Below are positions 1-64,000 of a DNA stretch of 64,000 nucleotides, piece after piece. Origin of the DNA: Verrucomicrobiia bacterium (GTDB lineage: Bacteria; Verrucomicrobiota; Verrucomicrobiia; Opitutales; Cerasicoccaceae); contig JAUIHT010000001.1 in NCBI GenBank assembly GCA_030432235.1, positions 186,001 to 250,000 on the forward strand, in the 5' to 3' direction. The notes beneath the pieces are model-generated. The model searched no databases and was not told the DNA's origin. It saw only the letters and a program-made list of their open reading frames with translations. Position 1 is the first letter of the stretch. Each line of letters opens with the position of its first letter. The position numbers were made by a program, and so were the translations under genes.

Positions 1-1455
1 CACGTAGAGGCGCAGGATTTCATCCAGCACCGGGTAGGGCGGCAGGGAATCCTCGTCCTTTTGGTCGGGGCGTAGCTCGGCTGAAGGCGCCTTGGTGATG
101 GTGCTCTCGGGGATGATTTCGCGCTCGCGGTTGATGTGCTTGGCCAGTGCGTAGACCTGCATCTTGGGCACGTCGGAGATGACGGCCAGGCCCCCGGCCA
201 TGTCCCCGTACAAGGTGCAATACCCGACCGCGACCTCGCTCTTGTTGCCGGTGGTCAGCAGGAGTGCGCCGAACTTGTTGGAGACGGCCATCAGGAGCAT
301 GCCTCGGGCGCGCGCCTGGATGTTTTCCTCCGCGACACCCGCATCGGTCCCCGCAAAAATATTTTCCAGGGTCAGCATGGTAGCGTCGACGATGCCGGCG
401 ATAGGGAGCGTCTCGTAGCGGATGCCGAGATTCTGTGCCAGGGCCGCGGCGTCGTCCTGGCTGTGCTGACTGGAAATGGACGAGGGCAGGCTGACCCCGA
501 TGACGTTCTCCGCGCCGAAAGCCTCCTTGGCCAGCGCGCCGACCACGGCGGAGTCGATCCCGCCGCTGAGCCCGATGAGGGCTTTGCGGAAGCCGCTCTT
601 GTAGGCGTAGTCTCGCAGACCCAGCACCAGAGCGTCGTGGACGTCCGCCAGGGGCTCCTGCTCGTAGGTGTCGTCGACGTGCACCTGGGCGTCGCCCAGG
701 TCGACCACGCGCAGCTCCTCGCGAAAGCCCGCCATGCCGCAGAGCAGGTTGCCGTCGGCCAGGACGACTTTGCTGTGGCCGTCGAAAATCAGCTCGTCGT
801 TGCCGCCGACGAGATTGCAGTAGGCGATAGGGCAGGCACAGCGTCCGGCGGCGTCTCCCAGCAGTTCCTCGCGAAACAGCTTTTTGCCAAAATGCCATGG
901 GCTGGCCGAGAGGTTCAAAATCAAATCGACGCCCTGTTCGCCGAGAAAGGTGACCGGGTCGATGTCGTAATGGTGGCGGGTGGGTACGGCGGGGTGATTC
1001 CACACGTCCTCGCAGATGGTCAGGCCGACGCGTTTGCCCTCCCAGCAGAAGATGGTGGGCTGCTCGGCGGGCTCGAAGTAGCGGTCCTCATCGAAGACAT
1101 CGTAGGTCGGCAGCAGGCATTTGCGTGCCATCGTCTTGATCTCGCCATCTTCGCACCAGGCTGCGGCATTGTAGGCGCGGCGACCGTTCTCGCTCCGGTT
1201 GGACTCCACCGTGCCCACGACCGCGGGCACAGGCCCGAACTCCGGCAGCAGATCGGCGAGGGCCTTTTCCACATCGTGAATGAAGCGGCTGCGAAAGAGC
1301 AAGTCGCGCGGTGGATAGCCCGCTACAGCCAGCTCCGGGAACAGCACGAGGTCCGCGCCCCCCTGAACGAGATCCCGATAGGCCTCTGCGATGAGTTGGC
1401 AGTTGCCACTCAGGTCACCCGCCGTGGTGTTGATTTGCGCCAGTCCTATTTTCAT
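1..1455 (-). CDS. nadE: Glutamine-dependent NAD+ synthetase (3' end outside window)
   Basis: This enzyme amidates nicotinic acid adenine dinucleotide to NAD+, taking ammonia from glutamine. The ATG at 1455 opens with [15 protein letters not shown], the usual start of the nitrilase-type glutaminase domain, whose Glu ([11 protein letters not shown]), Lys and Cys (GLTICEDVW) regions are all visible. The synthetase domain begins near residue 270 and holds the ATP-pyrophosphatase loop SGGIDSA near residue 295, followed by GNKSE. The 485 codons visible run off the left edge at a conserved C-terminal segment ([20 protein letters not shown]), so only some tens of residues are missing. A long open frame on the opposite strand is a shadow. 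Identification is secure. Confidence 0.96.
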
Positions 1456-1499
1456 GCCGTTGCCTAACTGTAACGGTGAAAATCACCTCGGGGGCAAAG

Positions 1500-2063
1500 T
1501 TATTTTGATTCGGCCTGACGGCTTTCCCACTCCTGGCGCGAAATACTCATGAGGCGTTCTTCCACCCATTCCTCGTGTTTTTTAAAACCTTCCGGGATGA
1601 TCCGCACGAAGTGCATGCCTATTTTCTCCAGGACGCGGCGACTGGCGTGGTTCCAGGAGGCGTGGCAAGCCTCGATGTCGGACGCGCCGAGCTCAGTGAA
1701 GCCAAACGTCATGAGGCGTGCGGCTGCCTCCGTCATGTAGCCTTTGCCCTGTTGCTCGGGATGGGTCCAGAAGCCGAGATTCCAGACCGGCCCGTCGCCG
1801 TTGCGGCGGATGCCGATGCGCCCAATGTAGTCGCCGTTCGGAAGCACAATAGTAAAGGTGTAGGCGCTGCCGTTTTCCCAGGCAGCAATGGCGTTCTCGT
1901 GATGTACGAGCAGTTCGTCTTCGGTCTCGGGCGGGTTCCAGAGCATGCCGTCGTTGAAGCCCGGATAACGTGAGGCCGAGAAGATGTGCGGGATATCCTC
2001 TCTGTCGACGTGTCGCAGGCGGCAGCGCTCCGTCTCCAGCGTCAAAGTGCGCGGAAATTTCAT
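1500..2063 (-). CDS. GNAT acetyltransferase of the RimJ/RimL type
   Basis: The 187-residue protein has the layout of RimJ/RimL-like N-acetyltransferases. It opens with LETERCRLRHVDREDIPHIF, then has the acetyl-CoA binding segment FWTHPEQQGKGYMTEAAARL near residues 98-117 (Q/R-x-x-G-x-G/A class), and a late N-x-x-S-x-R element (NHASRRVLEKIG). Such enzymes acetylate protein N-termini or small amines; the substrate here is unknown. Its ATG overlaps the stop of the upstream squalene fusion gene by an ATGA, which suggests translational coupling and a shared transcript. There is no evident functional link between the two. Confidence 0.88.
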   Translation of the reverse strand: MKFPRTLTLETERCRLRHVDREDIPHIFSASRYPGFNDGMLWNPPETEDELLVHHENAIAAWENGSAYTFTIVLPNGDYIGRIGIRRNGDGPVWNLGFWTHPEQQGKGYMTEAAARLMTFGFTELGASDIEACHASWNHASRRVLEKIGMHFVRIIPEGFKKHEEWVEERLMSISRQEWESRQAESK

Positions 2064-4279
2064 CGCTGGGCAGCGGTGCGTTTATCCAAAATGACGGCAA
2101 GGCGTTGACCGCTGAGGGCGGCGCCTTCCAGCGTGGCGGGGAGTCCGGTGGCGGTCCAATCGCCGCAGAGCAGGAAGTTTTCCCACGGCGTCTCGTCGGC
2201 AGCGGGACGAAGCGGCTCGGTGCTCGGGTGGGCGGCAAAGGTGGCGTCGCGGCTTTTGTAAACCAGGTTGCGCACGATCTTCATGCCCTCGGCGGCGGGG
2301 AAGAAACGGCACAGTTCGGCTTGCAGCTTCTCCACAATTTCGGCGCTTTTGAGTTCCATCCAGTCCCCGGCCGCGCTGACGATGACGGCGTAGAGGCAAT
2401 GCCCGTCGTGTTCCGGAGGCAGGGTCTCGGAACGGTCGAAAACCCAGTGGATGGACGAGTCCAGCAGGCCCACGAAGGCGGCTTCCCTGCCGTCGAAGAG
2501 CTTGGTGTCGCACAGCAGGTGAATACTCAGGATGGATGCCGAGGGGATTTTTCCGACCTTCTCGCGCAGCCCCGAGCCCTCCGGCAGCAGGCCGCGCAAG
2601 GCCGTCCAGGGCAGGGCGGAGACGTACAGGTCGGCTTCCACGGGGCCGGCCTTGGTGGAAAAAGACTTCAAGGTTTTGCCCTCTGCTTCGATACCGGCGA
2701 CCTGCGCGTTGCAGACCAGATCGCCGCCGATGGCCTTTAAATACAGCTGTGCCTCGGGCAGGAAAAGCTCCGTCAGGCCGACTTTGCTGAGGATGATCTT
2801 GGCGTCCTCAGCCGTGCCAAAAAGCGAGCGCTTGAGCGTTTCATAGAGGAGCTGTGCGCTGGCGGTGGCAAGGGTTTCGTTGAGCGCGGCCACGCAGAAA
2901 GGCTCCCAGAGAGCGCGCATGGTGCCGTCGCTCTGGCCGTGGCGGCGCAGCCAGTCCCCGGCGGTTTCGTCGGGACGTGGTTTGGCGCCGACGCGCAGCA
3001 CGGTGCCGAAGCGCATGATGTCGAAGCGGTCGCGCGGGGAGAGCTCGCCGAAGCGCATCAGGCCGGCCAGCAGGTGCAGCGGCGCGGGCAGGTCGGCGGC
3101 CTGGAGCACGGACCAGCGTCCGCCGGGGCTGACGTAGGGCACGGTCAGCCCTTCCTGGGTCTCCAGCTTGTGCTCGATGCCGAGATGGCGCGCGAAGGAT
3201 AAGAACTCCTTGTAGCAGCCCATGACGATGTGCTGGCCGTTGTCGAGGGTCAGGCCGGTGGCAGCGTCTTTCAGGCTGTGGGCGCGCCCGCCGGGGTTGG
3301 CCCGGGCCTCGTAGACGGTGGGTGTGAAGCCCTCGCGGGCCAGGTCGATTGCGGCGCTGAGACCGGCCACGCCTCCGCCCCAGACGGCCACGGTGCCGGG
3401 CAGGTGCTTGGGGGCGAGAGGCTTTTTCAAACCGCGCATGGTGCGCCAGAGCAGCCGGAACTTGCGCGTCTTGGACAGGCGCACGCGCTGGGTGGTCAGC
3501 CGGAAGCCGCCGTCGGCAATTTTCTCCAAAATGTCCTCGTAAAAGGCCGCCATGATGAGAGCGGCTTTGAGGTTTTGCCGTTCACTCTCCGGCAGGAGAC
3601 GGCGGGCCTGGTTGAAGAAATGCTTGGCGCGGAAATATTGCAGGCGAAAGAGTCGGCGGCAGTTTTCGTTGTCCGCGGGTGCGGCGAGGTCGTCGTTGGC
3701 CACGCCGAAGGCCGCTAGCTCGTCCTGCGGCAGGTAGACGCGGCCCATCTCGTGGTAGTCCTCGACCACATCGCGCAGGATGTTGGTGAACTGCAGGGCG
3801 TAGCCGAGGGCCTCCGCGTAGGCGTCGATGCGCGGATGGGTGCAGCCGAAGATGCGTACGCAGCACAGCCCGACGGCCGAGGCCACGCCGTAGCAGTACT
3901 TCTGCAAGTCCCGGAAGCCGGCGAAGGTGCGGAACCCGATGTCCATGGCGCAGCCGTCGATGATGGCCAGCAGGTGCGCCTGCTCCACGCCGAACCGTTG
4001 GATAACCGGGGCCAGGGCGGCGGCGCGTCCGGGGGCTTCGCCGCGATAGCAGGCCGCGAGGTCGTCACGCCAGCCCTGCAGCTCGGCTTCTCGCTCGGCA
4101 TCGGTGGCGCCGGGCTCGTCCGCGACATCGTCGACGGTGCGGCAGAAGTCGTAAAACGCGCCCATGGCCGCCTTGCGCTCCGGATCGAGGGAGAGGAAGG
4201 AGAAAGCCAGGTTGCTCTGCTTGCGCGCACTCAGGGCGGCGGCGTCGGCAGGGGCGGGCGCTGTGGAAGGGGCGGACAC
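2060..4279 (-). CDS. Fused presqualene diphosphate synthase / hydroxysqualene dehydroxylase (HpnD-HpnE)
   Basis: One reading frame joins two steps of bacterial squalene synthesis. Residues ~15-290 are a squalene/phytoene synthase domain with both Asp-rich motifs, FCRTVDDVADE and TNILRDVVEDYHEMGRVYLP, best matching HpnD. Residues ~300-739 are an FAD-dependent amine-oxidase-like domain opening with the dinucleotide motif VWGGGVAGLSAAIDLAREG and continuing like HpnE (NGQHIVMGCYKEF). HpnD and HpnE are normally separate genes; no HpnC is visible here. I start at GTG 4279. A longer TTG start at 4333 would add 18 residues read entirely from one arm of a dispersed inverted repeat and is probably not native. 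The product could instead be a CrtB-like plus desaturase fusion, but the HpnE resemblance argues for squalene. Confidence 0.88.
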   Translation of the reverse strand: MSAPSTAPAPADAAALSARKQSNLAFSFLSLDPERKAAMGAFYDFCRTVDDVADEPGATDAEREAELQGWRDDLAACYRGEAPGRAAALAPVIQRFGVEQAHLLAIIDGCAMDIGFRTFAGFRDLQKYCYGVASAVGLCCVRIFGCTHPRIDAYAEALGYALQFTNILRDVVEDYHEMGRVYLPQDELAAFGVANDDLAAPADNENCRRLFRLQYFRAKHFFNQARRLLPESERQNLKAALIMAAFYEDILEKIADGGFRLTTQRVRLSKTRKFRLLWRTMRGLKKPLAPKHLPGTVAVWGGGVAGLSAAIDLAREGFTPTVYEARANPGGRAHSLKDAATGLTLDNGQHIVMGCYKEFLSFARHLGIEHKLETQEGLTVPYVSPGGRWSVLQAADLPAPLHLLAGLMRFGELSPRDRFDIMRFGTVLRVGAKPRPDETAGDWLRRHGQSDGTMRALWEPFCVAALNETLATASAQLLYETLKRSLFGTAEDAKIILSKVGLTELFLPEAQLYLKAIGGDLVCNAQVAGIEAEGKTLKSFSTKAGPVEADLYVSALPWTALRGLLPEGSGLREKVGKIPSASILSIHLLCDTKLFDGREAAFVGLLDSSIHWVFDRSETLPPEHDGHCLYAVIVSAAGDWMELKSAEIVEKLQAELCRFFPAAEGMKIVRNLVYKSRDATFAAHPSTEPLRPAADETPWENFLLCGDWTATGLPATLEGAALSGQRLAVILDKRTAAQR

Positions 4280-4295
4280 GGAAATTTTTCTTTTG

Positions 4296-4404
4296 AACCA
4301 CAGATGAACACAGATGAACGCTGATTTGTTCAATCCTATACTTCTGCCATGTGCTTAGGATGAGTTCCTTGCGTATCGGTGTTAATCAGTGTGCATCAGT
4401 GGTT
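4296..4404. repeat. Inverted word repeat, AACCAC..GATG..ACAC..GAT family (copy 1)
   Basis: The left arm at 4296-4327 and right arm at 4375-4404 are imperfect inverted copies built from short words (AACCAC, GATG, ACAC, GAT). The unpaired middle is about 47 bases. The same family forms the inner palindrome at 57052-57133. The left arm lies between the fusion gene and its upstream region and creates a false N-terminal extension of that gene. Confidence 0.85.
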
Positions 4405-4464
4405 TAATTTCTCGAATAGAGAAATGGCTTGCTCGATCCACCTCTGCGGCTGTTCCCTAGTGCC

Positions 4465-4926
4465 ATGCCGAAAGTCGATTTAGAATTGGTCAAACTGGTC
4501 CTCACCCGCAATGAACTCGATGTGCGTCAGGTCGCGCAAATACTCGATGATATCCAGGTGGAGGTTGCCGCTCAAGTGGACGAGGAGAAGCCGCCGCCCG
4601 TCAAGAAGCAGTTCGTCATGATGGTCAGCGACCCCGAGGGCAAGCTCGAGGGCAAGGATTTCACCGGCTGGGTGCTGCAAATCCCGGAGGAGGACAGCCC
4701 CTATGTGGCGGAGGAACGCCTCTTCCGCGCCACTTACGAGCACAACGCGACCAAGAAGGGCTCCCGCCTGCCGGTCAAGACCATCGGTGAGGCCTGCGAA
4801 TTCATCACCGCCAAGCACTTCAAGGAGCAGAACGTCTGGGTCAAAACCAAAGAGCCCGTCCTCCTCGTCCGCACCTCAAACAAGGTTCCCACGGACAAGC
4901 TGGAGAAGATTAAGGACGAGTTTTAA
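4465..4926 (+). CDS. Conserved hypothetical cytoplasmic protein
   Basis: The protein is 153 residues from ATG 4465 (MPKVDLELVKLVLTRNELD); an upstream in-frame start at 4429 would add an unconvincing tail overlapping the repeat flank. It is charged and soluble, with no signal peptide or membrane segment. The N-terminal ~40 residues look helical (DVRQVAQILDDIQVEVAAQVDEE), and the rest looks like a mixed alpha/beta fold (QFVMMVSDPEGKLEGKDFTGWVLQI). I do not recognise a family. It is followed after 26 bases by a small membrane protein gene on the same strand. Confidence 0.75.
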   Translation: MPKVDLELVKLVLTRNELDVRQVAQILDDIQVEVAAQVDEEKPPPVKKQFVMMVSDPEGKLEGKDFTGWVLQIPEEDSPYVAEERLFRATYEHNATKKGSRLPVKTIGEACEFITAKHFKEQNVWVKTKEPVLLVRTSNKVPTDKLEKIKDEF

Positions 4927-4952
4927 GAGGTAATATCCGGGAGCCTGCCACT

Positions 4953-5246
4953 ATGCCAACTGAACTACTTGGTATCATTGTTCTGGTTTTGCAAATCGCA
5001 ATGGCCTTGCTCGCGCTGTATGTTCTCTACAAGTTCCGCGTGAAGTCCCGTGGCCGCGCCCGTCAGTTGATTACAGGTGGGGCGGTAGCAGGCATATTGT
5101 TGCCGATGATTTTTGGGGCGATGCAACCGCAGGGAGCAGTTGTATTGGCCTATTGCATTGTCGTGCTGTCGACTCTTGGCTATGTTTGCATTCTGCTGGG
5201 TCTCCTGCAATTCCTCAGGGATGTCGATGTGCCCGAAGTGGACTAG
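4953..5246 (+). CDS. Small inner-membrane protein
   Basis: The product has 97 residues with three hydrophobic helices: residues ~5-25 (LGIIVLVLQIAMALLALYVLY), ~40-57 and ~63-88. A basic loop (KFRVKSRGRARQ) sits between the first two, giving a positive-inside cue. The acidic tail is DVDVPEVD. No family is recognised. The end of the gene overlaps the start of the CPBP gene by 20 bases, so the two are probably translated together. Confidence 0.72.
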   Translation: MPTELLGIIVLVLQIAMALLALYVLYKFRVKSRGRARQLITGGAVAGILLPMIFGAMQPQGAVVLAYCIVVLSTLGYVCILLGLLQFLRDVDVPEVD

Positions 5247-5913
5247 CGGTTTTCAACAGCGCTTGGTTGGGGCCCGTTCGTCCATCCGGGCTGAATTTAT
5301 TGTCATTTTCATCGTATTGCCCGCGCTCTTTGCGTGGTGGGGTACCGAGCGTGCGTCATTCATCATCCCGGCCCTTTGGATTGTCACGTTGTACTGCTGG
5401 CGAGTGCTGAAGAAGGTTGCCGTGGCACCAACGCTAATCACGGAGCCGCAGGCCTGTCTAGTTCGTGTCCTACTGCGCTTCGCTATGCTTGGGGCCGTGC
5501 TCGGCGTCATCGTCTGGCAGGCCACGCCGCAACTATTGTTCAAGTTGCCCCGCGAGAATCCAGGCCTCTGGCTGCTCATCATGATTCTTTACCCGCTGCT
5601 GTCGGTCTTCCCGCAAGAGTATATCTATCGGGAATACTTTTTCGCGCGGTCCGTTACCGTGCTTCCTGCGAATCCCGTTATGCTTATTATTCTGAATGCG
5701 CTACTCTTTGCCATGGCGCATCTGATCTTTGGCAACTGGCAGGCGTTGGCCCTGACCTTCGCGGGCGGTCTCATGTTTGCCTTTACCTACCGGCGCAGCC
5801 AAAGCCTGCTGCTGACCTGCCTCGAACACAGCCTCTGGGGTTGCCTGATTTTTACCGTTGGCCTGGGCGAGTACTTCGTCGGAAGCACCGTAAAGCAATT
5901 GCTGGCGAACTAA
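5227..5913 (+). CDS. CPBP-family intramembrane protease-like protein
   Basis: This is a 228-residue polytopic membrane protein with the three CPBP/Abi signatures: motif 1 FPQEYIYREYFFAR (residues ~128-141), motif 2 FAMAHLIFGN, and motif 3 HSLWG near the C-terminus. The first glutamate of the canonical EExxxR is Gln here, a form I recall in other bacterial members. Family members are Rce1-like glutamic proteases or protease-fold proteins; the substrate is unknown. The ATG at 5227 is chosen because an AGGG lies 6 bases upstream; an ATG at 5221 and longer in-frame starts exist. It overlaps the upstream membrane-protein gene. Confidence 0.85.
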   Translation: MCPKWTSGFQQRLVGARSSIRAEFIVIFIVLPALFAWWGTERASFIIPALWIVTLYCWRVLKKVAVAPTLITEPQACLVRVLLRFAMLGAVLGVIVWQATPQLLFKLPRENPGLWLLIMILYPLLSVFPQEYIYREYFFARSVTVLPANPVMLIILNALLFAMAHLIFGNWQALALTFAGGLMFAFTYRRSQSLLLTCLEHSLWGCLIFTVGLGEYFVGSTVKQLLAN

Positions 5914-5950
5914 ACTTTGCATAAAATAGTAACTTTGTAATGCAGAGTTA
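5913..5950. promoter_or_regulatory. Palindromic operator in front of the radical SAM gene (ACTTTG-N5-CAAAG type)
   Basis: TAACTTTG-TAATG-CAGAGTTA at 5930-5950 is an inverted repeat with one mismatch and a 5-base spacer. A further half-site ACTTTGCATAA at 5914-5924 is identical to 11 bases of the operator at 17319-17329. Position and shape suggest a repressor site over the promoter of the gene at 5971. Confidence 0.6.
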
Positions 5951-5970
5951 GTGCTGGACGTGATATATAA

Positions 5971-7437
5971 ATGTGTCCAGCCTCTCTCGCCATGCGCCCG
6001 TTACGCATCAAGTTTATCCTGCCGTCGCTGACCGAAGCGGAGAGCCCCTTCTGGCGGCCTATCAAGTACTCGCTGTTCCCACCCTTGGGGCTGGCCACGC
6101 TGGCCGCCTACCTGAGTGCGGATGACGAGGCGGAGATTGTGGACCAGCATGTGCAAAAGCTTTCCCTCGACGACCGGCCGGACATCGTCGCGATACAGGT
6201 ATATATCACCAACGCCTACCGCGCGTACCGGATCGCCGACCATTACCGTGCGAAAGGTGTGTACGTTATCCTCGGGGGGCTGCACGTCACCTCGCTGCCG
6301 GAGGAGGCTGTCGCCCACGCGGATACTCTCGTGCTTGGGCCGGGCGAGGAGGCTTTTCCGGCCTTCCTTAAAGACTTCCGCCAAGGCGTTCCGAAGAAGC
6401 GTTACTTTGGGAAGACGCGTACGCTCATGGGCGTGCCGCCAATCCGCCGTGACCTCATCGACCGGCGGCGCTACCTCGTGCCCAACTCTATTGTGGTGAC
6501 GCGCGGCTGTCCGCACCATTGCGAGTTCTGCTACAAGGACGCGTTTTTCCAGGGCGGTAAGTCCTTCTACACGCAGACGGTCGACGATGCCCTTGCGGAA
6601 ATCAGCCGCCTGCCCGGGCGCCACCTGTACTTTCTCGACGACCACCTGCTCGGTCACAAGCGCTTCGCCCGCGATCTCTTCCACGGGATGCGGGGGATGG
6701 GCCGGGTTTTCCAGGGGGCGGCCACGGTGGATTCCATCCTGGAGGGTGACCTCATCGAGCGCGCCGCCGAGGCCGGCCTGCGCAGCATCTTTGTCGGCTT
6801 CGAGAGCCTGGACTCGAAAAACCTCCAACAGAGCAACAAGCGGCAAAACCTGGGCCGCGACTACGAGTGCGTCATCAGCCGCCTGCACGACCTCGGCATC
6901 ATGATCAACGGCAGCTTTGTCTTCGGCCTCGACGGCGACGGGCCCGACGTCTTCCGGCGCACCGTCGACTGGGCCGTCGATATGGGCATCACCACCTCTA
7001 CCTTTCACATCGCGACTCCGTATCCCGGCACCGCCTTTTACAAAAAAATGCAGGAGGCGGGTCGCCTCGTCACCGACAACTGGGACCTCTACGACACGCG
7101 TCACGTCGTTTATCAACCGGTGGGCCTGAACGCCGAGGAGTTAAAAGCGGGCTATGACTGGTCCTACCGGGAGTTCTACCGCTGGAGCGCCATCGTGCGC
7201 GGCAGCCTCTTCCACGGCTCGGCCAAGCACCAGCTCAAGCACTTCTTCTACACCAGCGGCTGGAAGAAATTCGAGCCCCTCTGGAACCTGGTCATTCAGC
7301 TTAAAAAGCTCAACCTCATGACGCCCCTGCTGGAAGGCGTGCTCTCCAAGGTCACACGTCAGCCGGTAGCGGATGAAAGTACTCTGGCTGATACGACCTC
7401 AGGGGTCACTCAACCTAGTTTGAAAAGTGTATCTTAA
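5971..7437 (+). CDS. B12-binding-domain radical SAM protein
   Basis: The 488-residue protein has the B12-binding/radical SAM architecture. The N-terminal half contains a Rossmann-like cobalamin domain (FPPLGLATLAAYLS near residue 37; VILGGLHVT). The radical SAM core follows with Cx3Cx2C at Cys180, Cys184 and Cys187 (RGCPHHCEFCYK) and later GFESLDSKNL. The canonical DxHxxG cobalamin loop is not obvious. Relatives methylate or rearrange lipids, porphyrins and peptides; this one cannot be assigned a substrate. It does not carry HpnP hallmarks I know, so a hopanoid role would be guesswork. ATG 5992 is an alternative start. The upstream palindrome suggests regulation together with the 17-18 kb regulator operon. 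Confidence 0.86.
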   Translation: MCPASLAMRPLRIKFILPSLTEAESPFWRPIKYSLFPPLGLATLAAYLSADDEAEIVDQHVQKLSLDDRPDIVAIQVYITNAYRAYRIADHYRAKGVYVILGGLHVTSLPEEAVAHADTLVLGPGEEAFPAFLKDFRQGVPKKRYFGKTRTLMGVPPIRRDLIDRRRYLVPNSIVVTRGCPHHCEFCYKDAFFQGGKSFYTQTVDDALAEISRLPGRHLYFLDDHLLGHKRFARDLFHGMRGMGRVFQGAATVDSILEGDLIERAAEAGLRSIFVGFESLDSKNLQQSNKRQNLGRDYECVISRLHDLGIMINGSFVFGLDGDGPDVFRRTVDWAVDMGITTSTFHIATPYPGTAFYKKMQEAGRLVTDNWDLYDTRHVVYQPVGLNAEELKAGYDWSYREFYRWSAIVRGSLFHGSAKHQLKHFFYTSGWKKFEPLWNLVIQLKKLNLMTPLLEGVLSKVTRQPVADESTLADTTSGVTQPSLKSVS

Positions 7438-7444
7438 AAATCCA

Positions 7445-8599
7445 CTAGGGGCTGTCGAAGATCAGCATGACGTAGGCGGCGAAGAGGATGAGGTGGACGG
7501 CGCCGGCGAGGATGTTCGTGCGTTGGCCGCCGAAGGTCGTTTCGGCCACGAGGAAGGTTGCGACCAATAAAACGATGTCGCGGGGGTTGAGCCCGAGCTC
7601 GATGAACTTGCCTGTGAACTCGCTGATGGCCAGCACGGCGGGCACGGTCAGCCCGATGGTGGCGAGGGCGGAGCCGAGAGCGATGTTGACCGTGCGCTGG
7701 AGCTGGTTGCCCATCGCGGCCTTGACCGCCGCCATGCCTTCGGGCGAGAGCACCAGGATGGCCACGAGGAAACCCGCCAGAGCCTCCGGCGCGCCCAGGG
7801 CGCTGATGCCGTAGTCGACCACCTTGGCCATCTTTTTCGACAGCAGCACGATGGGCAGCATGGTCAGCAGCAGGAAAGCGATGTGGAACCCCAGCGAGCG
7901 CACGACCAGCCCGGGGTGGTGGTGCGGGTCGTCGTCGTGTTGCTCGCCCTCGCGCAGGGGGGCTTTGAAAAACTGCTGGTGGCGCGTGGATTGCAGCCAG
8001 AGGAAAGTCCCGTAAAGCCCCACCGAGGCGATGATGAGAAACACCGCCATCGGGTCGGACGGCGCGCCGCCGGGGGCGCTCTCGGTGAAGCGCGGCAGCA
8101 CCAGGCAGAGCATCCCCAGGGCGATGATGACCGCCATGTAGGACCGCGCGCCGCGCAGGTTGTAGTCCTGCTCGTGGTGCCGCAGGCCGCCCAGCAGCAG
8201 GGTCAGCCCGAGCATGCCGTTGAGCACGATCATGACGACGGAGAACATCGTGTCGCGCGCCATGGTAGGGTTCTCGCCACCGGTCAGCATGACAGCCGAT
8301 ATCATCACCACCTCGATGCTGATGACCGCCAGCGTCAGGATGAGCGTCCCGAAGGGCTCGCCGAGCTTGATGGCCAGACACTCGGCATGCTTCACCACGC
8401 CAAAGCTCAGCCAGAGCATGACGGCAAACAGCCAGGCGAACAAACCTGCCGCCGCCGCGCCGCCACCGATGTTCTTCACCCAGGGGCCGCCCACAGTCAA
8501 AAAGATGCCCGTCGTCACCAGCCCCACCCACAGGGCCAGCTCGGAGCGCAGCAGGCCCTTGGCGGGTTTATCAGGTGCATTAGCAGAGTCGGCAGACAT
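7445..8599 (-). CDS. ChaA-like Ca2+(Na+)/H+ antiporter, CaCA superfamily
   Basis: The product has 384 residues with about ten to eleven membrane helices and the two inverted CaCA alpha-repeats. Repeat 1 is GEPFGTLILTLAVISIEVVM (residues ~80-99); repeat 2 is LSPEGMAAVKAAMGNQLQ followed by NIALGSALATIGLTVP. The Glu residues in the two repeats are the expected ion ligands. A His/Asp-rich cytoplasmic loop (HDDDPHHHPG) sits between the halves, as in ChaA-type exchangers. It exchanges cytosolic Ca2+ or Na+ for protons at the inner membrane. It is transcribed alone, convergent with the radical SAM gene. Confidence 0.9.
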   Translation of the reverse strand: MSADSANAPDKPAKGLLRSELALWVGLVTTGIFLTVGGPWVKNIGGGAAAAGLFAWLFAVMLWLSFGVVKHAECLAIKLGEPFGTLILTLAVISIEVVMISAVMLTGGENPTMARDTMFSVVMIVLNGMLGLTLLLGGLRHHEQDYNLRGARSYMAVIIALGMLCLVLPRFTESAPGGAPSDPMAVFLIIASVGLYGTFLWLQSTRHQQFFKAPLREGEQHDDDPHHHPGLVVRSLGFHIAFLLLTMLPIVLLSKKMAKVVDYGISALGAPEALAGFLVAILVLSPEGMAAVKAAMGNQLQRTVNIALGSALATIGLTVPAVLAISEFTGKFIELGLNPRDIVLLVATFLVAETTFGGQRTNILAGAVHLILFAAYVMLIFDSP

Positions 8600-8720
8600 G
8601 AACGCACCCTAGTCAGAACCATACCCCGCATGCCAGCCGGAAATGGCGGCGATATCTCAGGTATGTATAGCCTGCGCACTTGCCACAGCGGGTGGATTGT
8701 ATCAAAAAACCTGCGCCATA

Positions 8721-10478
8721 GTGAAACTGCCTAACACATCCAAAGCCCACATGCTCGCCTGTCTGCTTGGACTGTTGTCCTTACAGGTAGTCTCCGCGAT
8801 CGAGATAGGTGAAAATAAGGAGTTAATAACAGAAGCGCCTGATGTCCAAACTTCATTAGCAAAGACACTCGTTAAACCGCCGCTCGGAGATCAACTTTCG
8901 GTAAAATACTTTAATGAACAGCTTTTAGACTTTCTTGAGGTGCATAAAGAGGCTCTACCGAAGGCAGCCTATGAGTATGCAGTGGCAGAAACTTGTCGGG
9001 AATTCAATACCACGCCTGATAAGCTGCAGATCGAGCTCAATTTGCTAAAAGCGCTCGCCGAAAAAGTTCCTGAGAGCAACCCAGAGGCAACTTACGACTC
9101 TTTATTTTCCCAAATGAAATTCAGTGAGGCAGCCGCTTTTGCAAAAGAGCAGCGCAATGAGGCCATTGAGTCGGGCGAGGCATCTGGTTTAAGAGCTTGT
9201 GAATTTGCCTATTTCGTAGTCGAAGCCTTACGCGCCCAACGTCAATATGCCGAAGCTGCTGCGGCTCAGGAAGAGTATGCAGCCGCGCTTGATATACAGG
9301 AGGACCCAGTGATCTGGGCAACAGTACAATTGTCTTGGGAGGCAAATGTTCTCAATGCGCAGGCTTATGAGGGGGCTGAGAATCGGTTTGAGGCAATCTC
9401 CCATCAAATTGAGAGCCACTTAGGACAGGAAAATAGCATTTACGTCTCTGCGCTTATTAATCAGGCGCAACTTTATAAAGCTTTAGAGCGCTACGAAGAA
9501 GCTATCCCACTTTTAAAGCAAGTGTTGAAAATTGATGAGGCTAGGCTAGGCTCCAAGCATTCCGAGGTAGCGTCCGACCTACTTCGCCTAGGGCAATTTT
9601 ACCACCTTATGCGGCGTTACGATGAGGCAGAGCCCGTAACCAAGCAAGCTGTAGAAGTCAGTCGATCATTAGGTGAAGATGAACTTCCAAACTATGCGTT
9701 CAATTTAGATTCTTTAGCGGGTCTCTACATTGATATGGAGCGCTATGACGAGGCAGAGGTTCTAAGCCAGGAGGCTTTAACTATTAATGAAGAGCTTTTG
9801 GGTCCAAAAAATCCCGATATAGCGTCAAATTTAGCCACACTGGCGCTTATTTATGGTTTGAAAGGTCAGTACGAGCAGGCTGTGTCTTTGCACAAACGTT
9901 CAATGGCCATCAAAAAGAAGCTATTGATAACGAATCGGGAAGACTACGCCGTGGATTTGAGATTTCTGGCGACGCTTTATACAAAAATGGGGCAGACGGA
10001 GAAGGTTGAACCTCTTTTATTGGAGGCACTCGCCATCAATGAGCAGGTTTTACCACCGACCCATCTAGAGATGAGGCGGCTCTTGGAGGATTTAGCTTCT
10101 CACTACCAACTTACGCAGCAGATGATGGAGGGTGAGCCATATCAAAAGAGGCTCTTGGAGATTTATACGACCACTGATGGTCCACAGGATCAAGATGTAG
10201 CAGTAACCTTGAATAATCTGGCGCTCATTTACTTTGCTACAGGCCGAAATTACAAAGCCAGGCAGACAATGGATAACGCTGTCCGCATCTTAATATTCAA
10301 CAAAGTGCGTGATAACGAAACCTCTCCTTATTTAAGTCAGCTATTACACGACTACTTGTTTCTTTTACAGCAATTCAACCTCACGGAGGAGCAAGCTCAA
10401 GCCGAAATAGACCGTATGTGGGCGGAGATTGAGGCTCAGGTAATGGCGGAGCGAGCAAAGGAGGCAGAGGGAGGCTAG
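8721..10478 (+). CDS. Exported kinesin-light-chain-type TPR protein
   Basis: About 585 residues. From GTG 8721 the N-terminus is VKLPNTSKAHMLACLLGLLSLQVVSA, a good signal peptide; ATG 8751 and ATG 8643 are alternatives. The body is built of ~42-residue TPR units of the kinesin light chain type, for example ALINQAQLYKALERYEEAIP, LDSLAGLYIDMERYDEAE and NLATLALIYGLKGQYEQA, from about residue 230 to 540. Such arrays bind protein partners, here probably in the periplasm. Base use is clearly more AT-rich than in the flanking genes, which suggests lateral acquisition. Partner and role are unknown. Confidence 0.82.
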   Translation: MKLPNTSKAHMLACLLGLLSLQVVSAIEIGENKELITEAPDVQTSLAKTLVKPPLGDQLSVKYFNEQLLDFLEVHKEALPKAAYEYAVAETCREFNTTPDKLQIELNLLKALAEKVPESNPEATYDSLFSQMKFSEAAAFAKEQRNEAIESGEASGLRACEFAYFVVEALRAQRQYAEAAAAQEEYAAALDIQEDPVIWATVQLSWEANVLNAQAYEGAENRFEAISHQIESHLGQENSIYVSALINQAQLYKALERYEEAIPLLKQVLKIDEARLGSKHSEVASDLLRLGQFYHLMRRYDEAEPVTKQAVEVSRSLGEDELPNYAFNLDSLAGLYIDMERYDEAEVLSQEALTINEELLGPKNPDIASNLATLALIYGLKGQYEQAVSLHKRSMAIKKKLLITNREDYAVDLRFLATLYTKMGQTEKVEPLLLEALAINEQVLPPTHLEMRRLLEDLASHYQLTQQMMEGEPYQKRLLEIYTTTDGPQDQDVAVTLNNLALIYFATGRNYKARQTMDNAVRILIFNKVRDNETSPYLSQLLHDYLFLLQQFNLTEEQAQAEIDRMWAEIEAQVMAERAKEAEGG

Positions 10479-10545
10479 TGAGTCGGCTGAGGGCTTGGAT
10501 GAGTCAAATAGGTTATCAGTAAGAAAATGGGCGCTCGCCCCCCAC

Positions 10546-11715
10546 CTAGAAAATCTCGGCGGGGTTCGCCTGGCGGAGTTTGCGGGTGGCGAGGAAGCCG
10601 GCGGTCATGCACATGAGCAGGGTCAGGCCGAAGACGAGCGTGCAGGTAAAGAGATTCAAATGCGTGGGCATATTGGCCAGGGTTCGAGTCAGGTAGTACA
10701 GGCCGGCGGTCACGCCGAGCCCCGGCACGAACCCGAACACGGTCAGGATGAACGACTCCTGCAGGATGAGGTTGCGGAAATAGTTGTCGCGAAAGCCGAT
10801 GGATTTCAGCGTGGCGTATTCTTCCAGGTGGTCGGCCACGTCGGTGTAGAGAATCTGGTAAACGATGACCGCGCCGACGATGAGCGAGACGATCATGGAA
10901 GCGCCGATGACGAAGCCTACCGGCGTGCGCTTTTCCCAGTAGTCCTGCTCGTTGGTGATGAACTGCTGACGCGTCATGATCTTGACGTCGTTGGGAAGGT
11001 ACTCACGGAGCTGGTTCATGACGGCGAGGGCGTCGCTGCCGGGCTTCAGCGTGATGAGCCCCGCGCTGATGACGCCGGGGTCTCCGCCGGGCCAGATTTG
11101 CACAAAGGTGTCCTTGTTGATGAGCATGTTGCCGTCGGCGAGGAAGGTCGGCCCCATTTCAAAGAGCCCTTCGACGATGATTTTCTTGTTCGCGACCTCG
11201 GTGACTACCTTACCGTCGCGGGCCAGGAGCTTTGCGAAGTCGCCCATCTCCTTGCGCGAGAGGGAATCGTACAGGGCTACGCCTTCGCGCTTGAGCTTGT
11301 CCTGCTGCGAGAGGATTTGCGGGTTGGAAAAGGGATGCTCGGTCGGGTCGAAGGCCATGACGAAAACCTCGCGGGTCGCGCCAGTCTCGGGGTTGAGCAT
11401 GGGCAGGCCGCCGCCGTAGATGCTCGCGATGCTTTCGACCTCCGGCAGGGCCTGAGCCTGCACCAGCCGCCGTCGCGGGAAGCCTTTGCTCACGCCGAAG
11501 TATTCGTACTGCGTGCTGACCAGTACGAGGTCGCCATCCATCTGCAGGAGCGGTGCGATGACCTGGCTGAACATCGCCTTTTTCAGCCCCACCTGGAACA
11601 TCATCATCACCACCGCGAACATGATGCCCGCCACCGCCGCGAAGAAGCGCTTCTTCTCGTGGATGAGGTTTAGCCAGGCCAGCGGGATGCCCAGGGGGAT
11701 GAGTCGGTTAAACAT
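10546..11715 (-). CDS. devC: DevC-like ABC exporter permease (FtsX fold)
   Basis: The 389-residue protein is an FtsX/MacB-fold permease of the DevC subfamily. One N-terminal helix (FFAAVAGIMFAVVMMMFQVGL) is followed by a ~190-residue periplasmic domain. Three C-terminal helices then lie around residues 268-290, 315-345 and 358-380; between the first two is the coupling segment VADHLEEYATLKSIGF. In cyanobacteria DevBCA exports glycolipids. The gene is last in an operon devB-lipoprotein-devC, and its ATG follows the lipoprotein stop directly. The ATPase partner is not here; a DevA-like gene sits at 31127-31816. Confidence 0.9.
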   Translation of the reverse strand: MFNRLIPLGIPLAWLNLIHEKKRFFAAVAGIMFAVVMMMFQVGLKKAMFSQVIAPLLQMDGDLVLVSTQYEYFGVSKGFPRRRLVQAQALPEVESIASIYGGGLPMLNPETGATREVFVMAFDPTEHPFSNPQILSQQDKLKREGVALYDSLSRKEMGDFAKLLARDGKVVTEVANKKIIVEGLFEMGPTFLADGNMLINKDTFVQIWPGGDPGVISAGLITLKPGSDALAVMNQLREYLPNDVKIMTRQQFITNEQDYWEKRTPVGFVIGASMIVSLIVGAVIVYQILYTDVADHLEEYATLKSIGFRDNYFRNLILQESFILTVFGFVPGLGVTAGLYYLTRTLANMPTHLNLFTCTLVFGLTLLMCMTAGFLATRKLRQANPAEIF

Positions 11716-12363
11716 TTAGGTCTTTTTCTCTGTGGAGAATGTTCGAGTGCAGGTGACGCGGAATTGTCCATCATCGCCCTTGAACATGGTGAAATGGTAA
11801 ATCATATCGCGACGGAATGCTCTGGATGTTGAGAAAATAAGCTTCCAGCCTTCGGGTTCTTTCGACGCCATACGGATTTGGGTCGAATTGCTATCGGGTA
11901 GTATTAGGGAGACCGTCTGGCCCGGGCTCAGCTGCGCCTGTTGATCACCGATTCGCAGGGCAAGGGTTAGGTCCGTCCGGTTTTCAAAGTTGGCCTTGGG
12001 ATCGGGCTTGATCTTTGGGGGGCTTTCTGGGGCTGCTGCCACCGGCTCCATCGGTGCTGCCGGTTTCACGGGAGGCGGCAACATTTCCAGTAGTGCTTGA
12101 TTATGGGCGAGCGCATACCGGTAGGCCTCGGTATTGTAGCGTTGGATCATCTCCACCGAGAGATCAGCGGAGGTTTGGGGGATCACAAATACTTCGATGT
12201 TTGGATATTGTGTGCGATCAACGCCTGGCACAAAGACCCCAACCCCCATGATACCTGCAAATTTCCCCTCTGTCTCTTGGTCGAACTGCGAAAAGTCGAA
12301 GGGCTTTTCCGAACAGCCCGTGCTTAGCAGAACGAAAATGAGTGCCAATGGGAATTTTCGCAT
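11716..12363 (-). CDS. Lipoprotein of the dev-type exporter operon
   Basis: This is a 215-residue lipoprotein with signal MRKFPLALIFVLLSTGCS, lipobox LSTGC and lipidated Cys17. After a short domain comes a Pro/Ala-rich linker (PPPVKPAAPMEPVAAAP, residues ~97-115), then a ~100-residue beta-rich C-terminal domain. No family is recognised. It is wedged between devB (3-base gap) and devC (no gap), so it is very likely co-produced with the exporter. It might be an accessory at the outer membrane or periplasm. That the operon devotes a lipoprotein to the complex is unusual compared with cyanobacterial devBCA. Confidence 0.8.
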   Translation of the reverse strand: MRKFPLALIFVLLSTGCSEKPFDFSQFDQETEGKFAGIMGVGVFVPGVDRTQYPNIEVFVIPQTSADLSVEMIQRYNTEAYRYALAHNQALLEMLPPPVKPAAPMEPVAAAPESPPKIKPDPKANFENRTDLTLALRIGDQQAQLSPGQTVSLILPDSNSTQIRMASKEPEGWKLIFSTSRAFRRDMIYHFTMFKGDDGQFRVTCTRTFSTEKKT

Positions 12364-12366
12364 GAG

Positions 12367-13533
12367 CTATTCTCCACCGTTGGAAATCTTCACCGTGACC
12401 TGGGCGTAGATGAGTTTGGCGGCCTTGGCGCTGTCGTTGAGGGCAATACGCACGGGCACGACGCGGCGGTCGGTGAAGACGGTGGGGTCGGGCGTGTAGA
12501 GGTTGGCCGGGGAGACCATGAGGCCGACTTCGGCGACGGTGCCCTTGAGGTCCCCTCCCAGGGCGGTGCCACTGACGGTCGCTTTCTGGCCGGCTTTGAC
12601 GCGCTTGATGTCGTCGATGTAGACCTGCGCCTCGACGAACATGTGCGTGGTGTCGCCCAGGAAGCACACGCCGTTGGGGCCGACGGCTTCGCCGGGCTGG
12701 ACGTTGACCACGATGACTGTGCCGTCCATGGGCGCGAGCACCTGCATGGCCTTGGCTTCGGCCTGGGCCTGCGCCAGGGCGGCTTCCGCCACAGCCAGCT
12801 CGCGGGCGGCGGTGTAGTCGGCCTGCGCCATGGCAACGCCCGCTTCGGCCTGCGCGGCCAGTGTCTGTGCGTCGGTCACGGTTAGCTGAGCCTTGGCGGC
12901 GGCGACCCCGGCCTGGGCTTGGGCCACCTGCGCCTGCAACTCAGCTTCCAGCGGCTGGCGGGTCTCGGAGAGCTTCGCGATCTGGAGCTGCAGCATGTTT
13001 TGGCGGCTGGTCAGGTCCTCGCGGTCTTTGCGCGGCGGGTCGAGGTCGGTGATGATGCGCCGATATTCGGCGATCTGGCCGTTGAGATTCGCGGCGGCGG
13101 CATCATGCTCGGCCAAGGCTCGGGCCATGGCCTTCTGCGCGACAGCCACGCCGCTCTCGGCCTCGGCGATTTGTGCCTCGAGGACGGTCTTTTGCGCCTC
13201 AGTGGCTTTCGTGGAAAAGTCCGCGGCGGCCTGCCGGGTTTTGGCTACCTTGACCCCTGCCTGGGCGACCTTCACCCGGGCCTCGGCCACCTGCACGGCG
13301 GCCTGGGCGACTTCGGCGCCTTCGAGGACGGCGAGCACGTCGCCTTTCTTGACCGTGTCGCCGGCCTTGACCTTTACCTCGGCGACGATACCGGGGGCGG
13401 CCACGGCCACGAGGCCGTCACCGGGAACGATGCGGCCTTCGGCGGCGATGCCGAAGTCGACGATGGGTTCGGCCCATAGGGCTGTGGTGGCCAGGAGCAG
13501 GCCGGAGAAAATGCAACGTGCGGGAAACGTCAT
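12367..13533 (-). CDS. devB: DevB-like periplasmic adaptor (HlyD/MFP family)
   Basis: About 388 residues from ATG 13533 (MTFPARCIFSGLLLATTALWA, signal peptide). A lipoyl half-motif follows (VAAPGIVAEVKVKAGDTVKKGDVLAVLEG, cut short here). A very long Ala/Gln/Val-rich coiled-coil hairpin occupies residues ~75-255, and the returning lipoyl half is MDGTVIVVNVQPGEAVG. A beta-barrel domain ends the chain. The protein would link the DevC permease to an outer-membrane channel. The coiled coil is longer than in typical adaptors of this size and carries Ala-rich heptads. No TolC-like gene is nearby. Confidence 0.9.
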   Translation of the reverse strand: MTFPARCIFSGLLLATTALWAEPIVDFGIAAEGRIVPGDGLVAVAAPGIVAEVKVKAGDTVKKGDVLAVLEGAEVAQAAVQVAEARVKVAQAGVKVAKTRQAAADFSTKATEAQKTVLEAQIAEAESGVAVAQKAMARALAEHDAAAANLNGQIAEYRRIITDLDPPRKDREDLTSRQNMLQLQIAKLSETRQPLEAELQAQVAQAQAGVAAAKAQLTVTDAQTLAAQAEAGVAMAQADYTAARELAVAEAALAQAQAEAKAMQVLAPMDGTVIVVNVQPGEAVGPNGVCFLGDTTHMFVEAQVYIDDIKRVKAGQKATVSGTALGGDLKGTVAEVGLMVSPANLYTPDPTVFTDRRVVPVRIALNDSAKAAKLIYAQVTVKISNGGE

Positions 13534-13656
13534 TGGGATAAGCAAACCACGACACGCGGAAAATTCAAAGTCCGATTTTGACTTCTGTCAGGCGTGCGTG
13601 CGCGACTCGTGCTTGCCAAGGACGACGGGGAGCGCCATGAACTCTGGCGCTGTATT

Positions 13657-14898
13657 ATGAGACTGCTGCTGTATCTGCTGCTGATTGCATGCCTGGCCCA
13701 GGCCGGTTTGTATGCGGCCAACGTGGAGCAGTTCCTCGGCCGCAAGCGTCTGGGCGGAAGTATCTGGGGCCTGCGCAACGATATGGAGGAGGCCGGCGTC
13801 TTCCTCGACATGGGCTTCGACGGCGAAATCTGGTCCAACGTCCACGGCGGCATCACCACCGGCACAAAGCTGCTCGGGCTCGGCACGGTGGCGACGGGAT
13901 TCGACTTGGAGACCATTGCGGGGCTGGAGGGCAGCAGCATCTTCGTGGATGGCATCTGGTACCACGGGTCGCAGCCCACCGCGCTGCTCATCGGGGCCGA
14001 CCCCAGTAGCAACATTTCCAGCGCCGAGGCGGAGTCGAACTTTTGGCGTGTTTACCAAATTTACTTCCAGCAGGAGCTTTTCAATAAGGCCCTCACGCTC
14101 CGAGCCGGGCAGCTTGCCGCGGACGAGACGTTCATGATTTCCGAGTACGCCGGGTTGTTTATCAACGCCCAGTTTGGCGCCTTGCCCACGGAGGCGGATA
14201 ATGTCGCCGCGCCGGTTTACCCGACACCCGCGCCGGGCGCCTATGGGGAGTGGTCGCCCGAGGAGCAGCCCTGGTTCGCGAGGGTAGGGCTTTACACGGC
14301 AGATGCGGGGCCGGACAACTCCCACAACATCGGGTTCAGCTGGGAACTCGGCGGGGGTGTCGGTGGCGCGCTTTTCGTCGAGGGCGGGCGCAGCTACGTC
14401 TGGGCCGGGATGCCGGGTAAGGCCACACTGGGTTTCATCGGGGCGAACAGCCCGATCACCAACTACCAGACCGGGGGCACCGAGCGCGGTTTTTACTCAC
14501 TCTACACCATGGTCGATCAGGCCCTCATCCTGCGTGAAGACGGGTCCGCGCGCCTTGGGGCCTTCTGGCGCTTCGCCTGGAACCCCCAGAGCACCCGCAG
14601 CCAGCAGCAGTACTACACCGATTGCGGCTTCAATCTCTTCCAGCCTTTTCCGAACCGGCCACGCGATATCGCCGGGGTGGCGGTTGGTTACGAGCGCTTT
14701 TACGGCTACTTCCGCGCTTCGCAGGCTGCCCTCGGAGGGCCGTCCGTGACGGACGATCAGACCGTGCTCGAGTTCACCTACTCGGCCAGTCTCAACGACT
14801 GGTTGGTGGTCCAGCCGGACTTTCAGATGATCTTCGATCCGGAGTTCAGCGGACGCGACGCCTACGTGGTCGGGATGCGAGCGAGCTTGGTGTTTTAA
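13657..14898 (+). CDS. Carbohydrate-selective porin, OprB family
   Basis: The product is about 413 residues from ATG 13657, with signal MRLLLYLLLIACLAQAGLYA. The mature protein is rich in alternating aromatic/polar strands typical of outer-membrane barrels. OprB-type features include FDLETIAGLEGSSIFVDGIW, LRAGQLAADETFMIS and the terminal strand YVVGMRASLVF with the C-terminal Phe used in barrel assembly. An upstream start at 13594 would bury the signal peptide. It probably admits sugars across the outer membrane. It is divergent from devB and followed by the suf region. Confidence 0.85.
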   Translation: MRLLLYLLLIACLAQAGLYAANVEQFLGRKRLGGSIWGLRNDMEEAGVFLDMGFDGEIWSNVHGGITTGTKLLGLGTVATGFDLETIAGLEGSSIFVDGIWYHGSQPTALLIGADPSSNISSAEAESNFWRVYQIYFQQELFNKALTLRAGQLAADETFMISEYAGLFINAQFGALPTEADNVAAPVYPTPAPGAYGEWSPEEQPWFARVGLYTADAGPDNSHNIGFSWELGGGVGGALFVEGGRSYVWAGMPGKATLGFIGANSPITNYQTGGTERGFYSLYTMVDQALILREDGSARLGAFWRFAWNPQSTRSQQQYYTDCGFNLFQPFPNRPRDIAGVAVGYERFYGYFRASQAALGGPSVTDDQTVLEFTYSASLNDWLVVQPDFQMIFDPEFSGRDAYVVGMRASLVF

Positions 14899-14950
14899 TC
14901 CCGGAACATCTTCGCGGTTGCATTCACCGGCTTTTGAACTACAGTTTTAG

Positions 14951-14967
14951 TTTAGAATGATTCTAAA
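14951..14967. promoter_or_regulatory. Fur-type 7-1-7 operator overlapping the sufS start codon
   Basis: TTTAGAAT-G-ATTCTAAA is a perfect 8-1-8 palindrome containing TTAGAAT-N-ATTCTAA. This is the geometry of Fur/PerR boxes. The ATG of sufS (14957-14959) lies inside it. A closely similar palindrome precedes the Fur-family gene at 18865, so the two are probably bound by the same protein. Confidence 0.75.
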
Positions 14968-16198
14968 TAAGCAGGCAGGCGACTTCGACGTACAGGCGGT
15001 GCGGCGGGACTTTCCCATCCTGGGGACGACCGTTGGCGGCAAGCCTCTGGTCTATCTGGACAACGCAGCCACCTCGCAGAAGCCCCGTGCCGTTATTGAG
15101 CGGCTGGAGCGCTATTACCGTGAGGAGAATGCCAATATCCACCGTGGCGTGCACTTCCTCAGCCAGGAGGCGACCACGGCCTACGAGCAGGCCCGCGAGA
15201 CCGTCGCGCGCTTCCTTAACGCCCGCGAATCCCGCGAATGCATTTTCACCCGCGGCACCACCGAGGCGATCAACCTGGTGGCCAGCTCCTGGGGGGGGCA
15301 AAATCTGCAGGCAGGCGACGAAATCGTCCTCACCACCATGGAGCACCATGCCAATATCGTGCCCTGGCAGCTCTTGCGCGACCAAATCGGCATCGAGTTG
15401 AAGATCGTCCCCGTCCAGGACAGTGGCGAGCTGGATGTCGATGCCTTTAAGTCTCTTGTTGGTGACAAAGCGCGTCTGGTGGCGCTCTGTCATGTCTCCA
15501 ATGCTCTCGGTACGATCAATCCAGCCAAGGAGCTGATCGCCTTCGCCCATGAGCGTGGCGTGCCTGTCCTGTTGGATGGCGCGCAGGCCGCTGCGCATTT
15601 ACCCATCGATGTGCAGGCTCTGGACTGCGATTTCTTCACCTTCAGTGGTCACAAAGTCTGCGGGCCTACCGGCATTGGCGTGCTTTATGGCAAGGCAGAC
15701 ATCCTGGGCTCTATACCGCCGTATCAGGGTGGGGGAGACATGATCGACCGCGTCACTTTTGAAAAAACGACCTTCCGCGGGCTGCCTGAGCGCTTCGAGG
15801 CCGGTACGCCGCACATCTCTGGAGCCATCGGGCTGGCGGCGGCCCTGGATTATGTCACCGAAATGGGACATGGTGTTATGCAAGCACAGGAGCAGGACCT
15901 GCTGGCCTACGCCACGGAACGGCTTTCGGCTTTGCCGGGGCTGCGCATCTACGGTACGGCGCCGGAAAAGGTGTCCGTCATTTCCTTCATCATGGAGGGC
16001 ATCCACCCCAATGACGCCGGGGAGATCCTCGACGCCGACGGCGTGGCGGTGCGAACGGGCCATCACTGCACCATGCCACTGTGGGCGCGCTTCGGGTTGA
16101 CCGGTAGTATTCGCGCCTCTTTCGCCTTTTACAATACCCGCGAGGAGGTCGACATCCTGGTTGCGGGCCTGGAAAAAGTCCGCAAGCTGCTTGGGTAA
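14957..16198 (+). CDS. sufS: SufS cysteine desulfurase (group II)
   Basis: A 413-residue PLP enzyme that removes sulfur from cysteine for Fe-S cluster assembly. The N-terminus has DFPILGTTVGGKPLVYLDNA, as in SufS. The PLP Lys is K233 in FTFSGHKVCGPTG, the PLP-binding TTMEHHANIVPW is present, and the catalytic loop RTGHHCTMPLW carries Cys371. ATG 14957 is the only start that keeps the N-terminus; no convincing Shine-Dalgarno precedes it and the codon lies within a palindromic operator. The stop overlaps the next gene's ATG by one base (TAATG). Confidence 0.96.
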   Translation: MILNKQAGDFDVQAVRRDFPILGTTVGGKPLVYLDNAATSQKPRAVIERLERYYREENANIHRGVHFLSQEATTAYEQARETVARFLNARESRECIFTRGTTEAINLVASSWGGQNLQAGDEIVLTTMEHHANIVPWQLLRDQIGIELKIVPVQDSGELDVDAFKSLVGDKARLVALCHVSNALGTINPAKELIAFAHERGVPVLLDGAQAAAHLPIDVQALDCDFFTFSGHKVCGPTGIGVLYGKADILGSIPPYQGGGDMIDRVTFEKTTFRGLPERFEAGTPHISGAIGLAAALDYVTEMGHGVMQAQEQDLLAYATERLSALPGLRIYGTAPEKVSVISFIMEGIHPNDAGEILDADGVAVRTGHHCTMPLWARFGLTGSIRASFAFYNTREEVDILVAGLEKVRKLLG

Positions 16199-16629
16199 TG
16201 GATTCGGCTCACCAGGAGCTCTACCGCGAAATCTTCCTCGAACACAGCCAGGCGCCCCGCAATCGCGGTGAGCCTGAGGCGTTCGAGGCCAGGGCTCACC
16301 ATCGCGACCCCGAGACGGGCGACGAGGTCACCGTCTGGCTGTCGACGAGCGACGCTGCCTTGTCGGGGATTCGTTGGGAAGCGCAGGGAAGCAGTGTTCT
16401 GGCGGCTTCCTGTTCCCTCATGAGCGAGCATTTGGCGGGGAAAACGCCCGCCGAGGCTTTGAGCGCGATTGCTGCTTTCATCGCCATGCTGACCGGGTCG
16501 GAGGAGTGTTCCGATTGGGATGCCCTCGGGGAGGCCGCCGCGCTCAGCGGTATAAGCCACCTGCCAGCGCGTGTGCGTTGCGCCTCACTGCCCTGGCGTA
16601 CGGCCGAGGCGGCGATAAAGTCCCTTTAG
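16198..16629 (+). CDS. SufU-like scaffold/sulfur-transfer protein lacking two of three ligand cysteines
   Basis: The 143-residue protein aligns along its length with SufU/IscU. It opens with ELYREIFLEHSQAPRNRG and has the later LPARVRCASLPW. In Bacillus SufU the metal ligands are Cys41, Asp43, Cys66 and Cys128. Here the first motif reads DPETGDEV (Thr40 for Cys, Asp42 kept) and the second reads QGSSVLAASCS (Ser65 for Cys, with a Cys72 seven places on). Only Cys128 remains. It could still relay sulfur from SufS through Cys128 or Cys72, or serve as a partner without zinc. The one-base overlap with sufS says they are made together. Confidence 0.85.
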   Translation: MDSAHQELYREIFLEHSQAPRNRGEPEAFEARAHHRDPETGDEVTVWLSTSDAALSGIRWEAQGSSVLAASCSLMSEHLAGKTPAEALSAIAAFIAMLTGSEECSDWDALGEAAALSGISHLPARVRCASLPWRTAEAAIKSL

Positions 16630-17024
16630 CGTCTGCCCTCAAAGGCGTCGCGCACGGCCTTGCTCTGCAGTGCCCACAGGGCGTAGCCGCTCACGGCTAA
16701 TCCGAGGATGGTCTGCGCCCAGAAACTGATTTGTTGCGCCACTTCCAGCCCGGAGATGCTTTTTTGCCCACTCAGCACCACGATCAGGTCACCAAGGGTG
16801 AAAATCAGCACCACGAAGGAGCAGGCGATGGCAAAGTTTCGTGCCAGAGACCGGCGCTTCAATAAGCCGTAGCCGATGAATATGAACACCATCAGGAAGT
16901 TGATGTTCACCATCGGAGTATTGAAAAGCGTGTAGAGCGTTCCAATCAGAGCCAGAAATCCGACAAAGATAAAGGCCCAGCCGACGATTTTTAGCTGCTT
17001 GGGGAGGACGACATCCGCTGACAT
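16626..17024 (-). CDS. Four-helix inner-membrane protein
   Basis: About 132 residues from ATG 17024 (MSADVVLPKQLKIVGWAFIF); a longer start at 17069 is less likely. Four hydrophobic segments are visible: residues ~12-32, ~38-53, ~60-82 and ~97-118. Short basic loops (KRRSLARNF) sit between them. I do not recognise the family. It is convergent with the sufU-like gene and overlaps its stop by four bases, so it shares no operon with it. Confidence 0.7.
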   Translation of the reverse strand: MSADVVLPKQLKIVGWAFIFVGFLALIGTLYTLFNTPMVNINFLMVFIFIGYGLLKRRSLARNFAIACSFVVLIFTLGDLIVVLSGQKSISGLEVAQQISFWAQTILGLAVSGYALWALQSKAVRDAFEGRR

Positions 17025-17236
17025 ATCTGGATTGCATCGCCTTGCGCAGGTGAGGTCAAGCCTCTCCACGGGGCCGAAATCGGGCTCCGAAATGTTCCAT
17101 TTAGGTTAAATTATGTCGGGAAGGTGAACCAACTCCCGCAATTCACAAGTTATTCACAATTTGCCATCGGCTTTGCGCAGGTCCGTAGGGCCATAGAGGG
17201 CCTCCAGGCACCCTCAAGGTTTTTTGGCCGGAAAAG

Positions 17237-17335
17237 TCGATTCTCGCTTGAAATCTTTCGGCACTGGCTTTGCTTGGTCAAAGTACGATTGTCGCTTGAC
17301 AATCTGCAATGCAAAGTTACTTTGCATAACAAAGC
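17237..17335 (+). promoter_or_regulatory. Promoter with stacked palindromes ahead of the membrane/winged-helix operon
   Basis: A -35 TTGACA at 17296-17301 and -10 TACTTT at 17318-17323 are 16 bases apart. TTACTTTG-CATAA-CAAAGCTA (17317-17337) covers the -10, and ATGCAAAG-TTA-CTTTGCAT (17309-17327) overlaps it. TTGTCGCTTGACAA (17289-17302) is a perfect hairpin over the -35. Upstream, CTTTG-N6-CAAAG lies at 17268-17283. CGATTsTCGCTTGA recurs at ~17238 and ~17287. The arrangement suggests tight repression. Confidence 0.6.
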
Positions 17336-17336
17336 T

Positions 17337-17726
17337 ATGAAGGAGGAAAAAGCAACAGGCAGACTGCCCGACGCACGCGAAGTGCGTACGCACCGGGCTC
17401 GTGAGGGCGTGCTGCGGGTGGTGTCCACCAGGGCGCCCAGCGCGGAGGAGGCTGCGCGGGAGGCGGACTGGTCGGCGGGCTTCCCCTATTTCGGGGAGGC
17501 AGCGGAGACCCTTGACGCTCTGGACCTTTGGAACCGGACCAGCCTGCAGGCCCTTCTCTACCGGGGTTCAAGGCGTTTCCTGGGGGACCGGATATTCTGC
17601 CGTTTGCGTAAGGCCCGCTGGGCGGCGGGGCGGCTCCTGGCTGCCACCGTGGAGGTGCTCGATCCGGAGAATGGCGCGCTTCATCGCTTGCGTTATCGAG
17701 CGGGTCGTCCGCGAAATTATGCTTGA
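17337..17726 (+). CDS. Hypothetical protein, first in the winged-helix operon
   Basis: A 129-residue, very Arg-rich product from ATG 17337 (MKEEKATGRLPDAREVRTHR). No membrane segment or family is recognised. The predicted transcription start (~17330) would leave almost no leader, and the AAGGAGG at 17340 lies after the ATG, so the true start is uncertain. The strand opposite also carries a long open frame, as GC-rich DNA often does. It is placed here because it sits between two related palindromes and in front of the membrane protein gene; whether it is translated is open. Confidence 0.4.
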   Translation: MKEEKATGRLPDAREVRTHRAREGVLRVVSTRAPSAEEAAREADWSAGFPYFGEAAETLDALDLWNRTSLQALLYRGSRRFLGDRIFCRLRKARWAAGRLLAATVEVLDPENGALHRLRYRAGRPRNYA

Positions 17727-17745
17727 TACTTTCTCCTGCAAAGTA
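17727..17745. promoter_or_regulatory. Operator-like palindrome before the membrane protein gene
   Basis: TACTTTC-TCCTG-CAAAGTA has arms that match at six of seven positions with the same 5-base spacer as the sites at 5930 and 17317. It ends 12 bases before the ATG at 17758. It probably belongs to the same regulator. Confidence 0.6.
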
Positions 17746-17757
17746 AAGCTGTCGCTG

Positions 17758-18396
17758 ATGAAAGATCCGGTCGAGGAAGCCCTGCGCCAGGTGCGCGAAA
17801 TGCAGACACGCATGCTGCAGAAACAACGTTTCAAGGGCTACTCCGGTCGGGCTCGTGCCATGGGCGGCTGCTTTTGCCTGTTGATGGCCCTCTGGCTGGG
17901 CGCAACCGGCCAAACCTTCTCTCCGCTGCAGGTGCTCTACGCCTGGGCCGCCGTGTTCCTGCTGGCCGCCTCGTTGAATTTCGGCGCGCTCATCTACTGG
18001 TTTCTGGGCGATCCGGAGGTGGGTCGTGACTGGCGCCGCCTGCGTCCCCTCGGGGCCGTGCTGCCGGGGCTGGCCGCCGGGGCCATCCTCACGCTGGCGC
18101 TGGCGCGTCACGGCGAGTACGGGCTGCTTTACGGCGTCTGGATGTTGATTTTTGGCGTGGCCAACTTCGCCTCGCGGGCGGTTTTGCCGCGTGGCATTCA
18201 ATGGGCCGGTGCTTTTTACATGGCCGCCGGGGCCGTCTTTTTGCTGACTCCTGTCGCCGCCTTTACTGCACCGCTGGCCCCCGCCCTCGTATTTTTTGCG
18301 GGCGAGTGGCTCTCCGGCTTCATCCTGCACTTCGACGAACGCTCCAACAATACTTTGCTGGCCTTTTTCGGCCTGCCCAATCGCAACCATGAGTAA
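17758..18396 (+). CDS. Membrane protein paired with a winged-helix regulator
   Basis: About 212 residues from ATG 17758 (MKDPVEEALRQVREMQTRML); ATG 17719 is an alternative that would place the operator inside the gene. A cytoplasmic helical head of ~35 residues (VREMQTRMLQKQRFKGYSGRA) is followed by about six hydrophobic helices. I recall similar membrane proteins with a KQRFxGYSGRAR segment next to winged-helix regulators in Acidobacteria and other phyla; their role is unknown. The stop overlaps the regulator's ATG by eight bases. A sensor that captures or controls the regulator is a reasonable guess, not shown. Confidence 0.78.
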   Translation: MKDPVEEALRQVREMQTRMLQKQRFKGYSGRARAMGGCFCLLMALWLGATGQTFSPLQVLYAWAAVFLLAASLNFGALIYWFLGDPEVGRDWRRLRPLGAVLPGLAAGAILTLALARHGEYGLLYGVWMLIFGVANFASRAVLPRGIQWAGAFYMAAGAVFLLTPVAAFTAPLAPALVFFAGEWLSGFILHFDERSNNTLLAFFGLPNRNHE

Positions 18397-18757
18397 TTCT
18401 CAGACACCCTACGACTCCCTTCACCGGGCTCTGCACGAGCCCAAGCGCCTTGCTATCGTTTCCGCGCTGGCATCATCTGACAAGGGGCTTACCTTCAACG
18501 AATTGCGCGAAATCGGTGACCTCACCGACGGCAACCTGAACCGCCACCTCAAGATGCTTGAGGAGGAAAAGATCATCAAGCTGAAGAAGGTTTTGGCTGG
18601 TGGGCGTGCCCGCACCGTGGTGAGCCTGAGCGCAGCCGGCAAACGTCGCTTCCTGGAGTACCTGAATGCCCTCGAGGTCGTGCTGAAGGACGCCTCGAAG
18701 GCGGTTAAAGCCGGTGAGAAAGCTGCGGCCAAGGGGCTGCGCGCCAAAACGGCCTAA
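18389..18757 (+). CDS. Winged-helix transcriptional regulator
   Basis: A 122-residue DNA-binding protein. HEPKRLAIVSALASSDKGLTF and NELREIGDLTDGNLNRHLKM form helices 1-3 with the recognition helix in DGNLNRHLKML. The wing is GGRARTVVSLSAAGKRRFLE. This is the small MarR/ArsR-like winged helix (DUF4423-unrelated, HTH_34-like) often paired with the membrane protein upstream. A Lys/Ala tail (KAVKAGEKAAAKGLRAKTA) may add nonspecific DNA contacts. By position it is the best candidate for binding the ACTTTG-N5-CAAAG palindromes at 17317, 17727 and 5930. Confidence 0.88.
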   Translation: MSNSQTPYDSLHRALHEPKRLAIVSALASSDKGLTFNELREIGDLTDGNLNRHLKMLEEEKIIKLKKVLAGGRARTVVSLSAAGKRRFLEYLNALEVVLKDASKAVKAGEKAAAKGLRAKTA

Positions 18758-18805
18758 TCGGGTAGTATCAGAAGCGGTTGATGGTCTTATTCTTGATAAT
18801 TATAA

Positions 18806-18849
18806 ATGGAATTATTCTAAAAAGTAGTTGATTTTTGGAATCATTCCAA
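18806..18849. promoter_or_regulatory. Two Fur-type 7-1-7 palindromes upstream of the Fur-like gene
   Basis: TTGGAAT-C-ATTCCAA at 18835-18849 is perfect, and ATGGAAT-T-ATTCTAA at 18806-18820 matches at five of seven positions. The two are 29 bases apart. Both resemble the site over sufS at 14952. The surrounding DNA is AT-rich and probably holds the promoter; AAGGGG at 18857-18862 is the ribosome site for ATG 18865. Confidence 0.75.
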
Positions 18850-18864
18850 TTTGGTTAAGGGGTC

Positions 18865-19323
18865 ATGGAACTGACCACCGAAGCCAAGGAACAGCTCGAT
18901 ACCGCCCTCAGCGTTAGTGGGCTGCGCTCCACCCGGCAGCGTGAGCACATTTACAAAGTGCTGCTGACCCGTCGTGACCACCCCTCAGCCGACGAGGTTT
19001 ACGCCCGCGCCAAGCAGGAAATGCCCTCCATTTCCCTCGCCACCGTCTATAACTGCCTCGATACCCTGGTTGAGTGCGGCCTGGTCAAGCGTCTCAACTA
19101 CGAGCGCGAGTCCAGCCGGTACTGCCCCAACGACGGCGACCATGCCCACTTCATGGACGAAGCGACCGGTCGTGTCTATGACATCGCCCTGCCGGAGGAC
19201 TTTGAAAAGGTGGTCGCGAAAGTCCTGCCCGATGGCTTCAAGGCCAACAAAGTTAAACTGAGTTTTACCGGCTACGCCCCCGTCGACCTGGAGAGCAACC
19301 GCGTCGCCCTCAGCGCCAAATAA
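18865..19323 (+). CDS. Fur-family regulator without structural zinc cysteines, likely suf regulator
   Basis: A 152-residue Fur/PerR-like repressor. The winged helix is complete (LRSTRQREHIYKVLL, HPSADEVYARAKQEMP, SLATVYNCLDTLVECGLV). The hinge metal site keeps DHAHF, matching DHYH of PerR. Both CxxC pairs that hold structural Zn in most relatives are gone: FMDEATGRV replaces xCxxCGxx, and the C-terminal pair is absent. The dimerisation domain is shortened to FKANKVKLSFTGYAPVDLE. It heads the sufC-DJ-1-sufB-sufD operon (24 bases to sufC) and has its own palindromes upstream, so it probably autoregulates and senses Fe-S or iron status. Confidence 0.9.
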   Translation: MELTTEAKEQLDTALSVSGLRSTRQREHIYKVLLTRRDHPSADEVYARAKQEMPSISLATVYNCLDTLVECGLVKRLNYERESSRYCPNDGDHAHFMDEATGRVYDIALPEDFEKVVAKVLPDGFKANKVKLSFTGYAPVDLESNRVALSAK

Positions 19324-19347
19324 CCTTTAACGTAAGCACCAAGCATC

Positions 19348-20103
19348 ATGTCCCTGGAAATCAAAAATCTGAACGTCGAAATCGAAGGCCGTCCGATCCT
19401 GAAGGATTTCTCGCTGACCGTGCCCAAGGGCGAGGTCCACGCCATCATGGGCCCCAACGGCACCGGCAAAAGCACCTTGGCCAAGGCCCTGGCCGGCCAT
19501 GAGTTCTACCCGGTCATTTCGGGTGAGGCCTCCCTCGACGGCGAAAGCATTATCGGCCTGGAGCCGGACGAAATCGCCCGCGCCGGTCTCTTCCTGGCCT
19601 TCCAGTACCCGGCGGAAATCCCCGGCGTGAGCATCGCGAACTTCCTGCGCGCCGCGCTGCAAGCCCGCTTGCCCGAGGGCCAGAATATCAAGGCCACCGA
19701 GTTTTACAAAACGCTCTACGGCAAAATGGAGTCGCTGAAGATTGACAAGAGCTTCACCGGCCGCGCCATCAATGACGGCTTCTCCGGCGGTGAAAAGAAG
19801 CGCTGCGAGATTCTCCAGATGGCCATGCTCGAGCCCAAGTATTGCATCATGGACGAGACCGACTCCGGCCTCGACATCGACGCCTTGCGCATCGTCGCTG
19901 AGGGCGTCAACGCCATGCGCGGTCCGGATCGCGGCTTCCTCGTCATCACCCACTATCAGCGCCTGCTCGATTACATCGTACCAGACGTCGTCCACGTCAT
20001 GTACGACGGACGCATCGTCAAGACCGGCGACAAGACCCTCGCCCTCGAGCTCGAGGAAAAGGGCTACGACTGGGTGAAGGAAGAGTTGGCGGTAGGCGCA
20101 TAG
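19348..20103 (+). CDS. sufC: SufC, Fe-S assembly ATPase
   Basis: A 251-residue soluble ABC-type ATPase of the SufBCD scaffold. Walker A is GPNGTGKST (residues ~36-44), the ABC signature is [16 protein letters not shown], Walker B is [14 protein letters not shown] and the switch His is in [12 protein letters not shown]. Sequence and length match SufC closely. ATP binding changes the SufB-SufD interface to expose the cluster-building site. A DJ-1-like gene separates it from sufB. Confidence 0.97.
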
Positions 20104-20123
20104 AAAACGGCAAGGATCTCGTC

Positions 20124-20822
20124 ATGGACGAAGTTATCCAAATTATCATCCTCTTTATCGTCACCAGCCAATCCCAAATGGGGATGGATGGGAAGCCGAC
20201 GGGTGCCTGGTTGGAAGAGGTGACGACGCCCTACTATGCGTTTGTCGATGCTGGCTATGACGTGGTCGTTGCTTCTCCGCAGGGCGGGGAAATGCCTGTT
20301 GATCCGCGCAGCCTGAATGAGCGCGGTATGGCCGAATCGGTAAAGCGGTATCTGGAGGATGATGCGGCTCAGCGTCTGTTTTCGCAAACCATCCCGCTGG
20401 CAGAGCTACCCGATAGTGACTATGCCGCCGTATTCCTGCCCGGTGGACATGGACCGATGTGGGACTTGGCTGACAATGAAGACGTAGGCATGGCTATCGC
20501 AGTCTTTGTCCTTGAAGATAAACCGGTTGGAGCGGTTTGCCACGGTCCGGCTGGCCTGCTGACTGCCCAAGACCGCGATGGAAACTGGCTCTTTGTCGGC
20601 AAGGAAATGACGGCATTTTCCAATTCAGAAGAAAAAACTGTAGGCTTGGATAAAACCGTGCCCTTTCTGCTGGAAAGCCGTTTGGTTGAACAAGGAGCGA
20701 CCTACTCGCGTGTCAAAAACTTTGAGCCCCATATCGTTATCGACGGTATGCTGGTCACTGGCCAGAACCCCGCATCCGCCGCACCCGCAGCCTCTGCCAT
20801 TATTGAATTACTACAGAACTAA
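20124..20822 (+). CDS. DJ-1/PfpI (Hsp31-like) protein inside the suf operon
   Basis: A 232-residue member of the DJ-1/PfpI superfamily of the larger, Hsp31/HchA-related type. It contains [33 protein letters not shown] and the nucleophile elbow [11 protein letters not shown] with the reactive Cys near residue 138. The conserved Glu sits in WLEEV. Such proteins are proposed to be chaperones, deglycases or glyoxalases. It lies 20 bases after sufC and 17 before sufB, so it is made with the Fe-S machinery. Its codon use is slightly more AT-rich than that of sufC and sufB, which hints at later insertion into the operon. Confidence 0.9.
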
Positions 20823-20839
20823 ATTTTAAGGAAAACATT

Positions 20840-22252
20840 ATGAGCGACATCGCCACACCCGATATCGAAATCGACCGCAGCAAGGGCAACTTTTCCTTCA
20901 AGGAGGATTACAAGTATGATGCCGGCGTCGGTCTGACCGAGAAGACCATCGACTACATCTCCGACGTCAAAGGGGAGGAGCAGTGGGTGCGTGACTTCCG
21001 GAAGAAGGCCCTCAAGATTTTCAAGGACAAGCCCCTGCCGACCCACTGGGCCAGCAAGGACCTGGAGACGATCAACTTCGACGACGTGCGCTACTATCTG
21101 TCCAAGGGGCAGAAGGCCAGTCGCACCTGGGATGAGGTGCCCGATGACGTCAAGGAGACCTTTGAGCGCCTGGGGATCCCCGAGAGCGAGCGCAAGTACC
21201 TCGCCGGCGTGGAGGCACAGTTCGACAGCGAGGCGGCCTACTCCAAGATGAAGGACGAGCTGGCCAAGCAGGGCGTCATCTTCGTCGGCCCGCACGAAGG
21301 CCTGCACGAGCATCCGGAGATTTTCAAAAAGTTCTTCGGGAAGGTCATCCCTATCGGCGACAACAAATTCTCCGCGCTCAACAGCGCGTGCTTCTCCGGT
21401 GGCAGCTTTATTTACGTGCCCAAGGGCGTGAAGGTTAAGCAGCCGCTCCAGGCCTACTTCCGCATTAACGCGGAGAACTTCGGGCAGTTCGAGCGCACGC
21501 TCATCATCGCCGACGAGGGCAGCGAGGTCACCTACATGGAGGGCTGCACCGCGCCGAAGTTCGACACTGCCACGCTGCACGCCGCCGTGGTCGAGCTGGT
21601 CGCGCTCAAGGGCGCCAAGCTCCAGTACATCACGGTGCAGAACTGGTCCAACAACGTTTTTAATCTGGTCACTAAAAGAGGGATGGCTGAAGAAGATGCG
21701 GAAGTCCGCTGGATCGACTGCAATATCGGCTCCCGCCTGACCATGAAGTACCCCGGTGTCATCCTGCGCGGCGAACGTGCCCGCGGGGAAGTCCTCTCCA
21801 TCGCGTTGGCCAGCGACGGCCAGCACCAGGACACGGGCGCGAAGATGATCCACGGCGCGAACAACACCACGTCGAACATCATCGCGAAGTCCATCAGTGT
21901 AGGGCAGGGGCGCAGCACCTATCGCGGGCAGGTCGTCATGCCCAAGCATCTGACGCACTGCAAAAACAACACCGAGTGCGACGCGCTGCTCATCAACACC
22001 AACAGCCGCACCGACACCTATCCGGCCATCACCGTGCGTGGTGACCATAACAGCGTGCAGCACGAGGCCAGCGTGTCGAAGGTCAGCGCCGAGCAAATCT
22101 TCTACATGCAGCAGCGCGGCCTCGACGAAGGCACCGCCATGAGTCTGGCCGTCAACGGTTTTGTTAACGACCTCGTACGCGAGTTCCCCATGGAGTACTC
22201 AGTAGAGCTCAAACGTCTCATCGACCTTGAGATGGAAGGCTCGGTCGGATAA
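20840..22252 (+). CDS. sufB: SufB, Fe-S cluster scaffold
   Basis: A 470-residue SufB with the characteristic N-terminal half ([35 protein letters not shown]) and right-handed beta-helix core ([35 protein letters not shown]). The candidate cluster Cys lies in [12 protein letters not shown] near residue 379. The C-terminus carries the SufC-binding helices ([20 protein letters not shown]). A ribosome site AAGGAAA precedes ATG 20840. With SufC and SufD it builds [Fe-S] clusters from SufS-derived sulfur. Confidence 0.97.
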
Positions 22253-22343
22253 GCGAATCCACGCCTAAGCGTAACAAGCACTTTCAAGCTGACAGACAAT
22301 TCGCCGAACGCGGCACATACACACTCTAGCTGACAGATTAATA

Positions 22344-23666
22344 ATGCCCACATTGGACACACTCACTTTCGACGATGAATCGTTTCAGGCTCACGTGGCG
22401 GACTTTGTTTCCACGCCGTGGTTGCAAAACCTCAAGCGCGAAGCCTGGGCTGAGTTCCAGCGATTGCCCATGCCCGCGCGCACGGATGAGACCTGGCGCT
22501 TCAGCGATCTGCGCAAGATTTCCCTGGACGGCTTCAAGCCAGCCACCGAGCCGCACACCGAGGAGCGTGAAGCCCTGCTCGACCGCTCACATCTGGTCGA
22601 CGGCTTCGCCGGTCGCCTCGTCTTCGGTGACAACCACCTGCTTGCCTTCGACGAAGTCGACCCCGAGCTGGCCGCCAAAGGCGTCATCTGGAAGCCGTTG
22701 CCGCAGGCCATTCGCGAGCATCCCGAGCTGGTGAAAAAGTACCTCGCTGCCGAGGACCACAAGCTCGGCGGAGACAAGCTGCGCGCGTTGCACTACGCCT
22801 TTTTGCAGGGCGGTAGTTTCCTTTATGTGCCCAAGGGCGTTGAAATCGAAAAGCCCTTCGTCGCTTACTACTGGAGTTGCCACTGCGAGGAGGCCATCTT
22901 CCCGCACACCTTGCTCGTGGCCGAGGACAACGCCAAGGTGAACTTCGTCGACTATTACGGTTCCAAGGAGTGCGATTGCGATTGTCCGGCGCTTTCCATC
23001 GCCGCCGCTGCCACTGTGGCCGGGCCCGGTGCGCAGGTCTTCCGCAAGGTTGTGCAGGACTACCATTTGAACACGACGTCGTTTCAGCTCGAGGCCAACA
23101 TCGGCCACAAGGATGCCGTCATCAAGAGCCTCGCACTCAACCTCGGCTCGCAGTACGCGCGCATGGAAAACCAGACGCGCATCGCCGAGCCCGGCGCGAA
23201 CGTCCACGTGTATTCGCTGACCGTCGCCACCGGTGAACAGGAGTTCGACCAGCGTACGCTGCAAACCCACGGTGCGCCCAGTGCCTTCAGCGACCTGCTT
23301 TACAAGAACGCCTTGCTGGACAAGTCACGCACCATCTTCAGCGGTATGATTTTGGTTGAGCCGGACGCGCAGCAGACCGATGCGTATCAAACAAATCGCA
23401 ACCTGTTGCTTTCCCCTCAGGCCGAGGCTAACTCCCTGCCGGGCCTCGAGATCGAGGCCAACGACGTCAAGTGCTCGCACGGCGCCACCACCGGCCAGAT
23501 CGACGACGACCAGTTGTACTACCTGCGCAGTCGCGGCATTCCCAAGGAGGTCGCCTACGAGCTGCTCGTCTTTGGCTTCTTCGAGGAGATTATCGAGAAG
23601 TTCGACAACGAGGAGCTCAAGGACAACGTCCGCGCACTGGTCCAGAGAAAGTTCAGCAATCAGTAA
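22344..23666 (+). CDS. sufD: SufD, partner of SufB
   Basis: A 440-residue SufD. It contains ARTDETWRFSDLRKISLDGF near the N-terminus, GGSFLYVPKGVEIEKPFVAYYW in the beta-helix, the conserved SxHGxxxG element CSHGATTGQIDDDQLYYLRSRG, and the helical tail DNVRALVQRKF. It pairs with SufB and is needed for iron entry. The 91-base gap after sufB has two direct copies of AGCTGACAGA (22287 and 22328) but no clear promoter or terminator, so read-through is expected. Confidence 0.96.
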   Translation: MPTLDTLTFDDESFQAHVADFVSTPWLQNLKREAWAEFQRLPMPARTDETWRFSDLRKISLDGFKPATEPHTEEREALLDRSHLVDGFAGRLVFGDNHLLAFDEVDPELAAKGVIWKPLPQAIREHPELVKKYLAAEDHKLGGDKLRALHYAFLQGGSFLYVPKGVEIEKPFVAYYWSCHCEEAIFPHTLLVAEDNAKVNFVDYYGSKECDCDCPALSIAAAATVAGPGAQVFRKVVQDYHLNTTSFQLEANIGHKDAVIKSLALNLGSQYARMENQTRIAEPGANVHVYSLTVATGEQEFDQRTLQTHGAPSAFSDLLYKNALLDKSRTIFSGMILVEPDAQQTDAYQTNRNLLLSPQAEANSLPGLEIEANDVKCSHGATTGQIDDDQLYYLRSRGIPKEVAYELLVFGFFEEIIEKFDNEELKDNVRALVQRKFSNQ

Positions 23667-23726
23667 TTCTCGGATAGTCTTTCCATAATTGCCAACGGCG
23701 ATTTTCATCCAATGCTGACAGGCACG

Positions 23727-25652
23727 ATGAAGCGATTATCTTGTGTCCTGTTTGCCGTCTGCGCACTTGCGCTCCCTACTCTGGCTCAGGAGCAGGAAGA
23801 GGAGGACTACAATCCGGTCACACCTCTGGAGGATCCCTCGGACGTCCAGTACATCCTGGATGAACTGGCAGCGGAAAGCGGAGAGGTCGCCGGCGTGTAT
23901 CAGCTCCACCCCGCTAATACCAGTAGCCCGCGCGATACCATGGTCAGTTTCCTCAAGCAGACCCAGCGTTTTTATGACCTGATTTCTTCGGAAAATTATT
24001 CCCCGACGGAGCGGGTGGAGGTCTTCCACATCTTTGGGCAGATGCAGGACTTTTTCGATTTACGCAATGTCGCCCCCTCGCTTCGGGCTGACTACGCCTC
24101 GGCCAGTGCGATTTATCTGCGTGAGATAATTGACCGCGTCGGGCTCCCGCCCCTGGAGGATATCCCGGACGAAAAGATGATGCACGATGCCATCGAGGAG
24201 GGTTTTCCCGCCCGTTGGCAATTGCCCGATATGCCTTTCGAGATTGTGCGCGTCGAGGAGGGCGAGAATGCGGGGCACTATGTGTTCAGCGAGGAGACGG
24301 TTACCGAGGTCAAGCCGCTCTTTAGCGAGATTCGCCACATGCCATATAAATCAAGTGCGGCGAAGGACTTTTATTATTACTTCTTTCTGACTCCGAACCC
24401 CGTCATACCGGCCGAGTGGATCGAGGCTCTGCCGGACTGGATGCATGCCGATTTCTACGAGCAGACCGTCTGGCAGTGGCTGTCGATGTTCATCGTACTG
24501 ATACTTAGTGCGTTGTCCGTCCTGCTCCTGTACACGCTACTCCATCTGCTTGGTAAAAACCTTTCCTCTGCCACGCGCCATGCGCTTTTCCTGCTTACAC
24601 CCGCCTACACGATCGTCATTTGCTACGTCGCGTATGACCTAATCGATGATAAGATATTCATCACGGGGGACGTCTTCCAGGTTATCATTTATCTACTTTC
24701 CATGGTCGCTCTGTTTGCAGCGGTTATCATGACCTTTATGGCCGGGACCCTGGCGGCGGACCTGGTGGTGAAAACCGAACGCTTTCGCTACCGCGCCTTC
24801 GATTCCCAACTGGCGCGTATCGGTATTCGTATCACCAGTATTATCCTGTGTATCGCCATTCTGGCGCGCGGCATGCAGTTTATCGGGGTCCCTCTGGCCA
24901 CTGTCATCGCGGGCGCCAGTGTGACCGGTCTGGCCGTGGCGCTGGCCGCGCAGAGCACCTTGCGTAACATCTTCGGCAGTCTGATGCTCCTGCTGGACAA
25001 ACCCTTCCGCGTGGGGCAGCGCATTAAGGCCCATGGCCACGACGGGATCGTGGAGGAAATCGGCCTGCGCTCGACCAAGATTCGCCTGCTCAACGGCCAC
25101 GTCACCAGCATTCCTAACGAGCATATGGCCGACGCCGATATTGAAAATGTCGGTATGCGCCCGTACATCCGGCGGCTCTTCAACGTCACCATCACCTATG
25201 GCACACCCTTACCGAAGGTGCGCCGGGCGGTGGAAATTATTCGCGAGATACTGGCCGTGCCCGAGGGTGAAAGCAGCGAGGACCAGGACGATCGACCCGG
25301 GCTACTGCCTGAGTCCCAGGAGGAGTTCGAGGAGACGGTAAAACACCCCAACGAAGCCATTGCCAACGAGGAGTTCCCGCCGCGGGTCTTCTTCAACGAA
25401 TTCAATCCCGATTCGCTCAACATCATCGTCATTTACTGGTACTTTCCGCCTAACTACTGGGACTTCCTCGAGCATGCCCAAACGGTTAACGAGGAGATCA
25501 TGCGCCGCTTCGAGGAAGAAGGCATCGAGTTTGCCTTCCCCACGCAGACCATCCACCTGGCCAATGGCGAAAAGGCCAAGAACTTTCCCGAAATCGAAAC
25601 CGAGACCGAAGCCCGTACATCGGAGCAAACGCCACCCGGAAAATCTAGCTAG
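23727..25652 (+). CDS. MscS-family mechanosensitive channel with N-terminal periplasmic extension
   Basis: About 641 residues from ATG 23727 (signal MKRLSCVLFAVCALALPTLA). Residues ~20-245 form a soluble periplasmic domain rich in acidic and helical stretches. Four to five membrane helices follow. The pore helix is ATVIAGASVTGLAVALAAQSTLRNIFGSLMLL-like (residues ~390-420, Gly/Ala-packed). After it come the MscS beta domain (PFRVGQRIKAHGHDGIVEEIGLRSTKI) and an alpha/beta domain ending EFAFPTQTIHLAN-like. It would release solutes under osmotic downshift. It sits between sufD and sufT, with 45-60 base gaps. Confidence 0.9.
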   Translation: MKRLSCVLFAVCALALPTLAQEQEEEDYNPVTPLEDPSDVQYILDELAAESGEVAGVYQLHPANTSSPRDTMVSFLKQTQRFYDLISSENYSPTERVEVFHIFGQMQDFFDLRNVAPSLRADYASASAIYLREIIDRVGLPPLEDIPDEKMMHDAIEEGFPARWQLPDMPFEIVRVEEGENAGHYVFSEETVTEVKPLFSEIRHMPYKSSAAKDFYYYFFLTPNPVIPAEWIEALPDWMHADFYEQTVWQWLSMFIVLILSALSVLLLYTLLHLLGKNLSSATRHALFLLTPAYTIVICYVAYDLIDDKIFITGDVFQVIIYLLSMVALFAAVIMTFMAGTLAADLVVKTERFRYRAFDSQLARIGIRITSIILCIAILARGMQFIGVPLATVIAGASVTGLAVALAAQSTLRNIFGSLMLLLDKPFRVGQRIKAHGHDGIVEEIGLRSTKIRLLNGHVTSIPNEHMADADIENVGMRPYIRRLFNVTITYGTPLPKVRRAVEIIREILAVPEGESSEDQDDRPGLLPESQEEFEETVKHPNEAIANEEFPPRVFFNEFNPDSLNIIVIYWYFPPNYWDFLEHAQTVNEEIMRRFEEEGIEFAFPTQTIHLANGEKAKNFPEIETETEARTSEQTPPGKSS

Positions 25653-25694
25653 CCGCTTGCCTTTCACGTCTAGCCATCACATCTTTTTAAGCAA

Positions 25695-26258
25695 ATGCCA
25701 GCCGATAATCACCGTATTCTGAGCCGCGACGTCGAGGCCACCGTCATCCCTGCCGGGGAGGTGCTTGTGCTGCCCGCCGGCACCCACGTCGATATCACCC
25801 ACCGCCTTGGCGGTAACTTCACCGTCGTCTGCGACCACGGCATGTTCCGCCTCCTCGGCAAGGACGCTGACGCCATCGGCGAGGAAGAAGCCGCCGCCGA
25901 TGCCGAGCAGGCGTCCGCCAAAAAAGACGACGACCACGAAGGCCCGCCCGACGAGGCCACGCTCTGGGATGCGCTGAAAACGGTCTACGACCCGGAGATC
26001 CCGGTCAACATCGTCGACCTTGGCCTGGTTTACTCGCTCAGTGTGGAGGAATCCGAGCCCGAGGAGTACGCCGTACACGTCCATATGACCCTGACCGCGC
26101 CCGGCTGCGGCATGGGCCCGGCCATCGCCGACGACGCCAAATGCCGCCTCGAGGGCGTACCGGGCGTCGACCGCGCCCAAGTGGACATCGTCTGGGACCC
26201 GCCCTGGACGCAGGACATGATTTCCGAAGAAGGCAAAATGGAGCTCGGGCTGATATAG
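25695..26258 (+). CDS. sufT: SufT-type Fe-S assembly factor (MIP18/DUF59 domain)
   Basis: A 187-residue protein with the SufT layout. Residues ~1-60 form the N-terminal SufT extension ([20 protein letters not shown]), then an acidic linker rich in Glu/Ala/Lys follows. The DUF59 domain begins [20 protein letters not shown] near residue 95 and holds the hyper-reactive Cys in [11 protein letters not shown]. SufT matures Fe-S proteins downstream of SufBCD. It completes the third suf block, after the MscS gene. Confidence 0.92.
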
Positions 26259-26307
26259 TTGAAAAGCGGTTGCAACCGGCGCGAAGCTGCGCACAACTTA
26301 AACGAAT

Positions 26308-26940
26308 ATGAACATGATGAATTTACAGACCCAGCCCCGTGCAGACGACGAGTGTGAGCACGATGAAGAGACCAGCAAGGACGCCGGCAAGGGCGGCATC
26401 CAGATGATTATGGAGAAAAAGTTCCTTGAGGAGCGTAAAATCTTCCTCTGGGGCGAGGTCAACGACGCCTCCATGAAGACCGTCATGGAGAAGCTGCTCT
26501 ATCTGGAGGCGGACAAGCCCGGCGAGCCCATCAAGTTTTACATCAACAGCCCCGGCGGCTCCATCACCGCCGGCATGGCCGTCTACGACACCATGAAGCT
26601 GCTCAGCTCGCCCATCCACGCCATCGTCACCGGCATGGCGGCGTCCATGGGCAGCATCCTGCTCAGTGCCGGCACCAAGGGGCATCGCTACATCTTCCCG
26701 CACGCCCGCGTGCTCATCCACCAGCCGCTCATAATGGGCCGCATCGTCGCCCCGGCGGTGGACATCAACATCCAGGCCCAGGAAATGGAAAAGCTCCGCG
26801 GCGAGCTGAACAAGATTCTTGCCGAGGCCTCCGGCCAGTCCCTCGAGCAAATCGAGAAGGACACCGACCGTGACTTCTACCTGACCGCCAAGGAAGCCAT
26901 CAAGTACGGCCTTGTCGACGAAATCGTCGACAAGATTTAG
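26308..26940 (+). CDS. clpP: ClpP protease subunit
   Basis: A 210-residue ClpP. The triad is Ser113 (GMAASMGSILL), His138 (PHARVLIHQP) and an Asp in EKDTDRDFYL near residue 187. GGSITAGMAVYDTM and the substrate-binding strand are normal. The N-terminal 30 residues are unusually acidic (ADDECEHDEETSKDAGKGG) and would be the propeptide and axial-loop region. No ClpX or ClpA gene is adjacent. The neighbour upstream is sufT, with a 49-base gap. Confidence 0.94.
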   Translation: MNMMNLQTQPRADDECEHDEETSKDAGKGGIQMIMEKKFLEERKIFLWGEVNDASMKTVMEKLLYLEADKPGEPIKFYINSPGGSITAGMAVYDTMKLLSSPIHAIVTGMAASMGSILLSAGTKGHRYIFPHARVLIHQPLIMGRIVAPAVDINIQAQEMEKLRGELNKILAEASGQSLEQIEKDTDRDFYLTAKEAIKYGLVDEIVDKI

Positions 26941-27038
26941 TAGGGCCACAGCCCGGCACTTGGGCGCCTTTTGGGGTCCTGAAGCAGGAGTTTACTTTAC
27001 CCTGCGCGGATTTCGCGTATTCTGAGGAAAAATAAGCT

Positions 27039-27995
27039 ATGAAATATCGGGGTGCTCTGTGGGTGACTTTTCTTTTGCTGAATCTGGCTGCCTGCCGCTT
27101 GTCGTGGGCCGTCGATGTCTACCACCTCAAAGGGGGTGACATCGGAACGGTGCCCAAGGATTTCGTTTACGAAAAAGCCATCCCGGTGGACGACGAGGTC
27201 ATCTGGGCCTGGGACCTCATCAGCGAGCCGACCCTGCCCGTGGTGCGCCCGCTGAACAGCACCGGGCTGACCGTGCCGGAGCCCTACGGCAAGTATGAGC
27301 GCAGCCGCAGCGCGGGCAGCCCCACCACCTACTACCAGATATACGAAGATGAAGTCGGCATGTGTCTGAACGTGAAGCCCGAGGAGGTTTCCCAGGAGAC
27401 CTACAACCCGAACATGAAATTGGCCTACCGCTGGAAGGCGGATTACTACGGAGGCAACGAGACAAAGAAAACCTGGCTCTACCCTTACTCCAATCTTTAC
27501 CCCCATAAAAACCCGCGCCTCCAGATCGAATTCCAAGCTGACGTGAAGACGTCGCAGGGCACCGGCATCCGCCATGCCCACACCGCCCAGCAGTGGCTGG
27601 ACGAAGAGACGGGCCTCCACGTTTACCTTCAGCATTACTACTACGACAGCCGCGAATCCTTCCCCCCGATTACCTCCGGCTACGACCCTAAAATTCACAA
27701 GCTCTGGGTCATCGTCCGCATGGACGGTAAAGGCTCGTACCACGGGCTGCTCCCCGGCACCAAGCCTTTCAGCAATAAAACCTGGGACGACTACGCCGCC
27801 TTTGGCATCGACCAGTCCTGGGAGCATTTCAAAAATATCATCCGCTACCTGAACGAGGAGCACGACCTCAACATGAGCCTGAACCGGGACAAGTGGCGGC
27901 TCGCCATCTTCAGCAACAATTTTGAAATGCAGCGAGGCTACCCCGGCACCCTCGCCGGAAAAATCAAGGATACGAACATTCGTACAAGGTACTAA
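27039..27995 (+). CDS. Secreted protein of unknown function
   Basis: A 318-residue protein with signal MKYRGALWVTFLLLNLAACRLSWAV, cleaved near residue 24. The mature part is aromatic-rich with Tyr/Trp clusters (WKADYYGGNETKKTWLYPYS, VYLQHYYYDSRESFP), giving the look of a beta-sandwich carbohydrate-binding or lyase-like fold. No catalytic signature is recognised. It stands alone, followed by a hairpin repeat and an AT-rich gene. Confidence 0.75.
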   Translation: MKYRGALWVTFLLLNLAACRLSWAVDVYHLKGGDIGTVPKDFVYEKAIPVDDEVIWAWDLISEPTLPVVRPLNSTGLTVPEPYGKYERSRSAGSPTTYYQIYEDEVGMCLNVKPEEVSQETYNPNMKLAYRWKADYYGGNETKKTWLYPYSNLYPHKNPRLQIEFQADVKTSQGTGIRHAHTAQQWLDEETGLHVYLQHYYYDSRESFPPITSGYDPKIHKLWVIVRMDGKGSYHGLLPGTKPFSNKTWDDYAAFGIDQSWEHFKNIIRYLNEEHDLNMSLNRDKWRLAIFSNNFEMQRGYPGTLAGKIKDTNIRTRY

Positions 27996-28048
27996 GGCCT
28001 CGGCAGCTGACAGACTGTAATCATTCTGAGCGCCAATGGTGCGTCCCA

Positions 28049-28197
28049 TAACAGCCCAGGGCAACGCCCTGGGTAAATGGACACCAAACATCAAAGGGCT
28101 GAAGGCCCGACATAGTGAACCGTGGTTGTGTCGGCCCTTCAGGCCTGGGGGGGTATTTTAGGCAACCGATTCCCAGGGCGTTGCCCTGGGCTGTTAT
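28049..28197. repeat. Long nested hairpin repeat (CCCAGGGC..GCCCTGGG family)
   Basis: The arms at 28049-28074 and 28172-28197 are perfect 26-base inverted copies; each is itself a palindrome with CAACG/CGTTG in the middle. Inside, AGGGCTGAAGGCCCGACA (from ~28095) pairs imperfectly with TGTCGGCCCTTCAGGCCT. The element is ~150 bases and has no gene. Words of the same kind (GGGCAACGCC, GGCCTTTGGCC) recur at 59.8-60.0 kb. Confidence 0.88.
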
Positions 28198-28433
28198 ATT
28201 TCGGGCCCTTGGCCCTTTATCGGTGATAGTTGCCGCAAAGTGAGCTTCTGATGCCTCAATCCAAGCTTACATCGTCGCGATGTGGACTTCAAATGCGACA
28301 AAGTGAACTTCAAATGCCGCCTTTGAAGCCCGAAATACGACATTAAAAACTGAAGATGTGGCGTTTTGGATAGGTCAAATGCCGTGATGACAAACTGATT
28401 GCACGTTAAAATATAACCGCGTATCAAAAGGAC
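28198..28433. repeat. AT-rich spacer with degenerate GTGRACTTCAAATGC units
   Basis: The motif GTGGACTTCAAATGC (~28279) and GTGAACTTCAAATGC (~28302) are near-identical direct copies, with a weaker third (GTGAGCTTCTGATGC at ~28239). Composition drops sharply in GC here and stays low through the next gene. No open frame with start and ribosome site is evident. This marks the left edge of a probable acquired segment. Confidence 0.55.
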
Positions 28434-29381
28434 ATGAAGGATTTCATTGAAAAGGTTAGTGGGCTTTCTCAGAAGACATGGAATACCCTAAAAGCAGCTG
28501 GTCCATTTCTTTTATCTCAATCAGATGCAATCTCAGAGAAGTATCAGCGCCATTTAGGCCGAGTTGCTGAAGTAGATGCACTTCGTGATTTTTTGAAAAG
28601 TGAGGTCGAAATACGAAAAGAGGTTAAAAAGAAATTGCTTGATAAGCTTTTGGATGCAGCACCTGAAGACCGACCAAGGATTGAGCAGGATCTAAAGTAT
28701 ACAGATGAAGTCTGCCGTGTTCTAAGTATCCAAGAAAAATCATTAAATTACAGCAAAGAGGAAAAAGCCGTTTCTGAAGCAGAAGAAAACACAGCAATCG
28801 AAGATCATTGGTTGGATAAATTTAATGAACTGGCGCGAAATCGGAACGAACCATGGAGAGAGGAGCTATTGGCCCGGGCTTTAGGCAAAGAAACTGAGTC
28901 TCCGGGTTCTGTTAGTCCACGTGCCTTATGGCTTATAGGAAGTATGGAAAAGGAGCTTTTTGAAGCCTTCTCGAAGCTATTGGATATTTGTTTATGGAGA
29001 GTCCATCCATTTACCCCATTTTTACCTAATTCAACAATTCCCGCTCTACAAAGAAATTTACATAACGATGATACTGTAACCGTGGGGCATATCGTATTCA
29101 AGCTAGGCGATATTGGTTTAGTCGCAGATTTCAATTCTCAAAGGAATTTAAAGGCCGGTAGCATGGAATTTATTCGTTATGCTGATACAGCTAGAATCTT
29201 AGAGTTTAACAAAGATTCTAAAATGCAAGGCGTTTTGTTAACACCACTTGGAGATTCAATTGCTGGATTCTATGAGCCTGAATGGAATGAGACTGGAGAG
29301 AAAATTTTTCAAGAATGGCTTAATTCCTTCCCGCCCAATACAGCGAAGGTCCGTGAAGTTATATTAAGAACCGCTAACTAG
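28434..29381 (+). CDS. DUF2806-type protein, AT-rich
   Basis: A 315-residue soluble protein. Its centre matches the DUF2806 pattern as I remember it (EDHWLDKFNELARNRNEPW, LLARALGKETESPGSVSPRALWLI). That pattern resembles the helical part of restriction or defence-associated proteins of unknown role. The N-terminus is helical with Lys/Glu runs (RDFLKSEVEIRKEVKKKLLD). Codon use is strongly AT-biased compared with both neighbours, and repeats flank its left side, both signs of horizontal transfer. There is no signal peptide. Confidence 0.75.
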   Translation: MKDFIEKVSGLSQKTWNTLKAAGPFLLSQSDAISEKYQRHLGRVAEVDALRDFLKSEVEIRKEVKKKLLDKLLDAAPEDRPRIEQDLKYTDEVCRVLSIQEKSLNYSKEEKAVSEAEENTAIEDHWLDKFNELARNRNEPWREELLARALGKETESPGSVSPRALWLIGSMEKELFEAFSKLLDICLWRVHPFTPFLPNSTIPALQRNLHNDDTVTVGHIVFKLGDIGLVADFNSQRNLKAGSMEFIRYADTARILEFNKDSKMQGVLLTPLGDSIAGFYEPEWNETGEKIFQEWLNSFPPNTAKVREVILRTAN

Positions 29382-29390
29382 TTCACAAAT

Positions 29391-30596
29391 CTACCCTTCC
29401 ACAGTAGCCGCCTCGTGTCTTGCCCGCACGTGTTCGGGGGCGGAGGGGGAGCCTTTCCACGAGGGATTAATTAAAATCCCGTGGTCGCAGATGACGCGGC
29501 GGACGGCACGAATCGCTGGAAAGATTTCGTGGTTCCAGTCCTCGCCTTGCTCGTCGAAGGCAGCCTGCTCGAGCTCGCAGATCCACTTGTCCTCGTTGAA
29601 GATGCCGTTGGTGAACCACACAATCGCGGGCCAGAGGATATCGAGCAAGAACGGGATAGGCGGGCGTTGGATGCACATGAGGCCGTAGGTCTGGTTGATG
29701 CGCTGCTCGCGGTCCACGGGCATGTAGACATTCCAGAGGTCGAGCGCGGGCTCCTTGCTGCCGGCGGTCCAGAATTTGAGCCGCTGATAGGGGTACTCCG
29801 TGCGGATAGTCATGATGTCGCGCGCCTTGATGCCTTCGGCCTCGGCTTTCTCGGCATCCTCGCCCTTGAGCTCCTTGGCTTTGCCGCTGCGATTGATCAT
29901 CACCTTTTCGCCGAGGGACTGCTTGCCGCCCTGGCGGTAGAAGGAGTAGTCGACCTCGACCCAGTTGTCGCCCTCGCGGCGATCGAGCAGGAGGGTTTTG
30001 ATCTTCCCCATCAACTTGCGGTGCAGGAACTGATGGTTCATGTCCATCAGGTTCTCGTGCATGAAGGAGTAGTGGCAGCCGATGCGGCGGTCCAGGGTGC
30101 GGACCTTGTACTTGGGGCTTTCGGCGGCGGGCAGCTCCGGGATGGGTGTGCTGGCGGCCTTTTGCGGGTTGCCGGGGAAGACAAAGATGAGCCCGTAGCG
30201 CTCCATGCAGGGGTAGCTCTTGATGCTGTTCGGGTGCAGCGTGCATTTGTCGAGGTAGGGGACGCTGGTGCAGGAGCCGGTACAGTCGAACTTCCAGCCG
30301 TGGTAGCCGCAGCGGATGCCGCCGTCCTCCACCACGCCGACGCTTAGCGGCACCTGGCGGTGCGCGCAGCGGTCCTCCACCGCGAAGAGCCCTGCTTCCT
30401 TGCTGCGGACGAGTGCGATGGGGTGCCCGGCGAAGGTCTTGGCCAGCGCCTTGCCCGGCTTGAGGTCCTTGCTGCGCGCCAGCGGATACCAGAAGTCCGG
30501 GTCGAGCCCAGCCTTGCGGATGTCGGGGATGTTGCCGCGCTCTTCAAAGGGCGGGACGGGCGTCGGGTGGTCAATGTGTAAAATCTGGTGGCTCAT
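29391..30596 (-). CDS. Rieske [2Fe-2S] non-heme iron oxygenase, alpha-subunit type
   Basis: A 401-residue oxygenase. The Rieske site is CAHRQVPLSVG (Cys/His pair near residue 77) with CGYHGWKF about 20 residues later. The mononuclear iron site is ENLMDMNHQFLHRKLM, with two His and an Asp as expected for a 2-His-1-carboxylate centre. Relatives hydroxylate or demethylate aromatic and chlorophyll-like substrates. Electron-transfer partners are not encoded nearby, and the substrate is unknown. Convergent with the DUF2806 gene. Confidence 0.88.
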   Translation of the reverse strand: MSHQILHIDHPTPVPPFEERGNIPDIRKAGLDPDFWYPLARSKDLKPGKALAKTFAGHPIALVRSKEAGLFAVEDRCAHRQVPLSVGVVEDGGIRCGYHGWKFDCTGSCTSVPYLDKCTLHPNSIKSYPCMERYGLIFVFPGNPQKAASTPIPELPAAESPKYKVRTLDRRIGCHYSFMHENLMDMNHQFLHRKLMGKIKTLLLDRREGDNWVEVDYSFYRQGGKQSLGEKVMINRSGKAKELKGEDAEKAEAEGIKARDIMTIRTEYPYQRLKFWTAGSKEPALDLWNVYMPVDREQRINQTYGLMCIQRPPIPFLLDILWPAIVWFTNGIFNEDKWICELEQAAFDEQGEDWNHEIFPAIRAVRRVICDHGILINPSWKGSPSAPEHVRARHEAATVEG

Positions 30597-30718
30597 GCGG
30601 TGCGGTGTTGGGAATTACGATGGCGTTGCGGTCAATGGCAGTATGTGAAGCAGGATTAACGCCGCAAGGGAATTAGGTGGACGTAAGAAGCCCTTTCTTT
30701 CAGCTTCTCAGCTATAAT

Positions 30719-31117
30719 ATGAGCTCACTTAAACTCAATCTGGCGGTATTAAACAAAAACTTTGGCATCTACAAATTACCACCTGAAGCAGTGGTGCCGC
30801 CAGCTGTTGCTGATCAATCGCTGGTTTCCATTACGCGTAGCCAAAAGGAGCTGACTATCGTTTGCGAAGAGGGGCTAATTGATAATCCAGAACAAGCTGA
30901 CCCTGGTTGGCGGTGTATCCATATCGACTCCGCATTCAGTTTGGACGCTACTGGTGTGATTGCTGCCATCGCGCAGCCTCTGGCTCCCGTGGGCATCAGC
31001 CTTTACGTCGTTTCCACCTTCGATACGGACTATATCCTCGTGAAAGCGGATGCTCTGGATAAAGCGCTGGAGCAGTTGGCAGAAGCTGGACATCAGGTCG
31101 CACCTGTGTGTTATTAG
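30719..31117 (+). CDS. ACT-domain protein (aspartate-kinase-regulatory type)
   Basis: A 132-residue protein from ATG 30719 (MSSLKLNLAVLNKNFGIYKL). The layout follows the tandem ACT_7/CASTOR-like small proteins: QSLVSITRSQKELTIVCEE, WRCIHIDSAFSLDATGVIAAIAQPLAPVGIS, and FDTDYILVKADALDKALEQL. These bind amino acids or sense them. It ends ten bases before the devA-like gene on the same strand, so the two may be one transcript. Composition is a little AT-rich. Confidence 0.85.
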   Translation: MSSLKLNLAVLNKNFGIYKLPPEAVVPPAVADQSLVSITRSQKELTIVCEEGLIDNPEQADPGWRCIHIDSAFSLDATGVIAAIAQPLAPVGISLYVVSTFDTDYILVKADALDKALEQLAEAGHQVAPVCY

Positions 31118-31126
31118 AAACCCTGT

Positions 31127-31816
31127 ATGCCGGAACCCCTGATAAGCGTCCATGAGCTGCGCCACTCCTTCGAGGAGGGCGGGCATCGGCATGAGGTGCT
31201 GCATGGCATCTCTGAAAGGTTCATGCCGGGCGAGATTGTCATCATCACGGGCCCGTCGGGCTCCGGGAAGACGACCCTGCTCAAGCTTATCGGCGGCCTG
31301 CGCACGGTGCAGAGCGGCAGCATTGTCGTGTCGGGGCAGCCGCTGGAAAAGGCCAGTAAGGAAGACCTCGTGCGCGTGCGCCGGGAAATCGGCTTTATCT
31401 TCCAGGCGCATCACCTGCTGGCCTCGCTCAATACCGTGCAGAACGTCATGATGCCGCTGTCCTTCAACCGCAAGGAAACGGGGAGGTCGGCCCGGGAAAA
31501 AGCCGTGGCCATGCTGGAGCGCGTCGGGCTGGGGGAGCACTTGGAGAAATTACCCAGTCACCTCTCCGGCGGCATGAAGCAGCGCGTTGCTGTGGCCCGG
31601 GCACTGATTCACGAGCCGAAGATTGTCCTGGCCGACGAGCCCACCGCCGCTCTGGACGGCACCACCGGCCGCGAGGTGGTCAATTTGCTTCAAGACCTGG
31701 CCCGCGAAGCCGGCGCCACCATCGTGCTGGTGACCCACGATCCCCGCATCTTTGACGTCGCCGACCGCCTCGTGAAGCTCGAAGACGGTGTCATGAGCGC
31801 GAATGTCCCGGCTTAA
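31127..31816 (+). CDS. devA: DevA-like ABC exporter ATPase
   Basis: A 229-residue ATPase. Walker A is GPSGSGKTTLLKLIGG, Q-loop FQAHHLLASLNTVQNVMMPL, signature LSGGMKQRVAVARAL, Walker B KIVLADEPTAALDG and H-loop VTHDPRIFDVADR. The segment IFQAHxLxxSL and GEIVIITGPSGSGK are characteristic of DevA rather than of LolD or FtsE. The matching DevB and DevC genes lie about 18 kb away at 10.5-13.5 kb, and no other permease is near. It directly follows an ACT-domain gene and abuts a tRNA gene on the opposite strand. Confidence 0.9.
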   Translation: MPEPLISVHELRHSFEEGGHRHEVLHGISERFMPGEIVIITGPSGSGKTTLLKLIGGLRTVQSGSIVVSGQPLEKASKEDLVRVRREIGFIFQAHHLLASLNTVQNVMMPLSFNRKETGRSAREKAVAMLERVGLGEHLEKLPSHLSGGMKQRVAVARALIHEPKIVLADEPTAALDGTTGREVVNLLQDLAREAGATIVLVTHDPRIFDVADRLVKLEDGVMSANVPA

Positions 31817-31892
31817 TGGAGCCAGCTGTCGGAGTCGAACCGACGACCGTCCGCTTACAAGGCGGGTGCTCTACCAACTGAGCTAAGCTGGC
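31817..31892 (-). tRNA. tRNA-Thr (UGU anticodon), CCA encoded
   Basis: Read on the minus strand the 76-base sequence starts GCCAGCTTAGCTCAGTTGG and ends AGCTGGCTCCA. The acceptor stem is perfect, the T loop is GGTTCGACTCC and the anticodon loop is CTTGTAA, which gives UGU and so threonine. The outermost anticodon-stem pair is C-A. Its 3' CCA end touches the stop codon of the convergent devA-like gene with no spacer. Confidence 0.95.
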
Positions 31893-32053
31893 CGGAAAAG
31901 GGGAGAAGGAAGAGGAAAACGGAGGCCAAGGCAAGGTTAAGTTGTCTACTTGGGTGTAGAAGCAAAACGAAAAAGCGCCGCTATTGTTGAATTTTACTTG
32001 CGGCGAGATTATTCTTTAGTACATTGCCCAACAAACTAAAGTAATGTTTTCCG

Positions 32054-32070
32054 ATTGCATCCTGTGCAAT
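32054..32070. promoter_or_regulatory. Palindrome ATTGCA-N5-TGCAAT upstream of the sulfite reductase gene
   Basis: The perfect 6-5-6 inverted repeat lies 26 bases before ATG 32096 in an AT-rich stretch. It is a candidate operator for sulfur-dependent control; the binding protein is unknown. Further upstream CGCCGC (31977) pairs with GCGGCG (31999). Confidence 0.45.
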
Positions 32071-32095
32071 TTACCTAACGTTTATTCTTTTGACT

Positions 32096-33805
32096 ATGTC
32101 CGCAACCGAAGCACCCAAACTTTCCAAGAACGAAGATCTCAAGGAAAACAGCAACTACCTCCGGGGGACTATCTTGGAGGGCTTGGCTGATGTGTCCACC
32201 GGCGCCATCAGTGCCGACGACGGGCAGCTCACGAAGTTCCACGGCATCTACCAGCAGGACGACCGCGACGTACGCAACGAACGCCGTCGCCAGAGACTGG
32301 ACAAGGCCTACAGCTTCCTCATCCGCGTTCGCGTGCCCGGCGGTATTTGCACACCGCAGCAGTGGCTGGAGATGGACCGCCTCAGCGACGAAAACGCCAA
32401 CGGCACCTTGAAGCTCACCACCCGGCAGGCCTTTCAGTTCCACGGGGTTATCAAGAGCAACCTCAAGCAGACCATCAAGGAGATCAATGACTCCCTGCTG
32501 GACACCATCGCGGCCTGCGGTGACGTCAACCGCAACGTCATGTGCAATCCCAACCCTTTCCAGTCGGACGTCCACGCGGAGGTCTACGAGCTGTCGAAGG
32601 CCATCAGCGAGCACCTCACGCCCAACACCCGTGCCTACCACGAGATCTGGCTCGACGGGGAAAAGGTCGCCTCGACCGAGGAGGACGTGGAGCCCATTTA
32701 CGGCAAAACTTACCTGCCGCGTAAGTTCAAGATCGTCGTAGCCGTTCCGCCGAGCAACGACGTGGACATCTTCGCGCATTGCCTTGGCTTCATCGCGATC
32801 GTCAAAGATGGCAAGCTGGTAGGGTTCAACGTTACCGTCGGCGGCGGCATGGGCATGACCCACAACAACGAGAAGACCTACCCGCGCCTGGCCGATCTGC
32901 TTGGCTTTATCAAGCCGGAGGATGCCGTCAAGGTGGCCGAAGCGGTTGTGATTACCCAGCGTGAGAATGGTGACCGCAGTGACCGCAAGCATGCCCGCCT
33001 CAAGTACACCGTCGAAGACATGGGCCTGGACGCCTTCCGCGCCGAGGTTGAGCAGCGCTCCGGAGTCATCCTTGAAGAAGCAAAGCCCTATACCTTTGAC
33101 AGCACCGGTGACCGCTACGGCTGGACCGAAGGCACCAACGGCAAGTGGAACCTCACGCTCTTCATCGAGGGCGGGCGCGTCCGGGATACCGAGTCTTACC
33201 CAATGAAGACGGGCCTGCGTGAGATTGCCAAAATCCATGACGGCGATTTCCGCCTGACCGCCAACCAGAATCTTATCATCGGCAACGTCTCCAAGGAAAA
33301 GAAAGCCCTGGTCGACAAGCTCGCCGCCGAGTACGGCCTGGAGCGCGGGTTCAAGAGCAGCGGCCTGCGGCTTAACTCCATCGCCTGCGTGGCCCTGCCC
33401 ACCTGCGGCTTGGCCTTGGCCGAGAGTGAGCGCTACCTGCCTGAGTTGGTCACCGAGCTGGAGTCCGTCATTGAGGAGTGCGGCTTGCACGACGACGCTA
33501 TCGTTATTCGTTCGACTGGTTGCCCCAACGGCTGTGGTCGTCCTTACCTGGCGGAAATCGGCCTCGTCGGTCGCAGTCCGGGCAAGTACAACCTCTACCT
33601 GGGTGCGGGTTTTGCCGGTGATCGCTTGAACAAGCTTTATCGCGAAAGCCTGACTCACGACCAGATCGTGGCCGAGGTCACGCCCATCATCAAGCGCTAC
33701 GCCAAGGAGCGCGAATCGGGCGAACGCTTCGGCGACTTCACCATCCGCAAGGGTTACGTCAAGCCGGTCAAGGTTGCCAAAACCGACTGGTGGGCGGCGA
33801 ATTGA
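32096..33805 (+). CDS. cysI: Assimilatory sulfite reductase hemoprotein subunit, CysI-like
   Basis: A 569-residue siroheme/[4Fe-4S] reductase. [33 protein letters not shown]-like, and the CysI-characteristic [12 protein letters not shown] are all present. The cluster/siroheme Cys set lies in [15 protein letters not shown] and [17 protein letters not shown]. It reduces sulfite to sulfide with six electrons. A flavoprotein (CysJ) is absent here, so electrons may come from elsewhere or from ferredoxin. ATG 32096 is used; a TTG at 32090 is also in frame. Sulfide from this step can go to cysteine, the SufS substrate. Confidence 0.93.
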
Positions 33806-33880
33806 GAGACAGGGAGATAAGGAGAAACGGAGACATTCAGTCAACGTGGGTTCTGGTCACCCATTCTCCCCATCATCCTT

Positions 33881-36637
33881 TCACCCATTCTCTTTCTTAA
33901 ACGGGGCGCGGCTGCCGAGGCCGCCGAGGGAGTCCTTCAGGCGGATACCGAGGATATTGGCGAGGTTGAGGAAGAGCCGCGAGGAGAGGAAGGGGCTGGA
34001 GCGGTGCAGGCGCACCAACGAGTCCCAGTCCAGCGCTAGCAACTTGACGTCGGTCAGTGCGGTGACATCGGCGGTGCGGCGCGTTTCGGAGACCAGGGCG
34101 ACCTCGCCGACGAGGTCCCCGAGCTTAAGTACGGTGATGACGAATTTCTCGTCCCCGGCGCCCTTGGAGACCTCCAGCTCACCGTCGATGATGACGAACA
34201 TGTCCTTGCCGGTTTCGCCTTCCTTGATGACGGGCGTGCCGGCGGAGTACTCCTGCATGTTGGCCAGCAGGATAAGCTTTTTCGCCTGCCACTTGGTCAT
34301 GCCGGCGAAGACGGGCGAACTCTTGAGCAGTGTTTCGCGGAGCTTGAAGCCAATCACATCCCACAGGGTAATGAGGCGGATGGTCGATAGCAGCGTGGGA
34401 GTCAGGATGAGGTCGGTGATGAGCGCCACGAGCATGACCAGCGCGCTGAGGAAACCGAACTGCATCACCGGTACGAAGCTGGAGAAGCCCAGTACGGTAA
34501 AGCCGCCGGCCAGGCCGAGCGAGGTGGTTACGACCGGGAAAAACTCGTCCTTGAGTGAGGCGGCGATGGCGGCGAGCTCGTTCTTGAGCTCCTTCAGCAT
34601 CTTGTTGTAGCGCACCATCAGGTGCAGGGTGTCGTCCACCGCGATACCGATAGTTATGGCCGCGACCATGCAGGTGCCGATGTTCAGCGGCACGCCCAGC
34701 ACCGACATGATGCCGAAGACCACGGCCACCGGAAAGAGGTTGGCCAGTACGCTGATGGCGCCGGCTTTGAAGGACAGGAAGAGCAGTGCGATGACGATGA
34801 AAAGCGTCAGCACCATAGTGCTCAGCGAGATGACTTGGCCGACCACGATCTTGTCCACCGCCGCGGCCACGAGGACGGACTTGCCGGTGATGGCGACCTT
34901 GGGGAAACCGAATCGCCCGCTGGCCAGCGTTTGCTCCAATTCGTGAACGATGGCGTTGAGCTTGCTGCTGTCGTTGACGTCACAGCGGATGACGATGTTG
35001 GCCTGGCTGTAATCGCCGCTCACGTAGGGCTGTAGGTTGGAGCGATGGAAGAAGAGAAAATATTGCGCGATAAGAGGCTCCTTGTCCGGCACGGCTTCTT
35101 TTTCCGGCACGTCGCCGAACATGGCGCGGTTGACCAGCGAGAGGTAGTCCGACAGAGACGTGACCGTGTCGAACTGCGGGTTTTCGCGCAGCCATTTGGT
35201 GATGGACTCAAGTTGCTTGAGGTTTTCGACGCGCTTGAAGTCGCCCGGCTGGCCGTTGAGCGTGACGTAGATGACCTTGCTGCCACTGAGGTTGGTGGCG
35301 ACGCGGTCGAGCTTTGCCACGATGGGGGAGTTCGGATGGAGGAAGCTGATGAGGTCGTTGGAAAGGCGTATGTTCGGGATGAGCAGCAGGCAGGGGATGG
35401 CCACCAGCGCAAAGAGGCCGATGACGCGGCCGGCTTTGGGGGCAAGGACTTTCTCGACCACATTGGCCATCCAGGAGGCGACTCGCTGGTGGCGGCGTTC
35501 CTCGCTGGCACTGTGTGGCTTGGAGAGCCACTTTCCGAATATTCGCAGGTAGGCCGGGATGAAGAGCACCGACACCAGAAAGCGGGTCAGCATGCCGATG
35601 GCGGCGGAGGCGCCGAACTGCTGCATGATGCCAAGGGCGCTCAGGCCGGTCACGGCGAAGCCCAGCGAGGTGGTGAAGCCGGTCAGGACAATGGTCAGGC
35701 CGATGCGGCTGGCGATGAAATGCACCGCCTCGGAACCGGCCAGGCCGGACTCACGCGCCTCGCGGTACTCCACCAGGATGTGCACGTCCTCCGTGGAGCC
35801 GATGATGAGGATAAGCGCGGGCACGATGTAGTTGAGCATCGAGATCGGGATGCCCAGCCAGGCCATCAGGCCGAGTGTCCAGGCCGTGCTGATGGCGGCG
35901 TTGAGCACGGGAATAACCGCGCCCTGCACGCTGCCCAGCAGCAGCCCGATAAGCAGGACCAGCAACAGGCCGGAGACCGGCAGCAGGAATTTTTGGTCCT
36001 CGATGATGAAGTCGGCCATCCAGGTGTGCAGGGCAGGAGAGCCCACCTGGAACATTTGCGAAAAGTCCTCCTGGAAAGGCGCAATCTTCTCTTCGATGGC
36101 TTCGTAGATCCTCCGATCTGCGTCGGTGTCATCCTCGGGGTGCGCTTCGAGGTAGAGGGAGACCAAGGTGGCGTTGCCGTCCGGGGAGAGCACTGTGCGC
36201 AGCAGAAGCGGGTTTTTCAGCGCCTGCTTCTTCTTGACGTCGATGGCTTCCTGGCTGGGGGGAATGGTCTCGAAAAGCGCACCGGTCTCGACCCAACCGC
36301 CGTCTCCGCTGATGTTGCTGACGGAAAAGAGGCTTTCGACGCGCTCGACCCCCTCGATCCCGCGCAGCTCGGCAACCATGTTGTTAAGACGCAGGAGCTT
36401 TTCCCGATCGAAGAGCTGGTTGTCCTCGACGTAGACGAGCGCCAGTTGATCCGAACCAAAGGTTTCGCGTACCTTCTGGTAGGTTTGCCAGGCCTCGCTG
36501 TGCCTGGGGATCATTTCGTCGGTGGAGACGTTGACCGTCAGGTGCGTGGCCGACCACAGCGCCAGCCCGGTCAAGAGCAGGATGAGACCGACGATGAACC
36601 AGGCGTATTGAAAGCAGAATTTAAAGATGCGCTGCAC
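33881..36637 (-). CDS. RND/MMPL-family transporter with C-terminal cyclic-nucleotide-binding domain
   Basis: A 918-residue protein from GTG 36637. Two sets of one-plus-five membrane helices surround two periplasmic loops, as in MMPL/SSD-type RND proteins. The first set includes IVPALILIIGSTEDVHILVEY; the second has ITIGIAVDDTLHLMVRYN with the paired Asp residues used for proton coupling. Residues ~790-905 form a Crp-like cyclic-nucleotide-binding domain (VIKEGETGKDMFVIIDGELEV, LGDLVGEVALVSETRRTADV), whose GE and R positions are kept, so binding is plausible. A LolA-like gene lies 79 bases upstream on the same strand. They probably move a lipid or lipoprotein. Confidence 0.88.
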   Translation of the reverse strand: MQRIFKFCFQYAWFIVGLILLLTGLALWSATHLTVNVSTDEMIPRHSEAWQTYQKVRETFGSDQLALVYVEDNQLFDREKLLRLNNMVAELRGIEGVERVESLFSVSNISGDGGWVETGALFETIPPSQEAIDVKKKQALKNPLLLRTVLSPDGNATLVSLYLEAHPEDDTDADRRIYEAIEEKIAPFQEDFSQMFQVGSPALHTWMADFIIEDQKFLLPVSGLLLVLLIGLLLGSVQGAVIPVLNAAISTAWTLGLMAWLGIPISMLNYIVPALILIIGSTEDVHILVEYREARESGLAGSEAVHFIASRIGLTIVLTGFTTSLGFAVTGLSALGIMQQFGASAAIGMLTRFLVSVLFIPAYLRIFGKWLSKPHSASEERRHQRVASWMANVVEKVLAPKAGRVIGLFALVAIPCLLLIPNIRLSNDLISFLHPNSPIVAKLDRVATNLSGSKVIYVTLNGQPGDFKRVENLKQLESITKWLRENPQFDTVTSLSDYLSLVNRAMFGDVPEKEAVPDKEPLIAQYFLFFHRSNLQPYVSGDYSQANIVIRCDVNDSSKLNAIVHELEQTLASGRFGFPKVAITGKSVLVAAAVDKIVVGQVISLSTMVLTLFIVIALLFLSFKAGAISVLANLFPVAVVFGIMSVLGVPLNIGTCMVAAITIGIAVDDTLHLMVRYNKMLKELKNELAAIAASLKDEFFPVVTTSLGLAGGFTVLGFSSFVPVMQFGFLSALVMLVALITDLILTPTLLSTIRLITLWDVIGFKLRETLLKSSPVFAGMTKWQAKKLILLANMQEYSAGTPVIKEGETGKDMFVIIDGELEVSKGAGDEKFVITVLKLGDLVGEVALVSETRRTADVTALTDVKLLALDWDSLVRLHRSSPFLSSRLFLNLANILGIRLKDSLGGLGSRAPFKKENG

Positions 36638-36715
36638 AGTCGAGAGCTAGTCGTCAGCATATTTCACGTCTGCCTTTTCCGGAAAGCAAGTGAAAGCAGC
36701 GTCCGAAAGGGACCA

Positions 36716-37615
36716 TTAGCTGTCCTTGCTGGGAGGCGCCGCGTTCATATCGGCAGGCTTGTCGAAAGCGGTGACCAGCGGCTTGTCCACTTCAGGCTTC
36801 CATTCCTTAAGCTGCTCCGGGTCGAAGTAAGATTCCTCGATGGGCGCATCCAGCCGCGACTTGACCAGTGTCATGACCGAGTAGGTCTTCTTGTTGCGGT
36901 TGTCCATCACGACGCGGCCGGGGCGGGTGGCAGGGCCGTCCACCTGAGCGCCTTTGAAGTCGTAAGCTTTGAAAATCTTGGCGGGCTCGTTCTTGCCCTC
37001 CTCGTAAAACTCCACCTTGGCGATCTCGAGGGTCTCCTTGTCGACGTAGACGATGCGGTTGGCGTACCCGGAGGCCGTCTGGATATCCAAGCCGGCCGGG
37101 GCGGACATGATAACGTACACATCGCGGCCTTCGACCTCTTCGTCAATCAGGCGGTAGTACTCATGCTCGTCCGGGTCCTCCTTACGCAGGTCCTCAAAGG
37201 TAAAGTCCGACCCGAGGAAGTAGCTGGACTTCTGGCTGCCGGTAATCTTCTTGGGCATGCCGAGGGCGGGCAGGTAAAACCATTGTTCGTTCTCACCGTC
37301 CGGCTTTTCCAGTGTCAGGAGGGTGACGCCTTTGACCTGCTCGGGGGAAATCAGGCGGATCATATAGCGCATATTGCCGTCGGCATCGGGCTTGATGGCG
37401 CTGATAAGCTCGCGCACATCGGTGTTTCCCTGCTCGTCGACGACCGTCATCTTGATCCACTCCAGCTCGGTGTCGGCGGCCTGCTTGGCCTTCATCTCAT
37501 GCATGATATCCGCCCCCGACTTGACCTTGCCGGCACGGAAGGCGTGGCTGGTGACGGGAAAAATGAAGGCGAGCGAGAGTGCGGTAAGCGTAATTAGGCG
37601 TGGCATCGTAGTCAT
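36716..37615 (-). CDS. LolA-like outer-membrane lipoprotein-sorting protein
   Basis: About 299 residues from ATG 37615, with signal MTTMPRLITLTALSLAFIFP. The mature part resembles the LolA/LppX-like half-barrel partners of MMPL proteins (WIKMTVVDEQGNTDVRELIS, QWFYLPALGMPKKITGSQKSS, SYFLGSDFTFEDLR). These accept a hydrophobic cargo in the periplasm. It is upstream of the MMPL gene on the same strand, which matches a widespread pairing. An acidic tail (DKPADMNAAPPSKDS) ends the chain. Confidence 0.86.
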   Translation of the reverse strand: MTTMPRLITLTALSLAFIFPVTSHAFRAGKVKSGADIMHEMKAKQAADTELEWIKMTVVDEQGNTDVRELISAIKPDADGNMRYMIRLISPEQVKGVTLLTLEKPDGENEQWFYLPALGMPKKITGSQKSSYFLGSDFTFEDLRKEDPDEHEYYRLIDEEVEGRDVYVIMSAPAGLDIQTASGYANRIVYVDKETLEIAKVEFYEEGKNEPAKIFKAYDFKGAQVDGPATRPGRVVMDNRNKKTYSVMTLVKSRLDAPIEESYFDPEQLKEWKPEVDKPLVTAFDKPADMNAAPPSKDS

Positions 37616-37713
37616 GCGGTTCTGACGTAGCATGCTGATCGGAATAATACTTGGCAAGTAAAACTCTAGCTCCCAATCAACTCAAAATCAGCGCCTGAGC
37701 CGCCTGCTGGCCA

Positions 37714-38235
37714 CTACTTGTAGGTTTTACCGATTACGGTAAGCACCCCTGAATCCATCTTTGCCAACAGTTCGGGCTCGGGGCCGCTTTGAGCATTGAG
37801 AACGGCAAAGGCTATGCCGCGGAAATTTTCCCGGGTCACGGGTGTCGGGTCGTCGATGTCATTCTGGAAGGCCTGGCAGCGCCAGCCATGTTCGCCACGG
37901 TCGACCACTTTGTGCGCGACCAAGTCACCTTCATGGTCCGTGTAAACGGCTACCATGCCTTCACGCAGCTTTTCAAAGGGGAGCTTTTTCACCAGGAGCA
38001 CGGAACGCTCCGTGAAAAACGGGCTCATGGAATAACCCTGGCAACGTGCCACATCCCAGTCGGGGTTCTGGCTGGCGATAAACTGAGCGTCTTTCAGCGC
38101 CTGTGCGTAGGGAACATTCGTGCTTGGGTGTGGCAACCCTACATCGTAGGTGCCGGTCTCCTGATCGGCATGAGCCGTCAGGGCCAACAGGGCGAAGCAA
38201 AAGCCCCGCAGTATAGCGGTTATCGCAGACATCAT
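37714..38235 (-). CDS. Exported S26B (SipW/Sec11-type) signal-peptidase-like protein
   Basis: About 173 residues with a cleavable signal ending TAHA-D. The domain follows the ER/archaeal-type signal peptidase pattern: GYSMSPFF with Ser69, VAHKVVDRG with His108 39 residues later, and QAFQNDIDDPTPVTRENFRGIA in place of TKGDNN..D..V..ENV. The Ser-His pair of S26B is therefore kept. Unlike true signal peptidases it seems to be soluble in the periplasm. A paralogue lies 950 bases away beyond a response-regulator gene. Activity is not shown. Confidence 0.75.
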   Translation of the reverse strand: MMSAITAILRGFCFALLALTAHADQETGTYDVGLPHPSTNVPYAQALKDAQFIASQNPDWDVARCQGYSMSPFFTERSVLLVKKLPFEKLREGMVAVYTDHEGDLVAHKVVDRGEHGWRCQAFQNDIDDPTPVTRENFRGIAFAVLNAQSGPEPELLAKMDSGVLTVIGKTYK

Positions 38236-38457
38236 CGGACAGAAAGATAGAGCATTCACTGGGCCATGAGAGCGCCCAGCAGCATAGACTATTCCCAAAA
38301 CTTATAGATCGATTAGCAGGCATTGCAAGGCGTTGGAGCATATAGCACCTGATATTAACACAACCTTTACCTGCTCTGAGGGTGTCCCCCCGGAACTTAT
38401 AGGTGCTTTCTCATTAGGGGGAATAGTGCCCTCCGACTCTTCAATACGGCTGCCCTC

Positions 38458-39108
38458 TTAGGAGAGCTTGGTCGGCATATCGATAAGACCGAAGGCGACG
38501 GCCGCGCGGGTGAGCCCGGCCACGTCGTGGACATCGAGCTTCTTCATCAGGTTGGCGCGGTGTGTGTCAGCGGTCTTGACGCTGATGTCCAGCTTGACGG
38601 CGATTTCCTTGCTGGTGTTGCTTTCGGCGATGAGCTGGAGCACCTGGCGCTCACGGGCTGTCAGCTCCTCCAGGGCGTCGCTCTGCTGGGGGTTGACCAT
38701 CAGCTCGCGCATGATGTCGACAATCTTGAGTCCGAAGTAGGTTTGCCCGGCCACGATTTTCTCGATGGCTTTCTCCAGCTCGTCGAGGCTGGCGTCTTTT
38801 TCCACAAAGCCGTCAATGCCGGCTTCCAGAACTTTGCGGACCATGCTCTTGCTGGGGAAGGCGGAGAAAACGAGAATGCGCGGATGCGTCTCACTGGCGC
38901 GCAACTGGCGCAGGACCTCGACACCGTTGAGGTGGGGCAGCATCATGTCCAGCACGACGATGTCCGGCTTGGTCTGGAGAATTTGCCCTACGGCCTCCTG
39001 GCCATCGCCGATGGCCCCGGCGATTTCGATATCGGGGTAAGATCCGAGGAGGCGGCAAATGAGATCACGTAGAATCGTCTGGTCTTCGACAACGAAAACT
39101 CGCTTCAT
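38458..39108 (-). CDS. NarL/FixJ-type response regulator
   Basis: A 216-residue regulator from ATG 39108 (MKRVFVVEDQTILRD). The receiver has the acidic pair ED, phosphoacceptor Asp in IVVLDMMLPHLNG, the Ser of LVFSAF and the Lys in VEKDAS. The LuxR-type HTH is LTARERQVLQLIAESNTSKEIA...VKTADTHRANLMKKL. No histidine kinase is nearby, so it is an orphan. It lies between two genes for exported S26B-like proteins, one on each strand, which may be its targets or simply neighbours. Confidence 0.92.
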   Translation of the reverse strand: MKRVFVVEDQTILRDLICRLLGSYPDIEIAGAIGDGQEAVGQILQTKPDIVVLDMMLPHLNGVEVLRQLRASETHPRILVFSAFPSKSMVRKVLEAGIDGFVEKDASLDELEKAIEKIVAGQTYFGLKIVDIMRELMVNPQQSDALEELTARERQVLQLIAESNTSKEIAVKLDISVKTADTHRANLMKKLDVHDVAGLTRAAVAFGLIDMPTKLS

Positions 39109-39183
39109 AGTCGAATAAGATAGGGTAAATCTTGTACCCGGCAATGATATTTGTCTGGAAGATTATCGCGGCAAGCCGCTCTC

Positions 39184-39627
39184 ATGACCATGAATACTCG
39201 ACTGGCTATCCTGCTTTTCTCCGCCTCCATGGCGCTTATCGGCTGCACTTACGTGGGTGATCGCAGTTCACCGGACTCCGACCTGCGGGCGGGCGAGGGC
39301 ATGGCGGTGGCTTATCAGCTCGAGGGCCAGGACAAAGGGCGTGTGGCCGGCTGGGGCCGGGGCGAGTCCATGCAGCCGATCTTTGCCGACAACACCATCC
39401 TTGTGACCAACCCCATCGAATGGGAGGACCTACAGAAGGGGATGCTGGTGGCTTATTTCGGGCCGCACGGGGACCGGGTGGTCCACAGCCTCGTCCGTTA
39501 CAGCGAGAGCGGGGATTACTGGCAGGCCAAAGGGATCAACAACCTCGAGGCTGACGGCGGCCGTGTCACTCGCGAGAACCTGATCGGCGTCGTTTACGCC
39601 TCCATCCAGACGGAGAAGGCCGATTAG
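39184..39627 (+). CDS. S26B (SipW/Sec11-type) signal-peptidase-like lipoprotein
   Basis: 147 residues from ATG 39184. The signal ends in lipobox ALIGC (Cys21). The S26B-like domain has GESMQPIF (Ser62), VVHSLVRY (His101, again 39 residues after the Ser) and AKGINNLEADGGRVTRENLIGVV. The His-Arg/Lys of the family is His-Ser here. It is clearly paralogous to the protein at 37714-38235. A lipid-anchored version of this fold is not one I know. The response-regulator gene diverges 76 bases away. Confidence 0.75.
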   Translation: MTMNTRLAILLFSASMALIGCTYVGDRSSPDSDLRAGEGMAVAYQLEGQDKGRVAGWGRGESMQPIFADNTILVTNPIEWEDLQKGMLVAYFGPHGDRVVHSLVRYSESGDYWQAKGINNLEADGGRVTRENLIGVVYASIQTEKAD

Positions 39628-39652
39628 TTTTTAGTTATCAGTATTCGATTTT

Positions 39653-39752
39653 CAGTTTTCGGTTTTCGGTCGGTGACATGAAGAGCGCTTGAGCCTCTGG
39701 TTAGCGACATCATCGACAACTGAAAACCGACACCCGAAAACCGAGAACCGAT
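39653..39752. repeat. Inverted word repeat, CAGTTTTCGGTTTTCGG family
   Basis: A left array of GGTTTTCGGT words (39653-39675) faces a right array of its complement (AACTGAAAACCGAC and CCCGAAAACCGAGAACCGA, 39718-39752). The loop is about 40 bases. The right array runs into the stop of the SMP-30 gene. It sits between two convergent genes and could also end transcription. Confidence 0.75.
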
Positions 39753-40633
39753 TAGCCTTTGAAAACGTAGCCCGGCATGCCTTGGACGCCGGGTTTGGCG
39801 GCGAAGAGGTCGCCGGCGGCCGGGGTGGCATCGGGCTCGGCCTCATCCTTGCCCTTTTTGGCGGTGGTGAAATAGAGCGTGTCCAGATCGGGGCCGCCGA
39901 AGCTGGGGCAGGTCACGTTTTTGCAGGGCGCGGTCACCTTCATTACCATCTCGCCGTTGGCCGGATTCCAGCGGGCCACGCCGCCGCCGCCCCAGAGGGC
40001 AGTCCAGAGGAAGCCTTCGGCGTCGACGGTCATGCCGTCGGGGTGGCCGACTTCCTTAGCCACTTCAACGACATGACGGCGGTTGGTGATGGCGCCGGTC
40101 GCGGCATCGAAGTCGAAGGCGTCGACGCAGCTTGTCTTGGTGTCGGTGTAGTAAAGGGTCTTCTCGTCGGGTGACCAGCCGAGGCCGTTGGAGTTGCCCA
40201 CGTGGTCGAGCAGCTTGCTATAGGTGAAGTCGGTCTCGATGCGCCAGAAATTGGCTTTGCCGAGGGAGCCGTCGTAGGGCATGGAGCCGGCGTAGAGACG
40301 GCCGTCGGGGCCGGGCTTGCCGTCGTTGAAACGATTGCCAGGCAGGTCGGCTTCGGGGTCGACCAGTTCCTGAAAGGCGCCAGTGGCCGGGTCCATGCGG
40401 GCAATGCCCATCTTGGTGCCGAGGATGAGGTCGCCCCGACTGGTGGGATGCACGAGGGTGACGTGGTACGGTGTTTTGAGAACCTGGTCCTCGCCGGTGG
40501 CCGGATTATAGATGTGGACCTCGCAGTTGAGAATGTCCAACCAGTAGAGGCGTTGCGCGTGCGCGTCCCAGCAGCAGCCCTCCCCGAGGGTGGCCTGGGC
40601 GTTGAGAATGTTTTCGGCGGCGATTTCTTTCAT
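39752..40633 (-). CDS. SMP-30/gluconolactonase-family lactonase
   Basis: A 293-residue six-bladed propeller enzyme. The metal ligands of the family are visible: Glu in ATLGEGCCWD, Asn in GNRFNDGKPGPDGRLYAG, Asn in NSNGLGWSPDEKTLYY and Asp in GHPDGMTVDAEG. Members hydrolyse sugar or sugar-acid lactones. A C-terminal Ala/Pro-rich tail of about 40 residues is atypical. It stands alone on this strand, followed upstream by another repeat and then Ppx. Confidence 0.9.
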   Translation of the reverse strand: MKEIAAENILNAQATLGEGCCWDAHAQRLYWLDILNCEVHIYNPATGEDQVLKTPYHVTLVHPTSRGDLILGTKMGIARMDPATGAFQELVDPEADLPGNRFNDGKPGPDGRLYAGSMPYDGSLGKANFWRIETDFTYSKLLDHVGNSNGLGWSPDEKTLYYTDTKTSCVDAFDFDAATGAITNRRHVVEVAKEVGHPDGMTVDAEGFLWTALWGGGGVARWNPANGEMVMKVTAPCKNVTCPSFGGPDLDTLYFTTAKKGKDEAEPDATPAAGDLFAAKPGVQGMPGYVFKG

Positions 40634-40675
40634 GGCAGTGAGATTTTGGAGTATCGATTCGATAAGATGATGAAG

Positions 40676-40760
40676 TTAACCATGGAACACACGGAATACA
40701 CGGAATTTTGAATACTGAAATTTCTCGTTTTCCGTGTCTTCCGTGTGCTCCGTGGTTTAA
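40676..40760. repeat. Inverted word repeat, CCACGGA..ACACGGAA family
   Basis: TTAACCATGGAACACACGG... (40676-40705) and ...CCGTGTGCTCCGTGGTTTAA (40730-40760) are inverted copies with about five differences over 30 bases and a 24-base loop. The right arm ends on the stop codon of the Ppx gene (40757-40759). Same architecture as the repeats at 4.3 and 57.1 kb, different words. Confidence 0.88.
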
Positions 40761-41701
40761 GATGCGATGGTTTCGATAGTTTGGCCTTGGAGCATACTGG
40801 CGGCGATGCCGTAGCGCAGGTTGTGCATGGAATGGATGTAGCTGGAGGCTCCGGCCATTTCCGCTACCGTAATGAGTGCGACCAGGGCGGTCGGCATGAT
40901 GTCGGCGCGGGCCTCGGGCAGTTGGGGCACGGCGGTACGTTCGCGCAGGGTCATGGCGGCGAGCTCCAGGAAAAGATAGCGCAGGTAGGTCAGGCTGATG
41001 CTGTTGCCAGCCTGCTCGGGGCTCTGGCCCAGCCAGCCGGCGCGGATGGCGCGCGCGACGTTCAAGCCGCCGCCGGTGCCCGCCAGAATGCCGGTGTTGG
41101 AGGGAAAGCGGAAGCCCGATTCGCGGATCGCGTCCCGCACGGTGAGGGCGATGCGGCGCATCTCGGCGCTACGCATGGGCCGGGCGGGGTCGGCTAAACA
41201 CTGTTCACTCAGACGAACGGCTCCGAGGGGGTAGCTGCGCTTGTCGACGATGTTGCGATTCTTGATGTGGATGAGCTCGAGGCTGCCACCGCCGAGGTCG
41301 GCCAGGCAGAACTCCGGGTAGGCCTCGAGGGCGGGGTCGGTGCTGATGCCCCAGGCGATGTAGGCGGCCTCTTGCTCGCCGCTGAGGATATTCAGGTCCA
41401 GGCCGGTGGCGGCACGGATTTTCCCGACAAACTCGTCGCGGTTGGCGGCGTCGCGTACCGCGCTGGTAGCGACCAGGCACCAGCGCTCGGGCTGGAACTG
41501 CCGGGCCTCCTCGATGAGGGACTGCACGGCCTTGACGCCGCGCTCCATGGGCTCCTCTGCCAGCCGGGGCTGTTCTTTGCCGATACCCTCGCTGATACGG
41601 GTTTCCCAGGTGGTCTGGTAATTAACGGCCAGCGGAGAGCCGGTCTCGGCCACCAGCAGCTTGATGGAATTGCTCCCGATATCGATGATGCCCAACCTCA
41701 T
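40757..41701 (-). CDS. Ppx/GppA-family phosphatase
   Basis: A 314-residue member of the exopolyphosphatase/pppGpp phosphatase family. The ASKHA fold motifs are MRLGIIDIGSNSIKLLVAET (phosphate-binding 1), LADLGGGSLELIHIKN (phosphate 2) and GTGGGLNVARA. It lacks the C-terminal HD domain of full-length Ppx, as do many short family members. It hydrolyses polyphosphate and/or pppGpp. The ATG overlaps the stop of rsmI by four bases. Confidence 0.9.
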   Translation of the reverse strand: MRLGIIDIGSNSIKLLVAETGSPLAVNYQTTWETRISEGIGKEQPRLAEEPMERGVKAVQSLIEEARQFQPERWCLVATSAVRDAANRDEFVGKIRAATGLDLNILSGEQEAAYIAWGISTDPALEAYPEFCLADLGGGSLELIHIKNRNIVDKRSYPLGAVRLSEQCLADPARPMRSAEMRRIALTVRDAIRESGFRFPSNTGILAGTGGGLNVARAIRAGWLGQSPEQAGNSISLTYLRYLFLELAAMTLRERTAVPQLPEARADIMPTALVALITVAEMAGASSYIHSMHNLRYGIAASMLQGQTIETIAS

Positions 41702-42405
41702 TCGCGGTAGTCCTTTGGCGCGATAATCACGACAAATTCGCCCTTGAGGTTAGAACCTTGAAGCTTGGGCGCAACCTCGCAAATGGGCCCGCGAAGAATT
41801 GTTTCAAACTGCTTGGTCAGCTCCCGGGCAAAGCACACCAGGCGATCCGGCCCCAGCACGCTCTCGATGTCGGCGGCCAGCTTGGCAATGCGGTGGCAGG
41901 ACTCATAAAGGCAAAGGCTGTAGTCGGCCTCCGCATGTTTTTCGAGGAGGCGTTGCCGCGCCGCGCTCTTGGGCGCGGGGAATCCGGCGAAGAAAAAAGC
42001 GTGTGCGGGCAGGCCGCTGGCGGACAGCGCGGCGAGCAGGGCGGAGGGGCCGGGCAGGGGAATCACGGTCAGCCCACGCTGCTGGCATTCCCGTACCAGC
42101 CGGAAGCCCGGATCGCTCAACAGCGGAGTGCCGGCGTCGCTGACCAGTGCGACGGTTTCCCCGGCGGCGATGCGCTCGGCCAGCTCCGGAGCGCGCTCTT
42201 TCTCGTTGTGCTCGTGATAGGCCAAGAGCGGGCGGGTGCTGCCCACGCGCTCCATCAGCTTGCGGGATACGCGGGTGTCCTCGCAGGCGACGATATCCGC
42301 TTCGCGCAGGGCCGTAGCGGCACGTTCGCTCAGATCGCCCAGGTTGCCGATGGGCGTGGCTACGACCAGCAGAGCCCCGCGTTGATTGTCGCCAGGGCGG
42401 CTCAT
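41698..42405 (-). CDS. rsmI: 16S rRNA (cytidine1402-2'-O)-methyltransferase
   Basis: A 235-residue SAM enzyme of the tetrapyrrole-methylase fold. GALLVVATPIGNLGDLSERA, EDTRVSRKLMERVG, ALVSDAGTPLLSDPGFRLV and IPLPGPSALLAALSASGLP are the standard RsmI signature stretches. It methylates the ribose of C1402 in the ribosomal P site. First gene of a pair with the Ppx gene. Confidence 0.95.
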   Translation of the reverse strand: MSRPGDNQRGALLVVATPIGNLGDLSERAATALREADIVACEDTRVSRKLMERVGSTRPLLAYHEHNEKERAPELAERIAAGETVALVSDAGTPLLSDPGFRLVRECQQRGLTVIPLPGPSALLAALSASGLPAHAFFFAGFPAPKSAARQRLLEKHAEADYSLCLYESCHRIAKLAADIESVLGPDRLVCFARELTKQFETILRGPICEVAPKLQGSNLKGEFVVIIAPKDYRE

Positions 42406-42414
42406 GGCGCGAAA

Positions 42415-42591
42415 TTAATAACGATCGCGACCGGGAGAAGCGCCCGCGCCCATGCCGGGGGCGGTGCCTTCCCACGAAGCGGGACGACTCCAGGGAAGGT
42501 TTGATTCGTCCTGACTGGAGGATTCGCAGCCGCTGAAGAACAGGGCGGCCCCGGCTAATGTTAGCAGGATGAGAAGTCTCTTCTGGTACAT
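42415..42591 (-). CDS. Small lipoprotein
   Basis: A 58-residue lipoprotein from ATG 42591: MYQKRLLILLTLAGAALFFSGC, lipobox FSGC with Cys22. The remaining ~36 residues are polar with no known domain (Gly/Ser/Arg-rich). It lies between the coiled-coil gene and rsmI on the same strand, with gaps of 27 and 9 bases, so all may be one operon. Confidence 0.72.
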   Translation of the reverse strand: MYQKRLLILLTLAGAALFFSGCESSSQDESNLPWSRPASWEGTAPGMGAGASPGRDRY

Positions 42592-42618
42592 GGTGGCGAT
42601 GAAAATCGCTGCCGCCAA

Positions 42619-43431
42619 TTACTGGAGCAGCTTGATTTCGTCTCCCGCAGCAAATTTCGCGCCTTCTGAGCCGGGCAGAATGTAAGCCAGGCTGTAGTCA
42701 GGTGCGACCTTGGCCACTTTGACTCGGACGGGCTTGCTATAGCCCTTGGCGATACCGAACTCCATCTGCTCCTGCAGGCCGGCCTTCTGGCCGCGATCGA
42801 TAATGACAAGACCGCTTTTGACGTCGGCCTTGAGCACGGCGGCGGTGTTGTCATCGCTGGGAGCAAGGCGGGGAGCTGCCGTGGGGGCGAGGCTGCCGTC
42901 AGCCGAAGGTTCTGTGGAGGCCACTGCAACAGGAGCGGAGCCGGTCCGGGGAGCCTTGGAAAGTTCGTCCTTGAGGCGGTCGATTTCGCTGTTCAGGGAG
43001 CTGATCTTTTCCTCGTACTCGGCCAGTTTGGTCGGGTCGACATCCGGCACCTCGGTGCGCATGCTGATGATTTCCTCCTTCAGCTTGGTGTTCTGCGCCT
43101 CCATGGCCTGGATTTCGGTATCCTTTTCACGCACGTCGCTGCGCAGCCCGCTGATGTCGCGCTGGGCTTCGGCTAGCTGGGAACGGGCGCTGGTGGCGCG
43201 GCTCTTGGCATCGGCGAGGTCGGACTCAAGGGCCTTGGCACGGGAGTCCGACGCCTTGAACTTCTGTTCGGAGTCGGACGCTTCCTGGCGGGCGGCACTG
43301 GCCTCAGCCTGGATCTTGACGATCTGCTGGTTGGCTTCCTCGACTTTGCCCTTGGTCAGGACCCAGCCGACGATGGCCACGACGGCGCCAAGGATGGCAA
43401 GTACGCGGAGAAGGAGGGATATCACTTTCAT
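42619..43431 (-). CDS. Membrane-anchored coiled-coil protein
   Basis: A 270-residue protein. One N-terminal membrane helix (VISLLLRVLAILGAVVAIVGW) is followed by a long coiled coil (residues ~28-155, many Ala/Glu/Lys/Ser heptads). A Pro/Ala/Ser linker covers ~160-190, and a small beta-rich domain at the C-terminus ends LPGSEGAKFAAGDEIKLLQ. The layout is that of a cell-envelope spacer protein. The family is not recognised. Confidence 0.8.
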   Translation of the reverse strand: MKVISLLLRVLAILGAVVAIVGWVLTKGKVEEANQQIVKIQAEASAARQEASDSEQKFKASDSRAKALESDLADAKSRATSARSQLAEAQRDISGLRSDVREKDTEIQAMEAQNTKLKEEIISMRTEVPDVDPTKLAEYEEKISSLNSEIDRLKDELSKAPRTGSAPVAVASTEPSADGSLAPTAAPRLAPSDDNTAAVLKADVKSGLVIIDRGQKAGLQEQMEFGIAKGYSKPVRVKVAKVAPDYSLAYILPGSEGAKFAAGDEIKLLQ

Positions 43432-43542
43432 AGGTCAGGTAACAAATGGTTTTAGGAAAAGACTGCAGCCGCCGCTGTCAATGCGCGGATTTAGGCAAAG
43501 GCATGTACTGTTTATCAGTTCGTCAACCGAAAATCACGATCG

Positions 43543-45117
43543 TTACGCCTGATATGTGTTTTCCGCAATGGTGGCCCCGGCGGTGCGGGAGACGCCTTTT
43601 TGCGGGTTGGCGGCGAGATTTTCGCAGATTTTGAAGATAATTTCGGTCTTGTCGGCCTGTCCGAGGGCCTCGGCGATGGCCGGTGCGGTCATGGGCGTGC
43701 CCTTGCTGCCGGTGAGCGTGTCGAGAATACTCTTGCGGATGGCCAGGGTGCCGGCGGCGGCCTTTTTACCCGCTTCAACGCCCGGCTGGTGGTAGGCGTT
43801 GATGTTGACCAGGTCGCCGTAGAAGCCCACCGCGCGCTCGTAAAGGGCGATCAGCATGCCTACGACCTGCGGTGTGACGGACTGGACCGTAATTGTGATG
43901 CTGTTGCGGCCCTTTTCATAGAGTGCGTCGCGCGTGCCCAGGAGGAAGCCCTGCAGGAAGTCGTTGGCGGTAAAGTCGTCCTCGACCGCTGGGGAGTCGC
44001 CATCGCGGCCTTTGAGGACCTCGATAAAGGTGGCGTAGAAGTTCGGCACACCGTCGCGGAGCTGCTGCACGTAGGCATGCTGGTCGGTCGAGCCCTTGTT
44101 GCCGTAAACGGCGATACCCTGGTGGACGACCTTGCCGTCGAGGTCTAGCTCCTTGCCGAGGGACTCCATGACGAGCTGTTGCAGGTACTTGGAGAAGAGG
44201 GCGAGGCGCTCTTTGTAGGGGAGAATAACCATGTCCTTGGCGCCCTTGCCACCGGTGAGGAAGTACCAGCAGAGGCTGAGCAAGGCGGCGGGGTTCTTCT
44301 TAAAGTCCTTGTTGCGGGTGACGGCGTCCATGGCCTTGGCGCCTTCGAGCATGCCGTCAATGTCGATGCCCATCAGGGCAGCGGGGACGAGACCGACGGG
44401 GCCGAGCTCGCTGGTGCGGCCGCCGACCCAGTCCCACATGGGGAAGCGCTCGATCCAGCCTTCTTCGATGGCGTGCTTGTCCATCTTCGAGCCGGTGCCG
44501 GTGACGGCCACGGCGTGGTCGGCGAACTTCAGCCCCGCGGCTTCCCAGGCCTTGGTGGCCTCGACCATGCCGTTGCGGGTTTCCGGAGTGCCGCCGCTCT
44601 TGGTCGTGACCACGGCGAGGGTTTCGCCGAGTTTGCCCTCGAGCTGGCGCAGGACGATGTCAAAGCCGTCCGGGTCGGTATTATCAAAGAAGTAGACCTT
44701 CATCGGGTCGGCGCCGGGGTTGCCCAGAGCCTGGGCGACGAACTGCGGGCCGAGCGCGCTGCCGCCGATGCCGACGCAGAGCAGATTCTTGAAGGGGCCG
44801 CTGGCACCCTTGATTTCGCCGCTGTGCACCTTCTTGGCCAGGGCATGGATGCGGGCGAGGGTGCTGGTGATGTCTTCGGCGGTCTCCTTGTCGGGGGCCA
44901 GGGAGGCGTCGCGCAGCCAGTAGTGGCCGACCATGCGGCCTTCGTCGGGGTTGGCGATAGCGCCTTTCTCGAGCGCGTCCATGTTGGCCATGGCCTTCTC
45001 GATTTTCGGCGTCATTTCCTTGAGGAAATCGTCGGTGAAGTCGACGCGGCTGACGTCGAGTGCGAATCCGAGGTCTTCGACGGAGAGATAGTATTCTTGG
45101 AAGCGATCCCAGCTCAT
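43543..45117 (-). CDS. pgi: Glucose-6-phosphate isomerase
   Basis: A 524-residue enzyme from ATG 45117 ([20 protein letters not shown]). It interconverts glucose 6-phosphate and fructose 6-phosphate. [48 protein letters not shown] and [16 protein letters not shown] contain the phosphate-binding and catalytic (Glu, His, Lys) positions. It is closest to the long bacterial/cyanobacterial-like type. An in-frame TTG further upstream (45207) is not needed. Confidence 0.96.
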
Positions 45118-45279
45118 GATGATTTCAGTGGTTCGGGTTTTAAATGAAGTGGCGTGAAATGCGTCGCAACGCATCCCCGAGCGTGCTTTTTTGCCCACTG
45201 CTGGCAAGGGGGAAGTGCGGGAAATACTTCCTTAGCAATATGATTGTCACATCCGCGAACTCATTGGAGGCTTGTTGAG

Positions 45280-46266
45280 ATGTCAGCCAGCTCCAAGACC
45301 GGACTAACACTCGCCTTGGAGGATGTTTTTGATCGTCCCGGGGAAGCAGCGGCGGCGGGCACGGAATTCCTGCCACGCGTGCGTGAGGCTTATCCGGGTG
45401 GTTCGCCCATGCTGACCGAGCTCCGGCGTGCGGGCATCGAGGCCGGTACGGTAAGGCCTTCTATCCAATTTGCCGCCGGCGACAAGGGTAGTCAGCCGCT
45501 GGCCTTGGCCGTAACGGAAAAGCGTGCCACGGTGGGATTGGGCCTGGACGAGGGCGGTTGGCTGCGACTGGCGGCGGCGCGTCACGGCTTGCACGGCTTG
45601 CGTTTTTTTCACGAAGACTGGCTGGGGCGCGGCTGTGTGGCCCTGGCGCCTTCCGTCGGTGCTGTCGGATGCCTGGCGGCTGCACGCGGAGATTTGATCG
45701 GGCTCGGGCGTGCGTTGCTGGGCAAAAGTTTTTCCACCGGTATGCGGCCTGGGCGCATTCTGGATATCGGCCCGGTGCTGCAATTGGAAGGTGGTTTGCC
45801 GGCGGCCTATACGAAGCTTATGACGCAATGGGGCGCCGATAACGACATCGAGACGGCAGCGTGGCTACTGGAGCGTTGGCACGGCGCCGAGCTGGCTCAG
45901 ATGGTCCTGGCCTCTCGTGAAGCCGCCGAGCGGTTGCGCCCCTGGCTCAGTGGTAATGAGAATGGATTATCAACTGAGTTCCTGCATTGGCTGGAAACGG
46001 CGCGGGACTGGGGGGAGGCTGCCGTGCAGTCCGCCCATCGCAAACAAAGCGAAATCGCGGCTGCTTTCCGCGAAGTATTCCAGAACCACGACGCGATTGC
46101 GACGCCTTTTGTGGACGGGATGACTTTCGCCGACGGTGGTTTGGCGCTTCCACGCCTGGCTATGCCGGTGGATGTGGCGCGGATGGCCGTCTGCGTGGTT
46201 CCGTTGGCCCAGGGGCACGCCGTGCAACTGATTTTCCCCGACGTCGAGCGTCTGGTGATCCCCTGA
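45280..46266 (+). CDS. Conserved hypothetical protein
   Basis: A 328-residue soluble protein from ATG 45280, with TTGGAGG nine bases before. The first ~60 residues are helical, the central part is Gly/Ala-rich (ALAPSVGAVGCLAAARGDLIG), and the C-terminal third is again helical and contains WLETARDWGEAAVQSAHRKQ. I could not match it to a family, and it does not look like McsB even though an McsA-like gene follows 377 bases later. A terminator-like hairpin lies downstream. Confidence 0.72.
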   Translation: MSASSKTGLTLALEDVFDRPGEAAAAGTEFLPRVREAYPGGSPMLTELRRAGIEAGTVRPSIQFAAGDKGSQPLALAVTEKRATVGLGLDEGGWLRLAAARHGLHGLRFFHEDWLGRGCVALAPSVGAVGCLAAARGDLIGLGRALLGKSFSTGMRPGRILDIGPVLQLEGGLPAAYTKLMTQWGADNDIETAAWLLERWHGAELAQMVLASREAAERLRPWLSGNENGLSTEFLHWLETARDWGEAAVQSAHRKQSEIAAAFREVFQNHDAIATPFVDGMTFADGGLALPRLAMPVDVARMAVCVVPLAQGHAVQLIFPDVERLVIP

Positions 46267-46642
46267 GGGCACAAAAAATCCCGCAATAGCGCGTACTCGA
46301 ATTCTGATTGGTAGGCTGCGGAGCCTTATTTCGGTTTCCCGGGGGAGGTTTCGAAACCTGAAAATGAAGGCGGGTGGCCTACCCCTAAACCACCCGCCAT
46401 TTATTTTCTACTTTATCTCGTTGCTTGTTACCCCATCTCCCGTAGGAGAATTCGTAAAAAGTTATGCCGGGAGTAGAACCATTCGCCGTGCCAATGTCAA
46501 TAGCTTTTGCCAACTTTTTGAAAATTTCCCGCATTTTCTTTCAGATTTATCGTGTGATACGTGAATCGGGGTGGTTGGAGCACAAAATTTGCCACACGGC
46601 AGCCTTGCCAAGGCCAAAGAAGTCTAATAATTTCCATTCAAG
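46267..46642. other. 376-base intergenic stretch with hairpins
   Basis: No convincing gene. It holds AGGTTT-CGAAACCT (46347-46360) and the strong hairpin annotated next. Further on it is AT-rich (46480-46640) and may carry the promoter for the McsA-like gene. Confidence 0.5.
46369..46406 (+). terminator. Rho-independent terminator-like hairpin
   Basis: GGCGGGTGG (46369-46377) pairs perfectly with CCACCCGCC (46390-46398) across a 12-base loop, followed by ATTTATTTT. It would terminate the gene at 45280. Confidence 0.7.
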
Positions 46643-47146
46643 ATGTCCAATAAGGCCAAATGTGCGGTTTGCAAAGCCCCGGCGACGGTGTTCGTCGGCT
46701 ATATCAGCGGTGAGAAGCTGATCCAGGCCTGCTATTGCCACGATCATGCCAAGGACATGGGCGTCCTGCAGGCTGCGGCCTATGGCTTGCTCGACTCGGG
46801 CGATGTGGAGCGTGGCCCGATTTCGGAAAAGGACGGTCTGGTCTGCCCGGACTGCGGCTATACACGCCGGCTCTGGAAGCATACCGGTCGCCTGGGTTGC
46901 CCCACTTGCTACGAAACTTTCCATGACGATGTGGCGGCACTGCTGCCGCGCATGCACCGGGGTACGGAGCATATGGGGCGTGTGCCCAAGAAGCAGCTCA
47001 CCTCCAAGCTGGTTTCCAACCGCATACGCGCGCTGCAGCAGGAGCTTGAGCGCGCCATCAAGGATGAGCGTTACGAGGATGCCGCCCAGGCCCGTGACGA
47101 AATGAGCGGCCTGCGCGCCCAGGTCCGTGACGGCACGGGACAATAA
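46643..47146 (+). CDS. McsA-like zinc and UvrB/UvrC-motif protein
   Basis: A 167-residue protein. The first zinc knuckle is CAVCKAPATVFVGY with CYCHDHAKD, the second is CPDCGYTRRLWKHTGRLGCPTC. The C-terminal UVR helix pair is LQQELERAIKDERYEDAAQARDEM. In Firmicutes McsA activates the arginine kinase McsB and regulates CtsR/ClpC; here no McsB, CtsR or ClpC is adjacent. The role is therefore inferred only from fold. Confidence 0.88.
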   Translation: MSNKAKCAVCKAPATVFVGYISGEKLIQACYCHDHAKDMGVLQAAAYGLLDSGDVERGPISEKDGLVCPDCGYTRRLWKHTGRLGCPTCYETFHDDVAALLPRMHRGTEHMGRVPKKQLTSKLVSNRIRALQQELERAIKDERYEDAAQARDEMSGLRAQVRDGTGQ

Positions 47147-47250
47147 TGGGGTTGTGCCCATTACTCGTATTGTTCTCCTGAGTGCTTGCGCACGGGCGCG
47201 AATTGGTCTTTTCTGCCCGGCTTTACTTTTAAAGCCATTGCGGAGGAGGA

Positions 47251-48333
47251 ATGAAAAACACCAGCAAGTCTGTCATGATTGCCGTGGGCCTGGCCTTGGC
47301 CCTTGTCCTCTGGATTGTATCCGGGGCCTTGGGTGGCGCCAAGGAAATGGCCAATGAGCTTGTCGACCAAGCCACACAGCAAGTCGCCCTGCGCACCGTG
47401 GAGGTCGTGGACCTGACGGCGCAGCCGGTCAGTCGCGAGGTCATTATCAGTGCGCAGACGGATGTCGCGCGCGAGGTGGAGCTACGCGCTGAGACGCTTG
47501 GGCGCGTGGTGGCGCTCGGGGCTGAGCGCGGCACCTTCGTGGAGGAGGGCGGGCTTATCGTGCGTATCGAGGAGCGCGATCGCGCGCAGCGCCTGTCTCA
47601 GGCCCGTGCGGTGCTCAAGCAGCGCGAGCTGGAGTATCAGGCGGCCAAGGGGCTGGTGGAAAAAGGCTATCAGTCTGAAACCCGCGCCGCCGAAGCCGCC
47701 GCGCAGTTGGAAATCGCCCGCGCCGAGTTGGAGAACATCGAGCTCGATCAGGCGAAGACAGAAATCCGGGCGCCGTTCGACGGTTTCCTGGCCACGCGTG
47801 AGGTCGAGGTGGGAGACTTTCTCCAACCGGGCACGCTGGTCGGCATGTTCATCGAGATCGACCCGCTCATCGTTACCGGCGAGGTGACCGAGCGCGACGT
47901 TCTATTAATAGAGAAAGGCATGACCGGGGTGGCTGTTCTGCCCGACGGCACTGAACTCGAGGGCACGGTGCGTTTTGTTTCGCCGCTTTCCAGCCGGGAA
48001 ATCCGTACCTTCCCTGTCGAGCTGGAGGTGCCCAACCCCGGTGGCAAGATACCGGCCGGAATTACGGCCAAGGTGATTGTGCCTACGCGCACGGTGGTGG
48101 CCCATCGGGTCAGCCCGGCCGTGCTTTCGCTCAATGCCGCAGGCGAGTTCGGCGTCAAGGTCGTCAATGCCGAGGGCGTGGTGGACTTCTATCCGGCCAC
48201 GGTGGTCAAGTCCGGCCCGGACGGCGTGTGGCTGGCCGGTTTGCCGGAGCAGGTGCGTTTGATTGTGAACGGTCAGGGCTTTGTTCGCGAGGGTGAGCAA
48301 GTCGAGGCGGTGAATCGTCAAGAGAAGTCATGA
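47251..48333 (+). CDS. RND efflux adaptor (membrane fusion protein)
   Basis: A 360-residue periplasmic adaptor. One N-terminal helix (VMIAVGLALALVLWIVSGAL) acts as anchor. The lipoyl halves are AETLGRVVALGAERGTFVEEG and KTEIRAPFDGFLATREVEVGD, with a short coiled-coil hairpin between. The beta-barrel and membrane-proximal domains follow. Its stop overlaps the transporter's ATG in an ATGA, so the two are produced together. A TolC-like partner is not in the window. Confidence 0.9.
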   Translation: MKNTSKSVMIAVGLALALVLWIVSGALGGAKEMANELVDQATQQVALRTVEVVDLTAQPVSREVIISAQTDVAREVELRAETLGRVVALGAERGTFVEEGGLIVRIEERDRAQRLSQARAVLKQRELEYQAAKGLVEKGYQSETRAAEAAAQLEIARAELENIELDQAKTEIRAPFDGFLATREVEVGDFLQPGTLVGMFIEIDPLIVTGEVTERDVLLIEKGMTGVAVLPDGTELEGTVRFVSPLSSREIRTFPVELEVPNPGGKIPAGITAKVIVPTRTVVAHRVSPAVLSLNAAGEFGVKVVNAEGVVDFYPATVVKSGPDGVWLAGLPEQVRLIVNGQGFVREGEQVEAVNRQEKS

Positions 48334-51300
48334 ATGCGCTGATTGCCGCCTTGCTGGAGCGCTCACGCGCCCTGCAGCTTGTCCTCAGCCTCCTGCTTGT
48401 TGGCGGTGCGGCGGCTTGGTTGCACATGCCCAAGGAGTCCGAGCCGGACATCGCCATCCCCATCATCACGGTGACGATGATTCACGACGGCATCTCGCCC
48501 GAGGACGGTGAGCGTCTGCTCATCCGCCCGATGGAAAGCGAGCTGCGCGGCATCGAGGGCGTCAAGGAGATGACCGCCTATGCCACGGAAGGCCGTGCGA
48601 CGGTCACGCTGGAGTTCGATGCGGGTTTTGACAGCGAGCAGGCCATGCTGGATGTGCGCGAAAAGGTAGACCTGGCTCAGCCGGAGCTGCCCGAGGAAAC
48701 CGAGGAGCCCATCGTCGATGAAGTCAATTTTTCCCTTTTTCCCGTGCTGGTGGTCGGCCTTGCCGGTGACGTGCCTGAGCGCGAACTCCTGCGCATCGCG
48801 CGCGACCTGCGCGATGACATCCGCTCCATTCCTACCGTGCTCGACGTCGAGATCGCGGGTGAGCGCGAGGAGCTTGTTGAAATCCTTATCGATCCGTCCA
48901 CCTTTGAGAGCTACGGCATCAACCTCGCGGAGGTCATGCCGCTGGTCGACCGCAACAACCGCCTGGTGGCCGCCGGCACGCTGGACAGCGGGGTGGGGCG
49001 CGTGCCGGTCAAGGTGCCCGGCCTTTACGAGACCGTCGAGGACATCCTCGATACGCCGGTCAAGGTGGCCGGTGACCGTGTTATCAAGGTACGCGACGTG
49101 GCTACCATTCGCAAGACCTTCAAAGACTCCGAGGGCTACGCGCGCGTAGGCGGTGAACCGGCCCTGGCACTGGAGGTCATCAAGCGCTCCGGCGAGAACG
49201 TCATCGAGACCATCGAGGCCGTCCGCGCCATTGTGGCAGAGGAGCAGGAGCACTGGCCCGAGGGTGTCGAGGTGGACTTCTTCCAGGACAAGTCCGGCGA
49301 CATCCGCGAGATGTTGCTGGACCTCCAAAATAATCTCATCAGCGCGATTGCCTTGGTGATGATCGTCATTCTGGGGGCGCTGGGCTGGCGCACGGCTGCG
49401 CTGGTTGGTATCGCCATACCCGGCTCGTTTTTGACCGGTCTGCTCATCCTCGATTTGATGGGCTTGACCATCAACATCGTCGTGCTCTTCAGCCTCATCC
49501 TGGCAGTGGGGATGCTGGTCGACGGCGCTATCGTCGTGACGGAATTCGCCGACCGCAAGATGCTCGAGGGGCATCACCGGCGCGATGCCTACCGCGAGGC
49601 CTCGCAACGCATGGCCTTGCCGATCTTCTCCTCGACCCTCACGACTTTGGCGGCGTTTTTGCCGTTGCTCTTCTGGCCTGGCATCGTGGGCGAGTTCATG
49701 AAGTACATGCCCATCACGCTTATTTGTGTGCTGAGTGCTTCACTGCTGATGGCACTGATTTTTGTTCCGGCCATCGGCGCCATTATTGGCAAGCCCGGCG
49801 TGGGCAACCCGGAAACGCTCAAAGCCCTGGCAGCTTCCGAGCATGGTAACCTGGAGGAACTGCGCGGAATTACCGGAGCCTATACGCGTACCTTGCACAA
49901 GGCGCTCAACCATCCCTGGCTCATTGTCATCAGCGCGGTGTTCATCTTTTTCGCTTCTTACTGGGCCTATGGTTCGTTTGGTCGGGGCGTGGAATTTTTC
50001 CCCGATGTTGAGCCGGATCGCGCTACCTTCGCTATCAAGATGCGCGGTAACTTCTCTATCGAGGAGCTGGATAAGACGGTGCGCGAGGTCGAGTCGCGTA
50101 TCCTCGACATGAGCGAGTTCGCCACCATCTATACCCGCTCCGGTATTAACTTCCAGGGCGGTATGGAGGGTAACACCGAGGATACACACGGTGTCATTCT
50201 GGTGGAGTTCGCGGACTGGCAAACCCGCCGCACCGCCAATGAAATCCTGGCCGAGGTGCATGAACGTCTCGAGGACATCCCCGGTATCGTTGTCGAGCTG
50301 CGCAAGGAGGAAGGCGGTCCCCCCGGTGGCAAGCCCGTCCAGATTCAGTTGCGCTCACGCTTCCCATCCCTGCTCGACCCGGCCGTCGATATCGTCCGTG
50401 CCAAGTTCGAGAGCATGGAGGGGCTTAAGGATATCGAAGACACCCGGCCCGTGCCCGGCATTGAGTGGCGTGTGGATGTCGACCGCGCCCAGGCCAGCCG
50501 TTACGGGGCGGATATCGCGGCGGTTGGTGATATCATCCAGTTCGTCACCACCGGCTTGGAGGTGGACGATTATCGCCCGGACGAAACCGACGACGAGGTG
50601 GAAATCCGCATCCGCTATCCGCTGGACCGCCGGGGCCTTGAGCAGATTGGCGGCCTGCGCGTACCGACCTTCGTGGGGCTTGTGCCGGTGAGTAACTTCG
50701 TCACGTGGAAGCCGGCCCCCAAGGTTGGACAGATTGAGCGTAGCGACTCCCGGCGCGTCTTGAGCGTCCGTGCTGACGTTGAGCCGGAGGTTTTGCCGGC
50801 GGACAAGGTTGATGAGCTGAAGGCATGGCTGGACAGCGGGGAAGCCGGGCTCGATCCGCGCGTGGAGGTCGTCTTCAAGGGTGAGGACGAGGACCAGCGC
50901 GAGGCCGAGGCTTTCCTCGGCAAGGCATTCCTGGTCGCTCTGGCCATCATGGCGATCATCCTAGTGGCGCAGTTCAACAGTTTTTATCATGCCTTCCTGA
51001 TTCTGACAGCGGTTATCTTCTCCACCGTGGGTGTGTTCCTGGGGCTTCTCATTACGCATCAGCCTTTCGGCATCGTTATGAACGGCATCGGGGTGATCGC
51101 GTTGGCGGGTATCGTGGTGAACAACAACATCGTCCTCATCGACACCTTCCACATTTTGCGGCAGAAGGGATTTGAGCCACTGGATGCCGTGCTCCGTACC
51201 GGTGCGCAACGCTTGCGACCCGTGTTGCTGACCACCGTCACGACCATCCTCGGGCTCATCCCGATGGTCTTTGCGCTCAATATCAACTTCCTCTCGCGTG

Positions 51301-51452
51301 AGGTCACCTACGGTGCGCCTTCCACGCAGTGGTGGACGCAGCTCGCCACTTCGGTGGCTTTCGGCTTGGCCTTTTCCACGCTCCTGACCCTTGGCTTGAC
51401 GCCAGCCCTGCTGCTCATCGGTGAGCGGGTGCAGGCGCGCTTCCGCAGGTAG
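48330..51452 (+). CDS. RND multidrug/solute efflux pump, AcrB family
   Basis: A 1040-residue inner-membrane pump. It has the duplicated one-plus-five helix design with two large periplasmic loops. The proton relay in TM4 reads VGMLVDGAIVVTEFAD, with one Asp and Gly where AcrB has a second Asp, a variant common in one bacterial RND clade. TM10 has IGVIALAGIVVNNNIVLIDT. It extrudes compounds through an outer-membrane channel; specificity is unknown. The adaptor gene is directly upstream. Confidence 0.92.
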   Translation: MNALIAALLERSRALQLVLSLLLVGGAAAWLHMPKESEPDIAIPIITVTMIHDGISPEDGERLLIRPMESELRGIEGVKEMTAYATEGRATVTLEFDAGFDSEQAMLDVREKVDLAQPELPEETEEPIVDEVNFSLFPVLVVGLAGDVPERELLRIARDLRDDIRSIPTVLDVEIAGEREELVEILIDPSTFESYGINLAEVMPLVDRNNRLVAAGTLDSGVGRVPVKVPGLYETVEDILDTPVKVAGDRVIKVRDVATIRKTFKDSEGYARVGGEPALALEVIKRSGENVIETIEAVRAIVAEEQEHWPEGVEVDFFQDKSGDIREMLLDLQNNLISAIALVMIVILGALGWRTAALVGIAIPGSFLTGLLILDLMGLTINIVVLFSLILAVGMLVDGAIVVTEFADRKMLEGHHRRDAYREASQRMALPIFSSTLTTLAAFLPLLFWPGIVGEFMKYMPITLICVLSASLLMALIFVPAIGAIIGKPGVGNPETLKALAASEHGNLEELRGITGAYTRTLHKALNHPWLIVISAVFIFFASYWAYGSFGRGVEFFPDVEPDRATFAIKMRGNFSIEELDKTVREVESRILDMSEFATIYTRSGINFQGGMEGNTEDTHGVILVEFADWQTRRTANEILAEVHERLEDIPGIVVELRKEEGGPPGGKPVQIQLRSRFPSLLDPAVDIVRAKFESMEGLKDIEDTRPVPGIEWRVDVDRAQASRYGADIAAVGDIIQFVTTGLEVDDYRPDETDDEVEIRIRYPLDRRGLEQIGGLRVPTFVGLVPVSNFVTWKPAPKVGQIERSDSRRVLSVRADVEPEVLPADKVDELKAWLDSGEAGLDPRVEVVFKGEDEDQREAEAFLGKAFLVALAIMAIILVAQFNSFYHAFLILTAVIFSTVGVFLGLLITHQPFGIVMNGIGVIALAGIVVNNNIVLIDTFHILRQKGFEPLDAVLRTGAQRLRPVLLTTVTTILGLIPMVFALNINFLSREVTYGAPSTQWWTQLATSVAFGLAFSTLLTLGLTPALLLIGERVQARFRR

Positions 51453-51616
51453 AACGCCCCAGAGCCACGGGCTGGAGGCCCTAATGCTTTATAAAAATTA
51501 TGCTAAATGCTGCCGTGTAGGCATTAGTGGATTGCCATTAATAAATAATTAACCATTCTAGTGGGCTGATATTGGCACGAAACCAGCCTGTGTTTTTGTG
51601 CCTTAACTTTCCTACT

Positions 51617-51874
51617 ATGCTCAGTTTTGTACTTTCTTTTCTGGTCGCAGGAATTGCTGTGCTGCTCATCTTTGTGGGGCTGTACCTGTTGGGTGCGCCT
51701 CGCGATATGCTGGCTGTGCGTTATCAGAACATGCGCCTATCCATGACGGGTCGCCCGCTCAAGGATGAGGATTTTCCCAAGATGGGGCGCTACGTATCGA
51801 CCATGAAGCTCGGCGGCTTGGTCATCCTGGTTATAGGGGCCACGGTGCTGGCCTATGCGTTTATGCCGCGCTGA
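51617..51874 (+). CDS. Small two-helix membrane protein
   Basis: An 85-residue protein from ATG 51617 (MLSFVLSFLVAGIAVLLIFVGLYLLG). A second hydrophobic segment ends the chain (LGGLVILVIGATVLAYAFM), and a basic cytoplasmic stretch lies between. No family is recognised. The 160 bases before it are AT-rich (TTTATAAAAATTATGC region) and could hold a promoter. Confidence 0.65.
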   Translation: MLSFVLSFLVAGIAVLLIFVGLYLLGAPRDMLAVRYQNMRLSMTGRPLKDEDFPKMGRYVSTMKLGGLVILVIGATVLAYAFMPR

Positions 51875-51973
51875 GGGGATTGTTCCCGGCGCCTTTTATC
51901 GCAGGCAATCCGCTTCGTGGGAGCACTTTACCGGTTGCAGACTGGTCCATCTCGGCTTTGCTAGGCACCGGTA

Positions 51974-52750
51974 ATGGAAATTCTTTTCATGGGAACGGGC
52001 ACCTCGCAAGGCGTGCCCATGATCGCGCACGACAGTGAAGGTTGCGACCTGTCCGATCCACGCAACTGGCGAACGCGCAGCAGCATGCACTTCGTACTGG
52101 AGCAGACCCATATCCAGGTCGACGCCTGCCCGGAGTTCCGCATGCAATGCCTGCGCAACGACATTCGCACCATCGACCACTTTATCCTCACCCATGGACA
52201 TGCCGACCACATCATGGGTATGGACGATCTGCGGCGCTTCTGCGACCAGATCGGCGGTGCGATTCCGGTCTGCGCCAGTGAGGAGGGCTTGGCGCGCATT
52301 GCGGCTGTTTATCCTTACGCCATGCGGGACACACCCGCCCGTAAGGGCTATGCGGCTTTCAAGGCCTCCCTCATGCCGCCTTGCATGGAGCTGCCCGGGG
52401 GGCGCGTCTTTTCCACGCCGTTGCCGCACGGCGCCATCGAAACTCTGGGCCTGGTATTTGAGGAATCTGCCACGGGTCGCAAGTGCGTCTACTACAACGA
52501 CTGCAAGAGTGTTCCCGAGGAAGCCATGCAACTGGCCGAAGGCGCGGACGTGGTTATCCTGGACGGTCTGCGTCCTGAGCCCCACCCAACGCATATGAGC
52601 ATTGGCGAGGCCGTGGAAGTTGCGCAGCGCATTGGCGCACCCCAGACCTACCTGACCCACCTGACCTTCTACGTGGACCATGCCACCTGGCAGAAGAAAC
52701 TGCCCGAGGGCATTTTCCTGGCCTGGGACGGACTTAGGCTGACTCTGTGA
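51974..52750 (+). CDS. PhnP-like metallo-beta-lactamase-fold phosphodiesterase
   Basis: A 258-residue enzyme. MEILFMGTGTSQGVP is the usual start for this group; the metal site is THGHADHIMGMDDLR, followed by PLPHGAIETLG and YNDCKSVPEEA (metal Asp) and a final YLTHLTFYVDH. Relatives cleave cyclic ribose phosphates or nucleotide phosphodiesters. The N-terminal Cys-rich segment of PhnP is absent. The exact substrate is unknown. Confidence 0.9.
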   Translation: MEILFMGTGTSQGVPMIAHDSEGCDLSDPRNWRTRSSMHFVLEQTHIQVDACPEFRMQCLRNDIRTIDHFILTHGHADHIMGMDDLRRFCDQIGGAIPVCASEEGLARIAAVYPYAMRDTPARKGYAAFKASLMPPCMELPGGRVFSTPLPHGAIETLGLVFEESATGRKCVYYNDCKSVPEEAMQLAEGADVVILDGLRPEPHPTHMSIGEAVEVAQRIGAPQTYLTHLTFYVDHATWQKKLPEGIFLAWDGLRLTL

Positions 52751-52790
52751 ATTGGGGGCTGCTCACCTGCAAGGGGTAAAACAAAGTCCT

Positions 52791-52828
52791 GTGCGGCCAC
52801 GCACCGCGGGTCTGGGGCGCGTAGCCCC
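52791..52828. repeat. Dispersed repeat GTGCGGyCACGCACCGCGGG (copy 1)
   Basis: GTGCGG-N-CACGCACCGCGGG followed by GGGGCGCGTAGCCCC. The same unit recurs at 55540-55582 with a few changes. Both halves are palindromic, and the copy here falls at the end of the crtI-like gene. Confidence 0.75.
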
Positions 52829-52843
52829 AGGTTGTGTGTCAGC

Positions 52844-54451
52844 TCACGGGATAAATTTGTCCAGCACCTTGGCCGAGGAGATGACGCCAGGCAGGCCAGC
52901 GCCGGGATGGGTACCGGCGCCTACGAAGTACAGCCCCGCCACGTCCTCGCTTTTGTTGTGCGGGCGGAACCACGCGCTCTGCGTCAGCAGAGGCTCGAAC
53001 TGGAAGGCGCTGCCCGCGTAGGCGTCGAGACGGTCGTGGAAATCCTGTGGCGTGAAGAGCAGTTTGCTCACGATATGCTCGCGCAGGTCGGGCATGAGAT
53101 GCTCTTTTTCCAGAGAGGCAAAGATACGGTCGGCGTAGGCTTCCTTGAGCTGCGACCAGTCCTGGCCACCGCCCAAGTGCGGCACCGGGCTGAGCACGTA
53201 GAAGACGTCGCAACCCTCCGGGGCGAGGCTGGGGTCGGTGGCGCTGGGCCGGTGCAGATAGAGCGAAAAATCCTCCGCCACGATTTTCTTATCGAAGATG
53301 TCGGTCAGCAGGCCCTCGTAGCGTGGTCCCAGTACGATGCTGTGGTGAGGTAAATGCGGGTACTGCTTGTCCGTGCCGAAGTAGGCTACGAACAGACTCA
53401 TGGCGTAACGCATCTTTTCCAGGCGCCGGTCGGTCCACTTGCGGCGATGCTCGGGCTTGACCAGCTTGCGGTAGGTGTTGGCCACGTCGCCATTGGAAAT
53501 CACGATATCCGCGGGGAAGAACTCCTCGCCGGTCTTTTCGAAACGGTAGCCGGGCTGGCGATCGGCGGCGAGGTCTTCGTCCTGTTTGCCAAAGGCGACT
53601 TTGACTCCCTTAACCTTTCCGTTTTCCACCACGATTTCCTCGGCCCGCGCGCCGGTGATAAATGTCCCGCCGATGTCCTCGAACATTCTGACCAGGCCGC
53701 TGACCAGTTTGTTCGTCCCGCCCATGGCGAAGTGCACCCCCCAGGTTTTCTCCAGATAGTGGATCATCGCGTAAATGGCGGAGGAGCGCAGAGGGTTGCC
53801 ACCGATGAGCAGCGGCTCGAAGGAGAACACCTGGCGCAGGCACGGGTCCTTGATGAACTCGCCCACGCGGCTGAAGACCGGCTTGTCGGCGCGGAGGGCG
53901 ATGAGGTCCGGCGCGACGCGGATCATTTCGCCGAAGGAGTCGAAGGAGTGCGCGGCCAGGTCGGTGAAGGCGCGGTCGTAGACGCGGCGGCTGTAGTCCT
54001 GGAAGCGGCGGTAACCCTCGACATCGGAGGGGTTGAACTTCGCGATCTCGGCCTCAAGACGCTCCTGCTCACCGCGGTAGTCGAAGACGCGTCCGTCGTG
54101 GAAGTAGATGCGGTAAAAGGGATCGCAGGGGACGATCTCGACGTAGTCGGCCATTTTTTTGCCTGCGACTTCAGCCAGCTCATCGAGGACGAAAGGCACG
54201 GTCACGATAGTCGGCCCGGCGTCATAGGTGAAGCCCTGGTCTTTGTAGACATAGGCGCGGCCGCCGGGCTTGTCCCGCATTTCCAGAAGGGTCACCTGAT
54301 AGCCCTTGGCCTGGGTGCGAATGGCGGCGGCGAGCCCGCCAAAGCCACTGCCGATCACCACCGCCTTGCCCCGAGTGGAGTCGAGAGGCTTGCCCCGAGC
54401 GGAGTCGACTTTCTTGCTCTGAGCTTTGTCGAAGGGTGCGGAATCTTCCAT
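52844..54451 (-). CDS. CrtI/CrtN-type carotenoid (phytoene/diapophytoene) desaturase
   Basis: A 535-residue FAD enzyme. The dinucleotide motif is KAVVIGSGFGGLAAAIRTQAKG, then EMRDKPGGRAYVYKDQGFTYDAGPT, and the C-terminal FAD segment is GLYFVGAGTHPGAGLPGVISSAK. It desaturates long-chain polyenes; given HpnD-HpnE in the window, squalene or dehydrosqualene is a likely substrate. The first ~28 residues are translated from a short direct repeat. GTG codons within KAVVIG exist, but starting there would cut the motif, so ATG 54451 is kept. It is followed by a short DHp-like gene. Confidence 0.9.
   Translation of the reverse strand: MEDSAPFDKAQSKKVDSARGKPLDSTRGKAVVIGSGFGGLAAAIRTQAKGYQVTLLEMRDKPGGRAYVYKDQGFTYDAGPTIVTVPFVLDELAEVAGKKMADYVEIVPCDPFYRIYFHDGRVFDYRGEQERLEAEIAKFNPSDVEGYRRFQDYSRRVYDRAFTDLAAHSFDSFGEMIRVAPDLIALRADKPVFSRVGEFIKDPCLRQVFSFEPLLIGGNPLRSSAIYAMIHYLEKTWGVHFAMGGTNKLVSGLVRMFEDIGGTFITGARAEEIVVENGKVKGVKVAFGKQDEDLAADRQPGYRFEKTGEEFFPADIVISNGDVANTYRKLVKPEHRRKWTDRRLEKMRYAMSLFVAYFGTDKQYPHLPHHSIVLGPRYEGLLTDIFDKKIVAEDFSLYLHRPSATDPSLAPEGCDVFYVLSPVPHLGGGQDWSQLKEAYADRIFASLEKEHLMPDLREHIVSKLLFTPQDFHDRLDAYAGSAFQFEPLLTQSAWFRPHNKSEDVAGLYFVGAGTHPGAGLPGVISSAKVLDKFIP
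54365..54436. repeat. Three ~24-base tandem units in the 5' end of the desaturase gene
   Basis: CTTGCCCCGAGTGGAGTCGA (54365), CTTGCCCCGAGCGGAGTCGA (54389) and a diverged CTTGCTCTGAGCTTTGTCGA (54414) follow each other at ~24-base intervals. Because the period is a multiple of three they encode a repeating Asp-Ser-x-Arg-Gly-Lys peptide. Confidence 0.85.
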
Positions 54452-54523
54452 GCGGTGTGAGGATTAAGACTCCGCGCCTGCTGGCAAGCTGCTGTATGCG
54501 TTTTTTCTAAACTAGTACCCGGC

Positions 54524-54715
54524 CTACTTGAATTGCTCCAGCTCCCTAACCTTTTCGATGCAGCGAATGATGCAGCCTTCGATGTTGTTTAGTTGGGGTT
54601 GTAGCTTTGAATCAACCTCTCCGCGTTGCATCAGCTCAATCGTCATGCGCATCGTAGCCAGTTGATTGTTCAGATCGTGGGAAATTTTACTAATGGATGG
54701 TTCGATATCGTTCAT
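54524..54715 (-). CDS. Stand-alone DHp (histidine-phosphotransfer helical hairpin)-like mini protein
   Basis: A 63-residue protein, ATG 54715. The H-box-like helix ISKISHDLNNQLATMRMTIEL has a His-Asp-Leu-Asn-Asn core as in HisKA domains, and a second helix is NNIEGCIIRCIEKVRELEQF. There is no ATPase or sensor domain. It could be a phosphotransfer adaptor like Spo0B/ChpT in miniature, or a leftover kinase fragment. An orphan response regulator exists at 38458. It would be transcribed just upstream of the desaturase gene. Confidence 0.55.
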   Translation of the reverse strand: MNDIEPSISKISHDLNNQLATMRMTIELMQRGEVDSKLQPQLNNIEGCIIRCIEKVRELEQFK

Positions 54716-54882
54716 GGGTTGGACATCCGAGGCTAGCAGAAGTTATTTATTTTTCAGAGATGCTCTGTAATTGCGACATCATTGTTACAAATTCAACCGT
54801 TAAGCGCAGCTTGTAAACACCAAAAGAAATTGCCTTTTTGTCCTGATAGCTTGAATAGTCCAGTTCTTAACCTAACTTCTCG

Positions 54883-55350
54883 TTGATGGCCAAGCGTAAG
54901 AAAAACAAACCCGACACCAACACCATTGCAGAAGTCCTCCGGCCGGTCCTGGCGGACACCTATGCTTTGATGGCGCAGACGCATCTGTGCCACTGGAATG
55001 TGGAGGGGCCGAGCTTCTTCGCCCTTCATGCTGCCTTTGAGGCGCAATACACCGAGCTTTTTACCGCGGCGGACGAAATCGCCGAGCGCATCCGTGCCTT
55101 GGGGGATTACTCGCCGGGTGGTCTGGCCACCCTGGCAGGCATCGCCAAGATGGCGGAGTTGCCCGAGCGCGCCACCGCGGAAAAGATGGCTGCCTCCCTG
55201 ATCGAGAACCACACCAAGCTCATCAAGGACGCTGCCAAGGCCCGCGAAGTGGCCTCGGATGTGGAGGACAAGGAAACCGAAGACCTCATGATCGCCCGCA
55301 TCCAGGTACACGAAAAGACCGTCTGGATGCTCAAAAGCTTCCTGAAGTAG
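54883..55350 (+). CDS. dps: Dps-family ferritin-like protein
   Basis: A 155-residue protein (or 154 from ATG 54886). The ferroxidase-site segments THLCHWNVEGPSFFALHAAFE and YTELFTAADEIAERIRALG are conserved Dps features (His, Asp and Glu ligands). The basic start MAKRKKNKPD may contact DNA. It would store iron and protect DNA from peroxide, a sensible complement to an iron-controlled suf system. Palindromic repeats follow immediately. Confidence 0.92.
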   Translation: MMAKRKKNKPDTNTIAEVLRPVLADTYALMAQTHLCHWNVEGPSFFALHAAFEAQYTELFTAADEIAERIRALGDYSPGGLATLAGIAKMAELPERATAEKMAASLIENHTKLIKDAAKAREVASDVEDKETEDLMIARIQVHEKTVWMLKSFLK

Positions 55351-55371
55351 CAGGGCAGCGGCCCTGCACCC

Positions 55372-55425
55372 GAGATGCTCCGCATCTCAATGGGGCTTAG
55401 CCCCATGCCGTTCATGCTTCGCATG
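55372..55425. repeat. Cluster of short perfect palindromes after dps
   Basis: GAGATGCTCCGCATCTC (55372-55388), ATGGGGCTTAGCCCCAT (55390-55406) and CATGCTTCGCATG (55413-55425) lie almost end to end. They are non-coding. Confidence 0.75.
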
Positions 55426-55482
55426 GCGCTGGTGCTTTGAGTTGGCTCTCAAGCTTGTTGGTTGAGTAGCCTCATGGTTATT

Positions 55483-55582
55483 TTTTGCGGCAAAGGAGCG
55501 ATGGAGGAACGACATCCGCTTTGCCGCAAAATAATGTCCCGTGCGGTCACGCACCGCGGGGTTTGGGGGCGCGTAGCCCCCA
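55483..55582. repeat. Hairpin plus second copy of the GTGCGGyCACGCACC repeat
   Basis: TTTTGCGGCAAAG (55483-55495) pairs perfectly with CTTTGCCGCAAAA (55519-55531). Nine bases later the unit GTGCGGTCACGCACCGCGGGG plus GGGGGCGCGTAGCCCCC (55540-55582) repeats the element at 52791. Confidence 0.8.
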
Positions 55583-55593
55583 TGAAAACTCAG

Positions 55594-56961
55594 TCACTCC
55601 ACGCGTTTGGCGGCGTAGGAGCTGAGCTTTTCCTCGACCAGCAGGGCCTTGGCGGGGCCACGTTTGCCTGGAGCTTGGAAGTTGAGCGTCATATCGCCCT
55701 TGGCCAGGCCGAAGCGGGTGTCCGTAATGGGATAGAGACGGTAAGTGGCGCCGCCCGGCAGGGTGGCGTAGAGCCGCTGTCCGGCGCGGGTGACTTCGAT
55801 GTTCGCGCCCGGCGCGATGTTGTACGTGCCCGGATAGCGCGCCAGGACGGCTTCGGGCAAACGCATGAGCGGCGGGAAGTCGCCCAGCGGAAACACCTCC
55901 GGGGCCAGCAGGTAGAAGCCGATTTCGTCGACGCTCAGGCTGGTGTTGGTCAGCACGGCCACACCGATGCGCCGCCCGGGATTGAAGCCGATGAAGGCCG
56001 CGTAGCCGCCGGTCAGGCCGTTGTGCCAGAAGACCGTGGTGCCCTCCTTGTTGGTGATTTGCCAGCCGTAGCCGGAGAGGGTGTCCTTGTCGCCGGTGGG
56101 GACGATGGGGGTGTGGGTGACGGAGAAGGCTTTGACCTTGGACGTCTTGATCATGCCCATCTGCGCCTTCAGGTACTGCAAAAGGTCCTCGGCGGTGGAC
56201 TTCAGCGCGCCCGCGCCCTGGAGCACCCCCCAGTCGGTGGACTTGGCGGGGGAAAGGCCCTCGTGGGGCGGGGCCAGACGCTTTTGCTGCTCCTCGCTGA
56301 GCGTGACCACGGTGTCTTTCAATTTCAGCGGTCCGGTGATGCGCTCGGTGACGATTTCCTCGTAGGGCTGGCCCATGCGCAGCTCCAGCAAGTGCCCGAG
56401 CAGGCCGTAGCCGAGGTCGCTGTGGACGTAGTTGCTGCCGGGGCGAAAGCCGTAGCCGGTCATGGGCAAATCGCGGTAGAGCGCGGCCTCGTCGTAATCG
56501 GCGAGGGGATTGGCCGGGTCGGCGGGTTTCAGGTCGAGCGGCTGGGGCGGCAGGCCGCTGGAGTGGGTGGCGAGCTGATGAAGGTTGATATACTCGCCGT
56601 CGAAGATAGGCGGCTGGGCGTCCTGTGGCAGGAGCGCGGCGGCGGTGGTTTTCCAGGTCAGCTGCCGCGCCTGCACGAGGTCGGAAACGGTGGCGGCGGT
56701 GAAGACCTTGGTCACGCCGCCGATTTCGAAAATCGTATTCTTGTCCGGTTTGGTGGGGTCGCCCGCCTCCAGGTTTCCGGCGGTCAGGTACTCCTCGCCC
56801 ATACTGGTGACCACGCCGATGACGATGGCCTGGTTCAGCTCACGGTCCATGCGCTCGTTCAGGTGCAGTCGCAGTGTACTTTCCACCTGGGGGTCGAGGG
56901 CGAGCAGGGTGGTGGCGAATCCGAGGGACAGCGAGGCGAGGATTTTCGTTTTCAGAATCAC
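55594..56961 (-). CDS. Exported class C beta-lactamase-fold protein lacking the catalytic serine
   Basis: A 455-residue protein with signal MILKTKILASLSLGFATTLL. It clearly follows the serine-hydrolase/beta-lactamase family, but the SxxK motif reads EIGGVTKVFTA: Gly82 replaces the nucleophilic Ser while Lys85 stays. The YxN motif is replaced by HSD in YVHSDLGYGLLG. The HNGLTGGYAAFIGFNPG third motif is intact, and a lipocalin-like C-terminal domain follows. It may bind peptidoglycan or a peptide rather than cut it. Confidence 0.82.
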   Translation of the reverse strand: MILKTKILASLSLGFATTLLALDPQVESTLRLHLNERMDRELNQAIVIGVVTSMGEEYLTAGNLEAGDPTKPDKNTIFEIGGVTKVFTAATVSDLVQARQLTWKTTAAALLPQDAQPPIFDGEYINLHQLATHSSGLPPQPLDLKPADPANPLADYDEAALYRDLPMTGYGFRPGSNYVHSDLGYGLLGHLLELRMGQPYEEIVTERITGPLKLKDTVVTLSEEQQKRLAPPHEGLSPAKSTDWGVLQGAGALKSTAEDLLQYLKAQMGMIKTSKVKAFSVTHTPIVPTGDKDTLSGYGWQITNKEGTTVFWHNGLTGGYAAFIGFNPGRRIGVAVLTNTSLSVDEIGFYLLAPEVFPLGDFPPLMRLPEAVLARYPGTYNIAPGANIEVTRAGQRLYATLPGGATYRLYPITDTRFGLAKGDMTLNFQAPGKRGPAKALLVEEKLSSYAAKRVE

Positions 56962-57006
56962 GCCCGCCAGCCTACGCGAATTACGGGAAGCGACAACGAG
57001 ATTTTG

Positions 57007-57205
57007 GCCGCAGATTTACGCAGATGAAACGCAGATAAGCGGGTAGATTTGAACCACTGATGCACACTGATTAACACTGATAAAAATATCTCTTCTTTTA
57101 GATATCTATGTCCATCGGTGTGCATCAGTGGTTTATTCGTTTTTGGGGATTAGTAGTAAGGCTGTTGAATCCATAATCTGCGTTTCATCTGCGGAAATCT
57201 GCGGC
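57007..57205. repeat. Nested inverted word repeats (two families, ~200 bases)
   Basis: The outer arms at 57007-57036 and 57176-57205 match at 29 of 30 positions (CGCAGAT words). Within them an AACCACTGATGCACACTGAT arm (57052) faces ATCGGTGTGCATCAGTGGTT (57114-57133), the same family as at 4296-4404. The ~30-base AT-rich loop in the centre is itself partly palindromic. Confidence 0.9.
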
Positions 57206-57261
57206 TAAATATTTTAATAACCTTGGCGTGCTCTGCGTCTCTGCCTGAGAATCATACTGAT

Positions 57262-58260
57262 ATGGAAATCAAACTTTCCTCGCCCCTCGATATGCACCTG
57301 CACCTGCGCGAGGGTGACATGCTCAAAACCGTCGTCCCGCTCACGGCGGATACCTTCGCCGGGGCCGTCATCATGCCCAACCTCGTGCCGCCGGTCGACA
57401 ACCTCGAGCGCCTGCGGGCCTACCGCGCGGAGATTTTGGAAGGGGTTGGCGGGCATGCCTTCGAGCCCTTCATGACCCTTTTCCTCAAAAACTACACGGA
57501 AGAGCAGTTGCTGGCGGCGCGGGAGGAAATCATCGGAATAAAACTCTACCCCGCGGGCATCACCACCAACAGCAGCGGCGGCGTGGCCAGCCTGGAAGCG
57601 GCGGAGCAGACCCTCGCCCTCATGGAAAAGCTCGGCATCCGGCTCATGGTCCACGGCGAGACCAACGCCTTTGTCATGGACCGCGAGGCAGACTTCCTCC
57701 CGGTCTACGAGCGCTGGGCGCAAAAGTTCCCCAAGCTCCAAATCGTCATGGAGCACATCACGACGGCCTCCGCCGTGGCCCTGCTCGACCGCTACGAGAA
57801 CCTCCACGCCACCGTCACGCTCCAGCATTTATTAATCACCCTCGACGACGTCGCCGGGGGCCTGCTCAACCCGCACCTCTTTTGTAAGCCCATAGCAAAA
57901 CGCCCCGAAGACCGCGAGGCCCTCGCCGCCGCCGCGCTCCAGGCCCACCCCAAGCTCAGCTTCGGAAGCGACAGCGCCCCGCACCCCATCTCCAAAAAGG
58001 AGTGCTGCGGCTGCGCCGCCGGGGTCTTCACCGCGCCCATCGCGCTGCAGGTCCTCGCCGGGTTCTTCGAAGAGCACGGCAAGCTCGACAACCTGCAAAC
58101 ATTCGTCAGCGACAACGCCCACCGCATCTATGGCGTCACCCCGCCCACGAAGACCGTCACCTTGGAGAAAACACCCTTCACCATCCCCGCGAAATACGGA
58201 GAAGTCGTCCCCATGTGGGCCGGACGGGAGATAGCGTGGAGCGTCAAGAGTGTGGCGTAG
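57262..58260 (+). CDS. pyrC: Dihydroorotase, class II (PyrC type)
   Basis: A 332-residue enzyme. It cyclises carbamoyl-aspartate to dihydroorotate in pyrimidine synthesis. [11 protein letters not shown] carries the first metal His pair, [14 protein letters not shown] the carbamylated Lys, MVHGE and MEHITT further His ligands, and FGSDSAPHP the catalytic Asp. ATG 57262 follows the nested repeat directly, so its promoter must lie within or beyond the repeat. Confidence 0.95.
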
Positions 58261-58281
58261 GGGGAAGCACCTTCCCGTTTT

Positions 58282-59172
58282 TTATGCTTTCGAGTGCCGT
58301 AACGGATACATTTCTTCAGTAGACTTCGCTGGGCGCTCCAATTCTGGTAGTGGAATCCCTTCTTTCTTTAACACCCCATGTGTTTGTTTCTGGATGATAC
58401 TTGAGGCGTAAGTGAAATTATCTATGAACTTATCTTTGTCGGTTAAGGAATCGTTTACAAAATAGTGTTCTCCGTCCGTTGCGAGATTTCTTCCAGATGT
58501 GCTCAGTGCCCAAAATTTTTTTATATCAATATCCTTAATCTCTCTGTTGGAATAGTAAAACCGTTGGTCATCACAACTGTAGTGATTTCCTAAATAGGTC
58601 CAATATCTCGAATTTGCATTTTTAATTCTAATGCCACTGCAATAAACGTGATTGGCGTCTCTCGCATATTCATTACCTAATGATTGAATTGTTGAAGGAT
58701 CTGCACCTCTTACAGTCATGACGGTTTGTCCGGTCATGTTGTCTCTGAAGTAGACGCCATTTTTATCTTTAGCATAAGAGGTATAACTTACGCTGTAGAT
58801 ATACCTGGTTTTGGGGACCATACCTGAGTCTAGTACCTCAAAAGATTGAAGATCTACCCGTTTGATGGGCCCACACCAATCATAGATAGTGCCAGCGTCA
58901 CGTATGAAAACTGCATTCAAGTGCTGGAAAGTTTTTCGGTCCAGTTTTCCTTTACGGAATATACTGCCGCTACAAAAAACGTAATTTTTATCTATTGCCC
59001 AAGGCCCAGGGAGCTCCTTGAAAGTTGCGGCGTCAGCTTTGGAAAGTAGGACCTTGTTGATTGGAATGTCCTCCCCTTTGTCTATCAGTTGCAGACCACC
59101 TTTGAGGTATACTTTTCCATTCCTGATAGTGTAGTTCTCGTTAAATGGATGATATGGCATGAATTTAAGCAT
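58282..59172 (-). CDS. DKNYY-repeat protein, AT-rich
   Basis: A 296-residue protein with repeated AIDKNYVFCSG-like units: AKDKNGVYFRD, ARDANHVYCSG, SCDDQRFYYSN and ATDGEHYFVND. This is the DKNYY family pattern, usually of unknown function in bacteria. No signal peptide is visible at the chosen start; ATG 59160 is an alternative. Its codons are far more AT-rich than those of pyrC next door, a sign of acquisition. It lies next to the repeat cluster. Confidence 0.8.
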   Translation of the reverse strand: MLKFMPYHPFNENYTIRNGKVYLKGGLQLIDKGEDIPINKVLLSKADAATFKELPGPWAIDKNYVFCSGSIFRKGKLDRKTFQHLNAVFIRDAGTIYDWCGPIKRVDLQSFEVLDSGMVPKTRYIYSVSYTSYAKDKNGVYFRDNMTGQTVMTVRGADPSTIQSLGNEYARDANHVYCSGIRIKNANSRYWTYLGNHYSCDDQRFYYSNREIKDIDIKKFWALSTSGRNLATDGEHYFVNDSLTDKDKFIDNFTYASSIIQKQTHGVLKKEGIPLPELERPAKSTEEMYPLRHSKA

Positions 59173-60158
59173 GAGAATGTGTCAGATTACATAGCAAATG
59201 TTTTAGTTCGCTTTGTTCATTTTCGCTTTTAGGAGCTTGACTGGAGTCTGCGCGCGACCATTTGACATATATCGTCAACCTCCCCGCAAGCCGGAGGTTT
59301 GGCAGTGCTTAGCCGGTGCTTGAGCGCCTTGGGGCGCGACACCGCCGGGACCCGTTTGAGCATCTCGCATCCCTCTGGGATGCATGGTGGGCGGTGGATG
59401 GTTTCCGGGGGTGTCGTTCGTGCCTCACTCAACCCCCGGCTAATCTCTGGCATCCCTCCGGGATGGTAGAGATGGTGGCGGCGGGGGCCGGAATGTGGGA
59501 GACGATGGCGTGGGGAGCTGCGCCTGACCTGAAGGGGTGCTTCCTTGCGCATCCCACAACCCCAACGGGGTTGCCTCTCTTAGCGAAGGGATGCCCGGCA
59601 CGAGCGGAGCGAGGGCCAATCCCTGGAGGGCGGTTTACCCTGTCAACGCCAACCCCAAGGGGGTTGCCTCATCGGGTAAATAGGAGGCGCGGATGCAACC
59701 CCGTTGGGGTTGTTTGGTGGGGGCGATGGCGGGACCCAGGGATTGGCATCCCTGGGCTATGAGATGAAACCCCGTCGGGGTTGTGGGAGCACCCCAAACA
59801 TTGTATCTATCAGGCCAAGGGCCTGAACCAGCATAGCCTGGGGCAACGCCTCAGGAACGCCCACCCTCACACAAGACGCAGGCTGAAGGTCTGCACCAAC
59901 CATCACCCCGGAAAACCGCATGACCGCCATGCAAAGCCCGACGGTCGCCATTGGTGCAGGCTTACAGCCTGCATGCGTCTCACTCACCTACACCTGGGGC
60001 GGTGCCCCAGGCTACGATGGGTAAGGCCTTTGGCCTTTTGGGTGCTGGGCTTGTTGCCTCCTGGGGTAGGCGTAGCCTTGGTACGACAAGCTCACCACAG
60101 GCCAGGCAAGCCGCGCGTTGCCTCTCAGGGGAGTGCCCTCAGTCGCCCGAGTGGTTCC
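59173..60158. repeat. 986-base non-coding repeat cluster
   Basis: The stretch is packed with short palindromes: GCATCCCTCTGGGATGC (59367) and CATCCCTCCGGGATG (59451); CAACCCC-N3-GGGGTTG at 59557, 59650, 59696 and a trimmed one at 59768; CCTGGGGCGGTGCCCCAGG (~59992), CAGGCCAAGGGCCTG (~59811) and GCAGGCTTACAGCCTGC (~59957). Spacings are irregular (46-180 bases). Open frames crossing it have no credible product. Confidence 0.85.
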
Positions 60159-60680
60159 TTAGCGGCGTTGACGGCGGATGAGGGCCACCGCGCCCATCAG
60201 GATGCCCGCCAGCGCGGCATAGGTCGACGGCTCGGGAACGGGCGTCAGGGCGCCGTCCGCGGCGGAACCGGAAAAGGAGCCGAGTGCAAAGCCCTCGATG
60301 GGCTCGGAAGGCAGCCCGTACGTCTTATTCGTCAGAGTCACGGTGAGCGAGCCGCCCGTGATGGTAAAGGGGTCGTCCGCGCCGAAGCCGGAAATCGTGT
60401 TGTCCCCGGAATTATACATCAAATAGGAAAAGGTGACCCCCGAGGCGGTGCCCGTGAAGTTGTTGCTGACCTGTGTCACCCCGGTGCCATCCGTCGAGCC
60501 CGTCCACGCCGAGAGGAAGACCGTCTCAGTGCTCCCTCCGGTATAGGTGCCGGTGCCTGTATAGGTAAACGTGATGTAGCGGTCGGCGCCGGCGTCCAAC
60601 AAGCTGACTTCCATCGCGGCCTGGGTGACACTTGCGAGCAGCGTTAAGGAAATTCCAGACAGAAGCAGTTTGAGTTTCAT
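60159..60680 (-). CDS. PEP-CTERM sorted exported protein
   Basis: A 173-residue protein from ATG 60680, with signal MKLKLLLSGISLTLLASVTQA. The mature part is Thr/Ser/Gly-rich and looks like a beta-sandwich (YITFTYTGTGTYTGGSTET). The C-terminus is a full sorting signal: VPEPSTYAALAG, a hydrophobic helix, and RRQRR. It should be handled by an exosortase (not in the window) and delivered to the envelope or matrix. Confidence 0.9.
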   Translation of the reverse strand: MKLKLLLSGISLTLLASVTQAAMEVSLLDAGADRYITFTYTGTGTYTGGSTETVFLSAWTGSTDGTGVTQVSNNFTGTASGVTFSYLMYNSGDNTISGFGADDPFTITGGSLTVTLTNKTYGLPSEPIEGFALGSFSGSAADGALTPVPEPSTYAALAGILMGAVALIRRQRR

Positions 60681-60835
60681 GTGGGTAATCCAAACGCAGA
60701 AAGCAGGATCGCTCAAGTTCATTCCGGTGTCATTCGTCCGGAGTCTCTTGCGCAAAGGCACGCAGACACACAGATGGGCCCGCAAGCAATTTACCTGGCC
60801 CGCTGGGTCAACCGTCGCGGCGGGCTGAGGGGTGT

Positions 60836-61906
60836 TTAGTCGATTGCTTCTAGATGAAAAAGGAGCTGGATGGCGGTTTCGTGGATGTCCTCGACTTTAA
60901 AGTAGTATAGGTGGCCGCTTTGCATGTCCATGCGGGGGGAGCCGGAGCGGCGGCCCAAGTCGATATCCTGCCAGGCGGGCAGGGCGTCGCTGCTGGTTTT
61001 GCCCAGGTCGTAAAAGGCGTTGGTATAGTAATAGAAGGAGGCCTCTACATCGCCGCCCTTGGGCTTCATACGCAGGGAGAGTTTGTTGCCGAGGCCGTCA
61101 CGTGTGTCGGTAAAGAGGAACTCGTCCGCGCCGGTGCAGACCAGGTCGGTGGTCTTGACGTCATCGCCGCCGGCCCAGGGGCCGCCGTCCTGGCGGGTGC
61201 GGGCCTTGTAGGTGATGCGGAATTCCGGGGCGCGCTGCAGGGTGATGTCGCCGAGGTCGATGGCGCCGCTCTGCTCCGGGTCTATGTCTATCTTTTGCTC
61301 GATGTAGCCGGGGGCGCTGAGCTCGAGGTAGTAGGGGATCCGGGACAGTCCTTCGGCGGAGAAGGTCTGGCCGGGGGCGAGCTTTTTCGTTTTCACCGTG
61401 ACGGTGATGGTGCAGCTGCCCGCGTGGCCGTGGTCATCGAAGAGGTAGGCGTCGTTGTGCAGGCGGAGACGGTAGCTAATCTGGGTGTCCCCGGTCGGGG
61501 TCTCCAGGCTGACCTTGGCCTGCAGGGAGCGCAGGTCCTCGGGGGCGGCTTTTTCAAAAGATACCGTGCCGGCATCGAAGACCTTGGGTTGGATTTTCGT
61601 CCATTTATCCACGACGAGAGGGGCGTAGCCGTTGGCGTAAAAAATGAGTGTGCGACCCGGGTAGAGCGCTGTGCAGAAGCTGCCGTCGTCCTCGATGGGG
61701 GCGCGTGAGCAGGTGATGGCCCCCTCGGGTTTGTTGACTTTGCCCACGATGACGCGCCCGCGGCCATCCCAGTAGTCGTTGACTGACTCCAGCTCCTCCG
61801 GGATGTACTCCGCGGATTCGTAGGCGGGCAAGGTGGCCTGGAGCTGGGCAAGCCCCGCGGCACAGAGGAAAAGGAGGGCGAAAAGGATACGGAATGGAAG
61901 GTGCAT
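60836..61906 (-). CDS. Secreted beta-rich protein, unknown family
   Basis: A 356-residue protein from ATG 61906 (MHLPFRILFALLFLCAAGLA, signal peptide). The chain carries stretches of alternating residues suggestive of carboxypeptidase-regulatory or Ig-like sandwiches (GRVIVGKVNKPEGAITCSRA, FCTALYPGRTLIFYANGYAPL). A longer start at 62026 would destroy the signal peptide. The family is not recognised. It could bind a carbohydrate or sit on the surface. Confidence 0.72.
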   Translation of the reverse strand: MHLPFRILFALLFLCAAGLAQLQATLPAYESAEYIPEELESVNDYWDGRGRVIVGKVNKPEGAITCSRAPIEDDGSFCTALYPGRTLIFYANGYAPLVVDKWTKIQPKVFDAGTVSFEKAAPEDLRSLQAKVSLETPTGDTQISYRLRLHNDAYLFDDHGHAGSCTITVTVKTKKLAPGQTFSAEGLSRIPYYLELSAPGYIEQKIDIDPEQSGAIDLGDITLQRAPEFRITYKARTRQDGGPWAGGDDVKTTDLVCTGADEFLFTDTRDGLGNKLSLRMKPKGGDVEASFYYYTNAFYDLGKTSSDALPAWQDIDLGRRSGSPRMDMQSGHLYYFKVEDIHETAIQLLFHLEAID

Positions 61907-62069
61907 GGTTCGCTTGGGTCGACGGTTGAGTCGACCCTTTAGGGGGATCGATGGCGGCGCAATGTCTTTTCTCGAGGCATATCCCAAAAAGGAACCGTGG
62001 CCGTGGTCCCGCACTGCCAGCGCCACCGTGGCCGGGTGAGAGGTGAGAGTAAGGTAAGCTGCTTACTCC

Positions 62070-62822
62070 TTATAGGGCGGCTTTGTTCATGGGTTCGCGG
62101 CTAAAGAATCGTATACCCTTTTCAATGTACTCGAAATCAATGTCATTCTCCTGGCAAATCCTTTGCAGGTAGGCATCGAGGCGATCATCGTCCCTGTTAA
62201 GTAGCTTTATTGGTTTATCGGCGAGATCGCTCTGGTAAACGACATCCACATCTATGTAGGGATTCATTCTGTGATTCTTGATCAATTGATGCACATAGAG
62301 CGCGAAATGCCGCATGGGAAGCTCTCTGGTTCCTCTTTCATTCCTGCGTCCGAGGTCAATTTGCGTCAGGCTATACCAATCGCCCAAATACTTACGTTTG
62401 TACGACAGGCTGAGCTCCTGGGTAATGGCTTCCTTCTTGTCCGAGAAATACCTGGCCGCCACCCATAGCGCATTTACCGGTTCGGGATGGAAATTAAAGA
62501 ACCAGATGCCGTCCCAACCCTCCTCATAGTAAACCGTGGCTGAGGTCCCGGGATCTTTTTTAGAGGCAGCCCGGAAAGTAAAATCGCCACCCACCTCAAT
62601 GGGGACATCCGAGTCATTTTTCAGGATATCCGCGACTTTGATATGGATGAGATTATGGTGATAGCCATCCTCATCGGGGATATCGGCCTCAATTTCTTCA
62701 ACCTTCCCCTCAAGGATGATGGGGCTTTCCTGAATACGATAATTCAGCGGATACCATAGGCCACAAGCAGCGGCGGTGTTCACTGCACTCAGAAGTGCAA
62801 CAAGAGATAACAGGCATCTCAT
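62070..62822 (-). CDS. Secreted hypothetical protein
   Basis: A 250-residue protein with signal MRCLLSLVALLSAVNTAAAC; the Cys after TAAA could be lipidated, but the lipobox is poor. The mature part starts GLWYPLNYRIQESPIILEGK, a layout seen in small exported proteins with an internal beta-barrel, and has a helical tail RLDAYLQRICQENDIDFEYI that slightly resembles an STN (secretin/TonB N-terminal) element. No family call. Codon use is moderately AT-rich. Confidence 0.7.
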   Translation of the reverse strand: MRCLLSLVALLSAVNTAAACGLWYPLNYRIQESPIILEGKVEEIEADIPDEDGYHHNLIHIKVADILKNDSDVPIEVGGDFTFRAASKKDPGTSATVYYEEGWDGIWFFNFHPEPVNALWVAARYFSDKKEAITQELSLSYKRKYLGDWYSLTQIDLGRRNERGTRELPMRHFALYVHQLIKNHRMNPYIDVDVVYQSDLADKPIKLLNRDDDRLDAYLQRICQENDIDFEYIEKGIRFFSREPMNKAAL

Positions 62823-63021
62823 CGCTCAATTAAATATCGAATCAATAAACACATCAATTTCAATCTATCACATTTCGTTGCCCTTAGGTGCTGGTGGGCT
62901 GAGGGAGAGCGTGCCTCGGTGGCATTATCGGCGAGATTCGTTCTGCTAATGACGCCCTGCGGCTGTTGGCTTGGATGCGGATTCGGCTTGTGGGATTGGC
63001 TGGTTGTCCTAGATTTTCACT

Positions 63022-64000
63022 ATGAGCCGCCACCTCATGCTCGTATTTTACCTCTGCGCTTCGGTATGCTGCGCGCTGGATACGGTGGACCCGGACTTCG
63101 CCCCGGTCGTACGCGGTCCGGGCTCGGTGCGGACGATGGCTTGGCATCCGGGCGGCTGGATTTATGCATCCGTATATGCGGACAAGCTCAATGGGCAGTT
63201 GCTGAGTTCGCCGTTGGTGCGATTTGACGAGGACGGCGTCTGGGACAGTGACTACCAGTTGGCTATCGACGATCTGGTCACCCACCTGCTCGTCCTGGAA
63301 AGCGGCAAGGTGATCATCGGCGGCACTTTTACCGAGGTGGATGGGCATGAGACCTATCACGTGGCCCGGCTGAATGCCGACGGCTCGGTCGATATCGGCT
63401 TCACCGTTATGGAAGAGGACATCCCGACGGGCACGAGTTACAGCGGCAGTTACTTGAATGCTATGGAGGCAGGGCCGGGCGGCTCGCTTTTCCTGGGTTT
63501 CAGTGGTGCTGTCGACTACGATTATGATGAGTACGGCCAGCGGTTCTATATCTGGCCGGATATCCTGGTGAAGCTGGATAACGACGGTTCGCGCGATGCC
63601 GGTTTTGCGCCCGAGCTCCAGTTCGATTTGTCCGATGGCGGGTTTGTTTACCCTAACGAAATACTGAGCATAAGAGCGCTCCTGTGGACGGCGGACGATC
63701 ACCTGCTGGTCGGCGGGGATTTCGAGTTGGTCAACGGCACAGCGCAGAGGGCTCTGGCCAAGCTCGATTTAAACGGGGACTTGGTGGAGGCTTTCCAGCC
63801 GGAAATTGGTGAGCCTCGTACTCAACCCATTTTTCCGCACACTTACCAGGAGTCGGTCCGTTGCCTGGCAGAGGCCGCCGACGGCAGCTATTACATCGGC
63901 AGTAATTTTAAAGAAATCAACGGCGTCCCTCAACTGGCCGTTGCGCGTTTGGGAGTTGATGGCACGTTGGATTTGGCCTTTCGGGTCGATTTTGATACCG
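63022..64000 (+). CDS. Secreted delta-60 repeat protein (3' end outside window)
   Basis: An open frame of 326 codons from ATG 63022 runs off the right edge. The N-terminus MSRHLMLVFYLCASVCCAL is a signal peptide. The mature part has repeating blocks ending in LARLNADGSVDxxF-like units: VARLNADGSVDIGF, LVKLDNDGSRDAGF, LAKLDLNGDLVEAF, VARLGVDGTLDLAF, each preceded by GGTF/GGDF. This is the delta-60 repeat seen in large exported propeller proteins. The end is unseen and may carry a sorting signal. Confidence 0.85.
   Translation, partial: MSRHLMLVFYLCASVCCALDTVDPDFAPVVRGPGSVRTMAWHPGGWIYASVYADKLNGQLLSSPLVRFDEDGVWDSDYQLAIDDLVTHLLVLESGKVIIGGTFTEVDGHETYHVARLNADGSVDIGFTVMEEDIPTGTSYSGSYLNAMEAGPGGSLFLGFSGAVDYDYDEYGQRFYIWPDILVKLDNDGSRDAGFAPELQFDLSDGGFVYPNEILSIRALLWTADDHLLVGGDFELVNGTAQRALAKLDLNGDLVEAFQPEIGEPRTQPIFPHTYQESVRCLAEAADGSYYIGSNFKEINGVPQLAVARLGVDGTLDLAFRVDFDT

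Follow-up and report, generated by a model that had tools for sequence, protein, structure and literature searches.

The window, the 64-kb stretch of DNA analysed here, carries its suf genes for Fe-S cluster assembly in two separate blocks, the second of which opens with a gene for a Fur-family protein. This raises the question of what the protein does at suf and which signal it might read. All genes concerned lie on the + strand. The first block (14957-16629) comprises sufS, encoding a cysteine desulfurase (14957..16198), and sufU (16198..16629). The second starts with the 152-aa regulator gene (18865..19323; fur) and continues with sufC (19348..20103), a DJ-1/PfpI-family gene (20124..20822; Pfam PF01965), sufB (20840..22252) and sufD (22344..23666); sufT (25695..26258) follows with one gene between it and sufD, and the locus comparison places it 3' of sufD in many relatives. 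Each suf gene scored above the cut-off of its NCBIfam model (TIGR01979 for sufS, TIGR01994 for sufU, TIGR01978 for sufC, TIGR01980 for sufB, TIGR01981 for sufD and TIGR03406 for sufT). Searches of the open-licence literature turned up no paper dealing with the control of Fe-S cluster assembly in Verrucomicrobiota or with this regulator.

The Fur-like protein matched Pfam FUR (PF01475) with 91.4 bits against a cut-off of 23.1, which places it in the Fur superfamily, and reached the cut-off of none of the NCBIfam equivalog models. The best of these was a PerR model (84.2 bits versus a cut-off of 180); the models for Irr (67.2 versus 170), IrrA (69.1 versus 150) and E. coli Zur (17 versus 167) also scored below theirs, and on these curated models we rejected an identity as PerR, Irr or Zur. 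The closest PDB relative by sequence was B. subtilis PerR (2fe3; 3.9e-18). An AlphaFold2 model (mean pLDDT 88.2, pTM 0.74) has the fold of a winged-helix N domain and a dimerisation domain, and matched the PerR structure 3f8n with a Z of 14.8 (136 aligned, rmsd 3.2). In a tree that took 40 of 141 family members, the 40 family rows formed one branch against 19 paralogues (support 100/98); among references with long branches, this clade adjoined, weakly (87/72), a branch with PerR-like rows. Judged by sequence, the protein is a member of a distinct Fur-family subfamily in Verrucomicrobiota, linked to suf, which we propose here.

The linkage was counted in three sets of loci. The first was made up of the best 80 from a total of 255 relatives; the labels of these 80 read Verrucomicrobiota in most cases, just 'bacterium' in a few and 'Proteobacteria' in one. 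For the second, 73 of 94 genomes of the same class had strong matches (at least 126 bits), as against none of 194 others; its loci came from 60 of the 73 strong-match genomes (own genome aside), together with 20 weaker paralogues. The third sampled a sufB-first lineage separately (40 of 58 genomes, 36 loci). The Fur-like gene lay beside suf in 78/80, 59/60 and 34/36 loci, respectively, and the weaker paralogues in 0/20; these locus counts are not independent, because the sets overlap and contain near-copies, with at least 9 of the 36 third-set loci appearing to be shared with the first. Four of the five loci without suf linkage were at contig ends, and one family member (locus L176) lay away from suf. 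All 59 suf-linked loci of the second-set 60 were sufC-first. At sufB-first loci, sufS was downstream within the same cluster in 18 of 44. An HTH_34 gene that precedes fur in the window was considered as a conserved partner and rejected, with no tblastn matches in the second-set loci.

What sets the family apart is a single residue. The PerR ligand set is His37-Asp85-His91-His93-Asp104, of which the window protein keeps four; Asp85 is replaced by Cys87 (codon 19123..19125, + strand), with which it aligns in a PDB alignment to B. subtilis PerR that is ungapped from H39 to H95. Position 87 was Cys in 81/81 proteins of the first set plus the window (best 80 of 255 relatives), 60/60 of the second and 35/35 of the third, and Asp in all 19 of the 20 weaker Fur paralogues whose row was read. 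In the second set, then, 60/60 with Cys and 59/60 linked to suf stand against paralogues with 19/19 Asp and 0/20 linked. His39 was equally constant (81/81 with the window, 60/60 and 36/36), and in the second set H39, C87, H95 and D106 were each present in 60/60 and H93 in 58/60. The predicted metal site is thus His39-Cys87-His93-His95-Asp106, a ligand set that, as aligned, is neither that of PerR/Fur nor that of Zur.

The original prediction had described a cysteine-poor protein that keeps DHAH, lacks both CxxC pairs and may use a different metal site. The window protein fits that description, with three cysteines, no CxxC and D92-H93-A94-H95, but the description does not define the family. 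A structural zinc site of two CxxC pairs is usual, not universal, in the Fur superfamily; among the 141 family members 81 had no pair, 10 had one and 50 had both, so that the lack of CxxC is derived, and we rejected it as a defining feature. By these alignments the hallmark of the family is Cys87. A different metal site is indeed indicated, but the change affects the regulatory site, where Cys87 substitutes for Asp/Glu at a ligand position that had been overlooked. Cys64, in the recognition helix, was found in 81/81 (first set plus window), 58/60 and 31/36; its strict conservation was rejected, as the first-set scan used ATVYNCLD as search word and profile searches show exceptions.

Three palindromes had been claimed, one at the sufS start and two upstream of fur, and all were recovered. 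The sufS operator, TTTAGAATGATTCTAAA (14951..14967), contains the start codon of that gene (ATG at 14957-14959). Upstream of fur are the weaker O1, ATGGAATTATTCTAA (18806..18820), and O2, TTGGAATCATTCCAA (18835..18849), whose core is invariant in 4/4 genomes of the window's family. Allowing up to two mismatches, the pattern TTRGAATNATTCYAA hit exactly these three sites in the 64 kb, where shuffled windows led us to expect 0.31 (maximum 2; 0/100 shuffles reached 3). A looser pattern, TTNGAATNATTCNAA, had three exact places in the 5.72-Mb genome of the organism, two of them window sites; at up to one mismatch there were nine places against five with the reversed control, so that the genome-wide count alone is weak and the strength lies in position and conservation. 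The third exact site (L009) is within a DUF3592 gene adjoining an AcrB-type gene and looks like chance. Another site, with one mismatch (L015), is found ~90 bp past the point where a HemS/ChuX heme gene ends, but upstream of a different ORF, which has no Pfam match; this site, too, is probably due to chance.

Across relatives, the palindromes were mostly present upstream of suf where the regulator was carried. A TTrGAATnATTCyAA site matching at least 13 of 14 letters was found in 74 of 80 first-set promoters (the window's and those of 79 loci; L043, with no upstream DNA, was dropped), 39/60 of the second and 33/36 of the third. Start codons were assigned automatically to the nearest ATG, which is wrong in places (probably at L021) and shifts the site positions. 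None of the 20 paralogue promoters reached this score, and the shuffles averaged 0.00; 2/20 did reach 12/14, and at its low end the score thus lacks specificity. Nine of the 60 second-set promoters had no site of at least 11/14; all nine come from one genus, five of them keeping GAATTGTTCTTG and four nothing similar. In 22 other whole genomes there were 14 exact operators, 13 of them at fur-suf, compared with two for the reversed pattern; the one elsewhere (L210), near a PhoD-like gene, looks like chance. Suf linkage and operator conservation therefore support the Fur-type suf regulator with 7-1-7 operators that had been proposed. The split regulon was upheld in part: the sufS operator kept 12-14 of 14 letters in 4/4 genomes of the window's family, and at 12/14 or better was in 0/26 other genomes of the order, so that we rejected it as an order-wide feature.

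The placement of the sites bears on the direction of regulation. In sufC-first promoters, two sites 29 bp apart were seen in 37/95, window included, with O2 filling the -35/-10 spacer; 48/95 lacked a 29-bp pair at 11/14 or better, and a further 10/95 lacked any such site, one of these lacking upstream DNA. The window has O1 and O2 at this spacing, with a predicted -35, TTGATT (18828..18833, +), between them and a predicted -10, TTTGGT (18850..18855, +), after O2, both hexamers being read from the consensus of the 37 paired promoters and from the four family genomes, in which the -35 is identical. A dimer bound at O2 should exclude RNA polymerase, and the layout points to repression. In sufB-first promoters the operator was directly before the -35, at near-fixed spacing, in 43/43 read (of 44 loci; L064, best site 12/14, was left out by a script rule because its ORF reads through), and the -35 was TTGACA or close to it in nearly all 43. 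This abutment from upstream would fit an activator of suf as well, and about half of the sufC-first promoters are without the 29-bp pair that suggests a block; nevertheless, activation seems quite unlikely to us, given O2 between -35 and -10 in the 37 paired promoters and a sufS site that overlaps a start codon. Nor would the near-consensus sufB-first -35 obviously need an activator's help. Most likely, on this layout, the Fur-like protein represses the suf operon and its own gene in many Verrucomicrobiota.

Could the protein nonetheless be a familiar Fur-family regulator? The case for an ordinary PerR, a peroxide regulator settled in a suf operon, draws on the best PDB and NCBIfam matches, the retained equivalents of His37, His91, His93 and Asp104, and the weak neighbourhood in the tree. 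However, the PerR model fell far short of its cut-off, Asp85 is Cys in every readable family member, and 13/14 exact operators were at fur-suf rather than spread across a peroxide regulon, which makes this explanation unlikely. The fold is shared with PerR; a gene at the head of suf is a difference. A Zur-type zinc sensor acting on suf would account for the Cys, as the regulatory site of Zur combines one Cys with two His and one Asp/Glu, Cys84 (B. subtilis numbering) standing where PerR has Asp85 (excerpt of PMC4866751; C84S data in that of PMC5007448). The same excerpt of PMC4866751 describes Zur as lacking the His37 equivalent, whereas His39 is kept throughout the three sets here, and with a Zur model score so far below its cut-off we consider such a sensor very improbable.

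Cys-Pro is a heme motif, and Pro88 follows Cys87 in 120/141 members (four were unread by the script). This is a hint only of an Irr-like, heme-responsive regulator, for which the Irr scores of 67-69 bits and the site past the HemS/ChuX gene also speak; the operator also resembles the Irr site, and Irr, itself of the Fur family, binds TTAGAAATATTCTAGA at the Rhodobacter suf promoter P3 (PMC6956336, in excerpt). Yet Ala or Ser follows Cys87 in 17/141, both Irr cut-offs were missed, the L015 site also precedes another ORF, and here the regulator heads the operon while the exact site hardly occurs elsewhere; we give this reading very little credence. In function the nearest likeness would be to SufR and IscR, which exert dedicated, autoregulated control of Fe-S assembly (excerpts of PMC11631912 and, for IscR, PMC6956336); as far as those excerpts go, these are other protein families and Fe-S-cluster-linked, whereas the present protein is of the Fur family.

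The family, its suf linkage, the operator, the site layout relative to promoter-like hexamers and the Cys87 substitution are computed observations; binding, repression and signal we infer from them. We regard it as highly probable that the protein acts as a dedicated repressor of suf, encoded within the operon and controlling its own gene, from a distinct Fur subfamily in Verrucomicrobiota. Other Fur-family members offer precedents: PerR of S. mutans represses sufCDSUB in an iron-dependent manner (PMC11631912, in excerpt), and Irr binds at the Rhodobacter suf promoter P3. A metal-loaded dimer would bind TTrGAATnATTCyAA at O1 and O2 of its own promoter and at the third site at the sufS start, keeping RNA polymerase off as long as no further Fe-S assembly is called for. 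Loss of the metal under iron shortage, or oxidation of the site, would release the protein from the DNA and switch suf on; the signal would then be iron and/or peroxide. More tentatively, and on balance doubtfully, the His-Cys-His-His-Asp site may read Fe-S assembly status directly, through thiolate-bound iron, a cluster or a persulfide, so that a Fur lineage does the feedback job of SufR/IscR in Verrucomicrobiota, many of its members having shed the structural zinc site.

A dedicated repressor tied to one operon by an operator rare elsewhere would make an unusually clean test case: the gene and the operator are defined, a direction of control is predicted, and Cys87 is the one residue to alter. 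The family would also represent a third type of Fur-family regulatory site, intermediate between those of PerR/Fur and Zur, and would offer a natural series of proteins from a single suf-linked group, some retaining the structural zinc site and others having lost it. A minor observation concerns the regulator's own transcript: the fur start codon is 10 bases past the end of the predicted -10, so the mRNA may be leaderless.

The Fur-family gene of the window (18865-19323) lies ~2.2 kb past sufS-sufU (14957-16629). Behind it come sufC, a DJ-1/PfpI gene, sufB and sufD; sufT stands farther downstream. Candidate operators matching TTRGAATNATTCYAA with at most one mismatch are located over the sufS start (14952-14966) and before fur (O1, 18806-18820; O2, 18835-18849). 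The three palindromes of the original prediction are thus present, against a mean of 0.31 matches with up to two mismatches in shuffles of the window. A looser exact pattern occurs at three places in the whole genome, two of them the window sites. With one mismatch permitted there are nine places versus five for a reversed control, so the operator case from this genome alone is modest. Also in this genome, the stretch from a HemS/ChuX heme gene to the ORF after it contains an operator-like site with one mismatch (locus L015, 1501-1515).

Comparison of relatives settles the suf linkage and the predicted operator. In the first locus set (the best 80 of 255 relatives from a genome-collection scan built on words of the query), suf was the next gene found in 78/80 loci; the contig ends in the other two. 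Two layouts were seen: fur-sufC-sufB-sufD, as in the window (34 loci), and fur-sufB-sufC-sufD (44 loci), with sufS further downstream in 18/44 of the latter. The same regulator and operator precede two rather different SUF sets, SufB being ~80% or, in the sufB-first loci (L044-L095), ~43% identical to that of the window.

Because the first scan relied on words from the query, the linkage test was redone with a profile. The phylum was represented by 288 genomes: matches of at least 126 bits, taken as strong, occurred in 73/94 genomes of the same class (own included) and in 0/194 others, where the best match reached 108 bits. We fetched 60 of the 73 strong-match genomes (second set) and 20 weaker Fur matches as a paralogue comparison. 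Suf adjoined the family gene in 59/60 loci, and was adjacent to 0/20 paralogues. The exception, L176, is a family member with Cys87, yet without nearby suf genes or an operator. In a third set, drawn around a sufB-first genome, the family was present in 40/58 genomes; suf adjoined in 34/36 of the loci fetched, and contig ends truncate the remaining two. The sets overlap, with at least 9/36 third-set loci apparently shared with the first; 26 of the other 27 are beside suf and 24 have a site matching at least 13 of the 14 palindrome letters. A Fur-type regulator dedicated to suf, as originally proposed, is supported by the linkage in all three sets.

Operators were sought up to 200 bp upstream of fur and scored in letters of 14. 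A site of at least 13/14 was present in 74/80 promoters of the first set (79 loci plus the window), 39/60 of the second and 33/36 of the third; the 7-1-7 sites mostly track suf in relatives, one of the points on which the original prediction had staked itself. No such site was found in the 20 paralogue promoters, nor on average in shuffles; at the 12/14 level, 2/20 paralogue promoters match. The nine second-set promoters without a site of at least 11/14 are all from one genus (g29), and the other 51/51 have one. In 22 whole genomes besides the window's, the exact pattern occurred 14 times versus 2 for the reversed control, with 13 of the 14 occurrences at fur-suf (the exception is locus L210). 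The 9/22 genomes without an exact site have 12/14 or 13/14 sites at their fur-suf promoters. Since the exact sites are nearly all at fur-suf, little beyond this one operon is predicted to belong to the regulon; sufS joins it in the window's family, whose 4/4 genomes have a 12 to 14 letter site over or next to the sufS start. At this level, no site was found at sufS in 26 further genomes from the order. The split regulon first suggested was seen in the window's family alone.

In nearly all of the 43 sufB-first promoters read, TTGACA or a near match lies 3 bp after the operator; in roughly three quarters, TA...T follows with 16 bp in between. Among 95 sufC-first promoters, 37 carry a pair of sites at a distance of 29 bp, which flank a TTG-type -35 and place O2 in the -35/-10 spacer; 48 lack the 29-bp pair, and 10 have no site of at least 11/14, one of these lacking upstream DNA. 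The stretch TTGATTTyTGGAATCATTCCAATTTrGT is identical in four window-family genomes but for the two marked letters. Occupation of O2 by a dimer should keep RNA polymerase off, and a site spans the sufS start; this layout argues for repression and autoregulation. The predicted -10 of the window fur ends 10 bases before the start codon (18850-18865), and 6-13 bases separate the predicted -10 from the start codon in 33/43 sufB-first promoters; given this proximity, the fur-suf mRNA may be leaderless.

Bacillus subtilis PerR is the best PDB sequence match of the window protein, and the folds nearest its predicted structure (pLDDT 88) are Fur and PerR structures. The PerR ligands in the available text of PMC4866751 (His37, Asp85, His91, His93 and Asp104) correspond to His39, Cys87, His93, His95 and Asp106 (ungapped alignment His39-His95). 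Cys87 is present in 81/81, 60/60 and 35/35 rows of the three sets (one of 36 third-set rows was cut), and paralogues have Asp there in 19/19 (one more row unread). PerR uses Asp85 as a ligand, whereas the suf-linked family has Cys87; Zur shares the Cys but, in the same text, lacks a His37 equivalent, whereas the family has His39. The predicted set His39-Cys87-His93-His95-Asp106 consequently fits neither group. The different metal site originally suggested would be this predicted regulatory one, with Cys87 in place of Asp. Two family members, L180 and L182, carry additional residues immediately ahead of the metal-binding HxH, which alter His93 in the alignment.

The window protein has neither CxxC pair of the structural zinc site, as first noted, but this is not family-wide: both pairs occur in 50 of 141 members, one in 10 and none in 81. 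The first pair is retained in 35/35 third-set rows, and both in 16/19 paralogues. As many members and most paralogues keep the pairs, their loss is most simply read as a derived state. The recognition helix often has Cys64, though not invariably (58/60 in the second set, 31/36 in the third).

The window protein falls below every NCBIfam cut-off (PerR, 84 of 180; IrrA, 69 of 150; Irr, 67 of 170). A 71-row tree unites the 40 family rows, against 19 paralogues, in a single branch (support 100/98) whose nearest neighbour, weakly, is a branch with PerR-like rows. We consider, with good confidence, that the protein represses suf and its own gene in a metal-dependent manner, the likely signals being iron and/or peroxide. 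That it senses Fe-S or thiolate-iron directly we regard as a less likely possibility. Fur-family control of suf has precedent, since Streptococcus mutans PerR exerts iron-dependent repression of sufCDSUB, in the text available the first direct PerR-suf link to its authors' knowledge (PMC11631912), and Irr binds a Rhodobacter suf promoter at TTAGAAATATTCTAGA (PMC6956336, from the text available). A dedicated Fur-family regulator heading suf with such a metal site was not found in searches of open-licence papers; we judge the suf-linked regulator to be real and widespread, and probably undescribed.

An HTH_34/ArsR-like gene (18389-18757) stops ~110 bp before fur. It matches the SufR model weakly (21 bits; cut-off 178.8) and gave no tblastn match in the second-set or paralogue loci. 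The gap separating sufC from sufB holds the DJ-1/PfpI gene (20124-20822) in the window; the corresponding gap of a sister genome (L149, 7294-8940) has in its place one ORF named by eye as alcohol-dehydrogenase-like and another as lipoprotein-like.
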